DNA of 64,000 nt from assembly GCA_913030605.1 (NCBI GenBank), contig CAJWEZ010000019.1, forward strand, positions 1 to 64,000, written 5' to 3'. Numbering within the stretch: the first letter of the stretch is position 1; each line of letters begins with the position of its first letter. Positions 1 to 64,000 of this stretch are shown here, one piece after another. The DNA is from an uncultured Spirochaeta sp. (GTDB lineage: Bacteria > Spirochaetota > Spirochaetia > DSM-27196 > Alkalispirochaetaceae). The position numbers were made by a program, and so were the translations under genes. The notes beneath the pieces are model-generated. The model did no database searches. It was not told the origin of the DNA and saw only the letters and a program-made list of their open reading frames with translations.

Positions 1-2
1 CG

Positions 3-677
3 CGGACCGGCTCCCTCACGCCGCACGTCACCAAAGTGCGAGGATCCGGCATGCATGAGCCGGGCACCTTCGCGATCAACCTCGAAGGCGTGGGGGCGGC
101 GGCGGACGCCCACGACTTCGAGAGTGTGCCCACCTCCCGCGAGCAATCGTGCCGCTCGTCGGCGCGTGAGCCGAGCCGCACCCACCGCCGCGTGCCCTCC
201 GACCCGCCGTCGCGGGCGTCGCACCGCCGCGTGCCGTCCGACCCTCTGGACCTGGTGGGCTCGCTCGCCGAGCCGAGCAAGGGGCGTCGCGTCATCCAAT
301 CGCCCGGCTCGTTGGGCGCCTACCTGGACGATTCTATGGTGGCGCCGGCCACGCGCGACGACCGCGGCCGTCGGACGGAGACCGAACTGTCGACGCCGCG
401 CGGCCCGATCACGACGCCGGGCCAGACGCCGCGGATCTCCTCTCTGGTGCAGTCGACGCCCATCGCGCTCGGCGGGACGTCGCGCGGCGGGAGTCCCGTC
501 ACGGAACGCTCCGTCTTCGGCCCTCCATCGGCGCAGCGAACTGGCAAGGGACACCGGCGGAACCATTCGGGCGGCAAGCCGCGCTCGTTCGTCGGCGCCG
601 CACGGCCGTTGCCCACCGAGGGTGGTCGGTGTATCGTGGCAGATCGATGGGAAAACAGGATGAACGCTCCAACCTGA
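3..677 (+). CDS. partial Ser/Pro/Arg-rich disordered protein, origin doubtful
   Basis: This frame is open from the window edge, so its start is missing. By eye, nearly every codon from 3 to about 530 ends in G or C, which argues that the frame is or was coding. The product is rich in Ser, Pro, Arg and Thr and has no hydrophobic core or recognisable domain. An eight-residue motif, HRRVPSDP, occurs twice (about 180-245), and a related basic/Ser stretch lies near 560. Such phospho-site-like disorder is more typical of eukaryotic proteins. The frame runs 31 nt into the next gene and across its probable promoter, so its 3' end may be accidental. It could be a foreign fragment at a chimeric contig end or a genuine disordered protein. 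I do not assign a function. Confidence 0.4.
   Translation, partial: RTGSLTPHVTKVRGSGMHEPGTFAINLEGVGAAADAHDFESVPTSREQSCRSSAREPSRTHRRVPSDPPSRASHRRVPSDPLDLVGSLAEPSKGRRVIQSPGSLGAYLDDSMVAPATRDDRGRRTETELSTPRGPITTPGQTPRISSLVQSTPIALGGTSRGGSPVTERSVFGPPSAQRTGKGHRRNHSGGKPRSFVGAARPLPTEGGRCIVADRWENRMNAPT
609..637 (+). promoter_or_regulatory. sigma70-like promoter of the DeoR gene
   Basis: TTGCCC (609-614) and TATCGT (632-637) are separated by 17 bp. The ATG at 647 lies 9 nt after the -10 box and no Shine-Dalgarno sequence is visible, which suggests a leaderless or nearly leaderless transcript. Confidence 0.45.
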
Positions 678-1426
678 TCGTTGAGCTCCTCACCAACCGC
701 CAGATCGCGTCGATCAGCGAACTCGCGGCGACGTGCGGCGTATCGGAGATCACCGTCCGCCGTGACCTGAAGAAACTGCAGGCCGACGGGACGGTGGCGG
801 TCCACGGCGGGGTGGCCTCGCTCAACCTCGCCGCCGGCCGCGTACCGATCGGCGACAAGTACTTCGTCGCCCAGCAGGCGCAGCAGCAACGCGACGAGAA
901 GACGCGCATCGCCCGGGCGGCGGCCGGTTATCTGCGGGAATCGGAAACGATCGTCATCGACATGGGATCAACACCTTACTTCTTCGCCCGGGCGATCCCG
1001 CCGGACCTGCCGCTGACCGTTGTCTGTTACTCCCTCAACACCTTCATCGAACTCCACGAGCGGCGGCAGTTCACCATTTACTTCGCCGGCGGCCTTTTCG
1101 ATCCCGACTCGCTGATCTGCGAGGGTCCCGAAGGCCTGCGGGCGCTCGCCGGAACCCGCGCCCACCGCGCGTTCATCACCGGCAGTGGATTCGACGAGCG
1201 CCTGGGGCTGACAACCAGCAACTTCAACGAGCAGCGGCTGAAGCAGACCGCCCTGGAGGTTGCCGCCACCCGCTATCTCCTCCTGGATTCCTCCAAGTTC
1301 GGCGTGGTCAAGGCCGCCCACGTGGCGGACCTCGACGCCTTCGACGTGGTGATCACCGACTCCGGAATTTCAGAGCACTACGCGAACCTCATTCGCGGCG
1401 CGGGGAAGCAGCTCATCGTGGTATAG
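647..1426 (+). CDS. DeoR/GlpR-family transcriptional regulator
   Basis: This is a 259-residue DNA-binding repressor of the DeoR family, which senses phosphorylated sugars or polyols. The N-terminal winged helix-turn-helix lies at about residues 8-58 (helices ending in VSEITVRRDLKKL, then a wing with VHGG). The C-terminal DeoRC sensor domain is isomerase-like and includes the IDMGST phosphate-binding loop near residue 106 and a conserved late segment, LLLDSSKFG. I chose the ATG at 647 because MGKQDER matches family N-termini and a promoter sits just upstream; an in-frame ATG at 629 would add six unlikely residues. No sugar operon is adjacent, so the effector is unknown. Confidence 0.88.
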   Translation: MGKQDERSNLIVELLTNRQIASISELAATCGVSEITVRRDLKKLQADGTVAVHGGVASLNLAAGRVPIGDKYFVAQQAQQQRDEKTRIARAAAGYLRESETIVIDMGSTPYFFARAIPPDLPLTVVCYSLNTFIELHERRQFTIYFAGGLFDPDSLICEGPEGLRALAGTRAHRAFITGSGFDERLGLTTSNFNEQRLKQTALEVAATRYLLLDSSKFGVVKAAHVADLDAFDVVITDSGISEHYANLIRGAGKQLIVV

Positions 1427-1478
1427 CCGTCCGGCGCTGGGCGTTTGGCGCCGCGCGTTGGGACAGGAAGGGTCCGCC

Positions 1479-1895
1479 CTACCGGAGGAGCCCCACGACG
1501 CCCAGGATCACCACGATCGTTCCCATACCCGCAAGCGTCGTCGCCAGACCGCGGTCGGCGTTCGCGCCGAGGCGGACGTCCTCCGGAGATTCCGGGTCGT
1601 AGGTGATATCCAGGGTCGCCCGATCCTTCAGCGTCCGGTACGGCATACCCATACGGGCACGACACTCGTGGGTGGCACCGCCGGCGTCCGTAAACCGCAC
1701 GACGGGAAACACCGTCATTTTCTCGTTGATCTGCCCCGCCGGCGGCAGATCCTGTCCCGGCATGCTGCCTTCCAGGCGGACCACCTCGGCGCCGGTGCGC
1801 GCGGCCCGCCGCAGCCACACCGAAACGCGGCGCCAGTGCATGGCGGCACCGATCCACGCCAGCACACCGACCGCTACAAACGCGATACTCCACAT
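1479..1895 (-). CDS. DUF3592-type membrane protein
   Basis: This 138-residue protein has one hydrophobic helix at each end (about residues 3-20 and 118-136) and a soluble beta-rich middle. The middle contains a motif of the form FPVVRFTDAGG, followed by LDITYDPESPEDVRL. That helix-domain-helix layout with a 'v.Y.P..P' segment is typical of DUF3592 proteins, whose function is unknown. The gene ends 52 bp beyond the convergent DeoR gene and starts just before the SDR gene's stop. It could be co-transcribed with that SDR gene. Confidence 0.7.
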   Translation of the reverse strand: MWSIAFVAVGVLAWIGAAMHWRRVSVWLRRAARTGAEVVRLEGSMPGQDLPPAGQINEKMTVFPVVRFTDAGGATHECRARMGMPYRTLKDRATLDITYDPESPEDVRLGANADRGLATTLAGMGTIVVILGVVGLLR

Positions 1896-1905
1896 ACCGG
1901 TCAGT

Positions 1906-2673
1906 CTAACACAGGAGCGTGATCCCGCCGTCCACCACCAGGTCGTGGCCGGTCATGAAGGAGCTCATCTCCGAGGCAAGGAACAGGACCGGCTGGGCGA
2001 TCTCCCGGATCTCCGCCAGACGCCCCATGGGGGTGCGGTCGGTCCACACGCGGATCAGTTCCGCCACCTCCGGCCGCCGGTTCATGTCGGTGAGCGTGTA
2101 GCCGGGGCTCACGCTGTTTACGCGGATCCCGTGGGGCGCGTACTCCACCGCCAGGGAGCGCGTGAGCATGATCACCGCCGCTTTTGAGGTGTTGTAGTTC
2201 GCCTGAAACTGCGGAACGTTCACCATCGACCCGGAGATCGACGCGATGTTCACGATCCGTGCCCCGCGTTCCATCACCGCGAGCCCGGCGCGGCAGCAGT
2301 GATACACGCCGGTGAGGTTTGTATCGATCACCCGCCGCCAGGTGTCTGCATCCATGTCGGCGAAGGCCACGCTGTTGGCGACGCCGGCGTTGTTCACCAG
2401 GACGTCCAGGCCGCCGAACTCCGCCACAACGGCGTCAACGGCGCCACGGACCGACGCCTCGTCACGGACATCCATCGCGACGCCCATGCAGGGAACGCCG
2501 TGATCCTGCGAGAGCCGAGCGGCACCGTCGGCGGCTCCGGCACCGTCGCGAGCCGCGAGCGCCACCCGGGCCCCGCGGGCGGCAAACGCCTCCGCAATCC
2601 CGCGACCGATGCCGCGGGTGCCACCGGTCACCAGCACCCTGCTTCCCGTGAAATCCAGATCGTGTGCACTCAT
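1906..2673 (-). CDS. short-chain dehydrogenase/reductase (SDR)
   Basis: This is a 255-residue NAD(P)-dependent oxidoreductase with a classical SDR fold. The cofactor loop TGGTRGIG lies at about 16-23, NNAG at about 94-97, and the Ser147-Tyr160-Lys164 catalytic triad is present. The segment VSPGYTLTDM follows the catalytic region, and the protein ends with the common VVDGGITLL. The substrate cannot be read from the sequence; many close relatives act on sugar alcohols or beta-ketoacyl groups. The start at 2673 (MSAHDLDF) is preceded by a -10-like TACGAT with a 6-nt gap. A longer antisense-overlapping extension upstream is not believable because it lies opposite the next gene. Confidence 0.88.
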   Translation of the reverse strand: MSAHDLDFTGSRVLVTGGTRGIGRGIAEAFAARGARVALAARDGAGAADGAARLSQDHGVPCMGVAMDVRDEASVRGAVDAVVAEFGGLDVLVNNAGVANSVAFADMDADTWRRVIDTNLTGVYHCCRAGLAVMERGARIVNIASISGSMVNVPQFQANYNTSKAAVIMLTRSLAVEYAPHGIRVNSVSPGYTLTDMNRRPEVAELIRVWTDRTPMGRLAEIREIAQPVLFLASEMSSFMTGHDLVVDGGITLLC

Positions 2674-2679
2674 GCCCCG

Positions 2680-2719
2680 ATCGTAACACGGGAATCGCGT
2701 ATTCAGAACGCTGTTGCAC
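2680..2719. promoter_or_regulatory. divergent promoter region, SDR (-) and serine hydrolase (+)
   Basis: On the minus strand TTCTGA and TACGAT (plus coordinates 2680-2685) are 17 bp apart, and the ATG at 2673 follows after 6 nt. On the plus strand TTGCAC (2714-2719) precedes a weak CACGAT (2738-2743), with the ATG at 2749. Both starts look leaderless. Confidence 0.35.
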
Positions 2720-2748
2720 AGACCGCTTCCCCTCTGCCACGATGGCAC

Positions 2749-3972
2749 ATGACACATCTCCACGGCACCATTCGCCGCACCCGTCGCGTTGCGGGCATCC
2801 TCGGTCTCCTGTCCACGTTCCTGCTGTCGGCGTTCGCCGTTCCCGCTCAGGAGCAACCACGGGATGGCACCCCAACGCCGGAGGCCGTGCTCGAGGCGCT
2901 GTTCACCGCCGGCCCCGAGGCTGTGACGTTTACGGACGAGTTCGCCGCCGCCGTCTCCGTCGATCGGCTGCAGACGATCCTGAGCTCCCTTGGTGAACAC
3001 CTCGGCCCGTTCCGCGGTATCGAAGGGACCGATTCCCCGTTCACGGTGCGCTTCGTCAACGGGACTGCGATCGCGGATGTCGTGCTCTCGGATGGGGCCA
3101 TCGCCGGGCTTCGTTTCCGGCAGATCACCCCCGCCACGGAGGACCTCGCTGCGGCGGTGACACGGTTTATGGATCGCCCCGGCGAGGTCGCGCTCTCCAT
3201 CCGACGAAACGGAGAGGAAATCGTGGCCCGAAACGCGGATCGTCCCCTGGCGGTCGGCTCCTCGTTCAAACTTGCCGTGCTCAGGGCGTTGGAACTGGCG
3301 GTCGCGGCGGGCGATGCGCGCTGGGACGAGGTTGTGCACCTCGACCACGGCGAACGGTCGCTGCCGTCGGGGGTGACGCAGGACTGGCCCGACGGAACAG
3401 CCGCCACCCTGGAGACGCTGGCGGTCCTCATGATCAGCATGAGCGACAACACCGCAACGGATGCCCTCATCCACCGGCTGGGACGCGACGCGGTAGACGC
3501 CGCCTTCCCCGGCGACACGCCGGTTCTGACCACACGGGAGGCCTTCCTGCTCAAGGCCCCGGACTCGACCGAAGTACGCGATCGCTACCTGAACGGGGAC
3601 GCCGGCACGCGGCGGGAGATACTGCGCCGGGGACTGTCGGGCGCGCTTCCGCCGCCGGACCTCTTTGCCGGAGCCCCCGTCCATCCCGGGATCGAGTGGT
3701 TCGCCCCCGCGTCGGGCCTGACCCAGCTGATTGACCGAATCGACCGGACCGACGTACTCGCGGTCTCCGCCGGACCGTTCGATGCCGGTTCCTGGCAGTA
3801 CCTGGGCTACAAGGGTGGGTCCGAGCCCGGCGTGGTAAACATGACGCTGCGCCTGGTAACCACCGACGGGACCCGCTACAGCGTGTCGGCGACGCAGAAC
3901 CGCGGACACCACGCCGTCGATCTGGCGGACTTCGTCCAGGGTCTGAATATGGTGCTCGCCCACCTGCAGTGA
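2749..3972 (+). CDS. secreted serine hydrolase, class A beta-lactamase/PBP fold
   Basis: This 407-residue exported protein has a basic N-terminus, a hydrophobic signal segment (about 14-30) and an Ala-x-Ala-like cleavage site (VPAQ). Residues 45-125 form a small N-terminal domain resembling those of the LpqF/ORF12 group. Residues 140-407 form a beta-lactamase fold with SSFK (SxxK, Ser171/Lys174), SDN (232-234) and KGG (355-357, replacing KTG). I cannot find the class A omega-loop ExxLN, so efficient beta-lactam hydrolysis is doubtful. A carboxypeptidase or esterase role is as likely. It is transcribed divergently from the SDR gene. Confidence 0.8.
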   Translation: MTHLHGTIRRTRRVAGILGLLSTFLLSAFAVPAQEQPRDGTPTPEAVLEALFTAGPEAVTFTDEFAAAVSVDRLQTILSSLGEHLGPFRGIEGTDSPFTVRFVNGTAIADVVLSDGAIAGLRFRQITPATEDLAAAVTRFMDRPGEVALSIRRNGEEIVARNADRPLAVGSSFKLAVLRALELAVAAGDARWDEVVHLDHGERSLPSGVTQDWPDGTAATLETLAVLMISMSDNTATDALIHRLGRDAVDAAFPGDTPVLTTREAFLLKAPDSTEVRDRYLNGDAGTRREILRRGLSGALPPPDLFAGAPVHPGIEWFAPASGLTQLIDRIDRTDVLAVSAGPFDAGSWQYLGYKGGSEPGVVNMTLRLVTTDGTRYSVSATQNRGHHAVDLADFVQGLNMVLAHLQ

Positions 3973-3994
3973 CCGGTGGTGGGGCCCGGGAGCC

Positions 3995-4039
3995 GGTGCC
4001 GCACACCGTCGTCGGCGCCGTGCGACGTGTGCCGGCACC
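3995..4039. terminator. GC-rich hairpin after the serine hydrolase gene
   Basis: A 12-bp stem with one bulge forms between 3995-4006 and 4027-4039. It lies 22 bp after the stop codon and ends just before the -35 box of the next gene. There is no clean T-tract, so termination is only a possibility. Confidence 0.35.
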
Positions 4040-4040
4040 G

Positions 4041-4070
4041 TTGACTATTCCTGATTTTACTACTCATATT
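4041..4070 (+). promoter_or_regulatory. promoter of the dienelactone hydrolase gene
   Basis: TTGACT (4041-4046), an AT-rich 18-bp spacer and CATATT (4065-4070) lie 6 nt before the ATG at 4077. No Shine-Dalgarno sequence is present, so the transcript is predicted to be leaderless. Confidence 0.5.
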
Positions 4071-4076
4071 TTTCTC

Positions 4077-4865
4077 ATGAAGGGAATCACACGCGAACGA
4101 CTGGTGGCCGCAACGGCCATTCTGCTGGCATTTGGAGCGGCGGGGATGCTCCCGGCGCAGGAATCGGATCCGGCGGCACCCGCGGACCCGAACGTAACGT
4201 ATCCGGGACCGGACGGCGCGCGCCTCCACGGATATCTCGCAACGCCGGATGGCACGGGACCGTTTCCCGCAGTCCTGATGATTCACGAATGGTGGGGACT
4301 CAACCGGGATACCGCACGCCTCGCCGACGCCCTGGCGGCGGAGGGCTACGTGGTTCTGGCTCCGGACACGTTCCGTGGGAGCGTGGCGACCACCGCCCAG
4401 GAGGCGATCGCCCAGCTGCAGGCCACGCCGCAGGAACAGATCGCAGCGGACGTGGATGCCGCGCTCGCGTACCTCCGGGGACTTGGGTCGGTCGATGCGG
4501 AACGCGTTGCGTCCATGGGCTTCTGTTTCGGCGGCACGCAGTCGATGTTTCTGGGAACGCGCGCCCGCGGCCTGGCGGCGGTCGTCACGTTTTACGGAAG
4601 TGGTCCGATCCAGTCACCGGATGCGCTGGGACGAATGGCGGACAACGCCCCGGTGCTCGGGATCTTCGGTCGGGAGGAATCCAACATTTCCGTGTCCGAG
4701 GTGAACGGGTTCGAGGCAGCGTTGAACGCCGCCGGAGTGGAGAACACGATCACGATCTACGACGGCGTAGGACACGCCTTCGTGAAAAGCACGACCTACG
4801 ACCAGGGAGGCGCCGCCACCGACGCGTGGAACCAGCTCCTGGCGTTCCTGGCATCGGAACTGTAG
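4077..4865 (+). CDS. exported dienelactone hydrolase family protein
   Basis: This 262-residue alpha/beta hydrolase has a signal peptide at about residues 1-27 ending in LPAQ. The nucleophile is a cysteine in GFCFGG (about 150), as is typical of dienelactone hydrolases. The catalytic Asp is expected near the GREE segment and the catalytic His lies in GVGHAF near residue 235. The sequence HEWWGLN near the N-terminus is the family's oxyanion region. Relatives cleave dienelactones or act as general carboxylesterases, and here the enzyme should work outside the cytoplasm. The gene appears monocistronic and ends at a strong hairpin. Confidence 0.87.
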   Translation: MKGITRERLVAATAILLAFGAAGMLPAQESDPAAPADPNVTYPGPDGARLHGYLATPDGTGPFPAVLMIHEWWGLNRDTARLADALAAEGYVVLAPDTFRGSVATTAQEAIAQLQATPQEQIAADVDAALAYLRGLGSVDAERVASMGFCFGGTQSMFLGTRARGLAAVVTFYGSGPIQSPDALGRMADNAPVLGIFGREESNISVSEVNGFEAALNAAGVENTITIYDGVGHAFVKSTTYDQGGAATDAWNQLLAFLASEL

Positions 4866-4873
4866 AACGGCGC

Positions 4874-4897
4874 CGGCGGGCGCTGTGGCGCCCGCCG
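4874..4897. terminator. 10-bp GC hairpin between convergent genes
   Basis: CGGCGGGCGC (4874-4883) pairs perfectly with 4888-4897 around a TGTG loop. It lies between the convergent hydrolase and UPF0303 genes. There is no T-tract, so it may act as a weak bidirectional terminator or an mRNA 3' end stabiliser. Confidence 0.45.
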
Positions 4898-4926
4898 CGT
4901 TGGTTCCGTCCCTCGGTTCCCAGTCC

Positions 4927-5397
4927 TCAGTCGCCGGTGAACGTGCGCAGGACCGTCACGACCAGTTCGTGGTCCTTGTCCTGCGTGAGCCCCGACACCG
5001 TAACCGTGCCGATCACCCCCTCGGACCCGGCAAGGCGAACGGGAAAGCAGCCGCCGTGGGGGCTGAATTCCATAGGATCCACAAACCACTGCTCGTCGAT
5101 CGTTTTGCCCGCGGCGGCAAGCTCGCGCCCCACACGGTACGAGCTCTTGTGAAAGCGGTGCACCACGTTCCGCTTGCGGGCGATCCACTGATCGTTGTCC
5201 GGTGAACTGCCGGGAAGCGCGGCGTGGAACACCGTCTGCCCCCACGCCGACACGTCGATCGCCACCGGCAGGACATCGGCCCGAGCCGCCTCCAGCAACG
5301 CCATACCGACCGCAATCCCGGTATCGTGATCGAATGATGCAAACCTGATCTTCTGTTCCTGTTCTGCAAGCTGCGCGATGAGCTGTTGTTCGTTCAT
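4927..5397 (-). CDS. UPF0303/HbpS-like heme-degrading-domain protein
   Basis: This cytosolic protein has 156 residues. It begins with an amphipathic helix (LIAQLAEQEQKI) and then has the conserved FDHDTGIAVG motif of the UPF0303/HbpS (GlcG-like) fold. A conserved tail segment, FSPHGGCFPV, follows and then GVIGTVTVSG. Members of this family have been linked to heme binding or small-molecule metabolism, but the role is not fixed. Start choice: the ATG at 5397 begins the family-like MNEQQLIAQL and follows a TATGCT box with a 6-nt gap. The further upstream start at 5442 adds unconserved residues. Confidence 0.8.
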   Translation of the reverse strand: MNEQQLIAQLAEQEQKIRFASFDHDTGIAVGMALLEAARADVLPVAIDVSAWGQTVFHAALPGSSPDNDQWIARKRNVVHRFHKSSYRVGRELAAAGKTIDEQWFVDPMEFSPHGGCFPVRLAGSEGVIGTVTVSGLTQDKDHELVVTVLRTFTGD

Positions 5398-5403
5398 GCC
5401 AAC

Positions 5404-5409
5404 AGCATA
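5404..5409 (-). promoter_or_regulatory. -10 box of the UPF0303 gene
   Basis: TATGCT on the minus strand lies 6 nt before the ATG at 5397. No clear -35 box or Shine-Dalgarno sequence is visible. Confidence 0.35.
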
Positions 5410-5490
5410 GCACACCGTGCAAAACGCACGACCCTCCCGCATCGCAGAATCCCGCCGGCGGCGGAAACCATGAAAAACGCATAATCAAAC

Positions 5491-5526
5491 ATCTCGGGGG
5501 CCGGCGAAGGCCCGGCGCCGCGAGAT
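5491..5526 (+). other. hairpin directly before the SpoIIE phosphatase start
   Basis: ATCTCG (5491-5496) pairs with CGAGAT (5521-5526), and an inner GGGCC/GGCCC stem strengthens the hairpin. It ends 10 nt before the ATG at 5537 and would cover the weak ribosome-binding region, so it could limit translation. There is no T-tract. Confidence 0.4.
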
Positions 5527-5536
5527 CGAAAAGGCG

Positions 5537-6319
5537 ATGCAGGTTCACTACATGCGCAAGCGCCATCTCGAACAGGCGAGCCGCATGAATCAGGAACTGC
5601 GCATGGCAATCGAGTTCCAGCGGCGACTGCTGGCGGTCAACCCACCGGAGGGAATCACCGGTATCGTGCCGTCGTGGCACCAGTCCAATGTCGACGATCA
5701 CGGCGTCGGGGGTGACTACCTGGACATTCGCAGCGGTCCCGACGGGTGCTACGCCGTACTCCTGGGAGACGTGTCCGGGCACGGCATGCGGACCGCCTTC
5801 GTCGCCGCAATGCTGAAAGCCGTGCTCACCCCCGAGTTTGTTGCGCAGGAGGAGTGGATCAGCGCTCCGTCCGCGTTTCTCGCGTGGCTCAACACGCGCA
5901 TGTGCGAGATCACCGACCAGTTCCCGGACATGTTTGTCGCCTTCAGTGCCTGTGTCGTTGACCCAGATGCCGGGACGATCACCTATTCCTCCGCCGGAAA
6001 CCCCCTCCCACTGCACCAGCGCGGCAATCATATCGAACCGGTTGAGGTGTACGGCGTTGCCCTGGGGGTCAACTCGGACGCCGAGTACTACGACCGCACG
6101 CTGCCGCTTCGACCCGGAGATGCGCTCTACCTGTACACCGATGGTCTCCACCTTCCGGAGGAGGGACGCGAGCGCGCCGACCGCGAAACGATCTACCGCG
6201 CCATCCTGGAAGCCGGGTGCCGGCGCCCGCTCGCCGGTGTCGTGGACCACCTGCGGCACCTGGCCACCACGGATGCCCTGACCGACGACCTCACCGCCGT
6301 CCGGCTCCTGGCGGAGTAG
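5537..6319 (+). CDS. SpoIIE/PP2C-type serine phosphatase
   Basis: This 260-residue protein has a short N-terminal coiled coil (about 5-35) followed by a SpoIIE-type PP2C domain. The metal-binding motifs look intact: GGDYLDI near 57, GDVSGHG near 77, YTDGL near 200 and TDDLTAV near 250. Such phosphatases usually dephosphorylate STAS anti-sigma-factor antagonists in partner-switching systems. A STAS protein is encoded four genes downstream in the same direction, at 10559. No sensory domain is attached, so input may come from the histidine kinase that follows. Codons upstream of 5537 stay open but offer no start codon before a stop at 5471. Confidence 0.88.
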   Translation: MQVHYMRKRHLEQASRMNQELRMAIEFQRRLLAVNPPEGITGIVPSWHQSNVDDHGVGGDYLDIRSGPDGCYAVLLGDVSGHGMRTAFVAAMLKAVLTPEFVAQEEWISAPSAFLAWLNTRMCEITDQFPDMFVAFSACVVDPDAGTITYSSAGNPLPLHQRGNHIEPVEVYGVALGVNSDAEYYDRTLPLRPGDALYLYTDGLHLPEEGRERADRETIYRAILEAGCRRPLAGVVDHLRHLATTDALTDDLTAVRLLAE

Positions 6320-6328
6320 ATGCCGGTG

Positions 6329-6358
6329 TTGGCGACCCGCTCCCGAACGCGGTACGCT
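6329..6358 (+). promoter_or_regulatory. promoter of the hybrid histidine kinase gene
   Basis: TTGGCG (6329-6334) and TACGCT (6353-6358) are 18 bp apart. A GTG at 6365 follows after 6 nt, as in other leaderless genes of this window. The kinase could also be read from the upstream phosphatase transcript. Confidence 0.4.
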
Positions 6359-6364
6359 GGTCGC

Positions 6365-9349
6365 GTGGCCGCGCCGGAGATTGCGCTCAATCGTATTCTG
6401 CTCATCGATGACGACGACGGGATCCACGCGCGTCTCGCTGCAATTTGCGCCGACCTCGGCGTGGATCTCACGGGAGCGTACAGCGGGGAGGAGGGGCTCG
6501 GGGTCGTCCGCGACGGCGGCGAGATCGATCTGGTCGTCCTGGACGTCACCCTCAAGAGCCGGTTGGACGGGATCGTGGTAGCCGAGCGCCTTCTGGCCGC
6601 ACGGGACCTTCCGATCGTGTTCCTGACCGCCTCCGACGACCGCGAGACGATGGAGGCGATCGCCGAGGTGACCCACCACGGGGTCCTGCTCAAGAGCTCG
6701 AGCAGCTTTGTGATCGCCGAATCGATCCGCATGGCATCTCGACTCTCTCAGGCCCACCGCCGGCGCCTGGAACAGGAGTCCCGGTACAAGGCCCTGGTGG
6801 AATCGATCCAGGATATCGTGCTGATCCATGACCGCGACGGCACGATATCCTACGCCAACCACCACTGCACCGAGGTGGTCGGTCGTCCGGTTGAACGGCT
6901 CGTCGGAGAAGGAGTCGGGACCGTATTCGGCGACGAGTACCTGGTGCGGTCGCAGATTCGCGTGCGGGAGACGGGGACGGCTCCCGAACGGAGTTTTGAT
7001 CTCAAGGGCGAAGTTTCCACCGCCGATGGACACGCCATCACCGTGGCGATCCGTTCATCGCCGGTGTTCCTCCACGGGGCCTACAGCGGCGAACTGGTCG
7101 TGGCCCGCGACATCACCGAGAGCGAGAGCGCGCGGGAGCGCCTGGAACACGTGAACCGGCTCCTGGTCTCGATTCGTCAGGTTCACAAGGTCGCGATTCG
7201 CGCGGCGGACCCGCAGCGGCTGATTCGGGACACGTGCAACGAACTGGTGCTCCACGGCGCCTACCCCTCCGTGTGGATCACCCTGGACCCGTGGGAGCTG
7301 GACGCGGAACGCCGTGCCGCCGCCGCCGGGTTCGTCGGCTCCGGAACCGAACTGCTGCGGATCCTGGGCACGGCGACGCCGCGCTGCCTGACCGGACCCG
7401 GATCGGGCCCCGGATCAGCGTCCGACGCCGCGGAGCTTACGGTGTGCGAGCGCCCCGGAACCGACTGTCCCGGATGTCCACTGCACCTCCTGTACGGCGA
7501 CGCCGCCTCAATGTCTGCAGAACTCAGCTACGGCGAACAGCGTTTCGGCGTCATCAATGTGGCGATCGCACCCCGCGACAGCGGAGACCCCGAGACGCGG
7601 CAGATCTTCCTCGAGCTCGCGGCGGACCTCTCCTTCGCGCTGCACTCCATGCAGCAGCGGCACCGCCGGAGCCGAGCCGAGGCCGACGCCCTTGTGCAGC
7701 AGCGGCGCCTGCAGTCGTTCTTCGCCCATTCCCCGATGAGTATCGTCACGCTGGACCGTCACGGCCGGATTCTCTCCTCCAACGCGTTCTTCCGGAACTG
7801 GACCGGCTACGACGAGGAGGCCCTGCGCGGCACGGAGTTTCCCTCGCTCCTGGCGCGCCCGTGCCCGGATCTCGAACGGCTTCTGCAGCAGGACGAGCTC
7901 ACCGAGGCGTCGGCGCAGCGCCTGGCCGTGCCCTTCCGCAAGGAGAACGGAAAGGCGGTGTGGGGCCAGGGCGTCGTGGTGCCGATCCCGGGCGAAAACG
8001 ACGATGAGCCGGTTCTGATCGTGGTACTCGCCGACACCACCCGACGGAGAGTGGTGGAACAGCGGCTCCACGCTGCCCACCGTGACCTGCGGAGGTCGGA
8101 GACACGCTACCGGTCGTTGTTCCGGGATTCCGCGGATATGGTCTTTGTCACGGCCCAGGACGGGACGCTCCTGGACGTAAACGACGCGGGTGCCCGAATG
8201 CTCGGGTACGACTGGCCCGACGAACTCATCGGTCGCAACGCCGCGGAGTTCTACTACGTCGCCGGCGACCGCGACCACTTCCTGGAGGAGATCACCCGCA
8301 ACGGGTTCGTCAAAAACCTGGAAGTGGTCATGAAGACGCGGGACGGCGAACCGGTATTCGGCGCAGAAAGCGCCACCGTGGTCCGGGACCCCGAAACGGA
8401 CCAGTCGCTGTACCAGGGCGTTATCCACGACATCACCGATCGCATCAAGTCGGAGCAGGAGTCGATTCAGCGGTCGATGGAGTTGAGCAAAGCCAACGAG
8501 GAACTCCGGCAGGCCCACGATGAACTCGTGAAACGCGAAAAGCTTGCCTCGATCGGGCAGCTTTCCGCCGGCGTTGCCCACGAGATCAACAACCCCCTGG
8601 GCTTCGTGCGCAGCAATATCGCCACGCTCCGGCGCTACGTGGACAAGTACCTCGCCTTTCTCCGTCGGTACCGCGAGCTGCCCGATCCGCGACCGGCGGA
8701 ACTGGATGCGGTGTGGAGCGACTCGGGCATCGAACGAACGATTCCCGACATCCGTGACCTGTTCGAGGAGACCTCGGACGGCATCCAGCGCATCGTGGCG
8801 ATCGTGACCAACCTGAAGGATTTCTCCCGCGCCGGCAGCAACGAGGTCGTTGACAACTACGACATCAACCGCGGCGTGGAAAGCGGGCTGGTGATCGCGC
8901 GCAACGAGTACAAGTACGTCGCCGACGTCGAAGTCCAGGCGGGAGAGGTGCCGCCGCTGGCGTGCAACGCCAACGAGATCAACCAGGTCCTGCTGACGCT
9001 TATCGTGAACGCCGCGCAGGCGATCGGCGGAGCCGGGACCACAGACGGCCGAATCGTTATCACCACGTGGGCCGACGAGGATTCGGTCTACTGCAGCGTC
9101 GCAGACAACGGCCCCGGCATTCCCGAGGACCACCGCAAGCTGGTGTTCGAACCGTTCTTCACCACCAAGAAAGCCGGAGAGGGCACAGGGCTGGGTCTGA
9201 GCATCGCGTATGATATCATTGTGAACAGACACCACGGGTCGATGACCCTGGAATCCACCGATGGTTCCGGTGCGACCTTTACGCTTGGCATCCCGAGGAG
9301 GACCGACACCCATGAGCGCGGATACGACCTACCATCTCCTGCTGGTTGA
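6365..9349 (+). CDS. REC-PAS-GAF-PAS-PAS sensor histidine kinase
   Basis: This is a soluble kinase of 994 residues. Domains in order are an N-terminal receiver (about 8-125, LLIDDDD, LDVTL, LTAS, LLKSS), PAS (140-255), GAF (262-435), PAS (450-570), PAS (582-705), a HisKA dimerisation domain with AHEINNPL (His about 739), and HATPase_c with an intact N-box (VNAAQAI), DNGPGIPE and GTGLGLS. The GAF domain carries four Cys and a His within about 16 residues near 360-375, a possible metal or cluster site. I prefer the GTG at 6365 over the ATG at 6320, which would add an unconserved basic tail. The 3' end overlaps the next gene by 38 nt, so the two are probably coupled. Confidence 0.9.
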   Translation: MAAPEIALNRILLIDDDDGIHARLAAICADLGVDLTGAYSGEEGLGVVRDGGEIDLVVLDVTLKSRLDGIVVAERLLAARDLPIVFLTASDDRETMEAIAEVTHHGVLLKSSSSFVIAESIRMASRLSQAHRRRLEQESRYKALVESIQDIVLIHDRDGTISYANHHCTEVVGRPVERLVGEGVGTVFGDEYLVRSQIRVRETGTAPERSFDLKGEVSTADGHAITVAIRSSPVFLHGAYSGELVVARDITESESARERLEHVNRLLVSIRQVHKVAIRAADPQRLIRDTCNELVLHGAYPSVWITLDPWELDAERRAAAAGFVGSGTELLRILGTATPRCLTGPGSGPGSASDAAELTVCERPGTDCPGCPLHLLYGDAASMSAELSYGEQRFGVINVAIAPRDSGDPETRQIFLELAADLSFALHSMQQRHRRSRAEADALVQQRRLQSFFAHSPMSIVTLDRHGRILSSNAFFRNWTGYDEEALRGTEFPSLLARPCPDLERLLQQDELTEASAQRLAVPFRKENGKAVWGQGVVVPIPGENDDEPVLIVVLADTTRRRVVEQRLHAAHRDLRRSETRYRSLFRDSADMVFVTAQDGTLLDVNDAGARMLGYDWPDELIGRNAAEFYYVAGDRDHFLEEITRNGFVKNLEVVMKTRDGEPVFGAESATVVRDPETDQSLYQGVIHDITDRIKSEQESIQRSMELSKANEELRQAHDELVKREKLASIGQLSAGVAHEINNPLGFVRSNIATLRRYVDKYLAFLRRYRELPDPRPAELDAVWSDSGIERTIPDIRDLFEETSDGIQRIVAIVTNLKDFSRAGSNEVVDNYDINRGVESGLVIARNEYKYVADVEVQAGEVPPLACNANEINQVLLTLIVNAAQAIGGAGTTDGRIVITTWADEDSVYCSVADNGPGIPEDHRKLVFEPFFTTKKAGEGTGLGLSIAYDIIVNRHHGSMTLESTDGSGATFTLGIPRRTDTHERGYDLPSPAG

Positions 9350-10562
9350 CGACGAACCGAATATTCTCAAGGCGCTGCGCCGTCTGTTCCAGGAACTGGA
9401 GAACACGGCCGTGCACATCGCCGAGAGCGCCAAAGAGGCAACGGCGGTGTTCCGGGAGCACCAGATCGACCTGGTCATCTCCGACGAGAAGATGCCAGAG
9501 GTCGAGGGGCACCGGTTTATCCAGTGGGTCAAGAAGCACTACCCGGACACGCTGCGAATCATTCTGACCGGATTCGCCGACATGGAAGCGATGCGGCACG
9601 CGGTCAACCGCGGGGATGTCTACCGCTACCTCTTTAAACCCTGGGACGACAACGAGCTGCTGGTGATCGTGCAGAACGCCCTGGAGCACTCCCGCAGTAA
9701 CCGCCAGCGCGACGAGCTCATGGCGCACCTGACCGAGCTGGTGGAGCAGCGCACCGCGGAGCTCAACCGGGCCATGGCGTACATCCGACGGCGACAGCAG
9801 GAAACGGAGCGGTCGCTGGGGAACACGCTGGCGTTCCTCGACAGCGTGATCGCGATGATTAACCGCGAAACCGGCGGTCGCACGATGGCCCGTCGCATCG
9901 CAGACATCGCCGGGGCCCTTGCCCGGGGCGCGACGGACGACGCATCGGGGAGGCGATACTGCGAAATGGCGGCGTATTTCTTTCCCATCGGCGCCCTGAG
10001 TCTGGGACGGAGCCTCGAAGAATCGCTGCAGACCGACGGGACGATCCCGGCGGACATCCTCAGGGAAAGTCAGCACCTCGTCGGATCAACCCTCAATCTG
10101 CCGGACCTGGCCGCCGCCATCGGGCACGTCGACGAACGATGGGACGGGGGCGGCGCCCCCGACGGGCTCTCCGGCGGTGACATCCCGCTCGTGTCGCGGG
10201 TGGTCCGAATCGCACTCGACTTCGTGGTCCACCAGGATGTTCACGGCAAGCCCGAGGGCAGCGTCCGTTCGATGATTCTCTCCCACGCCGGCACCATCTA
10301 TGATCCGGCGCTTGTGAAGCGGCTGATGGAGATCCTCGATGCCCGAGAATCGCGACAACCGCGGTCGCTCACGGTGACCGAGCTGGTTGCCGGCATGGTG
10401 CTGGCCGACGACCTGCGGCTGGACAACGGCATGACCTACATCACCGCCGGGACGAGCCTGACCCGCGAGATGATCGACAGCGTCATGGCGCGGGTTGAGA
10501 CACCCCGTTTTCCGCTTTCCGAGGGGAGCACCGTACTGATCCAGCGGGAGAGCTCCCCATGA
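9312..10562 (+). CDS. response regulator with degenerate HD-GYP domain
   Basis: This 416-residue protein starts at the ATG at 9312, which has GGAGGA upstream. The receiver (about 6-125) has VDDEP, the phospho-acceptor Asp in ISDEKMP, LTGF and the FKPW lysine. It resembles RpfG-type regulators. A coiled linker (about 130-180) leads to a region aligned with HD-GYP phosphodiesterases. The late motif HVDERWDGGGAPDGLSG fits HHExxDGxGYPxGL. However, the earlier HD dyad is replaced: where HDIGK is expected the sequence reads FFPIGAL. Cyclic-di-GMP hydrolysis is therefore unlikely, and the domain may bind a ligand or a partner. It is the probable target of the upstream kinase. Confidence 0.85.
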   Translation: MSADTTYHLLLVDDEPNILKALRRLFQELENTAVHIAESAKEATAVFREHQIDLVISDEKMPEVEGHRFIQWVKKHYPDTLRIILTGFADMEAMRHAVNRGDVYRYLFKPWDDNELLVIVQNALEHSRSNRQRDELMAHLTELVEQRTAELNRAMAYIRRRQQETERSLGNTLAFLDSVIAMINRETGGRTMARRIADIAGALARGATDDASGRRYCEMAAYFFPIGALSLGRSLEESLQTDGTIPADILRESQHLVGSTLNLPDLAAAIGHVDERWDGGGAPDGLSGGDIPLVSRVVRIALDFVVHQDVHGKPEGSVRSMILSHAGTIYDPALVKRLMEILDARESRQPRSLTVTELVAGMVLADDLRLDNGMTYITAGTSLTREMIDSVMARVETPRFPLSEGSTVLIQRESSP

Positions 10563-10933
10563 CTCCGGCGGCGTCCGGGGGAGACCCGTTGCGCTACGAC
10601 GGCGACAAGGCGCACCTGACCTCCACTGTGGACGAGGAACACCGGACGGTGACGGTCCTGGTCAGCGGACAGCTCGACACCGACAACTCGCCGGCCGTCG
10701 CCCGGGTGTTGCAGCGCGCGTTCGATCTGGTCCCGGCTCCCCACCTCGTCGTGGTGGACCTCAGGGATCTGCGCTACGCCTCCTCCACCGGCATCGGCGT
10801 CATCGCCCGCCTGTACGTGGAGGCCCACCGACGATCGGTGGAGCTCGAGGTGTGCAACGTTCCCGCAAACGTGAAGACCGTTTTTGACCTGCTCGGATTC
10901 AGCACATTCTTCACGTTCACCACGCGCCCGTGA
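10559..10933 (+). CDS. STAS-domain anti-sigma-factor antagonist
   Basis: This 124-residue protein has a STAS domain from about residue 20 onward. It carries the VDLRDLRYASSTGIGV segment, in which Ser75/Ser76 align with the phosphorylatable Ser of SpoIIAA/RsbV. The start overlaps the stop of the response regulator by 4 nt (ATGA), so the two are translationally coupled. Together with the SpoIIE phosphatase at 5537 this suggests a partner-switching module. No RsbW-type anti-sigma kinase is encoded between them. The partner kinase would have to lie elsewhere or be replaced by the large histidine kinase. Confidence 0.88.
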   Translation: MTPAASGGDPLRYDGDKAHLTSTVDEEHRTVTVLVSGQLDTDNSPAVARVLQRAFDLVPAPHLVVVDLRDLRYASSTGIGVIARLYVEAHRRSVELEVCNVPANVKTVFDLLGFSTFFTFTTRP

Positions 10934-10937
10934 ACGA

Positions 10938-10988
10938 CGGGCACGCACCGGTCGCCAGTAACGCGGTGTCCGCCGGGCACGCACCGGT
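10938..10988. repeat. 15-bp direct repeat after the STAS gene
   Basis: CGGGCACGCACCGGT occurs exactly at 10938-10952 and 10974-10988 in the convergent intergenic gap. No hairpin or T-tract is seen. Confidence 0.7.
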
Positions 10989-11006
10989 GGACCGCAACGG
11001 CACCGG

Positions 11007-11927
11007 CTACTCGCGGTAGCCCCCCACCAGCCGGAGCAGGTCAACGCGGCTGCCGGCTCCGGTCTTCTGGAAGACGTTGTACACGTACGTCCGCACCGTT
11101 CCAAACGAGATTCCCAGACGGTCGGCGATCTCCTGATTGCTCAATCCCTCTCCAATGAGGCGGACGATGTCCTCCTCCCGGCGGGTGATGCCAAAGGCGG
11201 TGACAAACGCGCGACTCAGTTCCCCGGATTCCTCCACCGGCGCCGGTCGGGTGATGTAGCGCACAAAGGCGGCGATGGAAAGCCCGCACCAGGCGGCGTA
11301 GAAGAGGAAATCGAAACTGATGTCCAGCGACCGCAGCACCGGAACGGTCGCCAGAACCCCGTAGAGCAGCGTCGACAGAATCGCAAACCCCGCGGTGAGG
11401 TACCCGAGGCGCGTCACCAGCCACGCCATGGTCGGTGACGGGGCGGACCCACCGTTCCGCACCATGATGACGCCAAACCCGACGAGGCAGACGGAGACCG
11501 TGACCAGATAGACCGGCGCCAGCCGCAACGCGAGTGACACGGCGCCGGAGACGATGAGGACTGTCTGCACGGTCATGGCGACGAGGACCGCCCCACCGCA
11601 GGCGAGGGTCTGCCACCGCGGCGCCGCGGGAAGCCGCACCACCGCCGCCGTCAGGCCGCCGTACACGACCGCGCCGAACACGTAGCCCAGGATCGTGCGC
11701 ACCGGGCCCCGATCAAAGAGTGTGGCGTCCGCCGAGCGCGGAAGGATCGAGTCGATATAAAACGAAATCAGGGCCAGCAGCAGAGCGCCGAGGAGTCCAC
11801 TGTTGGCAACAAGAAAGGACGCCGTGATCGGCGTCCTCAGGCGGGTATGCAACAGCGCCAGGGCGACCACGCCCCCCGTTCCCCCGGCGATGAGCACGAT
11901 GTAGAGAAACAGGACGACGTGGTTCAC
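11007..11927 (-). CDS. membrane-anchored LuxR-type regulator
   Basis: This 306-residue protein has about seven hydrophobic helices in the first 235 residues and a LuxR-type helix-turn-helix at the C-terminus (about 245-303). That domain has the conserved core EGLSNQEIADRLGIS followed by TVRTYVYNVFQK. The architecture, membrane sensor plus cytoplasmic DNA-binding domain with no kinase, suggests one-component signalling. I chose the GTG at 11927 because it opens directly into the first membrane helix and follows a TACACT box by 7 nt. The farther upstream start adds a basic, unconserved tail that overlaps the neighbouring gene. The target genes are unknown; the barrel gene upstream on the same strand is a candidate. 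Confidence 0.82.
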   Translation of the reverse strand: MNHVVLFLYIVLIAGGTGGVVALALLHTRLRTPITASFLVANSGLLGALLLALISFYIDSILPRSADATLFDRGPVRTILGYVFGAVVYGGLTAAVVRLPAAPRWQTLACGGAVLVAMTVQTVLIVSGAVSLALRLAPVYLVTVSVCLVGFGVIMVRNGGSAPSPTMAWLVTRLGYLTAGFAILSTLLYGVLATVPVLRSLDISFDFLFYAAWCGLSIAAFVRYITRPAPVEESGELSRAFVTAFGITRREEDIVRLIGEGLSNQEIADRLGISFGTVRTYVYNVFQKTGAGSRVDLLRLVGGYRE

Positions 11928-11934
11928 GCCGTGC

Positions 11935-11940
11935 AGTGTA
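11935..11940 (-). promoter_or_regulatory. -10 box of the membrane LuxR gene
   Basis: TACACT on the minus strand lies 7 nt upstream of the GTG start at 11927, right at the stop of the upstream gene. There is no convincing -35 box. Confidence 0.3.
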
Positions 11941-12549
11941 CTACGGATTGGCCTCCAGACGGTAGGTCGCACCGATGCCGGCGTACCAGGTGTTGAGCGC
12001 CTGCTCATCCACCGGAAGAACCGTGCGGATCGGCGAACTGACCCGGCCGCCCCCTTCGGCAACGATGCTCCAGCGGTCGGAAACTGCCACCGTAACGTCG
12101 ACGCCGATACTGTTCACGGCCACCGTCTCCCGGTCGAGAATCTCCTCGGTCCAGGAAACCTCGTCGCGGTACGGGCGCTCGTATCGGAACTGGATCACGC
12201 CGTTGGCGGTGCGGATCGGCAGACCGATCTCCACGGCCTGGCCGACTGTCACGAAGGGCCGGAAGCCGATGCCGGTCCAGACGGTTTCGCTCTGGTAGTC
12301 GCGGCCGGCGGAGTCCTGGTACGAGCGCTCCAGCGGGTGGATCGCCGTTGCCGTCAGCTGCAGGTCAAACCAGCGGGCCGCCCGGACACTTCCGGACACC
12401 GTGGCCTGCCCCACCGGTTCCCCATCGAGGGTGCTGGCGGCGGTTGCCAGGCCTACGCTCACCGGCGGCAGCGCCGTCGCGAGCCCCGTGGCGCCCACAA
12501 GCAGCACCATCATCACTGCGGTTCGTCGAATCGTTCGACCGTTCATCAT
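11941..12549 (-). CDS. putative outer-membrane beta-barrel protein
   Basis: This 202-residue exported protein has a signal peptide at about residues 1-26 ending in ATALP. The rest consists of alternating hydrophobic and polar strands with many Tyr, Trp, Thr and Arg (for example ARWFDLQLTATAIH and TWYAGIGATYRLE), as in small eight-stranded barrels. I recognise no specific family. It overlaps the upstream hydrolase lipoprotein gene by 4 nt (start 12549, stop 12546), so the two are likely made together. ATG codons at 12549 and 12546 are both usable. Confidence 0.6.
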   Translation of the reverse strand: MMNGRTIRRTAVMMVLLVGATGLATALPPVSVGLATAASTLDGEPVGQATVSGSVRAARWFDLQLTATAIHPLERSYQDSAGRDYQSETVWTGIGFRPFVTVGQAVEIGLPIRTANGVIQFRYERPYRDEVSWTEEILDRETVAVNSIGVDVTVAVSDRWSIVAEGGGRVSSPIRTVLPVDEQALNTWYAGIGATYRLEANP

Positions 12550-13598
12550 GAATTCCTCCTGTCGGAAATGTGTGTGAGAACGCGCGTCCGCACCTCGCGG
12601 ACGAAGCGATCGGGTTCGTGGTAGGGAAGGTTGTGCCCGGATCGTTCAAACCAGAGAAACTCCTTGTGGGGAGCATCCAGCTGCTGGTAGTAACGCCAGG
12701 CGATGTCCTGGACGCAGGTCTCGTCGTACCGGCCGGTGAAGAAGAAGACCGGCACCTCCACCCGCGGCACCGACCGGGCGAAATCGAGGTCGACGAGCTG
12801 CGGGTACACGGTGGACACGCCGTTGATCAGTCCGCGAAGCGCGTTGACCGAGTCCCGGAGCGTGTACTCCCGAGGAAACAGCATGCTGGTGAACGAGGGT
12901 TCCGGTGAAGGATGCGGCGAGTAGACATGGACCTTTTGAAACAGGTAGACGTAGTGTCCGCCGTCTTCGCGGTCGTACGGTGGCGGCCCCATCTCCGCGA
13001 GGCGTTCCACCACGCGCTCGTCGCCGCGCCGGGAGGCCTCCTCCAGCACCATGTGGTACCCGTGGAGGTCGTTTTCCTGCACGTTCACCTGCTGCGCCAC
13101 GGCAAGATACGCGGAGTAGAGATCCGGACGCTGCGCCACCGCCTTGAGGCCGATGATGCTGCCCCAGGAATGGCCCGCGAGCATGATCCGATCCGTGCCG
13201 AAGCGATCCCTGAGGTACTCGCTCATGGCGATCGTGTCCGTGACGAAGTCCTCAACCGTGACCCGGTCCCAGTCGGCGGCGCGCCATGACATGCCCACAC
13301 CGGGCTGGTCCCAGTTGACGAACACCACATCCGCCTCGAGCGCGCCGAGATACGACGTGGTCCAGCCGAGTTCCGATCCGCCGGGACCACCGGCGAGCCA
13401 GAGCAGCACCGGGTTGTCCCGGTCTTCTCCACGGATAACCAGCCCCTGCGTCCGGCCGTTCACCGTCACCCGTTCCCGGGAGGCGATGGCGTCACCGTGT
13501 GAGCCTTCTATCGGCGGTGTACCGGCGCATCCGGTTGCCGCCAGGGCCAGCAGCCCCGCGGCGACCGTCGCCAGTCCCGCCCGTCGTGTGTGTTTCAT
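12546..13598 (-). CDS. alpha/beta hydrolase lipoprotein
   Basis: This 350-residue hydrolase begins with a lipoprotein signal (basic start, hydrophobic core, LAATGC lipobox with Cys near 23). The fold shows GGPGGS (oxyanion region), the nucleophile elbow GHSWGS, an Asp in TGRYDETC and a late His in RSGHNLPY. The GGPGG motif and the WDQPGVGMS segment are typical of proline iminopeptidase-like hydrolases, so peptidase or esterase activity is plausible. It is lipid-anchored, probably in the periplasm. The start at 13598 gives the lipoprotein signal; longer forms do not. Confidence 0.82.
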   Translation of the reverse strand: MKHTRRAGLATVAAGLLALAATGCAGTPPIEGSHGDAIASRERVTVNGRTQGLVIRGEDRDNPVLLWLAGGPGGSELGWTTSYLGALEADVVFVNWDQPGVGMSWRAADWDRVTVEDFVTDTIAMSEYLRDRFGTDRIMLAGHSWGSIIGLKAVAQRPDLYSAYLAVAQQVNVQENDLHGYHMVLEEASRRGDERVVERLAEMGPPPYDREDGGHYVYLFQKVHVYSPHPSPEPSFTSMLFPREYTLRDSVNALRGLINGVSTVYPQLVDLDFARSVPRVEVPVFFFTGRYDETCVQDIAWRYYQQLDAPHKEFLWFERSGHNLPYHEPDRFVREVRTRVLTHISDRRNS

Positions 13599-13661
13599 GG
13601 CGCCATCCTGCCGCCGGCTCCGGATCGGGGCCATCTGAATTTCGTCGTATTCGGCGTGCAA

Positions 13662-13690
13662 TTGAGAAAATGCGAAGAGGGTCGTACAAT
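13662..13690 (+). promoter_or_regulatory. promoter of the LRR lipoprotein gene
   Basis: TTGAGA (13662-13667) and TACAAT (13685-13690) are exactly 17 bp apart. Unlike most units here, a leader of about 15 nt with AAGGAG (13700-13705) follows before the ATG at 13712. Confidence 0.7.
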
Positions 13691-13711
13691 CATCTGCATA
13701 AGGAGACACAG

Positions 13712-14983
13712 ATGCGCGCTACGCTGGGTCGATTGTTCGCGGTAGGCCTCATTGTGGTGGCGGTCACGGGATGCGACGTGGTCGGGACAACCAGCTACGA
13801 CTACTCCAATCCCCTGGACCCACGGGAGGACACAGCCATCTCCGCGCTGCTGCCCTACGTGGTCGACGCCAACCTGCGGCAGGCGATCACCGACAACGTC
13901 GGGGGCGACACGTCCACGCTCAAGAGCCAGTACACCTGGCTCGACGCGTACGGATACACGGTGGCGCAACTGGACGGCATCGAGTACTTCTCCGCGATCA
14001 CCGACTTCAATATGGGTTCCGCGACCCTGGGAGCTCCCGGGAGCCTGGACGCCCTCACCCGTCTGGGAAACCTGCACTGGCTCAACATGAACGACTGCGG
14101 CCTGGACGACTCGCACCTGGCAACGGTGGCGCGTATCCCGTCGCTGAACGGGGCCTGGCTCACGTACAACGCGTTCACGATCGACGGTCTGCGGGCACTC
14201 GTGGGCTCACCGCTGGAGGAGCTTACGATTTCCGGACCCGACACGGGAAACGGCCTCCCGGGCTACACAGTCACGGTGGGGACATCGGTGATCGACGAGT
14301 TCGTGATCGCGGGCCTCGCCAATCAGATCCGCGCCGTGGGACTGGAGAACTTCAACCTCACGGGACCGGATCTCGCCGACCTGGCGCGGCTTCCCAACCT
14401 GCGATGGGGCATTCGCCTGGGCAACAACCAGATCGCGAGTCTGGCGACGCTCAACGCGCAGGTGCTGGCGCGCTATGATGCCGACACCGAACTCTGGCTG
14501 GAACTCTGGGGAAACCCGCTGAGCGAGGCGGAACTCGCCACCCTGGATCTCAGCAAGCTCGGGGGACTCAATCTCGGGAATATGGGTGATGGAAGCACGC
14601 TCACGGCGGTACCGGCGTTCTCCGGTCCCGCCCCGCATTTGCGGGAACTGTGGCTCGACGGGAACAGTTCGCTCTCCGATATCACCAACCTCACTACGCT
14701 CCTCGGATTCGCCCCGATCGAACGGCTCTCGCTCGGCAGCATCGCCGTCTCCGACGTGTCCAGCATCGGGGCAACCGGAAGCACGAGCCTCCGGGAGATT
14801 TACCTCAACGACATCAACGGCGGCCTGCTTTCCGGTGTCGAGACGCTCGTTGGTCTGCCGAACCTCTCCAATCTTATTTTGTCCAACGCCACCCTCGCCA
14901 ACGAGGCCACGGTGCGCGCAACCTACGACGCGCGCCCCGATATCTTCGTGGAGTACCCCGACAACACCACCAACCAGCCGTAG
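13712..14983 (+). CDS. leucine-rich-repeat lipoprotein
   Basis: This is a surface or periplasmic lipoprotein of 423 residues. The signal ends in a VAVTGC lipobox (Cys about 21). The body has irregular leucine-rich repeats of about 22-27 residues, for example LGNLHWLNMNDCGL and LPNLRWGIRLGNNQI, with several 'L.L..N.L' cores. An N-terminal block (about 40-90) resembles the leading helices of internalin-like LRR proteins. No enzymatic motif is visible; protein binding is the likely role. It has its own sigma70-type promoter and a good ribosome-binding site. Confidence 0.8.
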   Translation: MRATLGRLFAVGLIVVAVTGCDVVGTTSYDYSNPLDPREDTAISALLPYVVDANLRQAITDNVGGDTSTLKSQYTWLDAYGYTVAQLDGIEYFSAITDFNMGSATLGAPGSLDALTRLGNLHWLNMNDCGLDDSHLATVARIPSLNGAWLTYNAFTIDGLRALVGSPLEELTISGPDTGNGLPGYTVTVGTSVIDEFVIAGLANQIRAVGLENFNLTGPDLADLARLPNLRWGIRLGNNQIASLATLNAQVLARYDADTELWLELWGNPLSEAELATLDLSKLGGLNLGNMGDGSTLTAVPAFSGPAPHLRELWLDGNSSLSDITNLTTLLGFAPIERLSLGSIAVSDVSSIGATGSTSLREIYLNDINGGLLSGVETLVGLPNLSNLILSNATLANEATVRATYDARPDIFVEYPDNTTNQP

Positions 14984-14985
14984 AG

Positions 14986-15029
14986 CGTCCCGGCGACGGG
15001 ACGGGGCCGATCGCCGACGTCCCGGCGAC
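14986..15029. repeat. 12-bp direct repeat after the LRR gene
   Basis: CGTCCCGGCGAC occurs at 14986-14997 and 15018-15029, between the LRR stop codon and the SulP promoter. Confidence 0.7.
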
Positions 15030-15053
15030 CGCCCACGCCTCAGCGCACGCCCC

Positions 15054-15083
15054 TCGACACGCGCCGCGGTCGCTTCCTACAAT
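15054..15083 (+). promoter_or_regulatory. promoter of the SulP gene
   Basis: TCGACA (15054-15059) and TACAAT (15078-15083) are 18 bp apart. The ATG at 15090 follows after 6 nt without a Shine-Dalgarno sequence, so a leaderless transcript is predicted. Confidence 0.6.
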
Positions 15084-15089
15084 GGCAGT

Positions 15090-16736
15090 ATGTCGGCCCT
15101 TGACCGAATAAAGACAGATACTCCCCGCGGCGATCTCTTCGGAGGCCTCACCGCGGCGGTCGTTTCCCTGCCCATGGCCCTCACCTTCGGCGCCGTCTCC
15201 GGTGCCGGACCCCAGGCAGGATTGTACGGCGCGGTGCTGGTGGGACTCTTTGCCGCGATCTTCGGCGGCACCCGCACCCTGATCTCCGAGCCCACCGGTC
15301 CCATGACGGTGGTCATGACCGCGGTAATTACCCGCCTCGTTGCCAACAACCCCGAGAACGGTCTGGCGATGGCGTTCACGGTGGTCATGGTGGCAGGCGT
15401 GTTTCAAATGGTGCTTGGCGGCCTCAAACTGGGGCGCTACATCACCCTCATGCCCTACAGCGTGATCTCCGGGTTCATGTCCGGGATCGGCGTACTGCTC
15501 ATTCTGACGCAGGTCGCGCCGCTCCTTGGGCACGCCACGCCCCCCGGAGGCGCCCTGGGAACGATCACCGCCCTGCCGCGACTGGTGGCGGATGCCCATC
15601 CCCGGGAGCTTGTGCTGGCGGCGGTCTCACTGGCCGTGCTCTTCGCGATTCCCCGGCGACTGCGGCGGACCTTTCCTCCGCCGCTGGTGGCGGTCGTGGT
15701 GGGGACGCTGGTGGCGGTACTCGTGCTGCCCGCCGGCAGCTATCGGGCGATCGGATCGATCCCCATGGGCCTTCCTCGGATCGTGGTCCCCCATTTCACC
15801 GCCGGTCAGATCACGCGCGTGTTCATCGACGGTGGGATTCTGGCGGTCCTCGGCGCCATCGACTCACTCCTCACGGCGATGATCGCCGACAGCCTCACGC
15901 GGGAGCACCACGACTCCAACCGTGAGCTGATCGGACAGGGCATCGGCAACCTGTTCTCGGGGCTCTTCGGCGGACTGCCCGGCGCCGGCGCCACCATGGG
16001 CACGGTGGTCAACATCCAGTCCGGGGCCCGCAGTCCCCTTGCCGGTATCATCCGGTCGGTCGTTCTTCTGGTGATAATTCTGGCACTGGCGCCACTGCTC
16101 CAGGCGATCCCCATGGCGGTTCTCGCAGGGATCGCGGTAAAGGTCGGAGTCGACATCCTGGACTGGAGTTTCCTCGGTCGGGCCCACCGGATATCGACCT
16201 CCGCCACCGTGGTCATGTACGCCGTCCTCGCGATGACCGTGCTGGTCGACCTCATGGTCGCCGTGGGCGTCGGCGTGTTCATCGCGAACATCCTGACGAT
16301 CGAGCGACTCTCCAGCCTTCCGTCGATTCGGGTGACCACCGTTGACCCCGGCGGGGAGCCGGTCCTGACACCGGAGGAACGGGAGATTCTCGAGGCCGCC
16401 GAGGGGCGGATCGTGCTCTTTCATCTGAGCGGGCCCATGATTTTCGGCGTCGCCCAGGCGATCGCCCGCGAACACGCCGCCATGGACCGCAGCGGAGAGA
16501 TCCTGATCGTGGATCTCTCGGACGTATCCATGCTCGGCACCACCGTCGGGCTGGCGCTCGAAAACGTGATTCGCGACGCCCACGGCGCCGGAAAACCGGT
16601 CTACGTGGCCGGCGCCTCCACCGACACCCGTGAACGACTGCGACGCATCGGCGTCATGAACTCCGGCGTGGTGGAATGCGCGACCCGCACCGAAGCCCTC
16701 GCCGACGCCCGGTCGCGCCTCAGTCGACCGAGCTGA
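15090..16736 (+). CDS. SulP-family anion transporter with STAS domain
   Basis: This inner-membrane transporter of 548 residues has about 12-14 hydrophobic helices in residues 15-415 and a cytoplasmic STAS domain at about 430-540. The N-terminal region has DLFGGLTAAVVSLPMALTFG, a SulP hallmark. The STAS core includes LIVDLSDVSMLGTTVG. Family members import sulfate, bicarbonate or other anions with sodium or protons; the substrate cannot be set from sequence alone. Its 3' end overlaps the convergent fabF gene by 17 bp. No sulfate-assimilation or carbonic-anhydrase gene is next to it. Confidence 0.88.
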   Translation: MSALDRIKTDTPRGDLFGGLTAAVVSLPMALTFGAVSGAGPQAGLYGAVLVGLFAAIFGGTRTLISEPTGPMTVVMTAVITRLVANNPENGLAMAFTVVMVAGVFQMVLGGLKLGRYITLMPYSVISGFMSGIGVLLILTQVAPLLGHATPPGGALGTITALPRLVADAHPRELVLAAVSLAVLFAIPRRLRRTFPPPLVAVVVGTLVAVLVLPAGSYRAIGSIPMGLPRIVVPHFTAGQITRVFIDGGILAVLGAIDSLLTAMIADSLTREHHDSNRELIGQGIGNLFSGLFGGLPGAGATMGTVVNIQSGARSPLAGIIRSVVLLVIILALAPLLQAIPMAVLAGIAVKVGVDILDWSFLGRAHRISTSATVVMYAVLAMTVLVDLMVAVGVGVFIANILTIERLSSLPSIRVTTVDPGGEPVLTPEEREILEAAEGRIVLFHLSGPMIFGVAQAIAREHAAMDRSGEILIVDLSDVSMLGTTVGLALENVIRDAHGAGKPVYVAGASTDTRERLRRIGVMNSGVVECATRTEALADARSRLSRPS

Positions 16737-17961
16737 ACAGCAGCGAGCAGTTCTGCCCGCCGAACCCGAAGGAGTTGGAGATCGCTGCCCGCACCCGTCC
16801 CTCACGGGCGGTGTTGGGCACATAGTCCAGATCGCACTCGGGGTCCGGCGTCTCATAGTTGATCGTCGGCGGCATCACCTGGTGACGGAGGGTAAGCACC
16901 GTCGCCGCGGCCTCAATGGCACCGGCCGCTCCCAGCGTGTGCCCGAGCATCGACTTGGTGGAACTCACCGCGACGCGGTCGGCGTCCGCACCAAGCGCGC
17001 GGTGGATCGCCGCTGTCTCGGTTCGGTCGTTCGCCGACGTGGAGGTTCCGTGGGCGTTGATGTAGTCCACCCCGTCGGTTCCGACACCGGCGTCCTTCAT
17101 CGCCATCGTCATCGCCGCGGCGGCGGCCGCGCCGTCCGGTTCCGGAATCGCAATGCTGTAGGCGTCGGCGGTCATCCCGGCCCCATCCAGATATGCCAGA
17201 ATATCCGCCCCGCGGCGGCGGGCGTCCTCTTCGCGTTCGAGTACCAGCATCGCCGCGCCTTCGCCGATCAGGAATCCGTCGCGGCCGGCGTCAAAGGGAC
17301 GGGATGCGTGGGCGGGGTCGTCGTTCCGCCGCGTGAGCACCCCCATGCACCCGTAGGCGTTTACCGTCAGCGGCCGGATCGCCGCCTCGGCGCCGCCGGC
17401 AACCATGATATCGGCGGCACCGCTGCGAATGAGCATCGCCGCCATCGCCAGGGCGTGGGCGCCCGAAGAACACGCCGTGGCAACACCGAGGTTCGGTCCC
17501 GAGATGCCAAGGTCGATCCCCACGTTGGCGGAGGACATGTTCGGAATGATGAGCGGGACCGCCAGCGGAAACCCGTTCCCGGGGCCCTTCTCCATGAGGA
17601 TGCGGTGCTGCTCCTCGAGGTTCTCGTAGTCCCCGGCGGCGGTTCCCACGACCACGCCGGCGCGGTCGCGCGCCTGCTCCGCCAGATCGATCCCGGCGTG
17701 GGCTACCGCCTGGAGCGCCGCGTACGATGCCATCTGGGAAAACCGCGCCATGCGTCGCGTCCGCTTCCGTCCGAGAACCGGTGAGGGATCGAAATCCTTG
17801 ATCTCCGCCGCGATGCGGCTGATGTGGCCCTCCGCGTCAAACCCCTCGATGGGGGCGCCGGCGGACCGTCCGGCTGAGAGGCCCTCCCAGAGCGCCTCGG
17901 GGGTGTGACCGAGCGCTGTACACACGCCCAGTCCCGTCACTGCGATTCTGCCGTCCTTCAT
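16720..17961 (-). CDS. fabF: beta-ketoacyl-ACP synthase II
   Basis: This 413-residue condensing enzyme elongates acyl-ACP with malonyl-ACP in fatty acid synthesis. The Cys-His-His triad is visible: Cys in TACSSGAH, His in NAHGTST and His in GHTLGAAG. It has the normal family length and the usual C-terminal FGFGGQN. It stands alone here rather than in a fab cluster, and ends 17 bp inside the convergent SulP gene. A polyunsaturated or secondary-lipid role cannot be excluded, but the sequence looks like a standard FabF. Confidence 0.93.
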   Translation of the reverse strand: MKDGRIAVTGLGVCTALGHTPEALWEGLSAGRSAGAPIEGFDAEGHISRIAAEIKDFDPSPVLGRKRTRRMARFSQMASYAALQAVAHAGIDLAEQARDRAGVVVGTAAGDYENLEEQHRILMEKGPGNGFPLAVPLIIPNMSSANVGIDLGISGPNLGVATACSSGAHALAMAAMLIRSGAADIMVAGGAEAAIRPLTVNAYGCMGVLTRRNDDPAHASRPFDAGRDGFLIGEGAAMLVLEREEDARRRGADILAYLDGAGMTADAYSIAIPEPDGAAAAAAMTMAMKDAGVGTDGVDYINAHGTSTSANDRTETAAIHRALGADADRVAVSSTKSMLGHTLGAAGAIEAAATVLTLRHQVMPPTINYETPDPECDLDYVPNTAREGRVRAAISNSFGFGGQNCSLLFSSVD

Positions 17962-18032
17962 GGTTCAATACTATGCCGTACCGGGACCGTCCGAGACAAC
18001 GGCCGATCGCCGCGGCAGACCGGTTCCGGCAC

Positions 18033-18054
18033 CGGGTCGGCATCGGGTCGGCAT
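18033..18054. repeat. 11-bp perfect tandem repeat
   Basis: CGGGTCGGCAT is present twice in tandem (18033-18043, 18044-18054) in the gap between the ABC operon's last gene and fabF. No promoter for fabF is obvious here. Confidence 0.7.
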
Positions 18055-18063
18055 CGGCGGCCG

Positions 18064-19149
18064 TCAGGCGCTGCGTTTCCGGAACCGCGCCGATGCCAGC
18101 AGGATGATCCCTGCGCCGAAGCCCGCAAGGGCGGCAAACTGCTGCCACAGTTCCACGAGCCCCGCCCCCTTCAGGAAGATGCCCCGAATGATCACCAGGT
18201 AGTACCGCAGCGGAAACACGTAGGTCGTCCAGCGAATCGCCGGCGGCATGCTCTCCACGGGAAACGCAAAACCCGACAGGAAGAACATCGGGATCATGAC
18301 GAAGAACGAGGCGGTGAGCATCGCCTGCTGCTGGTTTTCGGCAACCGTGGAAATCAACAGCCCCAGCCCCAGCGTACTCGCCAGGAAGAGCAGGGAGGCG
18401 GCAAACAGCAGGAGCACGCTCCCGCGGAACGGCACCCCGAACACCACCTGCGACACCGCGAGAACCAGCGCCACGTCCACCACGCCGATGATCACGAACG
18501 GGATCAGCTTCCCGATCACCATCTGCCGGGCGGAGATCGGTGTGACGTTCAACTGTTCGAGCGTCCCCAGCTCTTTCTCCTTCACGATCGCAAGCGACGA
18601 CAGCACCATCGTCACCAGCATGAGAAGGATCGCCAGGATGCCGGGGACCATGAAGTTGCGCGTCTCCAGTGAGGGGTTGAACCACACCCGGGAGCGGACC
18701 TCCACCGGCGCCGTACGGCCCGAGGCCGCGGCGACCACGCCCTGTACGTAGTTGAGGGCCGCGGTGCCCACGGTGGAGTTGGTGCCGTCGATGAGGACCT
18801 GCAGCTGACCGGCGAGCCCGCCGTGCCGGTCGGCGGAAAACCCGCGAGGTATCACGATGACCACGTCCACGGTCCCGGCCATGAGCGCCGCCTCGATCTC
18901 CGCCGGTGTCGAAAGATCCGGCCCACGGTCGAAGTACTCGCTGGCAAAGAACCGTTCCTGGAGATCCCTGCTCATCGAGGTCGTGTCGCGGTCGACGATC
19001 GCCGTGGGCAGGTGCCGAACGTCGAGATTGGCGGCGAACCCGAGGAGCACCAGCTGCAACACCGGCGCCACGAAAATGAGCGGGAGCATTTTTCGATCCC
19101 GGCTGAGCTGAAGAAACTCTTTTCTGATCAGGTATCCGAAGACCCTCAT
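18064..19149 (-). CDS. ABC-2 type permease (YbhR/YbhS-like), second copy
   Basis: This 361-residue membrane permease belongs to an exporter. One helix lies at about 20-40, a long periplasmic domain at about 45-165, and five helices at about 170-355 include the ABC-2 signature EKELGTLEQLNVTPIS. Upstream, the start overlaps the first permease gene by 4 nt. The start at 19149 (MRVFGYLIRKEF) matches the N-terminus of its neighbour; farther upstream codons lie inside that gene. With its homologue at 19146-20273 it should form a heterodimeric channel. Confidence 0.9.
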   Translation of the reverse strand: MRVFGYLIRKEFLQLSRDRKMLPLIFVAPVLQLVLLGFAANLDVRHLPTAIVDRDTTSMSRDLQERFFASEYFDRGPDLSTPAEIEAALMAGTVDVVIVIPRGFSADRHGGLAGQLQVLIDGTNSTVGTAALNYVQGVVAAASGRTAPVEVRSRVWFNPSLETRNFMVPGILAILLMLVTMVLSSLAIVKEKELGTLEQLNVTPISARQMVIGKLIPFVIIGVVDVALVLAVSQVVFGVPFRGSVLLLFAASLLFLASTLGLGLLISTVAENQQQAMLTASFFVMIPMFFLSGFAFPVESMPPAIRWTTYVFPLRYYLVIIRGIFLKGAGLVELWQQFAALAGFGAGIILLASARFRKRSA

Positions 19150-20273
19150 GCCAGGACGCTCCTCGTCCTCAGCCGGACGACCCCGGCGGTCACCGTTACC
19201 ACGGAAAACGCCATCAGGAACACGAGATCGGGCCAGAAGACGCCCACGCCGGCGCCCTTGAGCATGATCGCGCGGAGGGCGGCGATATAGTACCGCGCCG
19301 GCACGATGTAGGTGACCGCCTGGATGACCAGCGGCATGTTGCGGATCGGAAAGATGAACCCCGAGAGGATGAACGCGGGGAGGAACGTCACCAGGATCGA
19401 GATCATGAACGCCACCTGCTGAGTGTCGGCGATCGACGAGATCAGGATCCCGAGCCCCAGGGAGGCAAAGAGGAACAGCACCGTTCCCGTGGCCAGCCAC
19501 AGGACGCTTCCCGCGACCCCCACGCCGAACATCAGCCACCCCGCCAGAAAGATACCCGCGGCGATCACCACCGAGATCACGATGTATGGGATCGTCTTCC
19601 CGATGATCAGCGCGACCGGACGCATGGGGGATGCCGAGATCTGCTCGAGGGTTCCCAGTTCCTTCTCCCGAACCAGGGACAGCGCGGTGGAGATAACCGC
19701 CGTGATCACCAGGATAAAGGCCACCAGCCCGGGAATGAGGTACCGATTGCTCTCCAGTTCCGGGTTGAACCACACCCGGGGGCGTTCCTCGACCGGGGCC
19801 ACGGCGCCGGCCGGCGCGCGCCCCCCGGCGGCCACACGATCTGCCACCGTCCCTGTCACGACGGCCTGCATGTATCCCTGGAGCGCCGAGGCGGTCGTAC
19901 CGTTGGTCCCGTCCACCAGGAGCTGTACCCCCGGACGCTCACCGCGCCCGAAATCGCGCGAAAACCCCTGCGGAATCACGACCGCGCCCAGAATCTCCCC
20001 GTGCATGAACAGGTCACGCAGGTCGGTCGGCGAATGCGGCCGGTAGCGGATGTCAAAGTACTCCGGGGAGGCGGCAAACGCCGCCACAATCGCGCGGCTG
20101 TCGGCACTGTGATCCAGGTCCACGATCGCCAGGGAGGCGTTCCGGACGTCGAGGCTCACGGCGTACCCGAACATGAGCAGGAGAAAGAGCGGCAGAAACA
20201 CCAGAACCCCCAGCGTTCTCCGGTCCCGCCCGATCTGGTGAAACTCCTTCCGGACAACGGCGGCGACGCTCAC
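19146..20273 (-). CDS. ABC-2 type permease (YbhR/YbhS-like), first copy
   Basis: This 375-residue permease has the same layout as its neighbour: an N-terminal helix (about 20-40), an extracytoplasmic domain (about 45-180) and five C-terminal helices. The motif EKELGTLEQISASPMR is typical of YhiH/YbhR-type drug or lipid exporters. It overlaps both adjacent genes by 4 nt. Part of the TetR-HlyD-ATPase-ATPase-permease-permease operon (18064-23746), it probably exports a hydrophobic or toxic compound. Confidence 0.9.
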   Translation of the reverse strand: MSVAAVVRKEFHQIGRDRRTLGVLVFLPLFLLLMFGYAVSLDVRNASLAIVDLDHSADSRAIVAAFAASPEYFDIRYRPHSPTDLRDLFMHGEILGAVVIPQGFSRDFGRGERPGVQLLVDGTNGTTASALQGYMQAVVTGTVADRVAAGGRAPAGAVAPVEERPRVWFNPELESNRYLIPGLVAFILVITAVISTALSLVREKELGTLEQISASPMRPVALIIGKTIPYIVISVVIAAGIFLAGWLMFGVGVAGSVLWLATGTVLFLFASLGLGILISSIADTQQVAFMISILVTFLPAFILSGFIFPIRNMPLVIQAVTYIVPARYYIAALRAIMLKGAGVGVFWPDLVFLMAFSVVTVTAGVVRLRTRSVLA

Positions 20274-21214
20274 CGGTCCCCTCCTTCGATCTCACGCTGT
20301 ATCACGTGAATAAACACGTCCTCGAGCGACGGCACGATCGGTGACACCGCCGTGACCTCCACGCCGGCATCGGAGAGGGTTCTGCGGATCCGCTCGGCTG
20401 CATCGCCGGCGTGGTCGTCGATACCGACGTGCACCGCCCGCCCGAAAATCGAACTCTCGATCACCCACGGCTGTCCGCGCAGTTTCGCCAGGGCGTCGGT
20501 GGCGGTGGGGCTGTCGACCCGCCACATCCGGTGGGGGATCTGCTCCCGCTTGAGCGCCGAGGGACTGCCCTGGGCGACGATGCGCCCGGCGTGCATCAGG
20601 CAGACGTCGTTGCAGAACTCCGCCTCGTCCAGATAGTGGGTGGTCACCAGGACCGTGGTGCCGTCGTCGGCGAGGTCGTTGATCAGGTCCCAGAACTCAC
20701 GCCGCGACACCGGGTCCACGCCGCCGGTGGGCTCATCGAGGAACAGCACAGCCGGACGGTGCAGGACGGCACAGCCCAGAGCCAGACGCTGCGCCCAGCC
20801 CCCGGAAAGCTGCGCCGCCAGCGTGTCTTCTCGCCCCTCAAGCCCGGCCATCTCCAGAACCCAGGACATCCGCCGGCGGATCTCCGCCGCCGACAGGCCG
20901 TAGGCGCCGCCGAAGAACGTGATGTTCTCGGCGACGGTGAGGTCCCGGTACAGTGAAAACGCCTGGGACATGTAGCCGATGTTGCGGCGAATCTTCTCCG
21001 GCTGGCGGTTGATGTCGAAGCCCGCTACCGTGCCGGTGCCGTCGCTGGACTGAAGCAGTCCGCACAGCATGCGAATCGTCGTGCTCTTGCCGGCGCCGTT
21101 GGCTCCGAGCAGACCGAAGATCGTCCCGGCCTCAACCGAGAAGGAGATGTCGTCCACGGCGGTGAAACTCCCGAACCGCCGGGTCAGATGATCGCCGGAG
21201 ATCGCCACGCTCAT
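20270..21214 (-). CDS. ABC transporter ATPase (second of two)
   Basis: This 314-residue ATPase has Walker A GANGAGKST (near 36), signature LSGGWAQRL and Walker B LFLDEPTGGVD, plus a C-terminal DrrA-like extension after about 225. In E. coli YbhF the two ATPase halves are one polypeptide; here they are separate genes (20270 and 21211) overlapping by 4 nt. It should energise the paired ABC-2 permeases downstream. Confidence 0.92.
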   Translation of the reverse strand: MSVAISGDHLTRRFGSFTAVDDISFSVEAGTIFGLLGANGAGKSTTIRMLCGLLQSSDGTGTVAGFDINRQPEKIRRNIGYMSQAFSLYRDLTVAENITFFGGAYGLSAAEIRRRMSWVLEMAGLEGREDTLAAQLSGGWAQRLALGCAVLHRPAVLFLDEPTGGVDPVSRREFWDLINDLADDGTTVLVTTHYLDEAEFCNDVCLMHAGRIVAQGSPSALKREQIPHRMWRVDSPTATDALAKLRGQPWVIESSIFGRAVHVGIDDHAGDAAERIRRTLSDAGVEVTAVSPIVPSLEDVFIHVIQREIEGGDR

Positions 21215-22146
21215 GCCGACTCCTCCCGCGACAGGAGCGAGATGTACAGATTCTCCAGGGTCGGCACCGACCGGCGGACCGATTCCGGGACGATTCCGTT
21301 GGCCTCGAGGAACGCCGCGATCGGGGCGTCGGATCCCTCGCGGAATCGCAGGTGAAGACGGTCCCCCTGCGCCTGGACCTCCAGCAGCCCGGCCAGCCCG
21401 GCGTCCGACGCGGTCAGCAGGCGGCGCGCCCGCCGCGCGTCGGTGGTGACCACCTCGTAGAGGTCACCGGGGACACGCTCCCTGATCTCGTCGGGGGTTC
21501 CCACCGCCAGGAAGCGCCCGTCCCGGAGCAGACCGACGCGCTGGCAACGTTCCGCCTCATCGAGGTACGGCGTTGCCACCACGATCGACAGTCCCTCCGC
21601 GAGCAGGCGCCCCAGGATGAGCCAGAAGTCTCGGCGGGAGACGGGATCGACACCGGTGGTGGGCTCGTCCAGCAGGATGATCTCGGGCTGGTGGATGAGT
21701 GAACACGCGAGAGCCAGTTTCTTCTTCATGCCGCCCGACAACCGCCCCGCGAGACGCGTCCGGAACGGCGTGAGGCGGGTAAACTCCAGCAGTTCGTCGC
21801 GCCGCCTTCGAAAGTCCCGGACGCCGTAGATCTCGGCAAAGAAGGCGAGATTCTCGTCCACGGAGAGGTCTCCGTACAGCGAAAACCCCTGCGCCAGGTA
21901 GCCGATCCGCCGCTTGAGGCTGCGGCTGTGGCGACGGATGCGATCCCCGAGGAGCGACAACTCTCCCGCGTCGGGGCGAATGACCCCCGCCAGTATCCGC
22001 AGCGTCGTCGTCTTGCCCGCCCCGTCGGGGCCGACAAGGGCGAACATCTCGCCGTGGCGTGCGGTAAGGTCCAGACCATCGAGAGCGCGGGTTTCCCCAA
22101 AGCGCTTGGTGAGTCCCCCGGCGGCGATCGCGACCTCGGCGTTCAT
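21211..22146 (-). CDS. ABC transporter ATPase (first of two)
   Basis: This 311-residue ATPase has Walker A GPDGAGKTT, signature LSGGMKKKLALA, Walker B ILLDEPTTGVD and a switch His region. It aligns with the N-terminal half of YbhF-type proteins and overlaps both the HlyD gene upstream and the second ATPase gene downstream by 4 nt. All catalytic motifs look intact in both ATPases, so two functional sites are expected. Confidence 0.92.
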   Translation of the reverse strand: MNAEVAIAAGGLTKRFGETRALDGLDLTARHGEMFALVGPDGAGKTTTLRILAGVIRPDAGELSLLGDRIRRHSRSLKRRIGYLAQGFSLYGDLSVDENLAFFAEIYGVRDFRRRRDELLEFTRLTPFRTRLAGRLSGGMKKKLALACSLIHQPEIILLDEPTTGVDPVSRRDFWLILGRLLAEGLSIVVATPYLDEAERCQRVGLLRDGRFLAVGTPDEIRERVPGDLYEVVTTDARRARRLLTASDAGLAGLLEVQAQGDRLHLRFREGSDAPIAAFLEANGIVPESVRRSVPTLENLYISLLSREESA

Positions 22147-23159
22147 TGGGTGAACACCGCCTCGGCCGGCATGCCGATCTTGAACACCCCGTCGGGATTA
22201 TCGATCTCGACGTCGACGGCATACACAAGCTGCGCGCGGGCGTCGGCGGTCTGGACGTTCCGCGGCGTGAACTCGGCTTCCTCGGCGATTCCGGCAACGC
22301 GTCCGCTGAACGTGCGGTCGGTCACGCCGTCGGCGCGGACGGTGACCGCGGCACCGAGCTCCACCTCCGCCAGTCGCGGCTCCGGCACATACACCGTGAG
22401 CGTGACCGTTGAGAGGTCGGCCAGAATGAACAGCGGCGTTCCGGGGGCAACAAATTCCCCTGCCTGGTGAAGCCGCTCGATCACCGTACCGTCGCGCGGA
22501 GCGCGAATGACCGCCTCCCGGACCTGCCGTTGGATTCGCGCCACGGCGGCATCGGCCTCCGCCACCTGAGCCCGCGCCGCCTCGATCTCCTGATCCCGGG
22601 GCAGGTCCCGCACCCGGGCAAGCTGCGCCTCCGCCGCGTCCACCCGCGTCTGCGCCTGGTGGTACTGCGTCTCCACCCGGTCGAGCTCACTGGGCGTGGA
22701 ACTCCCCGCCTCGTGGAGGTTGCGGATGCGTTCGTAGTTGCGTTCGGCGAGACGCAGCGCCTCCCGTGCCTCGGCAAGGCCGGCCTCCGCCTGCCGGATA
22801 TCCTCCGGTCGGGCACCGGCGGTGAGCAGGTCCCGTTGCGCCACCGCCGCCGCGCGCCGCTGCCGCGCCTGTTCCAGCTGCAGCTGCAGGTCCTCGTCGT
22901 CGAGGCGCGCGAGTTCCTGATCAGCGGACACGCGATCGCCCTCCCGGACCATGATCTCCAGAACCTCTCCCTGCGTGCGCGCCGCGATCGCGATCTCGTC
23001 GGCCTCAACCGTCCCGGACCCCTGGAGCGCCACGGGACCGCGACTGCAGCCAACCAGCGCCGCCGTCACCACCACGGCCCCCAGAGAGAGGCGGGGAGAA
23101 AAGCCGGTCCTGGGCGGCGCCGTCCGCCGGGCCCTGAATATGCGGTGCAGTAGTTTCAT
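22143..23159 (-). CDS. HlyD/YbhG-family membrane fusion protein
   Basis: This periplasmic adaptor of 338 residues has a basic N-terminus and a hydrophobic stretch (about 24-38) ending in ALVGCS, so it is probably a lipoprotein or single-pass anchor. A lipoyl-like half-motif, QGEVLEIMVREGDRV, precedes a long coiled coil (about 75-200, rich in Arg, Ala, Glu and Gln). A second lipoyl half, APRDGTVIERLHQAGE, and a beta-barrel domain follow. It should link the ABC-2 permeases to an outer-membrane exit channel, which is not encoded nearby. Confidence 0.9.
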   Translation of the reverse strand: MKLLHRIFRARRTAPPRTGFSPRLSLGAVVVTAALVGCSRGPVALQGSGTVEADEIAIAARTQGEVLEIMVREGDRVSADQELARLDDEDLQLQLEQARQRRAAAVAQRDLLTAGARPEDIRQAEAGLAEAREALRLAERNYERIRNLHEAGSSTPSELDRVETQYHQAQTRVDAAEAQLARVRDLPRDQEIEAARAQVAEADAAVARIQRQVREAVIRAPRDGTVIERLHQAGEFVAPGTPLFILADLSTVTLTVYVPEPRLAEVELGAAVTVRADGVTDRTFSGRVAGIAEEAEFTPRNVQTADARAQLVYAVDVEIDNPDGVFKIGMPAEAVFTQ

Positions 23160-23746
23160 CGGTGTTCCTCCTTCACCAGGACCCCTTCGGTGATAACGAT
23201 GCGCACGTGTTCGATCAGCTCTCCCGGGGCGATTTCGAGTTCCATGAGTCCGTCGGGGGTCAGCAATCGCTCGGCGATCGCCAAAACCATTTCGGCGACC
23301 AGCCGGGGCTTGACGTCGCCCCGGACCGCTCCCTGCGCCTGGGAACGGGCCACGCGATCCTGGAGACGGCTAAAGACCTGCTCCCGCCGGAACGTCTGCA
23401 TCTCGTCCCACAGCTCCGGTGTGTGGCGCGCGAGATCCGTCAGAAACGGTCGCGACACGCCGTAGAGTTCGCGGCTCACCAGCATCATGTGGTCGGTGAG
23501 CGGGTCGAATCCGCCGGCGCCGGTGGCATCGTCGAGGCGCGCGAGCTGGTCCTCGATGCGGGCCAGTTTCCGCCGCACGACCGCCCGCACCAGCTCCTGC
23601 TTGCTCCCGAACTCCTGGTACACGGTTTTCTTGCTCATCCCCACCGACGCGGCGATCTCGTCGGTGGTCACGCGGCTGAAGCCCATGGTGAGAAAAAGCG
23701 GTTCGACCTGGTCCAGGATCCGGTTTCGTCGTTCGTGTTCCATCAC
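23156..23746 (-). CDS. TetR-family repressor of the export operon
   Basis: This 196-residue regulator has an N-terminal TetR helix-turn-helix (about 8-52, with TTDEIAASVGMSKKTVYQEFGSK split over the recognition helix) and an all-helical ligand domain. It is the first gene of the operon and overlaps the HlyD gene by 4 nt. Its promoter contains an inverted repeat over the -10 box, which suggests autoregulation relieved by an exported compound. The start is GTG 23746 or ATG 23743; both are within 10 nt of the -10 box. Confidence 0.9.
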   Translation of the reverse strand: MMEHERRNRILDQVEPLFLTMGFSRVTTDEIAASVGMSKKTVYQEFGSKQELVRAVVRRKLARIEDQLARLDDATGAGGFDPLTDHMMLVSRELYGVSRPFLTDLARHTPELWDEMQTFRREQVFSRLQDRVARSQAQGAVRGDVKPRLVAEMVLAIAERLLTPDGLMELEIAPGELIEHVRIVITEGVLVKEEHR

Positions 23747-23749
23747 TGG

Positions 23750-23764
23750 GTTCGTTATACGAAC
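23750..23764. promoter_or_regulatory. operator-like palindrome in the TetR promoter
   Basis: GTTCGT and ACGAAC (23750-23764) form an inverted repeat with a 3-bp centre that overlaps the -10 box. A further half-site, ACGAAC, follows at 23763-23768 shifted by 4 bp. Probable TetR autoregulatory operator. Confidence 0.6.
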
Positions 23765-23783
23765 GAACGAGGTCTCGGGTCAA
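23754..23783 (-). promoter_or_regulatory. promoter of the TetR-HlyD-ABC operon
   Basis: On the minus strand TTGACC (23778-23783) and TATAAC (23754-23759) are 18 bp apart. Start codons follow at 7-10 nt with no Shine-Dalgarno sequence. Confidence 0.65.
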
Positions 23784-23785
23784 GA

Positions 23786-23813
23786 GGAAACTATATCAGT
23801 TTCCATAGTTTCC
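23786..23813. promoter_or_regulatory. three GGAAACT half-sites in a divergent promoter region
   Basis: GGAAACT (23786-23792) is inverted relative to AGTTTCC at 23798-23804 and again at 23807-23813. The cluster lies between the TetR -35 box and the GGDEF gene promoter, and could be an operator for either unit. Confidence 0.45.
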
Positions 23814-23852
23814 GCCGAATCGGTACGGGGTGGTCGGCAACCACGAAAAAGC

Positions 23853-23881
23853 TTGCAGCGGTGAAAATTTATTCGTAGTTT
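23853..23881 (+). promoter_or_regulatory. promoter of the GGDEF gene
   Basis: TTGCAG (23853-23858), a 17-bp AT-rich spacer and TAGTTT (23876-23881) precede the ATG at 23891 by 9 nt. Confidence 0.5.
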
Positions 23882-23890
23882 GTGAAGCTC

Positions 23891-24997
23891 ATGAGACCTT
23901 TTGCGATGCTCCAGGGGCATCCTCTCCGGGATCACGAACGGGAGGAGTTTCACTCCTGGTACCGCCGAACCAACGGTCGGCGAACGTTGTACGTCGGCCT
24001 GGTGATGCTCGTCTTTGCCGTCGTCCTCGCCGTATCCGCTCCCCTCGGGCTGGACGACACGCCGCTGGCGGTCTACCTCGCCTACGCCGCCGCCATCGCC
24101 ACCGGTGGGGTCCTCATTCGCACGGGGATTGATCGTGAAATCGACCGGCTCTCCTACGCCGGCGAGGTCACCATCGTCGGGATCTCGATCGTCTGGATGT
24201 TCACCGCCGTCGGCGGGCGCCTTCACGTCGGGTTCGGACTCGCCGAGTTTGTGATCGGGACGCTCGCTCTGGCCCTCCTGCGCTACATGCGCCCCCTCCT
24301 GGCGGCGGTGGTATTTCCCGGGCTGTCGGTCCTGTACGGGCTGTTTCTGTGGTACCGCGGCGTGTTCGAGTTCGTCGCGTGGATCAACAGCCTGGTGTTC
24401 GCCGTCTTTGCCCTCATCTGGTCCCTCACCGCCTTTCACGGCCGCATCGTGCTGTTTCGCAACGCACGCCTCGTTGAGGAACTCAACCGCCGGAACGACC
24501 TGCTCACCACACTGGCGCTGAAGGACGCGCTGACGGGGTTGCCCAACCGCCGCTATTTCGAGCAGATGATGGAGCGCACGATTCCGGACGCCGCATCGCG
24601 GTCGATCCCGGTCGCGCTCCTGCTCGTTGACGTGGACCATTTCAAACGCTTCAACGACCGGTTCGGGCATCCTGCCGGCGACCAGTGCCTCCAGGAGGTC
24701 GGTCGTGCCCTGGCCCGGGAGAACCGCCCCGGTGTCGTTGCGCTTCGCCTCGGTGGCGAGGAGTTCGCCGTTGTCATCTCCACCGAGACCGGGACCGACC
24801 CCGCGGCGTTCGCGGATCGCCTCCGAGGTCGGGTCGCCGACAGTGGACGCGTGACGATCAGCGTCGGCATCGCCGTTACCCGGCCGTCGGGGGCGACCGA
24901 TCCCGCCGCCGTCACCGAGACGCTGTACCGACAGGCGGATCAGGCGCTGTACCTTGCCAAGGAACGCGGGCGGAACCGCGTCGAGACCTTGCACTGA
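23891..24997 (+). CDS. membrane diguanylate cyclase (GGDEF)
   Basis: This 368-residue protein has about six hydrophobic helices (about 30-190) and a cytoplasmic GGDEF domain (about 205-365). The active motif is GGEEF, with KDALTGLPNRR, DVDHFKRFND and FGHPAGD upstream, so it should make cyclic di-GMP. The inhibitory RxxD site is not kept: at that place the sequence reads RPGV, so feedback inhibition is unlikely. I chose the ATG at 23891 because transcription should begin downstream of the alternative GTG at 23882. It is divergent from the TetR operon and followed closely by a GH65 gene. Confidence 0.9.
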   Translation: MRPFAMLQGHPLRDHEREEFHSWYRRTNGRRTLYVGLVMLVFAVVLAVSAPLGLDDTPLAVYLAYAAAIATGGVLIRTGIDREIDRLSYAGEVTIVGISIVWMFTAVGGRLHVGFGLAEFVIGTLALALLRYMRPLLAAVVFPGLSVLYGLFLWYRGVFEFVAWINSLVFAVFALIWSLTAFHGRIVLFRNARLVEELNRRNDLLTTLALKDALTGLPNRRYFEQMMERTIPDAASRSIPVALLLVDVDHFKRFNDRFGHPAGDQCLQEVGRALARENRPGVVALRLGGEEFAVVISTETGTDPAAFADRLRGRVADSGRVTISVGIAVTRPSGATDPAAVTETLYRQADQALYLAKERGRNRVETLH

Positions 24998-25017
24998 CGC
25001 CGCTTTTCTACAACACT
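24989..25017 (+). promoter_or_regulatory. possible promoter of the GH65 gene
   Basis: TTGCAC (24989-24994) overlaps the end of the GGDEF gene. With 17-bp spacing the -10 would be AACACT (25012-25017), 7 nt before the ATG at 25025. A TACAAC lies 3 bp upstream of this. Confidence 0.35.
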
Positions 25018-25024
25018 CGGGATT

Positions 25025-27394
25025 ATGATCCCGCGAGAGTTTCAGCTCCTTCCGGAGCATCTGTATCCATCCGACGAATGGTCGATCGTCGAACGCGGCT
25101 TTGACCAGGACTGGATGGGAAACGCCGAAACGGTGTTCTCACTGTCCAACGGGTTCCTCGGCATCCGCGGAACGTTCGAGGAGGGGCGGCCGTTCATCGA
25201 GCCGGGCACCTTCTGCAACGGCTTCCACGAGACGTGGCAAATCGTCCACGCCGAGGAGGCCTACGGGTTCGCCAAGACCGGCCAGACGATCGTCAACGTA
25301 CCGGATACCACCGTTCTGAAACTCTACGTGGACGACGAGCCGCTGTACCTGCCCACCGCCCGCGTCACCGAGTACCGGAGGACGCTCGATTTCCGCACCG
25401 GCGTGCTCGTGCGGGAGATGAACTGGTCCACGCCGTCGGGAAAGCAGGTCCAGATCACCTCCCGCCGCCTGATATCGCTGGAGCACCGGCATCTGGCGGC
25501 GGTGAGCTACGAGGTAACCACCGACACCGACGCGCCGATCGTGATTTCCTCGCAAATGCTCAACCGCCAGGACAGCCGGGCCGAAGACGAGCCCCTTCTG
25601 TCGGGTTCCTCCGACCCACGCCGCGCCCGGGCGTTCTCCAAGCGGGTACTCAACGGTCGCAGTCACATCGAGGACAACCTGCGCGTCGCGACCGGCTACC
25701 GGACCTCCAACTCGCGTATGACCCTGGGCGTGGGGATCGATCACCTGGTGGAGACGGAAAACCACTGGTACAGCCAGCGCAGCTGGACCGACGACCTCGG
25801 TAAGGTCGTGTTTGTCATCGACGCCCGGGCCGACACACCGGTACACATCACCAAGTTCATGTCCTACCACACCTCGCGGGCCGTTCCTTCGACCGAACTG
25901 GTGGATCGCTGCGGCCGTACGCTGGACCGGGCGATGCGCATCGGGTACCCGACCCTGGAGGCGCAGCAGAAGGAGTTCCTGGACCATTTCTGGGACCGGT
26001 CGGATATCGTGATCGACGCCGAACCACGCGTTCAGCAGGCGGTGCGCTGGAACCTGTTTCAGCTCTGCCAGGCCTCGGCGCGGGCGGAAACCACCGGGAT
26101 CCCGGCCAAGGGGCTCACGGGCCAGGCCTACGAGGGCCACTATTTCTGGGACACCGAGGTCTACGTCGTCCCCTTTCTCACCTTTACCGAACCCCGGATC
26201 GCCAGGAACCTTCTTCGCTTCCGCCACAGCATGCTGGACAAGGCGCGGGAGCGCGCACGGGAACTGTCGGAAGACGGAGCGCTGTTCCCGTGGCGGACGA
26301 TCAACGGAGACGAGGCCTCCTCCTACTACGCCGCCGGTACCGCGCAGTACCACATCAACGCCGACATCGCCCACGCGATCAAGCACTACGTGCAGACGCG
26401 GAAGGACTACGACCTCCTGGCGGAAGTGGGGGTCGAAATTCTGGTGGAAACCGCCCGCATGTGGAACAACCTCGGGTTCTTCAGCCCCGACACCGGCTTT
26501 TTCCACATCCACGGTGTGACCGGTCCCGACGAGTACACCACCGTCGTCAACGACAACTTTTTCACCAACCTCATGGCGCGCAGCAACCTGCGTTTCGCGG
26601 CGGAGACCGTCCAGTGGCTCAAGGCGGAACGACCGCAGGCGTACTCCCATCTGATTCACGAAACGGACGTCCGCGATCACGAGGTTGAGCGCTGGCTCCG
26701 GGCGGCGGACAAGATGTACATCCCCTACGACGAGAAGAAGGGGATCAACCCGCAGGACGACAACTTCCTGGAGAAGGAGCAGTGGGACTTCGCCAACACG
26801 CCCCGGGACCACTATCCACTGCTGCTCCATTTCCATCCCCTGGTGATCTACCGCCACCAGGTGATCAAACAGGCCGATGTCGCTCTGGCCCTGGTCCTCA
26901 TGGGGGACGAGTTCTCGATTGAGCAAAAGCGTCGCAATTTCGACTACTACGACCCCCTCACCACCGGGGATTCCTCGTTGTCGGCGTGCATGCAGTCGAT
27001 CCTGGCCGCCGAGATCGGCTACGAACAGAAGGCGCTGGAGTATTTTCAGTACGCCCTCTTCATGGATCTGGCCAACGTCGCCGGAAACGTCGTGGACGGC
27101 GTTCACATCGCCTCCACCGGTGGAGTGTGGATGGCCCTGACCCACGGGTTCGGCGGCATGCGAGCCTACCAGGGCCGGTTGAGTTTCGACCCGCGGGTAC
27201 CGGCGAGCTGGGGAGGCATACGCTTCTCGCTCCGCTTCAACGACAGCTACGTCCGGGTGGATCTCAACCACGACCGGTACCGCTTCGAGCTGACCGAGGG
27301 CGATCCACTTGAGTTTACCGTCTGCGGCGCCGAGTATCGTCTCACCGCCGACGGTCCCCTGGAGATCAACAGCTGCAGCCTCCTCACCGACTGA
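25025..27394 (+). CDS. glycoside hydrolase family 65 (disaccharide phosphorylase)
   Basis: This 789-residue cytoplasmic enzyme has the GH65 layout: N-terminal beta-sandwich (about 1-270), (alpha/alpha)6 barrel (about 320-690) and C-terminal jelly roll. The general acid Glu503 lies in VTGPDEY, and a phosphate-binding region is expected near the HIAST segment (about 698). KQADVALAL and the length fit maltose, kojibiose, nigerose or trehalose phosphorylases, which split the glucoside with phosphate to beta-glucose-1-phosphate. No beta-phosphoglucomutase gene is adjacent, so the disaccharide cannot be assigned. Confidence 0.9.
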   Translation: MIPREFQLLPEHLYPSDEWSIVERGFDQDWMGNAETVFSLSNGFLGIRGTFEEGRPFIEPGTFCNGFHETWQIVHAEEAYGFAKTGQTIVNVPDTTVLKLYVDDEPLYLPTARVTEYRRTLDFRTGVLVREMNWSTPSGKQVQITSRRLISLEHRHLAAVSYEVTTDTDAPIVISSQMLNRQDSRAEDEPLLSGSSDPRRARAFSKRVLNGRSHIEDNLRVATGYRTSNSRMTLGVGIDHLVETENHWYSQRSWTDDLGKVVFVIDARADTPVHITKFMSYHTSRAVPSTELVDRCGRTLDRAMRIGYPTLEAQQKEFLDHFWDRSDIVIDAEPRVQQAVRWNLFQLCQASARAETTGIPAKGLTGQAYEGHYFWDTEVYVVPFLTFTEPRIARNLLRFRHSMLDKARERARELSEDGALFPWRTINGDEASSYYAAGTAQYHINADIAHAIKHYVQTRKDYDLLAEVGVEILVETARMWNNLGFFSPDTGFFHIHGVTGPDEYTTVVNDNFFTNLMARSNLRFAAETVQWLKAERPQAYSHLIHETDVRDHEVERWLRAADKMYIPYDEKKGINPQDDNFLEKEQWDFANTPRDHYPLLLHFHPLVIYRHQVIKQADVALALVLMGDEFSIEQKRRNFDYYDPLTTGDSSLSACMQSILAAEIGYEQKALEYFQYALFMDLANVAGNVVDGVHIASTGGVWMALTHGFGGMRAYQGRLSFDPRVPASWGGIRFSLRFNDSYVRVDLNHDRYRFELTEGDPLEFTVCGAEYRLTADGPLEINSCSLLTD

Positions 27395-27444
27395 GGAGGC
27401 GGGTTTCACAGCAGTTTCACGCGGGCGGTCGTATCATGAACGGA

Positions 27445-28500
27445 ATGAACGCGTATCTGCATCGACGTGCCCGCCGGCGCGCCGATGCCCACCGGTACCC
27501 CTCGATGCCCGACACGTTCCGCCGGACCGAACGCCTTGTCCTCACGGCGATCTCACAGACCTCGGCCCAGTTCAGCTTCTGGGTGGTGGACGGTGACTAC
27601 CGCTACGTGTACTTCAACGACACCCATCGCGTGTTCATGGAGGAGTTCTGGGGTGTGGCGATCGCGGTGGGCGATCCGGTCCTGGACCTCATCCCCGATG
27701 CCACCTATCGCGAACGGACCAGGAGCGCATACACCCGCGCCACCACCACCCGAACGGTTCTGCCCGCGAGTGCCGCCCGGGACCACAACGGCATCCTGCG
27801 GTTCTTTCATACGGTGCTCCACCCGCTGCCACGCTCACGAACGGGCACCCCGCGCGGCATCGCCGCCTTTTCCGTGGAAGTGAGTGAGCTGGAGTACATT
27901 CGCGCGTCCCGTGACGCCCTCCGTCGTGAGCTCGATCACCGCGTGTTCAACAACCTTCAGACGATCGTCTCACTCCTGCAGCTGGACCTCGCGGACATTC
28001 GCGAACCGGCGGCGCGCAACGCGATCGAGTCGGCCACCGGTCGTGTGGCGACGCTCGGTCTGACCTACGAGGCGGAAGCCGAGCTGTCGGACGACGAGCG
28101 CGATCCCCGGATCGGACTGCACATGCTCTTTACCCACGTGGTTCAGATGGTGACTGAACTCAAGGATCCGCACCACCGCGTGAGTGTCATCAGGCATCTG
28201 GAACCGGTGCACCACAGCGTCACCGCGGCGGCACCGCTGGCGCTTCTGGTGCAGGAGGCGGTAGCCCTGTGCTTTGGCGACACCGCCCAAAGCCGCCCGG
28301 ACCAGCTGGAGGTCACCACAACCGGTGCCGGCGACACCGACGGCGGCGTGCTGACCGTACTGGCCCGCCCCGCGCCGCCGCTGCCCGCGGCGCCGGAGGT
28401 CGCCCTGCTTCTGGCGAACCAGGCCGGCGCCCGTATCGAGCCGATCTCAGCGGGTGATTACACGACCGCCGGATACCGGATCGTCCTCCCGCGGGACTGA
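27445..28500 (+). CDS. PAS-HisKA_2 protein with degenerate ATPase domain
   Basis: This is a soluble protein of 351 residues. A PAS-like domain (about 30-155) precedes a HisKA_2 helix pair with the intact motif ELDHRVFNNLQTIVSLLQL (phospho-acceptor His about 165). The C-terminal region (about 250-350) aligns with HATPase_c but reads LLVQEAVALCF where the N-box ELVxNAxxH is expected. I find no DxGxG box, only Pro-rich ARPAPPLP. It may therefore be a phosphotransfer or phosphatase protein rather than a kinase. The start at 27445 lies 7 nt after TATCAT (27432-27437); ATG 27436 overlaps that box. Confidence 0.78.
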   Translation: MNAYLHRRARRRADAHRYPSMPDTFRRTERLVLTAISQTSAQFSFWVVDGDYRYVYFNDTHRVFMEEFWGVAIAVGDPVLDLIPDATYRERTRSAYTRATTTRTVLPASAARDHNGILRFFHTVLHPLPRSRTGTPRGIAAFSVEVSELEYIRASRDALRRELDHRVFNNLQTIVSLLQLDLADIREPAARNAIESATGRVATLGLTYEAEAELSDDERDPRIGLHMLFTHVVQMVTELKDPHHRVSVIRHLEPVHHSVTAAAPLALLVQEAVALCFGDTAQSRPDQLEVTTTGAGDTDGGVLTVLARPAPPLPAAPEVALLLANQAGARIEPISAGDYTTAGYRIVLPRD

Positions 28501-28512
28501 CCGCGCCACCGC

Positions 28513-29307
28513 CTATCCGAGCCCGTACCCCTGACGCTCCACCACCGACCGAAGATCGGTCCTGCGCGGCACGCTTACCCTGCGGGCGCTGTGCTCCATC
28601 CACCCGTACTCGGCGTCGGGGACCTCCTGCGACGACTGACCATCGGGGCGGACGCCCTCGGCGTGGCGGCCGTGGTAGATGCCGGTATCGCGCATGATTC
28701 GGTCGTATTCCAGAAGCTGATCCGGCGCTGCCGGCGTGTAGCGCTCCCAGTGAAGGACCGTATCGAGCGCCGGTCGCGGTCGCCGTCGGAGGGGCCGCGC
28801 GGGCACACCGACCGTCATCCCCGCCACGGGAACCACGTGGGCCGGCAGCTCCAGGAGGTCCACCACGGCGGCGGTATCGTTCCGGAGGCCGCCGATGTAG
28901 CAGCACCCGTACCCGAGCGCCTCGAACGCCACGGTGGCGTTCTGCATCGCGATCGCCGTGTCCACCGCCGCCACCAGAAAGCTCTCGAGGAACTCGGTAT
29001 TCTGACGGTAGCCCCGGGATTCGGCGGCCCGGTCCAGACGGTTGCGATCGGCGCACCAGGCGATGAACACCGGCGCACTGCGGATATGGGCCTGATCGCC
29101 GCACAGCACCGCCAGGCGGTGTCGACGCTCACGGTCGCGTACCACCACCGCGCTCCACATGTGCAGGTTGGACGAACTCGCCGCCCGCTGCCCGGCCTCG
29201 ATTGCGCGGCGGAGGTCGGTCTCCGGCACCGGGTCGTCGCGGTAGGCGCGGCACGAGGCGTGTCCGGCGAGGAGTTCCAGGACTCCCGATTCCGAGCTAT
29301 CCGGCAT
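28513..29307 (-). CDS. NfsA/FRP-type nitroreductase family protein
   Basis: This 264-residue flavoprotein has the early motif HASCRAYRDDPV and the Ser-rich QRAASSSNLHMWS FMN-binding segment typical of the NADPH-dependent NfsA/Frp branch. The later GYGCCYIGGLRND and PVAGMTVGVPA segments also fit. Likely activity is FMN-dependent reduction of quinones, nitro compounds or flavins. Its start overlaps the stop of the upstream EAL gene by 11 nt, so it is co-transcribed with it. The choice of start at 29307 (MPDSSESG) removes an Arg-rich, unconserved extension. Confidence 0.88.
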   Translation of the reverse strand: MPDSSESGVLELLAGHASCRAYRDDPVPETDLRRAIEAGQRAASSSNLHMWSAVVVRDRERRHRLAVLCGDQAHIRSAPVFIAWCADRNRLDRAAESRGYRQNTEFLESFLVAAVDTAIAMQNATVAFEALGYGCCYIGGLRNDTAAVVDLLELPAHVVPVAGMTVGVPARPLRRRPRPALDTVLHWERYTPAAPDQLLEYDRIMRDTGIYHGRHAEGVRPDGQSSQEVPDAEYGWMEHSARRVSVPRRTDLRSVVERQGYGLG

Positions 29308-31138
29308 CCTCGGCTCCGTTCCCCTCACCGGCGTCGACGGCATCCTGCGCCGCCTGCGGAGACGGCTCGGGCCGCCCGAAGAGATAGCCCTGAAACGTCT
29401 CGCAGCCCAGATCGCGGAGCACCTCCGCCTGGCGCCGCGTTTCCACACCCTCCGCGAGGGTGCTGATACCCAGCGTCTTCGCCATGAAGATCATCGCCTC
29501 CACCAGCGGCGTCGCCCGCGAGTTGACGCGGCCGTCGTCGTCCACCAGGTCCGTGACGAAGGCGCGATCGATCTTGATACGATCGACGGAGAGCTGCCGC
29601 AGATAGGACAGGTTGGAGTAGCCGGTTCCGAAGTCGTCGATCGACAGCGAGAACCCCATCCGGGTAAGCGCATCGAGGACACCGTGGCTGGTCCGCGACT
29701 CCTGCAGCAGCAGGCCTTCGGTGATCTCGATACTGATCGCTCGCGGGTCGATCCCCTCACGGGCCACGATATCCTGGAGTCGCTCCAGGAAGTCCGGCTG
29801 CTCCAGATGCGCCGGCGAGACGTTTACCGACAGCGTATCGAAGCGCGAGGGCGGAGCACCGCAGGTTTCGCGCCAGGCGCGTACCAGCATCCACTCCGTG
29901 AGCTCGCCAATCATCCCCGTTTCCTCGGCGACAGGGATAAACGTGGCCGGTGAGACGGGCCCGAGGACGGCGCTGTGCCATCGCATGAGCACCTCCGCGC
30001 CCACCACGTCGCCGTCGATCGCGTCCACCAGTGGCTGGTACGCGAGGGAGAGCTCTCCGCGATCCCGGGCACTTCGCAGCAGGTCGTGCATCTCCACGCG
30101 CGCCCTGAGCATTCGGTCAAGATTGGCGTCGTAGAACGCCACGCCTCCGCCGCCGCGGTTGCCCTGGATCGTTGTCTCCAGACGGCCCCCGAGTTCACTC
30201 CGCGTGAGTCGGTCCGCCTCGGGAACGACGTACACCGCAAGCTGCGGCGTGTGGGTGCGCTCCGATCCCCGCACCGGCCGGGTCAGGTCCTGCATCGTCC
30301 CGTTGATCCACGCCGGCCACCGATCCGACGTGTCGAGAGCCGGCGAGACAAGCAGGCTGGTATCGCTGTACGCGTACAGGCCGCACGCCTCGCTCTTTCG
30401 GCGAGCGAGACGCTGCGCCAGCGCCTGCATGACCTCTTCCACGAAGCGGTTGCCCCCCTCCAGACGGATGCGGTCGGTCTCCCGCAGCTGCAGCAGCACC
30501 GCGTACGGCCCCTCCACGGCGGACGACTCGCGAGTGTCGAATCGGTGCAGTCCCGTCACCGGGTCGTGGGTCGCGAGAAACCGCACCCGTCGGTACGCCC
30601 GGTAACTGAGGTCGGTCAGCATGAACACGTACACGTTGACTGCGGTGTAGGCGATGAGCGTCGACAGGTGGTAGAGGCGATCGGTGCCCTGGACCCAGGC
30701 GGTAGCCCCCGGCCGCGCCACGCTCACCGCCAGAACCAGCCAGAACAGGAAGTTGACCACCGTCGCGGTACGGCGACTGCCGAGCAGCATGACCGCCGGC
30801 GGCACCACGAACATGAACGGCGACACGTCGCTGGTGCCCCCGCCGCTGGCGAGAAGAACCACCGACAGCATCACGGTGACGCCGAAGGTCAGATGACGGG
30901 GAAGTGCCGTCGTCGCCGCGCCGGTCCGCAGGTCCCGCACGATCAGAACCAGGGAGACTCCGGCAACGATCGCGGTCAGGATCTGCGCCGCCGCCGTCAC
31001 CGGGTATCCGGCTACGGCGTTCACGACGCCGTAGCCCCCGGCCACCGTTCCGAGGACACCATCGACGATGAGAAGAAAGACCGTGGCGGGGCGCTGTTCG
31101 AAGAGAGTCTGCGTATCCATCGCGGTGTGTGTAAACAT
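29297..31138 (-). CDS. membrane EAL phosphodiesterase with degenerate GGDEF
   Basis: This 613-residue protein has about six hydrophobic helices (about 15-175), a GGDEF-like domain (about 190-340) and an EAL domain (about 350-600). The GGDEF motif is absent; that strand reads YAYSDTSLLV, so no cyclase activity is expected. The EAL domain is near complete: AEVLMRW (EVL for EAL), NVSP, ITEG, DDFGTGYSN, IKIDRAFV, AEGVET and QGYLF. It should degrade cyclic di-GMP, possibly tuned by GTP on the degenerate domain. The start is uncertain between 31138 and 31120. Confidence 0.88.
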   Translation of the reverse strand: MFTHTAMDTQTLFEQRPATVFLLIVDGVLGTVAGGYGVVNAVAGYPVTAAAQILTAIVAGVSLVLIVRDLRTGAATTALPRHLTFGVTVMLSVVLLASGGGTSDVSPFMFVVPPAVMLLGSRRTATVVNFLFWLVLAVSVARPGATAWVQGTDRLYHLSTLIAYTAVNVYVFMLTDLSYRAYRRVRFLATHDPVTGLHRFDTRESSAVEGPYAVLLQLRETDRIRLEGGNRFVEEVMQALAQRLARRKSEACGLYAYSDTSLLVSPALDTSDRWPAWINGTMQDLTRPVRGSERTHTPQLAVYVVPEADRLTRSELGGRLETTIQGNRGGGGVAFYDANLDRMLRARVEMHDLLRSARDRGELSLAYQPLVDAIDGDVVGAEVLMRWHSAVLGPVSPATFIPVAEETGMIGELTEWMLVRAWRETCGAPPSRFDTLSVNVSPAHLEQPDFLERLQDIVAREGIDPRAISIEITEGLLLQESRTSHGVLDALTRMGFSLSIDDFGTGYSNLSYLRQLSVDRIKIDRAFVTDLVDDDGRVNSRATPLVEAMIFMAKTLGISTLAEGVETRRQAEVLRDLGCETFQGYLFGRPEPSPQAAQDAVDAGEGNGAEDAG

Positions 31139-31170
31139 CGGGAGGATCGCCCGACGGCGTCAACTCAGCG

Positions 31171-32805
31171 TCAGATCTCCACCACGTGGTGGCCGTGGTA
31201 CGCCTGGTCCCGCTGCGCCTTCACGTCGTCGCTGGCAAGGTACTCATCAAAGGGCATCGTCCGGTCGATGATCCCGGTCGGCGTGAACTCGATAATCCGC
31301 GAGGCCACGGTGTTCACGAACTCGTGGTCATGACTGGTAAACAGGACCGTACCCTTGAATGCGATGAGGGCGTCGTTGAGGGCCGTGATCGATTCCAGGT
31401 CGAGATGGTTGGTCGGCTCGTCCATGATCAGGGCGTTGGGACCGGTGAGCATGAGCTTCGCCAGCATGCAGCGCACCTTCTCCCCGCCGGACAGGACCGT
31501 CACCTTCTTGAGCGACTCCTCTCCGCTAAACAGCATGCGCCCGAGGAATCCACGGACGTAGGACTCCTCCTCGACCTCGGTGTACTGGCGAAGCCACTCG
31601 ACGATCGATATCTCCCGGTCGAAGTAGCGGCCGGAGTCCTTCGGGAAGTACGCCGGCGTGATCGTGGTACCCCACTCGTACTCCCCCGCGTCGGGCGTGT
31701 CCTCACCGGCGAGCACCTCGTACAGCGCCGACTTCATGGTGTGAAAGGGCCCGACGAACGCGATCTTCTCCCCCGGCTGCACGGTCAGATCGAGACCGGA
31801 GATACCGGGTTCGCCCTCCACCGCCTTGGACAGGCCGCGAATCTCGAGCATCTTCTTCCCCGGGTCCCGCGACATCTCGAAGTTGATGTACGGCGAGCGG
31901 CGGCTCGAGGGACGGATGTCGTCGATGGAGAGCTGGTCGATCAGCTTCTGCCGGCTGGTAGCCTGCTTGCTCCGCGCCGCGTTGGAGGCAAAGCGCTGGA
32001 TGAACGCCTTGAGCTCGGCGATCTTGTCCTCGCGACGTTTCTTCTCGTCCCGCAGCTGGCGCTGAATGAGCTGGCTGGAGTGGTACCAGAAGTCATAGTT
32101 GCCCACGTAGAGCTGGATCTTGCCGAAATCGATGTCGGCGATGTGGGTACAGACGCGGTTGAGAAAGTGGCGGTCGTGGCTCACCACGATCACCGTGTTG
32201 CGAAAGTTGAACAGAAACTCCTCGAGCCACGAGACCGATTCCAGGTCCAGGTTGTTGGTCGGCTCGTCGAGCAGGAGAATGTCGGGATCACCGAACAGCG
32301 CCTGCGCCAGGAGCACCCGGACCTTCTGCCCGCCGTCCAGGTCGGCCATCTGCTTCTCGTGGAGTCCGTCGGGAATTCCAAGCCCGGCGAGGAGCCGCGC
32401 GGCTTCGCTCTCCGCTTCCCACCCGTTGAGCTCGGCGAACTCGCCCTCGAGCTCGGCGGCGCGAATGCCGTCTTCCTCGGTGAACTCCTCCTTGGTGTAG
32501 ATCGCATCCTTCTCGATCATGGTGTCGTACAGGTGACGGTGACCCATGATCACCGTGTGCATCACCGAGTACTCGTCGAAGGCAAACTGGTTCTGCTGGA
32601 GTACGGCGATCCGCTCGCCCTTCCCCACGGAGATTTCGCCGGAATCCGGCTCCAGGTCGCCGGAGAGGATCTTGAGAAATGTCGATTTCCCGGCGCCGTT
32701 GGCGCCGATGACGCCGTAGCAGTTGCCGGCGGTGAATTTGATGTTTACGTCCTTGAACAGGGGCTGATCGCCGAAGGACAGACTTACGTTCTGTGCACTA
32801 ATCAT
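31171..32805 (-). CDS. ABC-F family ATPase (YkpA/YbiT type)
   Basis: This is a soluble 544-residue protein with two ABC domains joined by a charged linker (about 240-310), and no membrane part. Members of this class act on ribosomes or as translation factors. The first domain has GANGAGKST, LDGGQKVRVLL and LLDEPTNNLD. The second has LSGGEKVRCML and MDEPTNHLD but a broken Walker A (GPFHTMKS). A degenerate second Walker A is, as far as I recall, also seen in YkpA-like relatives. I chose the ATG at 32805 (MISAQNVSLSFG) because it matches the family start and lies 13 nt after a TATAGT box; the GTG at 32820 would add five residues. Confidence 0.9.
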   Translation of the reverse strand: MISAQNVSLSFGDQPLFKDVNIKFTAGNCYGVIGANGAGKSTFLKILSGDLEPDSGEISVGKGERIAVLQQNQFAFDEYSVMHTVIMGHRHLYDTMIEKDAIYTKEEFTEEDGIRAAELEGEFAELNGWEAESEAARLLAGLGIPDGLHEKQMADLDGGQKVRVLLAQALFGDPDILLLDEPTNNLDLESVSWLEEFLFNFRNTVIVVSHDRHFLNRVCTHIADIDFGKIQLYVGNYDFWYHSSQLIQRQLRDEKKRREDKIAELKAFIQRFASNAARSKQATSRQKLIDQLSIDDIRPSSRRSPYINFEMSRDPGKKMLEIRGLSKAVEGEPGISGLDLTVQPGEKIAFVGPFHTMKSALYEVLAGEDTPDAGEYEWGTTITPAYFPKDSGRYFDREISIVEWLRQYTEVEEESYVRGFLGRMLFSGEESLKKVTVLSGGEKVRCMLAKLMLTGPNALIMDEPTNHLDLESITALNDALIAFKGTVLFTSHDHEFVNTVASRIIEFTPTGIIDRTMPFDEYLASDDVKAQRDQAYHGHHVVEI

Positions 32806-32818
32806 ATATTGGTGCCCC

Positions 32819-32847
32819 ACTATACCGATGGGACCTCACCATGACCA
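32819..32847 (-). promoter_or_regulatory. promoter of the ABC-F gene
   Basis: On the minus strand TGGTCA (32842-32847) and TATAGT (32819-32824) are 17 bp apart, 13 nt before the preferred ATG at 32805. The leader is therefore only a few bases long. Confidence 0.45.
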
Positions 32848-35163
32848 GATCTCACCCCCCGGCGTCACAACCGGTCCCAGCAACAGATAGCTCATCACCC
32901 GGTAGGAATCGTTTACCGCCACGCCGAGGCGCAGCTCGCCCAGGACGGTGTCGAACCCCAGCCCCACCTGCCCACCGAAGCGGGGGACCTCGGCGGTGGC
33001 GGGGTCAAAGGCGTCGGCGAGCGCCGTCTGCCACACCGTGGTGGCCCCGACCCCGGCGAGGAGGTACGCCCGTTCTCCCACCGCCAGCGGCAGGTCGAAG
33101 ATCCCGAGGCGCGCCCCCAGGCCGGCGGACAGCGCGTGCCGTCCCCGGAGTTCACCGAAATAGAACCCCGCGACCCGCTCGATGCCACCCTCGGAGAACT
33201 GATCCGACGAGGAGAGCCCGGAATCCAGATCCGTGGCCGCGGCAAACCGGTACGACAGCACCAGATCGCCGCCGGCGGGAACGTACCCGCGGTGGTCCGC
33301 CTGAAGCTGTACCGTCGGATCGAGCGCCTCCGGAGTCCACCACACCCGGCCATCGGCGCGCGTCTCCGTACCGCGATGGGGATACACACCCCGGTCGAGG
33401 TTGTCCTGCTGGGCAACCACCGCGGTGCCCACCCGGGCAATACCGGGATCATCGAGGACGGAGGCGCCCTGCTGCCGGTCGGTCCACGCCCACTCGCCGA
33501 AGCCCTGGACGTCGAAGCGCCATTGCCGCCCGGGATCGATGCGAATGCCGAGGTCCCCACCGGCGGTGCGACGGAAGTACAGCGCCTCCACGGTGTTTCG
33601 GTCGTAAAACGGCAGCGGCAGGGCGAGCGAGTACAGGCGTCCGCGAATCCGGGTGTCCCTGGCCACCGGCACCGAAACCCCGACGCGGGCACTCCCGACA
33701 TCGCTGAGCCACGTTTCAGCCTCCAGTCGCGGCCCGGTCTCCACATCCACCGTTGCGGCGTCTCGCCGCGGAAAACCAAGCGGCGCCCGGAAGTCCGCGT
33801 GCAGGATGGAGCGTACGTAGGTGCTTTCCACGAGCTGCGTACGGACGCCCAGTCCCACGCGCAGTTCCGACACCGTCCGCGTTCTCGGAACCAGGTACAC
33901 GTCGACATCGTAGGCACCGTCGCCGGTCGGAACCAGATCGTAGGACACGTAGCGAAATCGCCCGGTGTCGTACACTCCGTACACGGCGGTCTGGATCCGC
34001 GCCACCGTCGTCTCCGTTCCCGCCAGACCGGTCCGGAGCGCTCCGATCACCTCGTTCAGGTTCGGAACCTCCACAAAGTCCGGCACGCGGGCGTTGACCG
34101 AACCCACGGTGACCGGCACGTCGCGTTCCGGCCGCAGAAACGGGTCGATCCGGTGCTGGACCGTTCGCTCCCGCAGCGCCAGCAACGCCGGGAGCTGCGA
34201 CCTCGCCGCCTCCCGCCCCCGCTCGATCAGTTCCTGCCAGCGCCCGAAGTCCGCGGGGGTGAACCCCTGCACGTCCGGCGTGATCACCACATCGGCCCGG
34301 GCGAGGTTCTCCTCGATGCGCGAACGACGCAGAATGCGCGAGGCCTGGTTGAGGATCGCCGGGATGTCGCGAATCTCCGAGGCCTCCCGGTTGAGGAGAC
34401 TCAGACTGACGCCGATGACGGCGTCGGCCCCGCGGTCGAAGGCGACATCCACGGGAATGTTGTTCACCCATCCGCCGTCGATCAGGAACCGTCCGTCGTA
34501 GAACAGCGGGGTAAACGCCCCCGGCACCGCCATGCTCGCGCGGACCGCGCTCTTGAGATCCCCGGAGGTGTAGACCACTTCGTCGCCGGAGACCAGGTCC
34601 GCGGCGACCACGGCCAGCGATCGCGGCAGCTGATCAAACTCTTCCACGGTGGCGTCCGAGCGCAGGAGGTCGTCAAGAAACTCGATGATCGACTGTCCCG
34701 AGGAGGCGCCACCCAGGAGCAGGAGCTCCCCGTCGGCGAAGGCGAGACGACCGCGGAACAGGCGGTCGGAGCGGCGCTCGTCGAAGGACAGGCGCCGACG
34801 GCTGGCCTCATCGACGAAGATCGCGTTCCAGTCCACGCTTTCCACGATCGCCAGTATCTCCCGGGGAGAGTAGCCGGCGGCGTACAGGACTCCCACGATA
34901 CTGCCCATGCTGGTGCCGACCACCACCTCCGGGGAGATGCCGTATTCCTCCAGAACGAGGAGCACGCCCAGGTGCGCGAACCCCAGGGCGCCACCTCCGG
35001 CGAGAGCCAGACCGAGGCGCCCGTCGTCGGGTTCCCCGGTGGACTGCGGCGGTGCGGTGGATGCGGCGGGCGAGGCGGACGCGTCGCCCACCGTCTGCGC
35101 CGCCGCCAGCCCCGTCACGAGAAGCAGTACCAGGACGGCGCCCCACCGCCGCGGGTTATGCAA
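32836..35163 (-). CDS. patatin-like phospholipase fused to an outer-membrane barrel
   Basis: This 775-residue protein has a signal peptide (about 1-22, ending GLAAAQ), a patatin domain (about 45-320), a POTRA-like segment (about 345-420) and a C-terminal Omp85/BamA-type barrel (about 430-775). Patatin motifs are intact: GGGALGFAHLG oxyanion loop, GTSMGS nucleophile and DGGWVNN catalytic Asp. The barrel ends in an aromatic residue (final IWSW). The layout matches PlpD-type autotransporters (type Vd), which place an A1-type phospholipase outside the cell. Its start overlaps the stop of the acyl-CoA synthetase gene by 8 nt. Confidence 0.9.
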   Translation of the reverse strand: MHNPRRWGAVLVLLLVTGLAAAQTVGDASASPAASTAPPQSTGEPDDGRLGLALAGGGALGFAHLGVLLVLEEYGISPEVVVGTSMGSIVGVLYAAGYSPREILAIVESVDWNAIFVDEASRRRLSFDERRSDRLFRGRLAFADGELLLLGGASSGQSIIEFLDDLLRSDATVEEFDQLPRSLAVVAADLVSGDEVVYTSGDLKSAVRASMAVPGAFTPLFYDGRFLIDGGWVNNIPVDVAFDRGADAVIGVSLSLLNREASEIRDIPAILNQASRILRRSRIEENLARADVVITPDVQGFTPADFGRWQELIERGREAARSQLPALLALRERTVQHRIDPFLRPERDVPVTVGSVNARVPDFVEVPNLNEVIGALRTGLAGTETTVARIQTAVYGVYDTGRFRYVSYDLVPTGDGAYDVDVYLVPRTRTVSELRVGLGVRTQLVESTYVRSILHADFRAPLGFPRRDAATVDVETGPRLEAETWLSDVGSARVGVSVPVARDTRIRGRLYSLALPLPFYDRNTVEALYFRRTAGGDLGIRIDPGRQWRFDVQGFGEWAWTDRQQGASVLDDPGIARVGTAVVAQQDNLDRGVYPHRGTETRADGRVWWTPEALDPTVQLQADHRGYVPAGGDLVLSYRFAAATDLDSGLSSSDQFSEGGIERVAGFYFGELRGRHALSAGLGARLGIFDLPLAVGERAYLLAGVGATTVWQTALADAFDPATAEVPRFGGQVGLGFDTVLGELRLGVAVNDSYRVMSYLLLGPVVTPGGEIWSW

Positions 35164-36919
35164 CGGTGTTTCGCTTGATTTTCTTGGTTGAGGTCATCTC
35201 CATCGCTTCGTCCAGGAGCTCCACCCGGGAGATGCGCTGGTAGGGCAGCAGCTGGCGGTTTACCTCCGCCACGATCTCGTCCACCCGGGCCCGGATGTCC
35301 TCCGGCGCCGCGGCGGACCCGTCGGAGGCAGCCCCCGGCGCACCGGCGGCAAAGAAATCCCCGTTGGGGTGCACCAGCGCTTCGATCAGTTCGACTCTGT
35401 CGTGCGGATTCGCCTGGTAGCCCCGTACGAGGATCTGGTCGATCTCCTCGTAGAGCTGGAAGGCGTTCTCGATCTCCTCGGGGTACACGTTCTTGCCACC
35501 TTCACTCACGATCAGATTCTTTGCGCGTCCGGTCAGGTAGAGGTAGTGCTCCGCATCGAGGTATCCCACGTCGCCGGTACGGAAGAATCCGTCCTCGGTG
35601 AACACCTCGGCGGTTTCCTCCGGCATGTCGTAGTAGCCCTGCATCACCATGGGGCCCTTCACCACGATCTCGCCGGCCCCACGGTGATCCGGCTCGAGGA
35701 TTCGCATGTCGAGCTCGGGTAGCACCCGACCGACCGACGTCTCCTTGTAGTGGTCGGTGGGATTCAGGGTCAGAATCGGGGAGGTCTCCGTGAGGCCGTA
35801 GCCCTGGACGAAGTCGATTCCGAGCTGGTTGTACTGCCGAAACACGCTGGGCGCCAGCGGTCCACCCCCGGAAATGCAGATGCGGACCGTGGACAGCGAC
35901 GCCTTCTCGAGGACGCTGTGAAACAGCCGCTTGCCCGGGTTGATACCGGTGATCTTCTTGACCATCCCGCTGACAACCATGAGCGTGCGGATGAGGCCGT
36001 AGACCAGCGGCCCCTTCTCGCGGATGCCGCGCATGATGCCGGCGATGAGTTTGTTGAAGAGCAACGGCACCCCGAGAAACATCGTTACACCGGCGGTGCG
36101 CAGGTCGTGCATGATCTGCGTTACCGCCATGCGCTTGCCGAACACCGTCTCGGCGCCGACGGAAAAACTCTCGATAAACACCGCCAGCATGCTGTAGCTG
36201 TGGTGAATCGGCAGGAGCGCATAGAACACATCGGTGTGGTGGATGTTCAGGTTGGCCTGGGCCAGAAAGCAGTCGGAGACGAAGTTGTTGTGGGTCAGCA
36301 TGACCCCCTTGGGATGGCCGGTGGTGCCGGAGGTGTACAGGATCGCGGCGAGTTCATCTCCCGACCGCGACACCGGGGCCTCCGGCGGCCGCTCGTCGCC
36401 CCAGTCCGCCGGCGCATGATCCCGGGCCACGTCGAACACGTACGAGTCCCGGTCGGGCGCCAGGCTGAAGACGGTGTGAACCTCCGTCGGCGACAGCGTT
36501 CCGTGACGCTCGGCGTCCACACACAGCGTTCGGGCACCGGAGGCGCGCACGAGCGTCTCGATCTCCGCATCGTGCAGCTGATAGTCGATCGGGACGACAA
36601 CGCCACCGGCACACAGCGTTGCCAGGTACGCGACGGCCCACTCCGGGCTGTTCTTGCCGGTAATCGCCACGCGATCGCCGACGCCGAGGCCACGGGCGCG
36701 AAGTGCCTCCGCGAGCCCCAGGATCGTGGCGTACGCCTCCCGGTAGGTGAGCGTCACCCGCTGCGGATCGTAGGTGGTAAAACAGCTGCGATCGGGGTAT
36801 CGCGCGGTCGTGACCCGGAACAGCTGGGGCAGCGTTGGCCACCGGTCCGGGAAAAACTCGCCCCGGAACCGGTCGAGAAACTCCCAGGGAGCGGAGGAAT
36901 GGCGTGGATGATCTTCCAT
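35156..36919 (-). CDS. long-chain acyl-CoA synthetase (AMP-binding)
   Basis: This 587-residue adenylate-forming enzyme activates fatty acids with ATP and CoA. The P-loop-like motif ILYTSGTTGHPKG lies at about 190-203. YGLTETSP (about 375) and the RTGDVGYLD core of the C-terminal hinge follow. The late KNVYPEEIE segment and a terminal TSTKKIKRNTV, containing the catalytic Lys, are present. It is the first gene of an operon with the patatin-barrel protein, so released fatty acids may be re-activated here. It starts only 17 bp from the divergent PDZ-HisKA_2 gene. Confidence 0.92.
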   Translation of the reverse strand: MEDHPRHSSAPWEFLDRFRGEFFPDRWPTLPQLFRVTTARYPDRSCFTTYDPQRVTLTYREAYATILGLAEALRARGLGVGDRVAITGKNSPEWAVAYLATLCAGGVVVPIDYQLHDAEIETLVRASGARTLCVDAERHGTLSPTEVHTVFSLAPDRDSYVFDVARDHAPADWGDERPPEAPVSRSGDELAAILYTSGTTGHPKGVMLTHNNFVSDCFLAQANLNIHHTDVFYALLPIHHSYSMLAVFIESFSVGAETVFGKRMAVTQIMHDLRTAGVTMFLGVPLLFNKLIAGIMRGIREKGPLVYGLIRTLMVVSGMVKKITGINPGKRLFHSVLEKASLSTVRICISGGGPLAPSVFRQYNQLGIDFVQGYGLTETSPILTLNPTDHYKETSVGRVLPELDMRILEPDHRGAGEIVVKGPMVMQGYYDMPEETAEVFTEDGFFRTGDVGYLDAEHYLYLTGRAKNLIVSEGGKNVYPEEIENAFQLYEEIDQILVRGYQANPHDRVELIEALVHPNGDFFAAGAPGAASDGSAAAPEDIRARVDEIVAEVNRQLLPYQRISRVELLDEAMEMTSTKKIKRNTVA

Positions 36920-36922
36920 ATG

Positions 36923-36932
36923 TACAATAGTA
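36923..36932. promoter_or_regulatory. overlapping divergent -10 boxes
   Basis: TACAAT (36923-36928, plus strand) lies 8 nt before the ATG at 36937. TACTAT (36927-36932, minus strand) lies 7 nt before the ATG at 36919. Both sit in the near-palindrome TGTACAATAGTACA, so polymerase can occupy only one direction at a time. The -35 boxes would fall inside the two coding sequences and are not obvious. Confidence 0.55.
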
Positions 36933-36936
36933 CACG

Positions 36937-39276
36937 ATGAAACGTGCCTACGCTACGCTCGCGGCCAGCACACTGGTACTTCTCCTGCTGGCAGGGTGGC
37001 TCGCCGTGATCGCAGCGCAGCCGGTTCACCGGGCGGGGCTGGTCATGTCCCTCCGCGAGGAAGGCTACCGCGTCCTCAGGGTGGTCCGGGGAGGCCCCGC
37101 GGACCGCAGTGGTCTCACCGCCGGCGACGTGATCGCCTCCATTGACACCAACAGCGCCGCCGACCTCCTGGAACGGTCCCGGATCGACTCGGAGTCGTAT
37201 CTGCGCCACGTGTCGCGTCTGTTTTCGGTGCCCGGTCCGCTGGAGCTGGTCCTCGACGACGGATCCCGCGTGCGCATGCCGCTGGACGACGCCTCGCTCC
37301 GTGTACGGCTGGCGTCGGTCCACCGCACCGTTCTCTCGAACATCATCGTTGCGATTCTGCTGGTGATAATCGCGACGGCATTCGCCCTCGGAACACCCGA
37401 TGCGGACGCGATGCGGCTCTACTACACCCTCTCGCTCGTCGCCGCCCTGACGATCGCGGTTTCGTTCTTCCACAGCCTCTGGCAGTTCTGGGTGCTTCAG
37501 CTCGTCTTTGCCTCCGTGGAAGTGCTCGGAACGGCCACGGGCGCGCTCCTGATATGGTTCGGGCTGCAGTTTCCCCGGCCGATGCGGGTGCGACGCGCGT
37601 CGGTGGCCGCGATTCTCGCGACGCCCCCGGTGGCGCGCCTGCTCGTCCTCGGCACCGGGCTTGGCACGCTCTTCGGGCCGGGGCACCTGTACCTCCACGC
37701 GTACCTCATCGCGGCGATCGTGGCGTTCACGGTGATCCTGGTGATGCAGTATCGGCGGAGGAGCGCCGGCGCGCGTCGACGCATTCGCTGGGTGTTTCTC
37801 GGGTCGGTTGTCAGCATCGGACCGTACGTCCTCTACCTCGGGGCACGCCTCTGTGCCGGTAGCTTCATCGAGCACCAGGTTCCGGGGCTGCTCAATCAGG
37901 TTGCTGCGTTCTCCTTTCTGCTCTTTCCGATGGCGGTCGGCCTCGGTGTGATGGACGTGGAACGCCTCGACGTGGACCGCCTGATCGCCACCACGGCCAC
38001 GTACTTCATCGTCGGGGTGGTGATCGCCGCCGCCACCGGACTCCTGGAGTCGATCACCCGCGTGACCACACCGGTCATGAGCTCGTTCCTTCTGGTGATC
38101 GTGGTCACGATCTTCGGCCGCCCCGTGCACTCCATCGTTGCCGGGGCGGTTGAGTCCCGAGTGCTCCGCCGCGAACGGGCACGACAGGCGGCGTTCGAGC
38201 GCTTTCGTCTGGATCTCCTGGTCTGTCGTCAGTCGACGGACGTGTTTACCCGCCTGGTCGATTTCGTCGACACCCAGTTCGCACCGCGGTGGCTCTGCGT
38301 CCTCGGAGATGACCACGACGGCCTCTCTCCGGTGGTCTCCCGGCGCTGTGATCCCGCCAGGGACCACGGTCCCTGGACAGCGGTGACGTCGGCGGCGCGG
38401 CACAGCAGCTCGTCGGTATCCCTGCACCCGGGGGGCGCGGCGACGATGTGGCTCGGCGGACCACGGAACGACCACGATTACTACCTCGTCGCCGGACCAC
38501 CGGAGGACGGCGACACCTACGTCCACAGCGACGTGACCCTGCTGCGGGAGGCGGCGTTTGCGGTCGAGCAGGGGCTGCTGGCAACCTCGTTTTCCGAACA
38601 GTTGATCGAACAGGTCGAGGAACAGCGCGTGCTGGTCAGGGAGAAGCATTCGCTCCTGCGGGAGGTGCACCACCGAGTCAGGAACAACCTGCAGGTGATA
38701 CTGAGCATGCTCCGCCTGGTCGCCCGCGACGCAGACGAGGCCACCCGCGCGGTACTCGCGGCGCATGAACGCAGGGTGTACTCGATGTCGCAGGTGCACG
38801 AGTCGGCGTATCAGCAGGACACGCCGGACCGTGTGGCACTGGACCGCTACCTGGGCGGCCTCGTTCGGTTCGTCCGGGACCACCGTGCGCCGACGGTGCG
38901 GATGGCCGAATCCTATCAGGCCCTGACGCTTCCGGTGACCGACGCTCTTCCCTGCGGTCTCATCGTGACCGAGGTGTGCGGGCTCCTCTGCGCCCACGGC
39001 GTGGATATCACCGGCACCCCCGAGGTCAGCATCGCCGTCGACTCCGATGGCGCGACCGCCACCATCCGCGCCACCGGAAACGGCAGCGTGTCGTGGTCTG
39101 AGCTTCCCGCCGACGACGCCGCGGCCCTCACCATGATCGAAGCCCTGGCCCGCCAGCTCGACGGACAGGCGGCGTTGGAGTCGGGGGTGCGGCCATCGAT
39201 CGTGGTTACCTTCCCGGCGCCGGAGTATCAGGAGCCGAAGTATCAGGAGCCGGGGACGGTGACCTCCATCAGATAG
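36937..39276 (+). CDS. PDZ-membrane-HisKA_2 sensor with degenerate ATPase domain
   Basis: This is a 779-residue membrane protein. An N-terminal helix (about 8-28) is followed by an extracytoplasmic PDZ domain (about 30-115, GGPADRSGLTAGDVI), then about seven helices (130-400). A GAF-like part (about 410-545) follows. The HisKA_2 helices carry REVHHRVRNNLQVILSMLRL (His about 579). The ATPase-like end reads IVTEVCGLLCAHG where ELVxNAxxH is expected, and RATGNGSV instead of DxGxG, so ATP binding is doubtful. It may sense envelope stress or a peptide end through PDZ. It is divergent from the acyl-CoA synthetase/patatin operon and overlaps the convergent nitrilase gene by 34 bp. Confidence 0.8.
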   Translation: MKRAYATLAASTLVLLLLAGWLAVIAAQPVHRAGLVMSLREEGYRVLRVVRGGPADRSGLTAGDVIASIDTNSAADLLERSRIDSESYLRHVSRLFSVPGPLELVLDDGSRVRMPLDDASLRVRLASVHRTVLSNIIVAILLVIIATAFALGTPDADAMRLYYTLSLVAALTIAVSFFHSLWQFWVLQLVFASVEVLGTATGALLIWFGLQFPRPMRVRRASVAAILATPPVARLLVLGTGLGTLFGPGHLYLHAYLIAAIVAFTVILVMQYRRRSAGARRRIRWVFLGSVVSIGPYVLYLGARLCAGSFIEHQVPGLLNQVAAFSFLLFPMAVGLGVMDVERLDVDRLIATTATYFIVGVVIAAATGLLESITRVTTPVMSSFLLVIVVTIFGRPVHSIVAGAVESRVLRRERARQAAFERFRLDLLVCRQSTDVFTRLVDFVDTQFAPRWLCVLGDDHDGLSPVVSRRCDPARDHGPWTAVTSAARHSSSSVSLHPGGAATMWLGGPRNDHDYYLVAGPPEDGDTYVHSDVTLLREAAFAVEQGLLATSFSEQLIEQVEEQRVLVREKHSLLREVHHRVRNNLQVILSMLRLVARDADEATRAVLAAHERRVYSMSQVHESAYQQDTPDRVALDRYLGGLVRFVRDHRAPTVRMAESYQALTLPVTDALPCGLIVTEVCGLLCAHGVDITGTPEVSIAVDSDGATATIRATGNGSVSWSELPADDAAALTMIEALARQLDGQAALESGVRPSIVVTFPAPEYQEPKYQEPGTVTSIR
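39225..39254. repeat. 15-bp tandem duplication in a convergent gene overlap
   Basis: A unit GTATCAGGAGCCGaa occurs in tandem at 39225-39239 and 39240-39254 (last two bases differ). It encodes a duplicated YQEP in the C-terminus of the HisKA_2 protein and lies partly in the convergent nitrilase frame. Confidence 0.6.
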
Positions 39277-40202
39277 TCTCCGTCCACCGTGGGTGACTGC
39301 CGTACCCGGTCGCCATCGCCGTCGACGACGAAGGCGGGCCCCTGCCACAACAGGTCAAAAAACCGACCGTTCAGTGCGGTGCTCATGCCAAGTTCCACAG
39401 GGGTGTCCGCCACGCGTTCCGGCAGGGCCTCGTCGAAGCGTCGGCGGACCGCAGTGTCCCACACTTCACCGTTGGCGCGCACGTCGATCCAGGCATCGAC
39501 GGCGGCAAACCGGTCCTCCCAGACATCGAAGAACGAGTCACGGCACACCGTGATCGACAGCTGCCTGCCGCCGATAGAAACGGGCCGCGCCGTTCCCACG
39601 GACCCCGGGTCGAGCCCCAGCACCCGACGTTCGTAGTCGGTGAGAAACACCTTGTCCTGGCGGTACGCCAGGTTCCCCTGTCCGTCGAACACCCAGACGC
39701 GGTTGTGAACCTCCCCGTCGTCTCCCGGTACGAACGCCGATCCCGCGAGGATCCACACCCCGGATTCCGCCGCCACTGAGGACCAGATGCCGCGAAGGCG
39801 GTCCGCGTACTGCCGCGACAGCGTGCGCACGAACTCGTGCACCGCCGGCGTCACCGGGGGCAGCTCGCCGTCGGCGACACCGAACGCCGCCCTGGCAACG
39901 CCTTCCGGGATTCGGGCCGGTTCCAGCGTCCCGTCGTCATCGATCATGCCGGAGAACATCGCAAAGACGGAGACGTACTCCGGGAACACCACGAGATCCG
40001 GGTCAAACCGTTCGACGGCGCGATCCACGACCGCCTCGACCCGCCGCTGAAACGCGGGGAGGGAGGCGTAGTCTCCGGGATCAACGCGGTACTGCACCAG
40101 AACGACGTCGAGAGGATCCGCAGCGTGAAGGGGAAGCGGAACCGCGACCAGAACCAGAAGCACAGCCAGTGGCGCGGAGCGCCGAAGAAACGGGGCGGTC
40201 AT
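39243..40202 (-). CDS. exported nitrilase-superfamily hydrolase
   Basis: This 319-residue carbon-nitrogen hydrolase has a signal peptide (about 1-27, ending LPLHAA). The Glu-Lys-Cys triad is visible: Glu in VVFPEYVS (about 73), Lys in RQDKVFLTDYE and Cys in ITVCRDSFF. Family members cleave amides or nitriles; export is unusual for standard cytosolic amidases and may point to a periplasmic amide or acyl transfer role. The start at 40202 follows TGGACA-N17-TAGCCT on the minus strand (40211-40239) by 8 nt. Confidence 0.82.
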   Translation of the reverse strand: MTAPFLRRSAPLAVLLVLVAVPLPLHAADPLDVVLVQYRVDPGDYASLPAFQRRVEAVVDRAVERFDPDLVVFPEYVSVFAMFSGMIDDDGTLEPARIPEGVARAAFGVADGELPPVTPAVHEFVRTLSRQYADRLRGIWSSVAAESGVWILAGSAFVPGDDGEVHNRVWVFDGQGNLAYRQDKVFLTDYERRVLGLDPGSVGTARPVSIGGRQLSITVCRDSFFDVWEDRFAAVDAWIDVRANGEVWDTAVRRRFDEALPERVADTPVELGMSTALNGRFFDLLWQGPAFVVDGDGDRVRQSPTVDGDYLMEVTVPGS

Positions 40203-40210
40203 GGCGGGAC

Positions 40211-40239
40211 AGGCTACCGGACCGCACGAGTCGTGTCCA
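40211..40239 (-). promoter_or_regulatory. promoter of the nitrilase gene
   Basis: TGGACA (40234-40239) and TAGCCT (40211-40216) on the minus strand are 17 bp apart, 8 nt before the ATG at 40202. No Shine-Dalgarno sequence is seen. Confidence 0.5.
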
Positions 40240-40246
40240 ACCGTCC

Positions 40247-40276
40247 TTGACAGGCTTCCGGCATCCCCCCTACGCT
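40247..40276 (+). promoter_or_regulatory. promoter of the FKBP gene
   Basis: A perfect TTGACA (40247-40252) is followed after 18 bp by TACGCT (40271-40276). Transcription from about 40283 would give a leader of about 68 nt carrying a terminator-like hairpin. Confidence 0.65.
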
Positions 40277-40304
40277 TTCAGCGGTCATTGATGTGGTCAG
40301 ATGC

Positions 40305-40334
40305 AAGCCGGGTCAGGGGACCCGGCTTTTTTTT
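40305..40334 (+). terminator. intrinsic terminator in the FKBP leader (possible attenuator)
   Basis: AAGCCGGGTC (40305-40314) pairs perfectly with 40319-40328 around an AGGG loop and runs into eight T (40327-40334). It lies inside the transcribed leader, immediately before AAGGAGG (40335-40341) and the ATG at 40351. This is the best intrinsic terminator in the window, and its position suggests attenuation. Confidence 0.75.
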
Positions 40335-40350
40335 AAGGAGGAATACCCAC

Positions 40351-40836
40351 ATGAACATTGGAAGCGACGCGGTCGTCACGATCGCCTACACCCTGAAAGA
40401 CGACAACGGACAGGTGATCGACTCATCCGAACAGCACGGCGACCTCGCCTACCTTCACGGACATCAGAACATCGTCCCGGGCCTGGAAGAGGCGCTCGAA
40501 GGCAAGACGGAGGGTGATACCGTCAACACCTCCATCGCCCCGGACAAGGGCTACGGCGAACGTCAGGACCAGCTGGTGTTCGAGGTGCCCCGGGAACGGT
40601 TGCCGCAGGACGAAGAACTCCAGCTGGGAATGCAGTTTCGCGCCCAGTCCACGGAGGGACAGGAAATGGTGGTAACACTGGTGGAGATCGGTGACGAGCA
40701 GGTCACGCTCGACGCCAACCATCCCCTGGCGGGTCAGACCCTCAACTTCGACGTCGAGGTGAAGGGCGTACGCGAGGCCACCAGCGAGGAGCTGGATCAC
40801 GGCCACGTTCACGGCCCCGACGGCCACGAGCACTGA
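40351..40836 (+). CDS. SlyD-like FKBP peptidyl-prolyl isomerase
   Basis: This 161-residue protein has the SlyD architecture: an FKBP half (about 1-68, with YLHGHQNIVPGLEEAL), an inserted flap chaperone domain (about 70-125) and the rest of the FKBP fold. A His-rich tail, DHGHVHGPDGHEH, could bind nickel or other metals. Role: proline isomerisation and chaperoning of cytosolic proteins. It has a strong AAGGAGG ribosome-binding site and a terminator-like hairpin in its leader. A terminator-like hairpin also follows it at 40844. Confidence 0.92.
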   Translation: MNIGSDAVVTIAYTLKDDNGQVIDSSEQHGDLAYLHGHQNIVPGLEEALEGKTEGDTVNTSIAPDKGYGERQDQLVFEVPRERLPQDEELQLGMQFRAQSTEGQEMVVTLVEIGDEQVTLDANHPLAGQTLNFDVEVKGVREATSEELDHGHVHGPDGHEH

Positions 40837-40843
40837 TTGCAGC

Positions 40844-40873
40844 GGCGCCCGCTCCGGCGGGCGCCCCGTTTCT
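40844..40873. terminator. hairpin between FKBP and MFS genes
   Basis: GGCGCCCGC (40844-40852) pairs with 40857-40865 around a TCCG loop, followed by the T-rich run CCGTTTCTC. It probably ends the FKBP transcript and may also serve the convergent MFS gene. Confidence 0.55.
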
Positions 40874-40907
40874 CACCGTCGGCGCGGTCCGACCGACCGC
40901 ATCGGAA

Positions 40908-42185
40908 CTACTGCGCCGGCCGATCCGCCCGCGTCATCAGAACCAGCAACACAACCGCAACAGCCGCAGTACCGAGCGCCGCCGCCGAGTAGGTCCCGGT
41001 GAGGTCCCGCACGCCGCTGAAGAGCGCAGGTCCCACCGCCGTGCCCGCCACCGTGATGGCGGTCGCAAACCCGGCGATCGCCCCCAGGTGCCGGCGCCCG
41101 AAGAAACGCGGCCACGTGACGTTGGACAGGATGCCGAACATGCCCTGCATGAACCCGTGCCCCACGATCACCCCCGCGACCGGTGCGCCACCGTTGAGAC
41201 CCGCCAGACTCAGGGACAGTACAAACGCACCCGCCAGCTGCACCATCGCCAGATACTTTAGTTTGATATAGTCGGAGAGCCAGCTCCCGGCGAACTCGAC
41301 GACGACCGCAACGGCCGCCGCCGGGAGGAAGATCCCGACCGCCTGCCGTCGTGACATCCCCGCGTCGCCGAATATCGACACGATGTGAAAGGTGTACGCG
41401 GTCAGCAGAAGCCCGGCCAGCAGCAGTGTCGCCGCAAACACCCAGAACGTGTAGGTCCGCCGCGCCTCAGGAAGCGTGAACGCCCGCCCCGGGGCGGTCT
41501 CCGCGTGGGTGCGTCCCGCCGACGTGGCCATCGGGCCATCCGGAACCATCCCGTGGTCCTCGGGACGGTCGCGGTAGAAGACCATCGCGAGGACGGCGAA
41601 CGCCACAACGATCAGGCTGATCAGTTGCCAGGCGCGCTGCCACTCACCATCGGGCCCGATCACCGCCTCGAACGCCCGCGGCGCCGCCGAAAACCCGAAC
41701 GAGATGCTGATCCCCATTACCGCGTTGGCCATACCCCGACGCCGGTCAAACCACTCCATGACCATGTTGCGGGAGGCCAGCGTGAGCATGCCCTGTCCGG
41801 AGAAACGCAACCCCCAGAACCCCAGGGTGACCGCGACGAACCCGAGGACCGGTCTCGCCGCCGCCAGCGACGGAAGAATCGAGAGGTACACCAGGACTAC
41901 GGCCATCGCCAGCGCCGCGCCCACCGCCACCCGACGGCCACCGTGGCGGTCGTACAGGACCCCGGCCGCACCGAGGGAGAGGGCACTCGCGATCGTACCG
42001 ATCAGGTAGGCGAGGCTGAGGCTCGAGCGACTGAGCCCGAGATCGTCGAGGAGGAAATCGGTGAACACCGAGACCCCCACGGTCTGCCCGGGGACGCTCA
42101 TGATCATGCCGAGGGTACCGGCACCGAGCACGATCCAGCCGTAGAAGAACGGAATGCGTCGCGGATCAAAGGGGAAGGACTTCAT
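40908..42185 (-). CDS. MFS transporter
   Basis: This 425-residue inner-membrane protein has about 12 helices. FFYGWIVLGAGTLGMIMS opens helix 1, and a loop motif GVLYDRHGGRRVA follows helix 2, as in major facilitator proteins. It resembles the oxalate/formate-type or monocarboxylate branch, but the substrate cannot be set. The start at 42185 lies 9 nt after TATAGT, with TTCACC 17 bp further upstream (42195-42223, minus strand). A longer upstream start overlaps that promoter and is not credible. It is divergent from the sirtuin gene. Confidence 0.85.
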   Translation of the reverse strand: MKSFPFDPRRIPFFYGWIVLGAGTLGMIMSVPGQTVGVSVFTDFLLDDLGLSRSSLSLAYLIGTIASALSLGAAGVLYDRHGGRRVAVGAALAMAVVLVYLSILPSLAAARPVLGFVAVTLGFWGLRFSGQGMLTLASRNMVMEWFDRRRGMANAVMGISISFGFSAAPRAFEAVIGPDGEWQRAWQLISLIVVAFAVLAMVFYRDRPEDHGMVPDGPMATSAGRTHAETAPGRAFTLPEARRTYTFWVFAATLLLAGLLLTAYTFHIVSIFGDAGMSRRQAVGIFLPAAAVAVVVEFAGSWLSDYIKLKYLAMVQLAGAFVLSLSLAGLNGGAPVAGVIVGHGFMQGMFGILSNVTWPRFFGRRHLGAIAGFATAITVAGTAVGPALFSGVRDLTGTYSAAALGTAAVAVVLLVLMTRADRPAQ

Positions 42186-42194
42186 GGTCGCGCC

Positions 42195-42223
42195 ACTATA
42201 CGGGTTTTCTCCGACGGGGTGAA
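42195..42223 (-). promoter_or_regulatory. promoter of the MFS gene
   Basis: TTCACC (42218-42223) and TATAGT (42195-42200) on the minus strand are 17 bp apart, with the ATG at 42185 after 9 nt. Confidence 0.55.
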
Positions 42224-42232
42224 CCGCGCCCC

Positions 42233-42283
42233 GCGACGGACCGCGATCGTCGACGAACCGCGCCCGTCGACAAACCGCGCCGG
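42233..42283. repeat. three imperfect 17-bp tandem units
   Basis: Units at 42233-42249, 42250-42266 and 42267-42283 share a core of TCGACgAACCGCGcc. They lie between the divergent promoters of the MFS and sirtuin genes and could be reiterated binding sites. Confidence 0.6.
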
Positions 42284-42292
42284 TCGGCCGGC

Positions 42293-42321
42293 TTGATCCG
42301 ACGAGGACGGCGACGTACCTT
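42293..42321 (+). promoter_or_regulatory. promoter of the sirtuin gene
   Basis: TTGATC (42293-42298) and TACCTT (42316-42321) are 17 bp apart. The GTG at 42329 follows after 7 nt, without a Shine-Dalgarno sequence. Confidence 0.55.
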
Positions 42322-42328
42322 CTTGCGC

Positions 42329-43213
42329 GTGGACACCGAGATATCCGCCCCGCTGATCGACGAGCTCGTATGGCACCTGCGGTCGGGCCGCGCAACGGTC
42401 CTCACCGGGGCCGGCATGAGCACCGATTCCGGCATCCCCGACTACCGCGGACCGCAGGGCTCCCTGCGCACGAGAAAACCGGTGACGTTCACCGAGTTCC
42501 TGCGGTCGGAGGAGGATCGGCGGCGCTACTGGGCCCGAAGCTGTCTGGGATGGCCGTTCATGGCGGCCCGTCGTCCCAACGGGGCCCACGAGGTGGTTGC
42601 GCGGCTCCAGCGCCGCGGCGTCTTTGGTACGATCATCACGCAAAACGTGGACGGCCTGCACCAGGCCGCCGGTTCCACGAACGTGATCGAACTCCACGGA
42701 GGCCTGGCGCGCGTGGTGTGCCTCGAGTGCGGGACGCGGAGTTCCCGGGAGGACCTTCAGACGGAGATGCTCCGGCGCAACCCGGAGTGGCTGTCCCAGG
42801 CCGCGGAGATCGCCCCCGACGGCGACGCGGAACTGCCGCGCCACGTGACCGCCTCGTTCGACGTGCCGCCGTGTCCGGTCTGCGGCGGCATCCTCAAACC
42901 GGATGTGGTGTTCTTCGGGGAGAACGTTCCCTCCCCCCGGGTGACCGCGGCGTTCGCGGCGGTCGCCGCCGGTGACACGCTCCTGGTACTGGGATCGTCG
43001 CTGACGGTGTACTCGGGCTACCGGTTCGCAGACCGCGCATCCCGCGACGGTACCGCCGTGGCGATCGTGAACCAGGGCCCAACGCGGGCCGACGGCATCG
43101 CTGCAGTAAAGCTGGACGCGTCGCTCACCCCGACGCTGGAACGGCTGGAGACCCGCCTTACCGGGACGACGGCGACGGCCCTCGATCCTCCCGTGCCCCC
43201 CAGCGCGCCGTGA
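42329..43213 (+). CDS. Sir2-family NAD-dependent protein deacylase
   Basis: This 294-residue sirtuin has GAGMSTDSGIPDYRG (about 27-41), TQNVDGLHQ and the catalytic His in ELHGG. Two Cys pairs, CLEC and CPVC, form the zinc site, and GSSLTVYSG lies in the NAD-binding domain. It removes acetyl or other acyl groups from lysines using NAD. The GTG at 42329 is preferred because it follows a promoter and matches family length. The frame is open farther upstream to a TTG at 42293, which is the -35 box. Its 3' end overlaps the convergent MFS gene by 56 bp. Confidence 0.92.
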   Translation: MDTEISAPLIDELVWHLRSGRATVLTGAGMSTDSGIPDYRGPQGSLRTRKPVTFTEFLRSEEDRRRYWARSCLGWPFMAARRPNGAHEVVARLQRRGVFGTIITQNVDGLHQAAGSTNVIELHGGLARVVCLECGTRSSREDLQTEMLRRNPEWLSQAAEIAPDGDAELPRHVTASFDVPPCPVCGGILKPDVVFFGENVPSPRVTAAFAAVAAGDTLLVLGSSLTVYSGYRFADRASRDGTAVAIVNQGPTRADGIAAVKLDASLTPTLERLETRLTGTTATALDPPVPPSAP

Positions 43214-44384
43214 GCACCCCGGTCCACGTCGCCGCCAGGATCGCCATGACGCCGAACACGATCCACCGGTACTCTGCCCCCGAGGCGTCGAGGGCGGCCC
43301 CGGCGACCAGGTAGCTCACCGGCGCAACCAGCGAACTCGCGGCCTCCAGGATGGCGAACATGCGCCCGTGGAGGGCTGGGTCCGTGCAGTGCTGGATCCA
43401 TGTCACCGCGTACAGGTACACCAACCCGGCGGCAGCGCCGGTCACAACCGCCGCAGCCGCCAGCGTCGGCCACGAGGTCCGAACCGTCACGAGTATCAGC
43501 GACGCCGTCAGCAGGGCGTATGCGACGGGCGGAACCGGGCGGCGCACCATAACCCGCGCCGGCATCCGGTTCAGCGTCAGAAACGCCACGATTCCGCCGC
43601 CGAGGGCGGCGGCAAAGAAGTAGCCGAGCGTGTCGCGCCCGAGCCCCAGATCGTCGATCACCAGGAACGGCAGCGCAAGCATCAGCGCCGGCGACAGCAC
43701 AAACAGCCCGGCCTGCGAGCCCACCAGAAGCCGCAGTCGCCGGCGGCTGCCAAGGAGTCCCAGCCCCTCGCGGGCGGCCGCCGCCACCGCAACCCGACCG
43801 CCGCCGGTGGCCACCGCGTCGGGTCGAATCGCGGTCTCCCGCCACGCCGACACGAGAAACGACAGACCGTTGATCACGAACACCGCCGGCGCACCGATCG
43901 CAACGTAGAGGACCCCGCCCACCGCGTTTCCCACCAGGTTGGCCGCCTGTGTGGTCGCCGCCCGCAGTCCGTTGGCCGACTGCAGCCGTTCCGGCGGCAC
44001 CAGAGACGGAACAAGCGCCTGCGCCGCCGGCACGAAGAACGCGTGCCCCACCCCGGCGAGCAGCGCCACCGGAAGCACCAGCCACGGCGACCGAAACACG
44101 GGAACCGTGAGCAGCAGTCCTGCACCGACCATGAGCGCACCGCGGAGCGCGTCGGACAGCACGATGACCGTCCGCCGGGAGTTCCGGTCGATGAGGGCGC
44201 CCGTCACAGGGCTGAGGATGAATGCGGGAGACAGGGCGAGAAACTGGAAGACCCCGAGCACCAGGGCCGAGCCGGTCAGGTCCTTGAGCAGGAGGGTAAC
44301 GGCGATGAGATACACGCTGTTGCCGAGGGTGGATACGGCGTTTCCCACCACCAGCAGCCGGAGATCACGTCCCCGGGGTACCAC
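43158..44384 (-). CDS. MFS exporter (MFS_3/EntS-like)
   Basis: This 408-residue protein has about 12 hydrophobic helices, a helix-1 motif of the form LLVVGNAVSTLGNSVY and a loop motif GALIDRNSRRTVI. This pattern fits the MFS_3 group of exporters (EntS, macrolide efflux). The start is a GTG one base after the stop of the CDP-alcohol phosphatidyltransferase gene, so translation is coupled. It forms an operon with that gene and a methyltransferase (43158-45950). The exported compound is unknown. Confidence 0.85.
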   Translation of the reverse strand: MVPRGRDLRLLVVGNAVSTLGNSVYLIAVTLLLKDLTGSALVLGVFQFLALSPAFILSPVTGALIDRNSRRTVIVLSDALRGALMVGAGLLLTVPVFRSPWLVLPVALLAGVGHAFFVPAAQALVPSLVPPERLQSANGLRAATTQAANLVGNAVGGVLYVAIGAPAVFVINGLSFLVSAWRETAIRPDAVATGGGRVAVAAAAREGLGLLGSRRRLRLLVGSQAGLFVLSPALMLALPFLVIDDLGLGRDTLGYFFAAALGGGIVAFLTLNRMPARVMVRRPVPPVAYALLTASLILVTVRTSWPTLAAAAVVTGAAAGLVYLYAVTWIQHCTDPALHGRMFAILEAASSLVAPVSYLVAGAALDASGAEYRWIVFGVMAILAATWTGVLTARWGAREDRGPSPSSR

Positions 44385-44385
44385 G

Positions 44386-45117
44386 TTACGCCGCCACCCG
44401 CGCCCGGTGCTGCAAAAGCAGATCCCAGGCGAACGAGACCACCTGCATCGAGAGCACCACCGCCAGCGCCATAACCCGGAACCGGGAATCGAAGACCGGC
44501 GTTACCACTGCGATCATTGTCACAACGATCGTGGCCGCGGTGGTCCTGGCAAACAGTTTGTAGGCCGGCGTCACGGTGGGAGGGTCGCCGTCGACGTGCC
44601 AGACGAGAACGTACACGTACCGCATGAGTCCGATCGCCACCACAAAGGCGCCCACGCGGTGGATGTGGTGGTGGAAGAGCGAAAGACTCAGCGTGAACAG
44701 GGCGTCGTTTTCCATGTCCCAGGTGGCGCCGAAGACACTGCTTCCTCCGGAGGCAGCGGCCCGCCGCGCGAGGCGCCCGTCAAAGAAATCGGTGATCTCC
44801 ACAGCCGCGAACGCCGCCGCCATCAGCCACAGCATCCGACCGGAAACCTCCCCCCGCGCCGCGATGACCGGCAGACCGGCAAACACCGCCACCGCCGCCG
44901 CACCGCGGGTCGCGGTGAGCACGTTTGGCAGCGGCGCACCGATCTGTCCGTCCAGGGCGCGGTGCGAGACCACCGAGAGCGTCAGGAGGGCAAGTGCGCT
45001 CCACGCCGCCAGAAAGGGCGCCGCGGCGACCGCACCGGCGGCGACCACCACCGTTGCCGCCGTCACCACCCCGGCGTGGACGAGGTTCCATCGGTGATAC
45101 GCCGCGCCGTACGTCAT
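44386..45117 (-). CDS. CDP-alcohol phosphatidyltransferase family protein
   Basis: This 243-residue membrane enzyme has about seven helices and the CDP-alcohol transferase motif, seen here as TDFFDGRLAR with a slightly longer gap to GATWDMENDA (about 110-140). All four motif Asp residues are present. The family moves a phosphate-linked alcohol from CDP to an acceptor in phospholipid synthesis. It overlaps the methyltransferase gene by 4 nt, suggesting a small lipid-modification operon. The substrate is unknown. Confidence 0.85.
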   Translation of the reverse strand: MTYGAAYHRWNLVHAGVVTAATVVVAAGAVAAAPFLAAWSALALLTLSVVSHRALDGQIGAPLPNVLTATRGAAAVAVFAGLPVIAARGEVSGRMLWLMAAAFAAVEITDFFDGRLARRAAASGGSSVFGATWDMENDALFTLSLSLFHHHIHRVGAFVVAIGLMRYVYVLVWHVDGDPPTVTPAYKLFARTTAATIVVTMIAVVTPVFDSRFRVMALAVVLSMQVVSFAWDLLLQHRARVAA

Positions 45118-45950
45118 CGGCGGGCCACGAAATCGATCTGGTGGGCGGCAAAGAACAGGTCGCCGGCCTGGAGCTGACGGTGCCGCTGGTCGATCCAGCG
45201 GTTGAGACGTTCGACGGTCAGGTCACCGTTCGATGACGCGCCGGCTTCCAGCTGCCCGGTCACTGCCCCGCGCATCATCTCCAGAATCGTCCCTACGAGC
45301 TCCCGCTCCTCCGGCCTCGGGCCGTTCCGCCGCGGCGGAATCACCCAGTCGGAGCTCCCGGTGGCCACGATCTCGAAGCCGGCGTCCCACAGATGCCACA
45401 GCTGACGACGACCGAAGCCCTGCCGCATCGATCGGTGGTACAGGCGAAGCACCTTGTCGTCGATCTCGGCGTCGATCGCCGGTTCCATCAGCGTAACCCC
45501 ATCAAAGACGATCGACGCGTAAAGAACGCCGCGGTCGGTGAGCAGGCGGTCCATGAGCGCCGCGACCTCCTGTGGTGAGAACAGATCCAGGACCGCGTGG
45601 GCGATCACGAGGTCAAAGTGGGCGTCGCCGGTCCATTCCCGCAGGTCACCGACGTGGACCTCGGCCCGGGCAAACTCCGATGCCGCCGTACGCTCGGCGA
45701 GGACCGCTGCGGTGTCCGGGTTCATCTCCCAGGCATCGTAGGTCGCGGTGCGACCGGCGACACCGTCCGGTCCAAGGGCGCCCCAGTCACGCAAACGGTC
45801 GATCATCGTGCCGGTGCCGGCGCCGATCTCGGCGATCCGGACGACGTCACCACCGGAGTCGGCGACCAGTCGCACCATGGCGTCCCACACGGTCCGGTTG
45901 ATCGAACGGTCGTCAATGGCGCGTTTGGCTTCCAGGTATGCTGTGTGCAT
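45114..45950 (-). CDS. SAM-dependent methyltransferase
   Basis: This 278-residue cytosolic class I methyltransferase has the SAM-binding motif I EIGAGTGTMIDRL (about 42-54), an acidic Glu in YDAWEMN (motif II) and HFDLVIAHAVLDL (motif IV-like). No substrate motif is recognised. Coupled by a 4-nt overlap to the phosphatidyltransferase gene, it may methylate a lipid head group or a precursor. A TACCTT box (45959-45964, minus strand) lies 8 nt before the start. Confidence 0.85.
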   Translation of the reverse strand: MHTAYLEAKRAIDDRSINRTVWDAMVRLVADSGGDVVRIAEIGAGTGTMIDRLRDWGALGPDGVAGRTATYDAWEMNPDTAAVLAERTAASEFARAEVHVGDLREWTGDAHFDLVIAHAVLDLFSPQEVAALMDRLLTDRGVLYASIVFDGVTLMEPAIDAEIDDKVLRLYHRSMRQGFGRRQLWHLWDAGFEIVATGSSDWVIPPRRNGPRPEERELVGTILEMMRGAVTGQLEAGASSNGDLTVERLNRWIDQRHRQLQAGDLFFAAHQIDFVARR

Positions 45951-45958
45951 TGCCAGTC

Positions 45959-45964
45959 AAGGTA
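45959..45964 (-). promoter_or_regulatory. -10 box of the methyltransferase operon
   Basis: TACCTT on the minus strand is 8 nt before the ATG at 45950. The -35 box is unclear. Confidence 0.35.
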
Positions 45965-45993
45965 CTACACGCAACCGGTTTTGAGTACCGGCG

Positions 45994-47160
45994 TTAGAAG
46001 TCCAGGACGATCATGGTGATGTCGTCCGTCCGTGACGCGTCGCCGATGAATGTGCGGACGTCCTGGTGCAGTTCCTCCAGAAACTGCGGTCCGGTCGTGC
46101 CGGTGGCGTTCCGTGTCACCACCGAGAGCACGCCCTCGTCCCCGTACGGTTCGCCGTAGCGGTTCTGGGCGTCGGCGAGGCCGTCGGAGGCGGAAAACAG
46201 CCGCAGCCCCGGGCGACGCGGGATGCGGCGCGCCTGAAGATCGTCATGCAGCTCCTCGTCGATGCCCAGGGGCGGGTAGTCCGGCGGAATCGATTCGACC
46301 CCATCCTCGATCACCATCAGGGGTGAATACCCCAGGTTGAACACCGACAGCGTGTCATCGCGGCGGTCAAAAAACATGAACAGCGCCGCCACAAACAGTT
46401 CCGGCGGTGTCTGCCGGCACAGGACGGTGTTGAGCGTGGCGATGATGTCGCCGAACCCCATGTCGTCGAACCCGTGGGCGATCTCGAGGGTGCTGAAGAA
46501 GGAGCTGATCAGGCTCGTGGAAAGCGCCGCGGAGATGTTCTTGCCGCTGACGTCGAAACAGACGACCAGATCCCGGTCCGCCGAGAGCGGCTGCCGGTGG
46601 TAGAAGTCGCCGCCGAGTTCGTAGGCCATATCCAGGAGGATCTCCACGCTGTAGTCCGGCGGGTTCCAGTCGCCGAGGTGCACAAGGTGCTGCTGAATGC
46701 TCCGCGCCCGGGCCAGCTCGTCCTCCCGCATGCCGAATGCGTGCCGGACGAGCTGCGAGAGTTGCACCACCCCAAAGTACCGTCCGCGGTGGAATACCAG
46801 GTGGTGCTGATACGGTTCGCGCTGGGCGGACAGAATCTCGTTCAGGGCGTGCTCCACGCTCTGGCGGGCATCGATGACGCCGAAGGACGAACTGAGCAGC
46901 GGCTTGATCGACCCCCCGCCGGAGAAACGGGAGAGCGCACTGCGGGGATGGTGGGCCACGCGGCGTCGTTCGAGAATGCGGTAGAGCCCCTGCTCCGCCT
47001 CCACGGGGATGCACTGCACCGACGGGTCCGCCGCCAGGGATGCCCGCACCGTATCCAGCGGTTCCCACACGCTGATCGGCTCCACGTATCGCGCCAGCGC
47101 CCCCACCTGGCTGGGAAGAAACCCCGAGGACAGAACGCGGCCGATCTGGTCTTTGTTCAT
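45994..47160 (-). CDS. SpoIIE-type phosphatase with CBS-like N-terminus
   Basis: This 388-residue protein has an N-terminal region (about 20-150) resembling a pair of CBS-like repeats, then a PP2C/SpoIIE domain (about 165-388). Metal motifs are kept: ELGGDFYH, FDVSGKN, ASDGLADA and DDITMIVLDF. The role is dephosphorylating a Ser/Thr-phosphorylated partner, probably a STAS antagonist. It is the second such phosphatase in the window and has no STAS gene beside it. The upstream GGAGCGAG (47167-47174 region, minus strand) may serve as ribosome-binding site. Confidence 0.83.
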   Translation of the reverse strand: MNKDQIGRVLSSGFLPSQVGALARYVEPISVWEPLDTVRASLAADPSVQCIPVEAEQGLYRILERRRVAHHPRSALSRFSGGGSIKPLLSSSFGVIDARQSVEHALNEILSAQREPYQHHLVFHRGRYFGVVQLSQLVRHAFGMREDELARARSIQQHLVHLGDWNPPDYSVEILLDMAYELGGDFYHRQPLSADRDLVVCFDVSGKNISAALSTSLISSFFSTLEIAHGFDDMGFGDIIATLNTVLCRQTPPELFVAALFMFFDRRDDTLSVFNLGYSPLMVIEDGVESIPPDYPPLGIDEELHDDLQARRIPRRPGLRLFSASDGLADAQNRYGEPYGDEGVLSVVTRNATGTTGPQFLEELHQDVRTFIGDASRTDDITMIVLDF

Positions 47161-47189
47161 CGGGACTCGCTCCGCGCGTGCTGCATCAC

Positions 47190-47195
47190 TACAAT
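47190..47195 (+). promoter_or_regulatory. -10 box of the GPH symporter gene
   Basis: TACAAT lies 6 nt before the ATG at 47202. No clear -35 box or ribosome-binding site is present. Confidence 0.45.
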
Positions 47196-47201
47196 GTGAG
47201 C

Positions 47202-48578
47202 ATGCAGCAGCTCAGCCGGAAAGTCAAAGCCGGATACGGCATCGGGGACCTCGGGGGAAACCTGTTCTTCACGATGGGCGGGTTCTATTTTCTCTTCTAC
47301 CTCACCGATGTGGTGGGGCTGGCGGCTGGCCTTGCCGGCACGGCGCTCATGGTGGGCAAGATATGGGATGCCGTTACCGATCCCGTGGTCGGCTATCTGT
47401 CGGACCGGACGCGCAGTCGCTTCGGCCGGCGCCGCCCCTGGCTTTTCGTGGGGGCGTGGATCACCTTCGGCAGCATGGTCGTCATGTTCTACCCGCCGAT
47501 CGGCGCGCCCTTCGTGTGGGCGCTCCTGGCAACGTGTCTGCTCAACACCGGGTACACCCTCATCAACATTCCCTACGGCGCCCTGACCCCTGACCTCACC
47601 GATGACTTTCACGAGCGCACCGTACTGAACGGATGGCGGATGTCCTTTGCCGTGGTCGGCACGTTCATCGGCGCCGGGGCGGTGCTTCCGCTGGTGGCCG
47701 CCTTCGGTGGTGGCGCCGCGGGATGGACGGGCATGTCGGCGGTGACCGGGGCGATCATCGCCGCCTCGATCCTGATCGTGGTGGCAACGGTGCGGGAAAA
47801 GCCCCACACCGGCGAGCGGCCCACGCAGAACATCCTGCGTTCCTACCGCCAGGTCCTCTCGCAGAAGCCGTTCCTCCTGGCGCTGATTCCGTGGTCGCTC
47901 CACATCACCGGCGTCAACATCATTCAGGGCGCACTGCTGTACTACTTTCGGTTCATCTACCGCGACGAGGCGGCGTTCCAGATCGCCCTGCCGATCCTGC
48001 TCGCGAGCGCCATCGTCTGGATCCCCATCTGGGTGCGCATCTCCCGCAGTATCGGCAAGAAGGCCAGCTACAACATCGGCATGTCGATCTTCGCCGCCAG
48101 CGTCGTGGTGTTCTTCCTGATCGGACACCTCGCCGGCCCCCGGGTGGCCTACGTGATCATGGCGATCGCCGGCATCGGCTTCGCCACGCAGTACGTGATG
48201 CCCTTCTCCATCGTTCCGGACGTGGTGGAGTACGACTACGCCGAGAACGGCGTGCGTCGCGAAGGCGTCTACTACGGGCTCTGGACATTCATGTCCAAGA
48301 TCGGACAGGCGGTGGGAATCGCGATCAACGGGTGGGTACTGCAGCTCTTCGGGTACCGCGAAGCGGTTGCCGGTGTGGCGGTTCAGCAAACGGATACCGC
48401 CCTCATCGGGATCCGTCTCATCTCGGGTCCGGTGCCGGCGCTGTTCTTTATCGCCGGCGTGATCGTGCTGCACTTCTACCCGATCACCAACGAATACTAT
48501 CGGGTGATCCAGGAGAAGATCACCGCCCGCCGCGCCGCGGAGGGAGGTGCATCGGCGAACGGCGGGACATCCGAGTAG
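47202..48578 (+). CDS. GPH-family (MelB-like) sugar:cation symporter
   Basis: This 458-residue transporter has about 12 helices. The N-terminal YGIGDLGGNLFF and the cation-site motif DAVTDPVVGYLSDRTRSRFGRRRP are classical for glycoside-pentoside-hexuronide symporters. It likely imports a sugar with sodium or protons. It is followed by lyxose isomerase, sugar kinase and polyol dehydrogenase genes in the same direction, so it may supply D-lyxose, D-mannose or an aldose derivative. The start at 47202 (MQQLSRKVKAGYG) fits the family better than the upstream codon at 47178. Confidence 0.92.
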   Translation: MQQLSRKVKAGYGIGDLGGNLFFTMGGFYFLFYLTDVVGLAAGLAGTALMVGKIWDAVTDPVVGYLSDRTRSRFGRRRPWLFVGAWITFGSMVVMFYPPIGAPFVWALLATCLLNTGYTLINIPYGALTPDLTDDFHERTVLNGWRMSFAVVGTFIGAGAVLPLVAAFGGGAAGWTGMSAVTGAIIAASILIVVATVREKPHTGERPTQNILRSYRQVLSQKPFLLALIPWSLHITGVNIIQGALLYYFRFIYRDEAAFQIALPILLASAIVWIPIWVRISRSIGKKASYNIGMSIFAASVVVFFLIGHLAGPRVAYVIMAIAGIGFATQYVMPFSIVPDVVEYDYAENGVRREGVYYGLWTFMSKIGQAVGIAINGWVLQLFGYREAVAGVAVQQTDTALIGIRLISGPVPALFFIAGVIVLHFYPITNEYYRVIQEKITARRAAEGGASANGGTSE

Positions 48579-48664
48579 GGCGTTCCGTCGGCGCGCCACG
48601 GGCCTCCGTATAGCCGCTCCCGGTCGCGCGAAAGTCGTGGTAGGATGGCTCCGGAGGAAACCCC

Positions 48665-49339
48665 GTGAAACGCAGCCAAATTAACAGCCTTATTCGACAC
48701 GCAGAAGAGTTTTTCGGAGAGTACCGCTGGCGCCTGCCGCAGTGGGCGTACTGGGAACCGGCGACGTGGAAAAGCCGGCTCGACGAGACCGCCGAGATCC
48801 GCACGACGATGCTGGGATGGGATCTGACCGATTTCGGGTCCGGCGACTTCTTTCGCCGGGGACTGCTGCTGTTCACCGTCCGCAACGGGATGCTAGACCG
48901 TCCCGACGGAAAACCCTACGCCGAAAAGATCATGATCGTCCGGGACAATCAGGAGACACCGTGGCATTTCCACTGGTCCAAGATGGAGGACATCATTAAC
49001 CGCGGCGGAGGAACGCTGGTGATCGAACTGAACCAGGCGGACCGCGAGACCGAACAGCTCACCGACCAGCCTTTCCAGGTTGAGATCGACGGCATGCTGC
49101 GATCCTGCCGCGCCGGGGAGCGCGTCGAACTGGCCCCCGGTGAGAGCATCACCCTGCCACCGTACCTGTACCACCGGTTCTGGGCCGAGGGCGGAACGTG
49201 CCTGGTGGGAGAGGTCAGCAAGGTCAACGACGACAACACCGACAACCGCTTCCTCGAGGAGCTGGGACGGTTCCCCTCCATCGAGGAGGACGAGGCCCCG
49301 TACCGCCTGCTGGTGTCGGACTACGGAGCGCTGGCGTGA
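48665..49339 (+). CDS. D-lyxose isomerase (cupin)
   Basis: This 224-residue cupin enzyme interconverts D-lyxose and D-xylulose, and usually D-mannose and D-fructose. Metal ligands are expected at HFHWSKMED (about 99-107) and YHRFW (about 167). The sequence WHFHW...GGG and the length match the D-lyxose ketol-isomerase family (YdaE-type). It starts at a GTG after a strong GGAGGAA (48654-48660) and overlaps the kinase start by one nucleotide (TGATG). A TAGGAT box lies at 48641. Confidence 0.85.
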   Translation: MKRSQINSLIRHAEEFFGEYRWRLPQWAYWEPATWKSRLDETAEIRTTMLGWDLTDFGSGDFFRRGLLLFTVRNGMLDRPDGKPYAEKIMIVRDNQETPWHFHWSKMEDIINRGGGTLVIELNQADRETEQLTDQPFQVEIDGMLRSCRAGERVELAPGESITLPPYLYHRFWAEGGTCLVGEVSKVNDDNTDNRFLEELGRFPSIEEDEAPYRLLVSDYGALA

Positions 49340-50541
49340 TGGACGTCTCGATCGCGGGGGCGGGGTGCTCCCTCATGGACTATCTGTTCACCGGGATCGA
49401 GTTTGCGGGACCTGCCTTCGACCGGTATCGGTCCCGCACCCCCGGTGACGGAGGACTGGTACCGGGCAATCTGGTGTTCACCGAGGGGCTCGAGCGCTTC
49501 GCAGGGCGCCCCTACGAGGAGGTCCTGACGGAGATCACCGGCGGGGCGGCGCCTGCCTCGCGCAACCTGGGGGGGCCGTCGGTGGTCGCTCTGGTGCACG
49601 CGGCGCAGCTGCTGCAGCCCGCCGGGGTACCGGTGAGCTTCTTCGGCGTCCGGGGAGACGACGGTCCGGGGAAGGAACTCGCCACGATCGTATCGCGAAC
49701 ACCGCTTCACTGGGACCACTACCTGCAGGAGCCGGGGGAGACACCGTTTACACACGCCCTCTCGGATCCGACCTGGGCCAACGGCACCGGCGAACGGTCG
49801 TTCGTCAACAGTCCCGGCGTGGCGGCGGACTACCGCGCCGCAGACATTCACCGATCTTTCTACGACCACCCGATCGTGGCGCTGGGCGGCACGGCCCTGG
49901 TGCCGGCGCTCCACGCGGAACTCAACGTCCCGGTCCACCGCGCCCATCGCGATGGGGCCCTCACGATCGTAAACACGGTCTACGACTTTCTCAACGAATC
50001 CCGCGCCCCGGACCGGCCGTGGCCGCTCGGAGACAGCGACGTCACCTATCCCGCCACGGATCTCCTCGTGGTGGACGCCGAAGAGGCGCGCCGACTGAGC
50101 GGCTCAGACACGCCGGAACGGGCGGCGGAGCGCTTCGTGGACCGCGGTGTCGGTGCAGTTGTGATCACCCGCGGCGCCGAGGATGTCTTCGCCGTCGCCC
50201 GCGGCGACCGGTTCGTGCCCCTGGAGCCTCGGTGGTTTCCCGTGAGCGAGCGGGTCACCGCGGAGCTGCGGAACGGCGGTGGTGCCCGGGGAGACACCAC
50301 CGGGTGCGGCGACAACTTCGTCGGCGGAATCCTGTACGCCCTGGCCGAACAGATGCGCAGCGGCGAACGCAGAATGGACCTGTTCCACGCGATCGCGTGG
50401 GGTGTCGCCTCCGGCGGCTACGCGTGTTTCTCCCTCGGAGGCACGATGATCGAGCAGCATCGCGGCGACAAGCTCACCGCGATCACCGACTACGTCCGAG
50501 ACTACCGGATCCAACTGGGAGCGGCGACCGGTGATGCGTGA
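49339..50541 (+). CDS. PfkB-family carbohydrate kinase
   Basis: This 400-residue ribokinase-like enzyme has a Gly-rich opening (GGPSVVALVHAAQLL), an acidic segment LLVVDAEEARRL and the C-terminal PfkB motif GDTTGCGDNFVGG carrying the anion hole and catalytic Asp. It is longer than typical PfkB proteins (about 300-330), with extra residues between about 20 and 60. The sugar is unknown; a ketose from the isomerase upstream is reasonable. It overlaps the dehydrogenase gene by several nucleotides. Confidence 0.87.
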   Translation: MDVSIAGAGCSLMDYLFTGIEFAGPAFDRYRSRTPGDGGLVPGNLVFTEGLERFAGRPYEEVLTEITGGAAPASRNLGGPSVVALVHAAQLLQPAGVPVSFFGVRGDDGPGKELATIVSRTPLHWDHYLQEPGETPFTHALSDPTWANGTGERSFVNSPGVAADYRAADIHRSFYDHPIVALGGTALVPALHAELNVPVHRAHRDGALTIVNTVYDFLNESRAPDRPWPLGDSDVTYPATDLLVVDAEEARRLSGSDTPERAAERFVDRGVGAVVITRGAEDVFAVARGDRFVPLEPRWFPVSERVTAELRNGGGARGDTTGCGDNFVGGILYALAEQMRSGERRMDLFHAIAWGVASGGYACFSLGGTMIEQHRGDKLTAITDYVRDYRIQLGAATGDA

Positions 50542-51760
50542 ACGGAACACACCCCGGGAGATACTGATCTTCGGCGCCGGGAACATCGGACGGTCCTTCG
50601 TGGGCCAGATATTCGGCCGTGCCGGCTACGCGCCGGTTTTCGCCGACGTCGACCGCGAGCTGGTGGCAGCCCTGAACCGGGACGGCCGCTACACCGTGGT
50701 TCACCGTCATCCCACCGGCGAGGAGCAACCCCTGGAGGTGCCCGGGGTTCGTGCAATCGATGCCGGCGATGCCGACGCGGTGCGCCGGCAGCTGGAGCGG
50801 AGTCCGATCGTTGCGACGTCGGTGGGGGCGGCGGTGTTGCCGCGCCTGCTTCCGGCGATTACCGCCGAGGCGGTCCGCCGGATCACCGACGGTCTCGCGC
50901 CGTTCGATCTCGTCCTGGCCGAAAACATCCACGGCGCAGGAGAGATGGTGCGCTCCGCGATGGCGGAGGCGTTCCACGACGCCGGCGCCACGGCCCCGTC
51001 TTCCTGGTACGAGGGTTCGGTGCCGCGGCACGGTGCACCGGGAGTGGTGGAGTGCAGCGTCGGCAAGATGGTCCCAATCGTCCCCGACGAGCTGCGGAGG
51101 CAGGCGCCCACGACGGTGTACGCCGAAGCGTTCAACACACTCCTCGTCGATCGTGACGGGTGGGCCAACCCCGTGCCGGCGGTCCCGGAGCTTCGTCCCG
51201 TGGCTCCGATCGCAGCCTGGGTCGACCGCAAGCTCTACATCCACAACCTCGGCCACGCCGCCGCCGCGTACCTTGGTCACGCCGCCGACCCCGCCGCCAC
51301 CTACATCTGGCAGGTGGTGGACGTGCCGGAGGTCCGGGCAGCGGTTCGCGCGGCGATGGAGGTATCCGGCGCGGCGCTGCGTCGCGAGTATCCCGGCGTT
51401 TTCACCGAAGACGACATCGCCGGGCACATCGACGACCTCCTGCACCGATTCTCGAGCCGTCTGCTGGGGGACACGGTCTTTCGCGTTGGCCGGGACCTGG
51501 AGCGCAAGCTCTCCCCCGGTGACCGCGTTGTCGGTGCGCTGCGCCTGGCACAGCGTCACGGGCTCGACACGACACCGATCGAGGCGGTGTACCGGGCAGC
51601 GCTGCAGTTTCGCGCCACCGATCCGACGGGGCAGCCGCTCCCTTCGGACACCCGCCTTCTCTCCCGCATCGACGGCTCGGACACCCCGACGGTCGTCGCC
51701 GAGCTCTCCGATCTGGACCCCCGGATTGACGCCGAGCTCATTTCACGGCTGACACGGTAG
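50531..51760 (+). CDS. mannitol-1-phosphate 5-dehydrogenase-like protein
   Basis: This 409-residue member of the mannitol dehydrogenase family has an N-terminal Rossmann motif, FGAGNIGRSF. The catalytic segment is VDRKLYIHNLGHA (about 225-237), with the conserved Lys and His of polyol-phosphate dehydrogenases. It should oxidise mannitol-1-phosphate (or a related hexitol phosphate) to fructose-6-phosphate with NAD. The start is GTG 50531 or ATG 50534. It closes the lyxose-isomerase cluster and directly precedes the PTS operon, for which it may supply the missing polyol-phosphate dehydrogenase. Confidence 0.85.
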   Translation: MMRERNTPREILIFGAGNIGRSFVGQIFGRAGYAPVFADVDRELVAALNRDGRYTVVHRHPTGEEQPLEVPGVRAIDAGDADAVRRQLERSPIVATSVGAAVLPRLLPAITAEAVRRITDGLAPFDLVLAENIHGAGEMVRSAMAEAFHDAGATAPSSWYEGSVPRHGAPGVVECSVGKMVPIVPDELRRQAPTTVYAEAFNTLLVDRDGWANPVPAVPELRPVAPIAAWVDRKLYIHNLGHAAAAYLGHAADPAATYIWQVVDVPEVRAAVRAAMEVSGAALRREYPGVFTEDDIAGHIDDLLHRFSSRLLGDTVFRVGRDLERKLSPGDRVVGALRLAQRHGLDTTPIEAVYRAALQFRATDPTGQPLPSDTRLLSRIDGSDTPTVVAELSDLDPRIDAELISRLTR

Positions 51761-51917
51761 ACCCCGACCCTCGACTGTCCGTGCGGTGTCAGAATATCCC
51801 CGGCGCCGCACGCTGCATCATATCACCACTCCAACATCCACTTTCTCACTTTTCTGCTCTGAATAACGCCTTGGATATCGATAAATTTAAAACTTTTTCA
51901 CGCGCTGAAAATTTTTG
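51761..51917. other. AT-rich intergenic region before the PTS operon
   Basis: After a GC-rich start, 51840-51917 is notably AT-rich (runs such as AAATTTAAAACTTTTT) in an otherwise GC-rich genome. It may work as an upstream promoter element. I see no gene and no clear terminator for the preceding operon. Confidence 0.4.
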
Positions 51918-51946
51918 TTGACAGCCCCCGAGACCGGGTTTACGGT
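51918..51946 (+). promoter_or_regulatory. promoter of the glucitol-type PTS operon
   Basis: A perfect TTGACA (51918-51923) is followed after 17 bp by TACGGT (51941-51946), with AT-rich DNA upstream. Confidence 0.7.
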
Positions 51947-51958
51947 TATTACACATTC

Positions 51959-51984
51959 GTGAATAGGTATTCACATATGTGAAT
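51959..51984. promoter_or_regulatory. two overlapping palindromes, likely SorC operator
   Basis: GTGAATAggTATTCAC (51959-51974) and the perfect 16-bp palindrome ATTCACATATGTGAAT (51969-51984) overlap by 6 bp. They lie just downstream of the -10 box, where a bound repressor would block transcription. They share the half-site GTGAAT. Confidence 0.7.
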
Positions 51985-52012
51985 TCAAAAACGTCCGGCG
52001 AGGAGTGGCGCG

Positions 52013-52990
52013 GTGAAGAGCGATCGGCAGGACATTCTGGCGCAGGTAGCGGTCTGGTACTACGAGGATCGCCTCGACCAGGCGGAGATCGCCCGCCGGA
52101 TCGGGAAGTCCCGTTCGATGGTTTCGCGCATGCTGAACGAGGTCAGGGACCTCGGTTTGGTGGAAATCCGGGTCAAGTACCCGCTCCGTCGAAACACACA
52201 GCTGGAGTCGGTCCTGGTTGAGCGCTTCGGACTCAAGGGTGCCTGGGTGATCAACCGGCCCGACTCGTGGAACCGCGATATGCAGCTGCGGATGCTGGGA
52301 CGCACCGCCGCTACCTGTCTGCAGCGGTATATCCGCGACGGGGTGAAGATCGGCGTGGCGTGGTCCCGAACGCTCCATCATCTGGTGGTCGAGGTCCCGG
52401 AACAACCGATCCGCGACGCCATGGTGGTGCAGATCTCCGGGTCCGTGTCCAGCGAGAACCCCGTATTCGACGGCCCGGAACTGGTGCGCACGCTGGCTCA
52501 CAAGCTCGACGCCGAGTACCGCTATTTTCCCGCCCCCCTGGTGGTGCGGGAGGCACGGCTGAAACAGAGCCTGATGGAGGAGGCCTCCATCGCAGATACG
52601 CTCAACGCAGCCGGAAACACGGATGTTGCGATCGTGGGGATCGGCAACATCACCAACGCCGAGTCGAGTCTGCGAACCTCGGGTCTCCTCGACGCCGAGA
52701 CGTACGACGACCTGGTGAGCAAAAACGTCGCCGGAGACATCATCGCCCGCCAATTTGATATCAACGGCGATCTGCTGCCGGTGGGCTTCAACGACCGCGT
52801 CGTCGGTCTGGACCCCGACCGGCTTCGCAGTATCCCCACGGTGATCGCCGTTTCCAGCGGGTCCGAGAAAGCCCGCTCCATCCTCGCGGGGATTCGCGGT
52901 GGATGGTTCAACGTTCTGGTGAGCGACGAAGCCACCGTGACGCAACTCCTGGCGCTGGCGGGGCCGTCGCCGGAACGAGAGGCAGGTTGA
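52013..52990 (+). CDS. SorC/DeoR-class sugar-responsive regulator
   Basis: This 325-residue regulator of the SorC family has an N-terminal helix-turn-helix (about 8-55, with the core LDQAEIARRIGKSRSMVSRML). A phosphosugar-binding domain follows (about 65-320) containing VGIGNI and VAVSSGSEKA. It starts at a GTG after GAGGAG and is the first gene of the glucitol-type PTS operon. It most likely binds the palindromes at 51959-51984 and responds to an imported polyol phosphate. It replaces the GutR/SrlR repressor found in enterobacteria. Confidence 0.9.
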   Translation: MKSDRQDILAQVAVWYYEDRLDQAEIARRIGKSRSMVSRMLNEVRDLGLVEIRVKYPLRRNTQLESVLVERFGLKGAWVINRPDSWNRDMQLRMLGRTAATCLQRYIRDGVKIGVAWSRTLHHLVVEVPEQPIRDAMVVQISGSVSSENPVFDGPELVRTLAHKLDAEYRYFPAPLVVREARLKQSLMEEASIADTLNAAGNTDVAIVGIGNITNAESSLRTSGLLDAETYDDLVSKNVAGDIIARQFDINGDLLPVGFNDRVVGLDPDRLRSIPTVIAVSSGSEKARSILAGIRGGWFNVLVSDEATVTQLLALAGPSPEREAG

Positions 52991-52994
52991 AACG

Positions 52995-53468
52995 ATGCTG
53001 AATCAGTTCGGATATGTGTTCCTGTTGCTGGCCCTCGCCTGGATCGGCCAGCTGGCGCTGTCACTGCTCCAGACCCGGCGGTTCTATCGCCAGGTCGCTC
53101 AGTTGCGTCAGGGCAGCTACGCCAGCGCCATCGGCCTCGCCGGCAGTACGTGGAAGCGCAAGGTCTACGGCGTACTCGTGGTCGATACCGATCTGAGGGT
53201 CATTCGTGCCGGTCAGCTCTCCGGATTCACCGTGTTCGCCAGTCTGAAACCGGTTTCGGAGGTCACGGGCCTGCACCTAGATCGAATTGAAGAGGAGACC
53301 CCGGTCACCGGCGTCTCCCAGAAACTCTGGAGTGCGTTCCAGAACGCCGCGGGCTACATCCGCTCGCACGAGGAAAAGCGCGCCCGCGAGGCGCAGCAGG
53401 ACTCCCCGTCGGAGGATGAAGCCGGTGTCGTCGCTGACGCAGGAAAGGAGGCGGTTCACAGCAGTTGA
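52995..53468 (+). CDS. gutM: glucitol operon activator-like protein GutM
   Basis: This 157-residue protein has one N-terminal membrane helix (about 5-25). The GutM core follows (about 28-115), with the pattern QTRRFYRQVAQLRQ, GLAGSTWKRKVYGVLVVD and GFTVFASLKP. The last 40 residues are charged and variable. In E. coli GutM activates the glucitol operon; how it works is unclear, and the membrane helix is common to the family. It lies 4 bp after the regulator gene and upstream of the EIIC gene. Confidence 0.88.
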   Translation: MLNQFGYVFLLLALAWIGQLALSLLQTRRFYRQVAQLRQGSYASAIGLAGSTWKRKVYGVLVVDTDLRVIRAGQLSGFTVFASLKPVSEVTGLHLDRIEEETPVTGVSQKLWSAFQNAAGYIRSHEEKRAREAQQDSPSEDEAGVVADAGKEAVHSS

Positions 53469-53492
53469 TGCTGCACACGTTTGATGTAAAAC

Positions 53493-53507
53493 CCCGTCGT
53501 TGACGGG
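53493..53507 (+). other. small hairpin between gutM and the EIIC gene
   Basis: CCCGTC (53493-53498) pairs with GACGGG (53502-53507) around a GTT loop. It lies upstream of the GAGGAGG ribosome-binding site for 53533. It could mark an mRNA processing or stability boundary in the operon. Confidence 0.35.
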
Positions 53508-53532
53508 CATGCACACAGTGCGAGGAGGATGT

Positions 53533-54066
53533 ATGGAAGCATTAGCGAATCTTGCCGAAGGCTTTATCGGTCTTTTCCAGCAGGGTGGCGACACGTTCAT
53601 GGGTCTTGTGACCGGAATCGTGCCACTCCTGATCGTTCTGATGACCTTTGTCAATGCAATTATCGCCATGATCGGTCCCGAGCGGATCGACAAGGTGGGT
53701 GAATGGGCCGCCCGTGACGGACTGCTGTTCTACCCGATTCGGTACATTATTCTACCGTTCCTGTCGGTCTTCTTCCTGACCAACCCGATGGCCTACACGA
53801 TGGGTCGATTCCTGCCCGAGAAGTTCAAGCCGGCCTTTTACGACTCGGCGGTATCGTTTGTGCACCCGCCCCTGGGCGTGTTCCCGCACATTAACCCTGG
53901 TGAGATCTTCGTGTGGTCCGGTATCGCAGCCGGTATCACCGAGCTCGGTCTCGGACTGGGCGACCTGGCGGTCCGTTACCTGCTGGTCGGACTCGTGGTC
54001 ATCTTTATCCGCGGTATCGTCACTGAACGGATCACTGCGGTCATGTGGGCCTCGAAGAGCAAATAA
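53533..54066 (+). CDS. srlA: PTS glucitol/sorbitol-type EIIC component
   Basis: This 177-residue membrane protein matches SrlA (EIIC2-type). It opens with [19 protein letters not shown], contains [24 protein letters not shown] and later [10 protein letters not shown]. About four helices are seen. With the next two gene products it forms the sugar channel and phosphorylation site of the PTS. A strong GAGGAGG precedes the ATG at 53533. The codons use more T-ending triplets (GGT, CTT, GTT) than neighbours, as in highly expressed genes. Confidence 0.92.
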
Positions 54067-54077
54067 GGAGGACGATT

Positions 54078-54611
54078 ATGACGAAGTTCCTGGAAAAAAT
54101 CGGACGCGGCGTCGGTGTCGTCGTCAGCGCGCTCTACCAGTCGGGACGTGATTCCATCGATCAGGTCATCAAGAACATCCTGCCCTTCATGGCGTTTATC
54201 TCCCTGATCATCGGTATCATTCTGGCAACCAACGTGGGTAACCTGATCGCGTCGGGCCTCACGGGACTTGCGGACAACATCGTCGGACTGCTGATTCTGT
54301 CGGTGATCGTCGGCTTTCCGGTTCTCTCGCCGCTCCTGGGCCCCGGTGCCGTCATCGCGCAGATCATCGGTACGCTGATTGGTGTTGAGATCGGTCGTGG
54401 CAACATCCCGCCGCAGTATTCTCTGCCGGCGCTGTTCGCGATCAACCCGCAGGTCGGTTGTGACTTTATCCCTGTTGGTCTGTCGCTGGGAGAGGCCGAG
54501 CCCGAAACCGTTGAGGTTGGTGTGCCGGCGATCCTCTTCTCGCGCATGATCACCGGTCCGATCGCCGTCGTCCTCGCGTGGCTCGCGAGCGCCGGTCTGT
54601 ATACGGACTGA
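54078..54611 (+). CDS. srlE: PTS glucitol EIIC second half (C-terminal half of SrlE)
   Basis: This 177-residue membrane protein corresponds to the C-terminal membrane half of E. coli SrlE (about 319 residues). Shared segments include [36 protein letters not shown] and [13 protein letters not shown]. The EIIB domain that precedes it in SrlE is missing here and is encoded by the next gene. A GGAGG sits before the ATG at 54078. Codon use is like the previous gene, with many T-ending codons. Confidence 0.9.
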
Positions 54612-54630
54612 GAACTGAAGTGAGGTAGAT

Positions 54631-55149
54631 ATGGCTTTCTGGGACAAAATGAAAAAAGCCCTGGTGGGCGACTCACCGGCTCCCGAAGAAAAGAAGGCCC
54701 CCGCCGCCTCCGGAGAGAAATCCCCGGGGGCCGGCGCTGCCTCCGCCGCTCCGGCGGCGGGTGCGAGCGCCGAGGAGATCGGTGACTTCAAGTCTGTGCG
54801 CGTCGAGCACGGCCTTCGCGGCTGGGGTGGGCCCCTTACCATCCAGCCCACGAAACAGCGCAACCTGATCTACTCCGTCACCGGCGGTGGCATTCATCCC
54901 GTGGCGCAGAAGATCGCGGATCTCACCGGTGCGTCACCGTTCGACGGATTCAAATCCAAGGCGGACTTTGAACAGATCGCGTGTGCGGTCATCGACTGCG
55001 GCGGAACCGCCCGCGTCGGCGTGTACCCCATGAAGGGTATCCCGACGATCGACATACATGCCGCGACGCCGTCGGGCCCTCTGGCCAAATACATCAACGA
55101 GACGAACTTCGTCTCCGGTGTAAAAGAAGACAACGTAACAGAGGCCTGA
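54631..55149 (+). CDS. srlE: PTS glucitol EIIB (N-terminal half of SrlE) with tether
   Basis: This 172-residue protein corresponds to the EIIB half of SrlE: EHGLRGWGGPL (about 59-69) and the phospho-acceptor Cys123 in AVIDCGG, then PTIDIHAATPSGPLAKYI. Before it lies an extra stretch of about 55 residues: an amphipathic start (MAFWDKMKKAL) and an Ala/Pro/Gly/Glu-rich linker. EIIB is fused to EIIC in E. coli; here the free domain may reach the channel through this tether. It is placed after the EIIC half, the reverse of the SrlE order. Confidence 0.9.
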   Translation: MAFWDKMKKALVGDSPAPEEKKAPAASGEKSPGAGAASAAPAAGASAEEIGDFKSVRVEHGLRGWGGPLTIQPTKQRNLIYSVTGGGIHPVAQKIADLTGASPFDGFKSKADFEQIACAVIDCGGTARVGVYPMKGIPTIDIHAATPSGPLAKYINETNFVSGVKEDNVTEA

Positions 55150-55212
55150 GGCATCGTGCGTCGGGGCAGCACGTACGCTGCCCCCGACATTCCACACAGT
55201 ACAGGAACAGCC

Positions 55213-55584
55213 ATGAGTGTACAGAAGTACGTGGCCCGGGTGACGTCGATCGGCGAACTCGCCGGCGAATTCATCGCGGAAGGGATACTCGTGTTCTTTT
55301 CGAACACCGCTCCGGAGGAGCTTCAGGAACACGCAGTCGTCCACGACAACAGCAACGGCCAGTCCGAAGATGTCCAGGTTGGTGACACGATCCGGATCGG
55401 AGAGCACCGGTTTCCGGTTCTCGCCGTCGGCGACGTGGCAAACGAAAACCTGCGCAACCTCGGGCACCTCGTCCTCAAGTTCAACGGATCCAGCGAGGCC
55501 GAGATGCAGGGTGACGTAAACGTGCCGGAGGAGGCGATCCCGGAGATCGTTCCCGGTACCGAACTCGAAATAATCGGAGACTAA
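55213..55584 (+). CDS. srlB: PTS glucitol/sorbitol EIIA
   Basis: This 123-residue protein has the length of E. coli SrlB. The phospho-acceptor His44 lies in EHAVVHDN, matching His43 of SrlB, and VGDVANENLRNLGHLVLKF aligns with the VGSVAEDNLRELGH core. It passes phosphate from HPr to EIIB. The start at 55213 was chosen by family length. Its 3' end is 7 bp before the oxidoreductase gene. Confidence 0.92.
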   Translation: MSVQKYVARVTSIGELAGEFIAEGILVFFSNTAPEELQEHAVVHDNSNGQSEDVQVGDTIRIGEHRFPVLAVGDVANENLRNLGHLVLKFNGSSEAEMQGDVNVPEEAIPEIVPGTELEIIGD

Positions 55585-55591
55585 GAGGACT

Positions 55592-56890
55592 ATGGAACTT
55601 TTCAACGCGCTCAAGGCGCACGAACAGAGTGGGAAGACGATCCGGGTGGGGTTGGTGGGTGCCGGTCAGATGGGCGAAGGGCTCACCTGCCAGATGGAAC
55701 TGATGCACGGAATGCGCACGTTCGCGATCGCCGACGTGCTGCCCGGCCGCGCCAAGCAGGCGCTGAAAACCGCGGGGCTCGAGGACTCCCAGATCGTCGA
55801 GACCGACGATGCCGGCGTCGCCTCGCAGGCTGTCGCCGACGGGAAGCGCGTGGCCACGACCCGCGCGGAACTGCTGTCGCGCATCGCGGGTCTGGACATC
55901 GTGGTCGAGGCGACCGGCATCCCGGAGATCGGCGCGCAGGTCGCGTTCGACGCGATTCTCAACCGCAAGCACGTGCTGCAGATGAACGTCGAAACCGACG
56001 CCACCGTGGGCTACATCCTGCGCAAGATGGCCCGTGCCGCCGGCGTGGTGTACACGCTCACGGCGGGAGACGAGCCCGGCACCACGATGGAGCTGTTTGA
56101 TTTCGCCAAGAGCCTCGGGTTCGAGATCGTGGCGGCCGGAAAGGGCAAAAACAACCCGCTGGACCGCAGCGCCAATCCGGACACGGTCGCCGAAAAGGCC
56201 AAGGCGCAGATGATGAACCCCAAGATGCTCGCCTCCTTCGTCGACGGTACCAAGACGATGGTGGAAATGACATCCTTCGCCAACGCCGCGGGATTCGTAC
56301 CGGACGTACAGGGGATGCACGGCCCCGAGGTGACCCCCAAGACGCTTGCCGAGGTCTTTTCCACCAAACAGGACGGCGGTATTCTCAACGGCACCGGCGT
56401 GGTGGACTACGGACGCGGCGTCGCCCCCGGCGTCTTCGTCATCTTCACCACCGATCAGCCGAAGATCGTCCGCGACCTGAAGTATCTGAGCATGGGCGCC
56501 GGCCCCAACTGGGCGCTGTACCGGCCGTACCACCTGACCAGCCTGGAAACTCCGATTTCCATCGCCCGGGCGGTTCTGAAGGGCGAAACGACGATCGCAA
56601 CCGATATCCCGCCCAAGGCTGAGACGGTTGCCTTCGCCAAACGAGACCTCAAGACCGGTGAAACGATCGACGCCCTGGGCGGGTTCACCGTGTACGGCAT
56701 GATCGAGCGATCCGCCGTCGCCGCCGAGCACGACTACCTGCCGCTGGGACTCGCGCCGGGAGCGGTCCTCAAGCGGGACGTCAAGACCGGCGAGCCGGTC
56801 ACCTACGCCGACGTGGAGCTCAAGACCGACACGACGATCCACTACCTGAGGAACCTTCAGGAACAGGACCTTCGCCGGAGCGCACAATGA
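55592..56890 (+). CDS. NAD(P)-dependent oxidoreductase with C-terminal SAF domain
   Basis: This 432-residue protein has an N-terminal Rossmann fold (GLVGAGQMGEG, about 20-30) followed by a catalytic region resembling homoserine-dehydrogenase-like enzymes (GDEPGTTMELFDF, about 155; AGKGKNNPLD). A C-terminal SAF domain follows (about 345-420, LPLGLAPGAVLKRDVKTGEPVTY). Such proteins occur in polyol and sugar-acid operons but the exact reaction is not established here. It occupies the place where SrlD, the sorbitol-6-phosphate dehydrogenase, would be expected. It overlaps the HPr gene by 4 nt. Confidence 0.78.
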   Translation: MELFNALKAHEQSGKTIRVGLVGAGQMGEGLTCQMELMHGMRTFAIADVLPGRAKQALKTAGLEDSQIVETDDAGVASQAVADGKRVATTRAELLSRIAGLDIVVEATGIPEIGAQVAFDAILNRKHVLQMNVETDATVGYILRKMARAAGVVYTLTAGDEPGTTMELFDFAKSLGFEIVAAGKGKNNPLDRSANPDTVAEKAKAQMMNPKMLASFVDGTKTMVEMTSFANAAGFVPDVQGMHGPEVTPKTLAEVFSTKQDGGILNGTGVVDYGRGVAPGVFVIFTTDQPKIVRDLKYLSMGAGPNWALYRPYHLTSLETPISIARAVLKGETTIATDIPPKAETVAFAKRDLKTGETIDALGGFTVYGMIERSAVAAEHDYLPLGLAPGAVLKRDVKTGEPVTYADVELKTDTTIHYLRNLQEQDLRRSAQ

Positions 56891-57165
56891 AAACGCAGAC
56901 GTTCACCGTTAAACACGCCGTCGGGCTTCATGCCCGGCCGGCGGCCAAGTTCGTGAAGCTCGCCAAGGGCTTTGAGTCGACGATCTCCGTTCGGAACATC
57001 TCCCGTGGCGGTGACACCGTCGACGCCAAGAGCCTGGTCAAGGTGATCAAAATCGCCGCGGCCCAGCACCAGGAGATCGAAATCACCGTTGACGGCTCCG
57101 ACGAGGAGACTGCCTTCGCGGCGCTGGAGGAGTTTCTCACCCAGGTCCCGGAGGAGGAACAGTGA
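56887..57165 (+). CDS. ptsH: HPr phosphocarrier protein
   Basis: This 92-residue HPr has the active His15 in VGLHARPA. The regulatory Ser region is kept as VDAKSLVKV (Ser49 matches Ser46 of Bacillus HPr), so control by an HPr kinase is possible, although none is seen in this window. It overlaps the oxidoreductase and enzyme I genes by 4 nt. It is the operon's own phosphocarrier. Confidence 0.95.
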   Translation: MKTQTFTVKHAVGLHARPAAKFVKLAKGFESTISVRNISRGGDTVDAKSLVKVIKIAAAQHQEIEITVDGSDEETAFAALEEFLTQVPEEEQ

Positions 57166-58868
57166 AGACGTGCTCCGGCCTCGCGGCCAGCACCGGTATC
57201 GCGATCGGCCCGCTCTTTGTGTACCGGCCCGCAGACGTTCGCGTGGAGCGGCGCACCGTGAGGGACGCCGTCGCCGAACAGGTGCGCTACGACGCCGCCC
57301 GCTCGGCGGTTGCCGAGACGCTCCGTCAGATGGCGGAGCGCCTCGAGGCGGCGGGCAAGGAGGAGGAGGCCGGCATCTTCGAGATCCAGCTCGAGTTTCT
57401 CGAGGATCCCACCTTCGGCGATGCCGTCCACACCCGGATCGGCGAGGAGTCGACCAACGCCGAGGCCGCGGTGCGCACCGTCACCGATGAACTCGTCGCC
57501 GAGTTCGCCGAGATCGAGGACGACTACTTTGCCCAGCGCACCGCCGACATCCAGGACCTGGGAGATCGGGTGATCCGCACCCTGAGCGGCGTGACGGACA
57601 CCCCCCTCGATGCCCTCACCGAGCCATCGGTGGTGATCGCCCACGACCTGACGCCGTCGGATACCGCCTCCATGGACCCGGAACGCGTGCTTGCCCTGGT
57701 CACGGAGGTGGGGAGCGCCACCTCCCACACCGCCATTCTTTCCCGCGGCCTGGGGATTCCGAGTATCGTGGGCCTCGGTGCGATGGTCGAAGAACCCGGC
57801 GCCACCGTCATCGTCGACGCGATCAAGGGACGGCTCATCGTTGATCCCGACGAGGAGACGCTGGAACGCTACCGCCGGGAGAAAGCCGCCTGGGACGCCC
57901 GCCGCGACCGGCTCCTGGCGTCGGCGCTGGAACCGGCGGTCACCACCGACGGGGTCTCCGTCGAGGTCGTCGCCAACATCGGATCTGTCGCCGAGGCGCG
58001 ACAGTCCCTGGCGTTCGGCGCCGAGGGCGCGGGCCTGTTGCGCACCGAGTTTCTCTTTCTCGACCGGCCGGACCTGCCGTCGGAGGATGAGCAGTACACG
58101 ATGTACCGGCAGATCGCCGACGCCTACGGCTCCCGTCCGCTCATCGTGCGGACGCTGGACGTCGGCGGCGACAAGCCGATCCCGTCGATCGACCTGGCCC
58201 CCGAGCAGAACCCGTTTCTCGGCCAGCGCGCGATTCGCCTTGCCCTCGCCGACCCCGACCGGCTGCTCTATCCGCAGCTGCGGGCGCTGTTCCGCGCCTC
58301 CGACGGTCGCAACATCAAGATCATGTTCCCCATGGTTGCCACCGCCGGCGAGATCCGGCAGCTGAAGGCGGCGGTCGCAAGCGTCCGTACGGAGCTTCAA
58401 CAGGCGGGAACCCCCTTCGACGGAAGCGTGGAGGTCGGCATCATGGTCGAGATACCCGCGGCGGCCGTCGCGGCCCACAGGCTGGCACCGCTGGTGGATT
58501 TCTTTTCGATCGGGACCAACGACCTCACGCAGTACACGCTCGCCGCGGACCGCACCAACGAGACCGTCGCGCCAATCGCCGACTACTTCGAACCGGCGGT
58601 GGTGGATCTGATCAGGGCGGTTATCGACGCCTCCCATTCCCACGGAATCTGGACGGGAATGTGCGGCGAGATGGCCGGCGATCCGCTCGCCCTGCCCCTG
58701 CTGCTGGGACTCGGACTCGACGAGTTCTCCATGTCGCCGTCGGTGATTCCCGACGCGAAGGACCGACTCCGTCACCTCTCCCGTGAGGAGTGCCGGGACG
58801 TCGCCACGCGCTGTCTGGCGGCGGAATCTGCCTCGCAGATCCGATCAATTCTGGAACAGTACGTCTGA
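57162..58868 (+). CDS. ptsI: PTS enzyme I
   Basis: This 568-residue enzyme I takes phosphate from phosphoenolpyruvate and passes it to HPr. The phospho-His lies at residue 189 in SATSHTAIL. The PEP-binding domain has LLRTEFLFLDR, MFPMVAT, SIGTNDLTQYTL and the catalytic Cys501 in GMCGEMAGD. It has the normal family length and no extra domain. It starts at a GTG overlapping the HPr stop by 4 nt and ends the operon. It is followed by an independently promoted lipoprotein gene. Confidence 0.95.
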   Translation: MKTCSGLAASTGIAIGPLFVYRPADVRVERRTVRDAVAEQVRYDAARSAVAETLRQMAERLEAAGKEEEAGIFEIQLEFLEDPTFGDAVHTRIGEESTNAEAAVRTVTDELVAEFAEIEDDYFAQRTADIQDLGDRVIRTLSGVTDTPLDALTEPSVVIAHDLTPSDTASMDPERVLALVTEVGSATSHTAILSRGLGIPSIVGLGAMVEEPGATVIVDAIKGRLIVDPDEETLERYRREKAAWDARRDRLLASALEPAVTTDGVSVEVVANIGSVAEARQSLAFGAEGAGLLRTEFLFLDRPDLPSEDEQYTMYRQIADAYGSRPLIVRTLDVGGDKPIPSIDLAPEQNPFLGQRAIRLALADPDRLLYPQLRALFRASDGRNIKIMFPMVATAGEIRQLKAAVASVRTELQQAGTPFDGSVEVGIMVEIPAAAVAAHRLAPLVDFFSIGTNDLTQYTLAADRTNETVAPIADYFEPAVVDLIRAVIDASHSHGIWTGMCGEMAGDPLALPLLLGLGLDEFSMSPSVIPDAKDRLRHLSREECRDVATRCLAAESASQIRSILEQYV

Positions 58869-58880
58869 AGCGCGTATGAT
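58852..58880 (+). promoter_or_regulatory. promoter of the 58887 lipoprotein gene
   Basis: TGGAAC (58852-58857, inside the end of ptsI) and TATGAT (58875-58880) are 17 bp apart, and the ATG at 58887 follows after 6 nt. A leaderless transcript is predicted. Confidence 0.55.
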
Positions 58881-58886
58881 TGAGTG

Positions 58887-59750
58887 ATGAAACGATCACT
58901 CAATCTGCGCGTGCTTGCAGCGGCGGCGCTGATAACAACGCTCGTCGGCTGCACAACCCTGGAGTCCGTGGCGGGGGATGCCCTCGGCGCGGCGATCATC
59001 GGAAAATCCACGGAGTCCGCCACTCCCCGGTCGGAGCCGGCGGAGGATACTGGATCCACCGGCGATGCCGACGCCGCGGAAAGCCCCTTCGGCGCCGGTG
59101 ACGGCAGTCTCATGATGCTCCCGCCGGGAGCGGCGTTCCAGATCGTCTGGGCCCAAACCGTGTTTCTCACCAGCTACAACGGCAGCACCGCCGGCTACTC
59201 CCCCGGTGACGGCGTCTACTGGCGCCTGGTCTGGACCGACGGCGCCGGTGCCCGCGATGAGATGGAAATCGAACGGGCGCTCCTCTCCCGGGATGACACG
59301 GGCAGCTGGTGGTACATCAGCCTCTCACACGAGAACTACCGCATTGAGTACGAGTACCTGGTCTCGCCGGACGGGATGGTAACCCGGCTCAAGTACCGCG
59401 ATTCCCAGAACGCGGACACCCGCACCGCCGCAGTAACGGTCAACATCGGGGCCTACGAGAGCGAAGAGGGATTCGGCACGATGGCCCAGGCGATCGCCGA
59501 TGGTGAAGCCGACGGGCTCACGGTCGACCGGTCCTCCGGATCTGTCACCGTCCCCGCCGGAAGCTACTCCGCCGACATCGTCCGCGCCCGCGGGGTGGAC
59601 GAGGAATCCGGTGAGCCGATCAACATGGCGTGGTGGATCGTCGACTCCGTCCCCGGCACAACGGTGAAGTTCTCCTACGACAACGAGATGGGCGAGACCT
59701 ACACCGGAGAACTGCTGGACGCTCGCACCGACTACGTGCCGCGGTTGTAG
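58887..59750 (+). CDS. lipoprotein of unknown function
   Basis: This 287-residue protein has a basic start, a hydrophobic core and a LTTLVGC lipobox-like site (Cys about 22). A low-complexity Glu/Asp/Gly/Ser/Ala linker (about 40-72) precedes a beta-rich domain. The domain contains many Trp and Tyr and the pattern SHENYRIEYEYLVSPDGMV. I do not recognise a family. It may be a periplasmic or outer-membrane-associated beta-sandwich. It lies downstream of ptsI but has its own promoter. Confidence 0.7.
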   Translation: MKRSLNLRVLAAAALITTLVGCTTLESVAGDALGAAIIGKSTESATPRSEPAEDTGSTGDADAAESPFGAGDGSLMMLPPGAAFQIVWAQTVFLTSYNGSTAGYSPGDGVYWRLVWTDGAGARDEMEIERALLSRDDTGSWWYISLSHENYRIEYEYLVSPDGMVTRLKYRDSQNADTRTAAVTVNIGAYESEEGFGTMAQAIADGEADGLTVDRSSGSVTVPAGSYSADIVRARGVDEESGEPINMAWWIVDSVPGTTVKFSYDNEMGETYTGELLDARTDYVPRL

Positions 59751-59794
59751 GAGCCCCGCGGTCGCAGGAGCCCCGCGGCTTTCGGAGCCCCGCG
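59749..59794. repeat. three short GC-rich direct repeats after the lipoprotein gene
   Basis: AGGAGCCCCGCGG occurs at 59749-59761 and 59766-59778, and the 11-bp core GGAGCCCCGCG again at 59784-59794, a period of 17-18 bp. The first copy overlaps the stop codon. Confidence 0.65.
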
Positions 59795-59825
59795 CGACTC
59801 ACCGCATCCCCGCGCGCCGGCACGC

Positions 59826-59854
59826 TGGACAGCACCGCCGGCGCGCGCTATCTT
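59826..59854 (+). promoter_or_regulatory. promoter of the YjfB-like gene
   Basis: TGGACA (59826-59831) and TATCTT (59849-59854) are 17 bp apart, with the ATG at 59862 after 7 nt. No Shine-Dalgarno sequence is seen. Confidence 0.6.
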
Positions 59855-59861
59855 TTGTCAT

Positions 59862-60098
59862 ATGATCGATTCTGTAACCGCAGCCTATGTGGGCATGCAA
59901 CAGGCGCAGGTACAACAGGATGCCGGCATGGCGGTGCTGAAAAGCAGCATCGACCTGGCGGCGAGTCAGGGACAGCAGGTCGCCCGGTTGATCACGAGCG
60001 CCGGCGCCGCGTCCACCGGCGCAACGGAGGCACAGATTCAGCAGGGGCTCGCCATGACCGACCCCAACCTGGGTCAGCGCGTAGACCTGAGCGTCTGA
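59862..60098 (+). CDS. YjfB-family small protein
   Basis: This 78-residue protein is mostly helical and polar. The pattern AAYVGMQQAQVQQDAGMAVLKSS, with Gln-rich heptads, resembles the YjfB 'putative motility protein' family, which often sits near motility genes though the function is unknown. Here it stands alone between a lipoprotein gene and the convergent corA gene. It has a good leaderless promoter. Confidence 0.7.
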   Translation: MIDSVTAAYVGMQQAQVQQDAGMAVLKSSIDLAASQGQQVARLITSAGAASTGATEAQIQQGLAMTDPNLGQRVDLSV

Positions 60099-60121
60099 TC
60101 GCGCCACCGGGCGTGGCCGCC

Positions 60122-60147
60122 CCGGACGCGGCACCGCCGGACGCGGC
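60122..60147. repeat. 11-bp direct repeat before corA stop
   Basis: CCGGACGCGGC occurs at 60122-60132 and 60137-60147 in the convergent gap between the YjfB and corA genes. Confidence 0.6.
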
Positions 60148-60162
60148 TTGTCTTCGCGGCGG

Positions 60163-61254
60163 CTACATCCATCGCCGACGACGGAAGTACCAGATCATCC
60201 CTCCCGCAACGATCGCCATCACCAGAAGAACAGCCGGATACCCCCACCGCCATGCCAGCTCCGGCATGGTGGCGAAGTTCATCCCGTAGATACCCGCGAT
60301 AAACGTCAGGGGAATGAAGATCGTGGCAATGATCGTGAGCGTCTTCATGACCTCGTTCATCGCGGCGCCCGAAATCGCCGTGTAGAGGGGAACCAGCGAC
60401 GCCGCCTGCTCCCTGCGACTCTCCAGGCCATCCTGTACCATCGACGCGTGCTCGAGACAGTCGGAGGCATAGGGACGGACGGCAGCCTCGAACACGCCCT
60501 CCCCGGGACCGAGCTCCGCGGCCAGTTCATCCCGGAGTCCCGCGACCGTCCGCCGCGCCCACACGCTCAGAAGCCGGAGGTCCTGCACCTCCCGGAACAG
60601 GGCTCGGCCCGTGTGTCCCTCCAGGATTCGCTCCTCCACGTCTTCCAGACGATCGAGCAGCAATGCCGATACGCTGCTCCCGGCGTCGGCGACGCCGTCG
60701 ATCATCAGATACGCCAGGTAGTTCGCCGACATCTGCCGCACGCGGCCGGCCCCGTCGCGGATTCGCGCCACAACCGACGCCACCGGCGCGAGCTCGGTCT
60801 CCTGCAGCACCACCACCGTCGATCCGCGCTGCACCAGCGCAAGACGCGTGTGCACCACCTGCTCACCGTCGACGACCGCGAACGGCAGCAGCGCCAGAAA
60901 CCCGTCACCGGCGGCGCGGGACGACTCAAGCGCAGCGATCTTCACCTGATGACCGTCGCTCAGGACGTCCTCCCGTTCCAGGCTGTTGAGGTTCAGGCTG
61001 TCGACCACCGCCAGCGCCGCCGGCCCCACCTCCACACCGGTGATCACCACCAGCCGCACCGCGCCGGTCCGTCCTCCCGCCGCCGCGGGAAGTGCCCCGA
61101 GCTCGTCGGCGGTAACGATGTCGTCGCGGGAGACGCCGGCGGGGCCGTAGTCGCACACCAGCGCCTCGTCCGTTCCGCCCCCGGGGATCGGGTCGAGTCC
61201 CGGTGGGGCGTAAGTGCCTCGCCATTCGCGGTGCCGACGACGGACGGGGCGCAT
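60163..61254 (-). CDS. corA: CorA-type magnesium/cobalt transporter
   Basis: This 363-residue channel has a long cytoplasmic N-terminal domain and two C-terminal helices (about 300-322 and 335-357). The selectivity motif YGMNF lies between them, followed by the MPELAW loop and a basic tail. All hallmarks of CorA/MIT transporters are present. Its ATG overlaps the stop of the upstream barrel gene by one nucleotide (TGATG), so the two are translationally linked. Confidence 0.9.
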   Translation of the reverse strand: MRPVRRRHREWRGTYAPPGLDPIPGGGTDEALVCDYGPAGVSRDDIVTADELGALPAAAGGRTGAVRLVVITGVEVGPAALAVVDSLNLNSLEREDVLSDGHQVKIAALESSRAAGDGFLALLPFAVVDGEQVVHTRLALVQRGSTVVVLQETELAPVASVVARIRDGAGRVRQMSANYLAYLMIDGVADAGSSVSALLLDRLEDVEERILEGHTGRALFREVQDLRLLSVWARRTVAGLRDELAAELGPGEGVFEAAVRPYASDCLEHASMVQDGLESRREQAASLVPLYTAISGAAMNEVMKTLTIIATIFIPLTFIAGIYGMNFATMPELAWRWGYPAVLLVMAIVAGGMIWYFRRRRWM

Positions 61255-62330
61255 CAGAACGCCTCCCCGGCGCTGATGTACGGAGACCCACCCTCGGGAC
61301 TGAAGGCGATGTCGATGCGAAGGTTGAGTTTCTGGTCGGCGTTGAGTGTCACCCGGGCGCCGAGACCCGCTGCGGTCTTGGGATCGAGCCAGTCCATGTC
61401 GATTCCATTGTCACCCACCTGGCCGATCGATGCAAAGGCCACGACGCCGACCCGTCGCCCCAGGGGCATACGGTACTCCACCTGGGCGCTGGCGGCGGCG
61501 GTGTCACGAAAGCGTCCCTCGAGGTAGCCGCGGAACACGCCGTCGCCGCCGAGGGTGGCGAGCTGGTCCCACGTCGGGTCGCCCCAGCTGTGCCGGTATC
61601 GCGACTGGAACGCCACCACGTGCTCCGCAGCTCGGGATCCCTCCCGCCACGGGGAACGGAAGACGCGAAGATCGAACGTGTACGTCCCGAACCCGGCGTA
61701 CTGCGTGACCACCGTATCAACGACCGTTCCGTGGTCCGGATAGAACGCGCCGCCGGTGGAATCCCACACCAGCCGCACGCCACCTCCGAGGCGGCTCCAC
61801 GAATCGAGCGCCAGGTAGGCCCGGTCGTCGCTTTCCAGAATATCGACGGTGCCTCCGTCGAGCATCGGCCCCACAAAGAGATTGCGCCCGATCCGACGAC
61901 TTACGGCCAGGCTCAGCTCACCGTTGGCGGACGTGTACCCGACACCGTCGTCCCGTCGTGTGGCATCGCCGATACCGAAGTACTCCCGCGGGGTTCGGGA
62001 CGCGGCGATGCCCGCCTCCATGCGGTAGCGATCCCGGACGAAGTAGGTATCGGATGAGAGCGCCAGAACAAAGGATCCATTGGAGGTCGCCAGGCCGTTG
62101 ACCGCTGCGGTGTTGGTTCGACGCCCCTCCTTGAGCGCGTCCGGGACGTTCACGTCGGGACCGTAGAATCCGATCCCGGCAAGGCCGAAGATCCCGCCGA
62201 AGTCGGGGGTATAGCCGAGAACCGGAATCGGAACAACGCCCCAGTGACGGGGTTCCGGATCCGGAGATTGTGCAAGGATGGACACCACCGGTGCCGCAAC
62301 CAGGAGAATAACGAGACTGAGCTTGTGCAT
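61254..62330 (-). CDS. surface-antigen (D15-like) outer-membrane barrel protein
   Basis: This 358-residue protein has a signal peptide (about 1-21, ending SILAQ). A barrel of Tyr/Gly/Asp-rich strands follows and ends in a C-terminal Phe, an outer-membrane targeting feature. Segments such as GGAFYPDHGTVVDTV and GGDGVFRGYLEGRFRD resemble Omp85/BamA strand and lid motifs. It is transcribed with corA. The start at 62330 (MHKLSLVILL) gives a clean signal peptide; an upstream start at 62348 does not. Confidence 0.78.
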   Translation of the reverse strand: MHKLSLVILLVAAPVVSILAQSPDPEPRHWGVVPIPVLGYTPDFGGIFGLAGIGFYGPDVNVPDALKEGRRTNTAAVNGLATSNGSFVLALSSDTYFVRDRYRMEAGIAASRTPREYFGIGDATRRDDGVGYTSANGELSLAVSRRIGRNLFVGPMLDGGTVDILESDDRAYLALDSWSRLGGGVRLVWDSTGGAFYPDHGTVVDTVVTQYAGFGTYTFDLRVFRSPWREGSRAAEHVVAFQSRYRHSWGDPTWDQLATLGGDGVFRGYLEGRFRDTAAASAQVEYRMPLGRRVGVVAFASIGQVGDNGIDMDWLDPKTAAGLGARVTLNADQKLNLRIDIAFSPEGGSPYISAGEAF

Positions 62331-62345
62331 GGTACCGGAATGGAA

Positions 62346-62393
62346 CACCGGCCTCCGGTGATTGTGTCACCGACCGGCCCGCTACCGGTCGGT
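62346..62393. other. two inverted repeats in the divergent corA/HisKA_2 gap
   Basis: CACCGG (62346-62351) pairs with CCGGTG (62355-62360), and ACCGACCGG (62369-62377) pairs with CCGGTCGGT (62385-62393). They may be operators for either divergent unit. I see no convincing -10 box here for either gene. Confidence 0.4.
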
Positions 62394-62475
62394 CGGTGAA
62401 CTCCATCATCCAGTGGGCTGGAAAGAACGCCGATAAGTATGGTACATAGGCAGACCTCTGCGCGAATGGGTGTGA

Positions 62476-64000
62476 ATGGGACATCTCCTGCTGGTTGACA
62501 ACGATCCGGATATTCTCGAACTCCTTGAAATGGGCCTGACGGGTGAGGGCTACGAGGTGCGAACCGCGACCAGCGGTGTCGAGGCGCTCCGCTCGATCGA
62601 GGAGGCGATTCCCGACGTCCTCGTCACCGACCTGATCATGCCGAATATCGGTGGGGAGAAACTCCTCAAGATCGTGAACTCGGTTCCCGAATGGCGAACC
62701 ATCCGCACGATCGTGATCTCCGGCGTGGCGATCGAGGCACCGGACCTGCGCGCCCGCACTCCCTGTGACATATACATCGCCAAAGGGCCGATCGCCTCCA
62801 CCCTGCAGTACCTCAAGGATTCCCTGCGCAACTTCGATCGCATGTCCGAGATGGGCAGGACGAGCACGATCGGAGCCGACGGCATCTTTTCCCGGCACAT
62901 CACCCGCGAACTCCTGGAGTTCAAGGAGGATGTCGACCAGATCCTGGACCACATCTCCGATGGTGTCTGCAAGATCGATCGCGAACTCACGCTGGTGTGG
63001 GTGAACCGCGCCTTCGCCACCCTGGTGGGAAAACCGGAGGAGGCGATCCTGGGACGACGAATCGACCGCGTGATCACCACCGACGAGATGCAGTCCCTCC
63101 TCTACCTCGCCGAGCGCCGTGACCCCGACGCGCCGCGGGCGGTTGAGGTCTCACTGGAACCGGGACGCATCGCCCGTGCCACGCTGCTGTACTCGTTCGA
63201 GGAGGACGACGGCTACGCCGCGCTGTTGTGGCTGGATGTCACCGAGCGGCTCCTGCTGGAGGAACAGTACGAGAATATCGTCGAGAGCGCCAACGACCTC
63301 ATCTGGACCACCGATCTCGACGGAACCCTCACCTACGTGAGCCGCGCCGCCGGGCGGATCGTGGGCGTGGAGCCGGAATCGCTCCTCGGCAGACCCCTGT
63401 GGACCGCCTCCTCAATGGTGGAGCCAGACAGCTTCCGCAACGAGGTGGAAGGACTGCTGGCGGCCGCCCGGAACGGCACGCTGGACACACTCGCGGTGAG
63501 CGAATGGCAGCACCACCGAACCGAAGGAGAGCTGCGCTGGGTTCAGACGCGGACCTCGGCGCTCAAAGACCGCGCCGGCAGGATCATCGGACTGCAGGGA
63601 ACGCTCTCGGACATCACCGAACAGCGGAACCTGATGGACGAGAAGGAGGCGCTGCTGCACGAGGTTCACCACCGTGTTCGGGACAATCTGCAGCTCATCG
63701 GAAGCCTGGCACGACTGAGTCGGCCGGAGTTCCTGGAGACGCGCATCGCGGCGCTCAGCGAAGTGTTCGACGAACTGTACCGGGAACGATCGTTCTCCGA
63801 TGTGGATCCGCGGGCGCTGGTGGAACGGGTGGCGCACACGGCGCTCGCAAACCTCGGGAAGTACGCGGTCGACACCGACCGATTCTCGATCACCGTGCCG
63901 TCACTCCCCATGCGGCGGGCGGTACCGGTAGCGCTCCTGGTCAACGAGCTGGTCCAGGATCTCGGCAGGGCGTATCCGGAGTTCGACTCGCGGCTGTTGC
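62476..64000 (+). CDS. REC-PAS-PAS-HisKA_2 protein, cut by the window end
   Basis: About 508 residues are visible. An N-terminal receiver (about 2-115) has LLLVDNDPD, the phospho-Asp in VTDLIMP, ISG and IAKGP. PAS domains lie at about 155-255 and 265-385. HisKA_2 helices follow with HEVHHRVRDNLQLIGSLARL (His about 399; the usual NN is DN here). At the end the N-box reads VNELVQDLGRAYPE, where Asn is replaced by Asp; the rest of the ATPase domain lies outside the window. The third HisKA_2-type protein here, it is divergent from the corA/barrel operon. Confidence 0.85.
   Translation, partial: MGHLLLVDNDPDILELLEMGLTGEGYEVRTATSGVEALRSIEEAIPDVLVTDLIMPNIGGEKLLKIVNSVPEWRTIRTIVISGVAIEAPDLRARTPCDIYIAKGPIASTLQYLKDSLRNFDRMSEMGRTSTIGADGIFSRHITRELLEFKEDVDQILDHISDGVCKIDRELTLVWVNRAFATLVGKPEEAILGRRIDRVITTDEMQSLLYLAERRDPDAPRAVEVSLEPGRIARATLLYSFEEDDGYAALLWLDVTERLLLEEQYENIVESANDLIWTTDLDGTLTYVSRAAGRIVGVEPESLLGRPLWTASSMVEPDSFRNEVEGLLAAARNGTLDTLAVSEWQHHRTEGELRWVQTRTSALKDRAGRIIGLQGTLSDITEQRNLMDEKEALLHEVHHRVRDNLQLIGSLARLSRPEFLETRIAALSEVFDELYRERSFSDVDPRALVERVAHTALANLGKYAVDTDRFSITVPSLPMRRAVPVALLVNELVQDLGRAYPEFDSRLL

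Follow-up and report, generated by a model that had tools for sequence, protein, structure and literature searches.

Do the 17 bp that separate two divergent genes of an uncultured Spirochaeta sp. serve as a promoter for both sides, and do they join a phospholipase, a fatty acid-activating enzyme and an envelope sensor into one regulatory unit in which transcription of one side excludes the other, as the initial annotation of this DNA proposed? In the window (the whole stretch of 64 000 nt that was analysed, belonging to genome G000) an acyl-CoA synthetase gene lies on the minus strand (35156–36919; AMP-binding domain PF00501, E 1.3e-82; long-chain fatty acid-CoA ligase-like) and begins with an ATG at 36919. 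On the plus strand, the gene of a protein with PDZ, multi-TM, weak GAF-like and HisKA_2 regions (36937–39276; PF07568, 1.1e-18; ATPase domain degenerate), here called the sensor, begins with an ATG at 36937, leaving a gap from 36920 to 36936 (ATGTACAATAGTACACG). A patatin-Omp85 outer-membrane phospholipase gene of the PlpD type (32836–35163, minus strand; PF01734 3.5e-34, PF01103 6.7e-6) starts with TTG at 35163 and shares 8 nt (35156–35163) with the 3' end of the synthetase gene. Both the gap and the overlap are thus as first described, and the two facing start codons are backed by related genomes: the sensor start aligns to within 1–2 residues with that of its homologue in G001, and the N-terminal lengths of the synthetases match among relatives. 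The domain assignments stood for patatin, Omp85, AMP-binding and HisKA_2, all found with Pfam. For PDZ the window copy stays below the Pfam cut-offs, scoring 25.3, 23.4 and 21.5 against 27, 27 and 23.2; the G001 homologue passes the PDZ_6 cut-off (30.6 against 27).

The gap does contain two opposed, overlapping -10 boxes. The plus-strand hexamer TACAAT (36923–36928) stands 8 nt before the sensor ATG and the minus-strand hexamer TACTAT (36932–36927) 7 nt before the synthetase ATG, with 2 bp in common. Random 17-mers of genome composition place TANNNT 6–9 nt ahead of both starts with p about 0.001, and shuffles of this AT-rich gap give the same placement with 0.015. A -10-like hexamer is found 6–7 nt before the synthetase ATG in all seven genomes of the genus, whose synthetases are 66.8–70.7% identical to that of the window in 6/6 relatives: TAGACT at 6 nt in G001, G002 and G005 and at 7 nt in G004 and G006, TATACT at 6 nt in G003, and TACTAT at 7 nt in the window. 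Likewise, both genus genomes that carry the sensor have a hexamer 8 nt before its ATG (TACAAT in the window, TATAAT in G001). We therefore consider both opposed boxes likely to be real promoters. In our reading, the genus inherited the synthetase promoter from its common ancestor, whereas the overlap between it and the promoter of the sensor arose later and is lineage-specific; as far as seen, the overlap is peculiar to the lineage of the window, since the promoters in the 110-bp gap of G001 do not overlap. The overlapping arrangement is known from this one genome, and the nearest relative, G003, has no sensor. An exact-copy scan for the double-hexamer layout in its order returned two of 46 genomes, the window and G011, the latter match being an inverted repeat that is longer and of a different kind.

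Hexamers so close to a start codon point to leaderless mRNAs for both genes. According to published work, TANNNT about 10–12 bp upstream of the start marks a leaderless gene, and such genes occur in 6 of 18 Spirochaetes genomes, with a mean of 3.9% of genes (PMC3160421). The published placement is found here with spacers of 7 and 8 nt, in the six synthetase orthologues with 6–7 nt and in the G001 sensor with 8 nt. In a sample of 464 kb of the window's genome, with 361 genes called by longest ORF and codon-position GC and hence with rough start positions, TANNNT is enriched 6–9 nt before starts: spacers of 6, 7, 8 and 9 nt gave 13, 8, 8 and 8 matches (37 in total), compared with about 2.5 per spacer at 11–44 nt, and 41 of the 361 genes have the motif at a spacer of 5–9 nt. 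Leaderless mRNAs would accordingly seem to be common in this genome. With known leaderless TANNNT genes (PMC3160421) the pair shares the motif 6–8 nt before the start, the ATG start codon and the high-GC genome; it differs in that two genes stand head-to-head on one signal region. Among the 64 divergent pairs of the sample, five have TANNNT before both starts, and only the synthetase/sensor gap is shorter than 53 bp. By longest-ORF calls the window holds a second head-to-head gap of 17 bp (47161–47177), between a SpoIIE phosphatase and an MFS_2 transporter gene; it has no -10 boxes, and the MFS_2 start there is probably misplaced.

Divergent starts of this kind have a counterpart in bidirectional promoters, which in the accessible portion of one report have start sites 7–25 bp apart and overlapping -10s, with 18 bp as the commonest distance (PMC10268837). 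As far as the available parts of two papers describe them, prokaryotic bidirectional promoters share with our locus the overlapping -10s on opposite strands, predicted starts 15–18 bp apart and weak or missing -35s (PMC12825309, PMC10268837). The locus differs from them in three ways: both transcripts are leaderless by prediction and start at two start codons, the promoter outside the -10s is nearly all coding sequence, and the hexamers overlap by 2 bp instead of the 5 bp reported for the 18-bp register. The usual 7-bp rule predicts starts at 36935 and 36920, i.e. 15 bp apart and not at the preferred 18; from the positions alone, a distance of 18 bp is predicted if the A of each start codon is the first base of its mRNA, these two bases being 18 bp apart. 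An exact 18-bp register of the hexamers would place the synthetase mRNA start inside its ATG, and the reciprocal -7T/-11A coincidence needs TATTGT as the minus-strand hexamer, only 4 nt from the ATG, whereas the better-placed TACTAT does not coincide. Our literature search for a leaderless, overlapping, divergent bidirectional promoter led to a broad synthetic-biology review and to a paper on Pyrococcus, the latter of which describes no such case in the part accessible to us.

A -35 element is recognisable on neither side. On the synthetase side, 6/6 relatives have a 4/6 match to the -35 consensus 17–18 bp further upstream, while the best matches in the window are 2/6 for the synthetase and 3/6 for the sensor. 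Our preferred reading, to which we assign a probability of about 0.6, is that the gap is a weak, -10-only bidirectional promoter that serves two leaderless genes. Each hexamer would fire an mRNA from or near the A of its own ATG, and basal activity would be low in both directions because the two -35 positions sit in the coding sequence of the opposing gene. The lack of a -35 may in fact leave the promoter of one gene or of both too weak, and transcription of the sensor could come from within the synthetase gene.

A promoter of this kind argues against constitutive exclusion. RNA polymerase would be able to occupy the site in only one orientation at a time, and for E. coli bidirectional promoters the consulted text states that polymerase cannot bind both ways simultaneously (PMC12825309). 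It also states that basal firing of five tested promoters was too low for competition, and that strong activation of one side repressed the other (PMC12825309). The idea that transcription of one side simply excludes the other therefore does not carry over from what is described in E. coli, where one side had to be strongly activated before competition arose; as neither side here has a recognisable -35, the promoter should be weak, which makes constitutive mutual exclusion unlikely. Interference would become relevant only once an activator drives one side, and an activator could in that way bring about exclusion.

The two boxes lie within a perfect inverted repeat, TGTAC and GTACA around AATA (TGTACAATAGTACA, 36921–36934), and so their likeness to -10 elements might be a by-product of a palindromic operator at which a dimeric repressor controls both genes. 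Its 5-bp arms are perfect, and TGTAC-N4-GTACA occurs at six places in the genome as opposed to one for the reversed control. On contig C73 of G000 (L047, 1501–1535) an intergenic region contains two TGTACACGTGTACA copies 7 bp apart, arranged like a tandem repressor operator and resembling one of LacI type. However, the six sites have differing centres and no common context (two are in coding sequence, two form the tandem pair, and one is situated about 10 bp ahead of another gene), the synthetase/sensor locus has no regulator gene next to it, and a 5-bp inverted repeat is expected in 1–2% of random 17-bp gaps, so that the palindrome alone is weak evidence. Upstream of the synthetase in the six other genus genomes the palindrome is absent, but the -10 is retained. 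We rejected the palindrome as an operator or regulon marker on the grounds of the scattered site contexts and this absence, and regard a repressor site as quite improbable. For the weak bidirectional promoter, conservation of the hexamers in relatives is the stronger evidence.

If the three genes formed a unit, their pairing should recur in close relatives, a test that the initial annotation itself set, and by and large it does not. All seven genus genomes have the synthetase; the sensor adjoins it, head-to-head, in two (the window and G001), patatin adjoins it in two (the window and G003), and all three genes are together in the window only. Across the synthetase start, G003 has a CN-hydrolase gene and G002, G004, G005 and G006 a divergent FKBP gene, and in the five genus genomes other than those of the window and G003 the best patatin match is on another contig or far from the synthetase. 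We therefore rejected a conserved three-gene unit. A single selected unit of phospholipase, fatty acid activation and envelope sensor, with promoter exclusion as its switch, can nevertheless point to the adjacency of the genes and the overlap of the -10 boxes in the window, and to the sensor of G001, which is also head-to-head with the synthetase and probably occupies the equivalent position next to FKBP, since the G001 FKBP gene opens a contig (C106:5). Against it stand the occurrence of the triplet in one of seven genomes with other genes at the place in five, and the arrangement in G001, where the 110-bp gap has no shared box, the promoters are separate and patatin is not adjacent. Outside the genus, the stretches compared around the G355 homologue and at six further loci contain no synthetase relative, and in G027 the upstream side ends with the contig. 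Together with the loss of the kinase's ATPase motifs described below and the accessible E. coli data, which contradict exclusion at basal activity (PMC12825309), these observations make a selected unit highly improbable. The promoter, in short, belongs to a known bidirectional class and is probably real, while the proposed three-gene unit is not conserved; tight head-to-head spacing by itself is no evidence of a regulatory unit, because a relative has the two promoters separately and the pairing is not kept.

The sensor itself is rare. Its N-terminal part was found in three of 60 other genomes in a search of relatives, one of them a weak match of 66 residues. A search of the phylum with the sensor alignment matched 78 of 392 genomes, the window included, nearly all with short stretches in the PDZ range; besides the window there was one near full-length match (G355). 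A scan of a named genome collection returned two loci, both in spirochaete MAGs and equal in length to the G001 and G027 contigs; the isolate names of these two MAGs point to soda lakes. In a tree of synthetase, ABC-F, FKBP and MFS sequences (ABC-F and MFS missing for G001, MFS for G002 and G003), G000 and G003 form a group at 100 and G001 falls with the remaining four, and the history of the sensor in the genus may comprise two gains or several losses.

The designation as an envelope sensor is not supported where it implies a working kinase, as the ATP-binding motifs have been lost. Like other HisKA_2 sensor histidine kinases it has an H-box (HHRVRNNL at residue 578, within HisKA_2) with the phospho-acceptor His present; the Pfam match to 7TM is weak. 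It differs from them by its N-terminal PDZ and multi-TM module and by the absence of a HATPase_c match at E<=0.1 in Pfam, a domain that G001 (4.3e-8) and G027 (2.1e-7) have. In the alignment the Asn of the N box is replaced by Leu, and the Asp of the G1 box and the Gly-Gly of the G2 box are lost. The protein is probably an inactive kinase or pseudokinase, but phosphorylation, or signalling through binding, would still be open to it. Of the genome's 26 HisKA_2 places, our kinase alignment took in 19, leaving out W59 and six loci that our H-box pattern did not detect, and four of the 19 are without the N-box Asn: the sensor, the protein at 27436–28500, L160 and L162. The second of these, encoded on the plus strand of the window 9 kb from the sensor, combines PAS_4 with HisKA_2; its H-box reads DHRVFNNL, and its ATPase part is degenerate. 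A literature search for PDZ, histidine kinase and 7TM in spirochaetes found nothing.

The loss of the ATPase motifs raises the further alternative that only the synthetase promoter is real and that the sensor, gained or kept by chance and weakly or not at all expressed, is decaying to a pseudogene. Its absence from five of the seven genus genomes would fit, as would its divergence: the window sensor has 31% identity to G001 and likewise to G027, while these two share 39%, so that its branch is long. Yet its reading frame stays open across 779 codons, with a third-position GC of 0.82–0.86 throughout and normal codon use to the end, and G001 has a perfect TATAAT at the identical spacing of 8 nt; we hold this alternative to be unlikely. 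A structure model of the sensor has low confidence (mean pLDDT 55.5, 3 sequences). In G355 (L137, 6057–8309, minus strand) a PDZ–TM module homologous to that of the sensor ends in an HD domain (PF13487) and not in a kinase; the N-terminal part thus behaves like a mobile sensory module, and the PDZ–TM module seems to swap outputs.

On the other side of the promoter, the association of synthetase and patatin is better supported. For the synthetase the best NCBIfam subfamily is NF004837, with a score below its cut-off. The patatin protein matches the PlpD structure 5fqu with E 2.2e-57, has the Ser-Asp dyad motifs in its PF01734 domain (GTSMG at residue 83, DGG at 229), and carries a C-terminal Omp85 barrel (PF01103, residues 585–750) at 26.3 bits with a cut-off of 24; between patatin and barrel, Pfam gave no POTRA match. 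Dyad motifs, barrel and a signal-like N-terminus are shared with the PlpD/FplA family as described in the consulted portion of the literature (5fqu; PMC11116518), whereas the position behind an acyl-CoA synthetase gene sets the window gene apart, as may the missing POTRA match. The phospholipase was first annotated as a surface enzyme; for PlpD, the best-studied patatin-Omp85 protein, the available text places the patatin domain in the periplasm and reports that phospholipids accumulate in the mutant (PMC11116518), so that the prototype lends a surface location no support. Stop–start overlaps of 8 nt in the window and 1 nt in G003 make translational coupling of synthetase and patatin probable. 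It is plausible that a periplasm-facing phospholipase and a cytosolic CoA ligase that re-activates its fatty acids form a lipid-recycling pair, which the weak promoter would serve as coupled genes of lipid turnover, with the sensor as a separate and often absent neighbour. Gene order and overlaps hence favour the coupling of synthetase and patatin and not the inclusion of the sensor in a unit.

For divergent genes that are both leaderless, the intergenic space might be able to shrink to little beyond an overlapping pair of -10s, with -35 and spacer taken over by the coding sequence of the opposing gene. We offer this idea tentatively and at somewhat less than even odds; in its extreme form, the pseudokinase sensor would still matter partly through transcriptional competition with the lipid pair. 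If it is true, evolution of the first residues of either protein would retune the promoter of the opposing gene. If the start sites are confirmed, a high-GC spirochaete lineage would offer a compact natural example in which leaderless genes meet a bidirectional promoter, both of them documented phenomena, and a functional divergent intergenic region could be as short as 17 bp.

Two neighbouring genes complete the picture. At its 3' end the sensor gene converges with a CN-hydrolase gene (39243–40202, minus strand), overlapping it by 34 nt (39243–39276). Downstream of patatin lies the gene of a YbiT-like ABC-F ATPase (31171–32820, minus strand; NF011646, 658 bits with a cut-off of 762). Five of six genus relatives (G002–G006) also have ABC-F on the synthetase's far side: directly next to it in G004 and G006, separated from it by patatin in G003, and about 1.5 kb away in G002 and G005. 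The start of the window gene is probably the ATG at 32805 and not the GTG at 32820, since matches in relatives begin at residue 4–5, and a promoter-like site on the minus strand (TGGTCA-17-TATAGT, 32847–32819) may provide the ABC-F gene with a promoter of its own.
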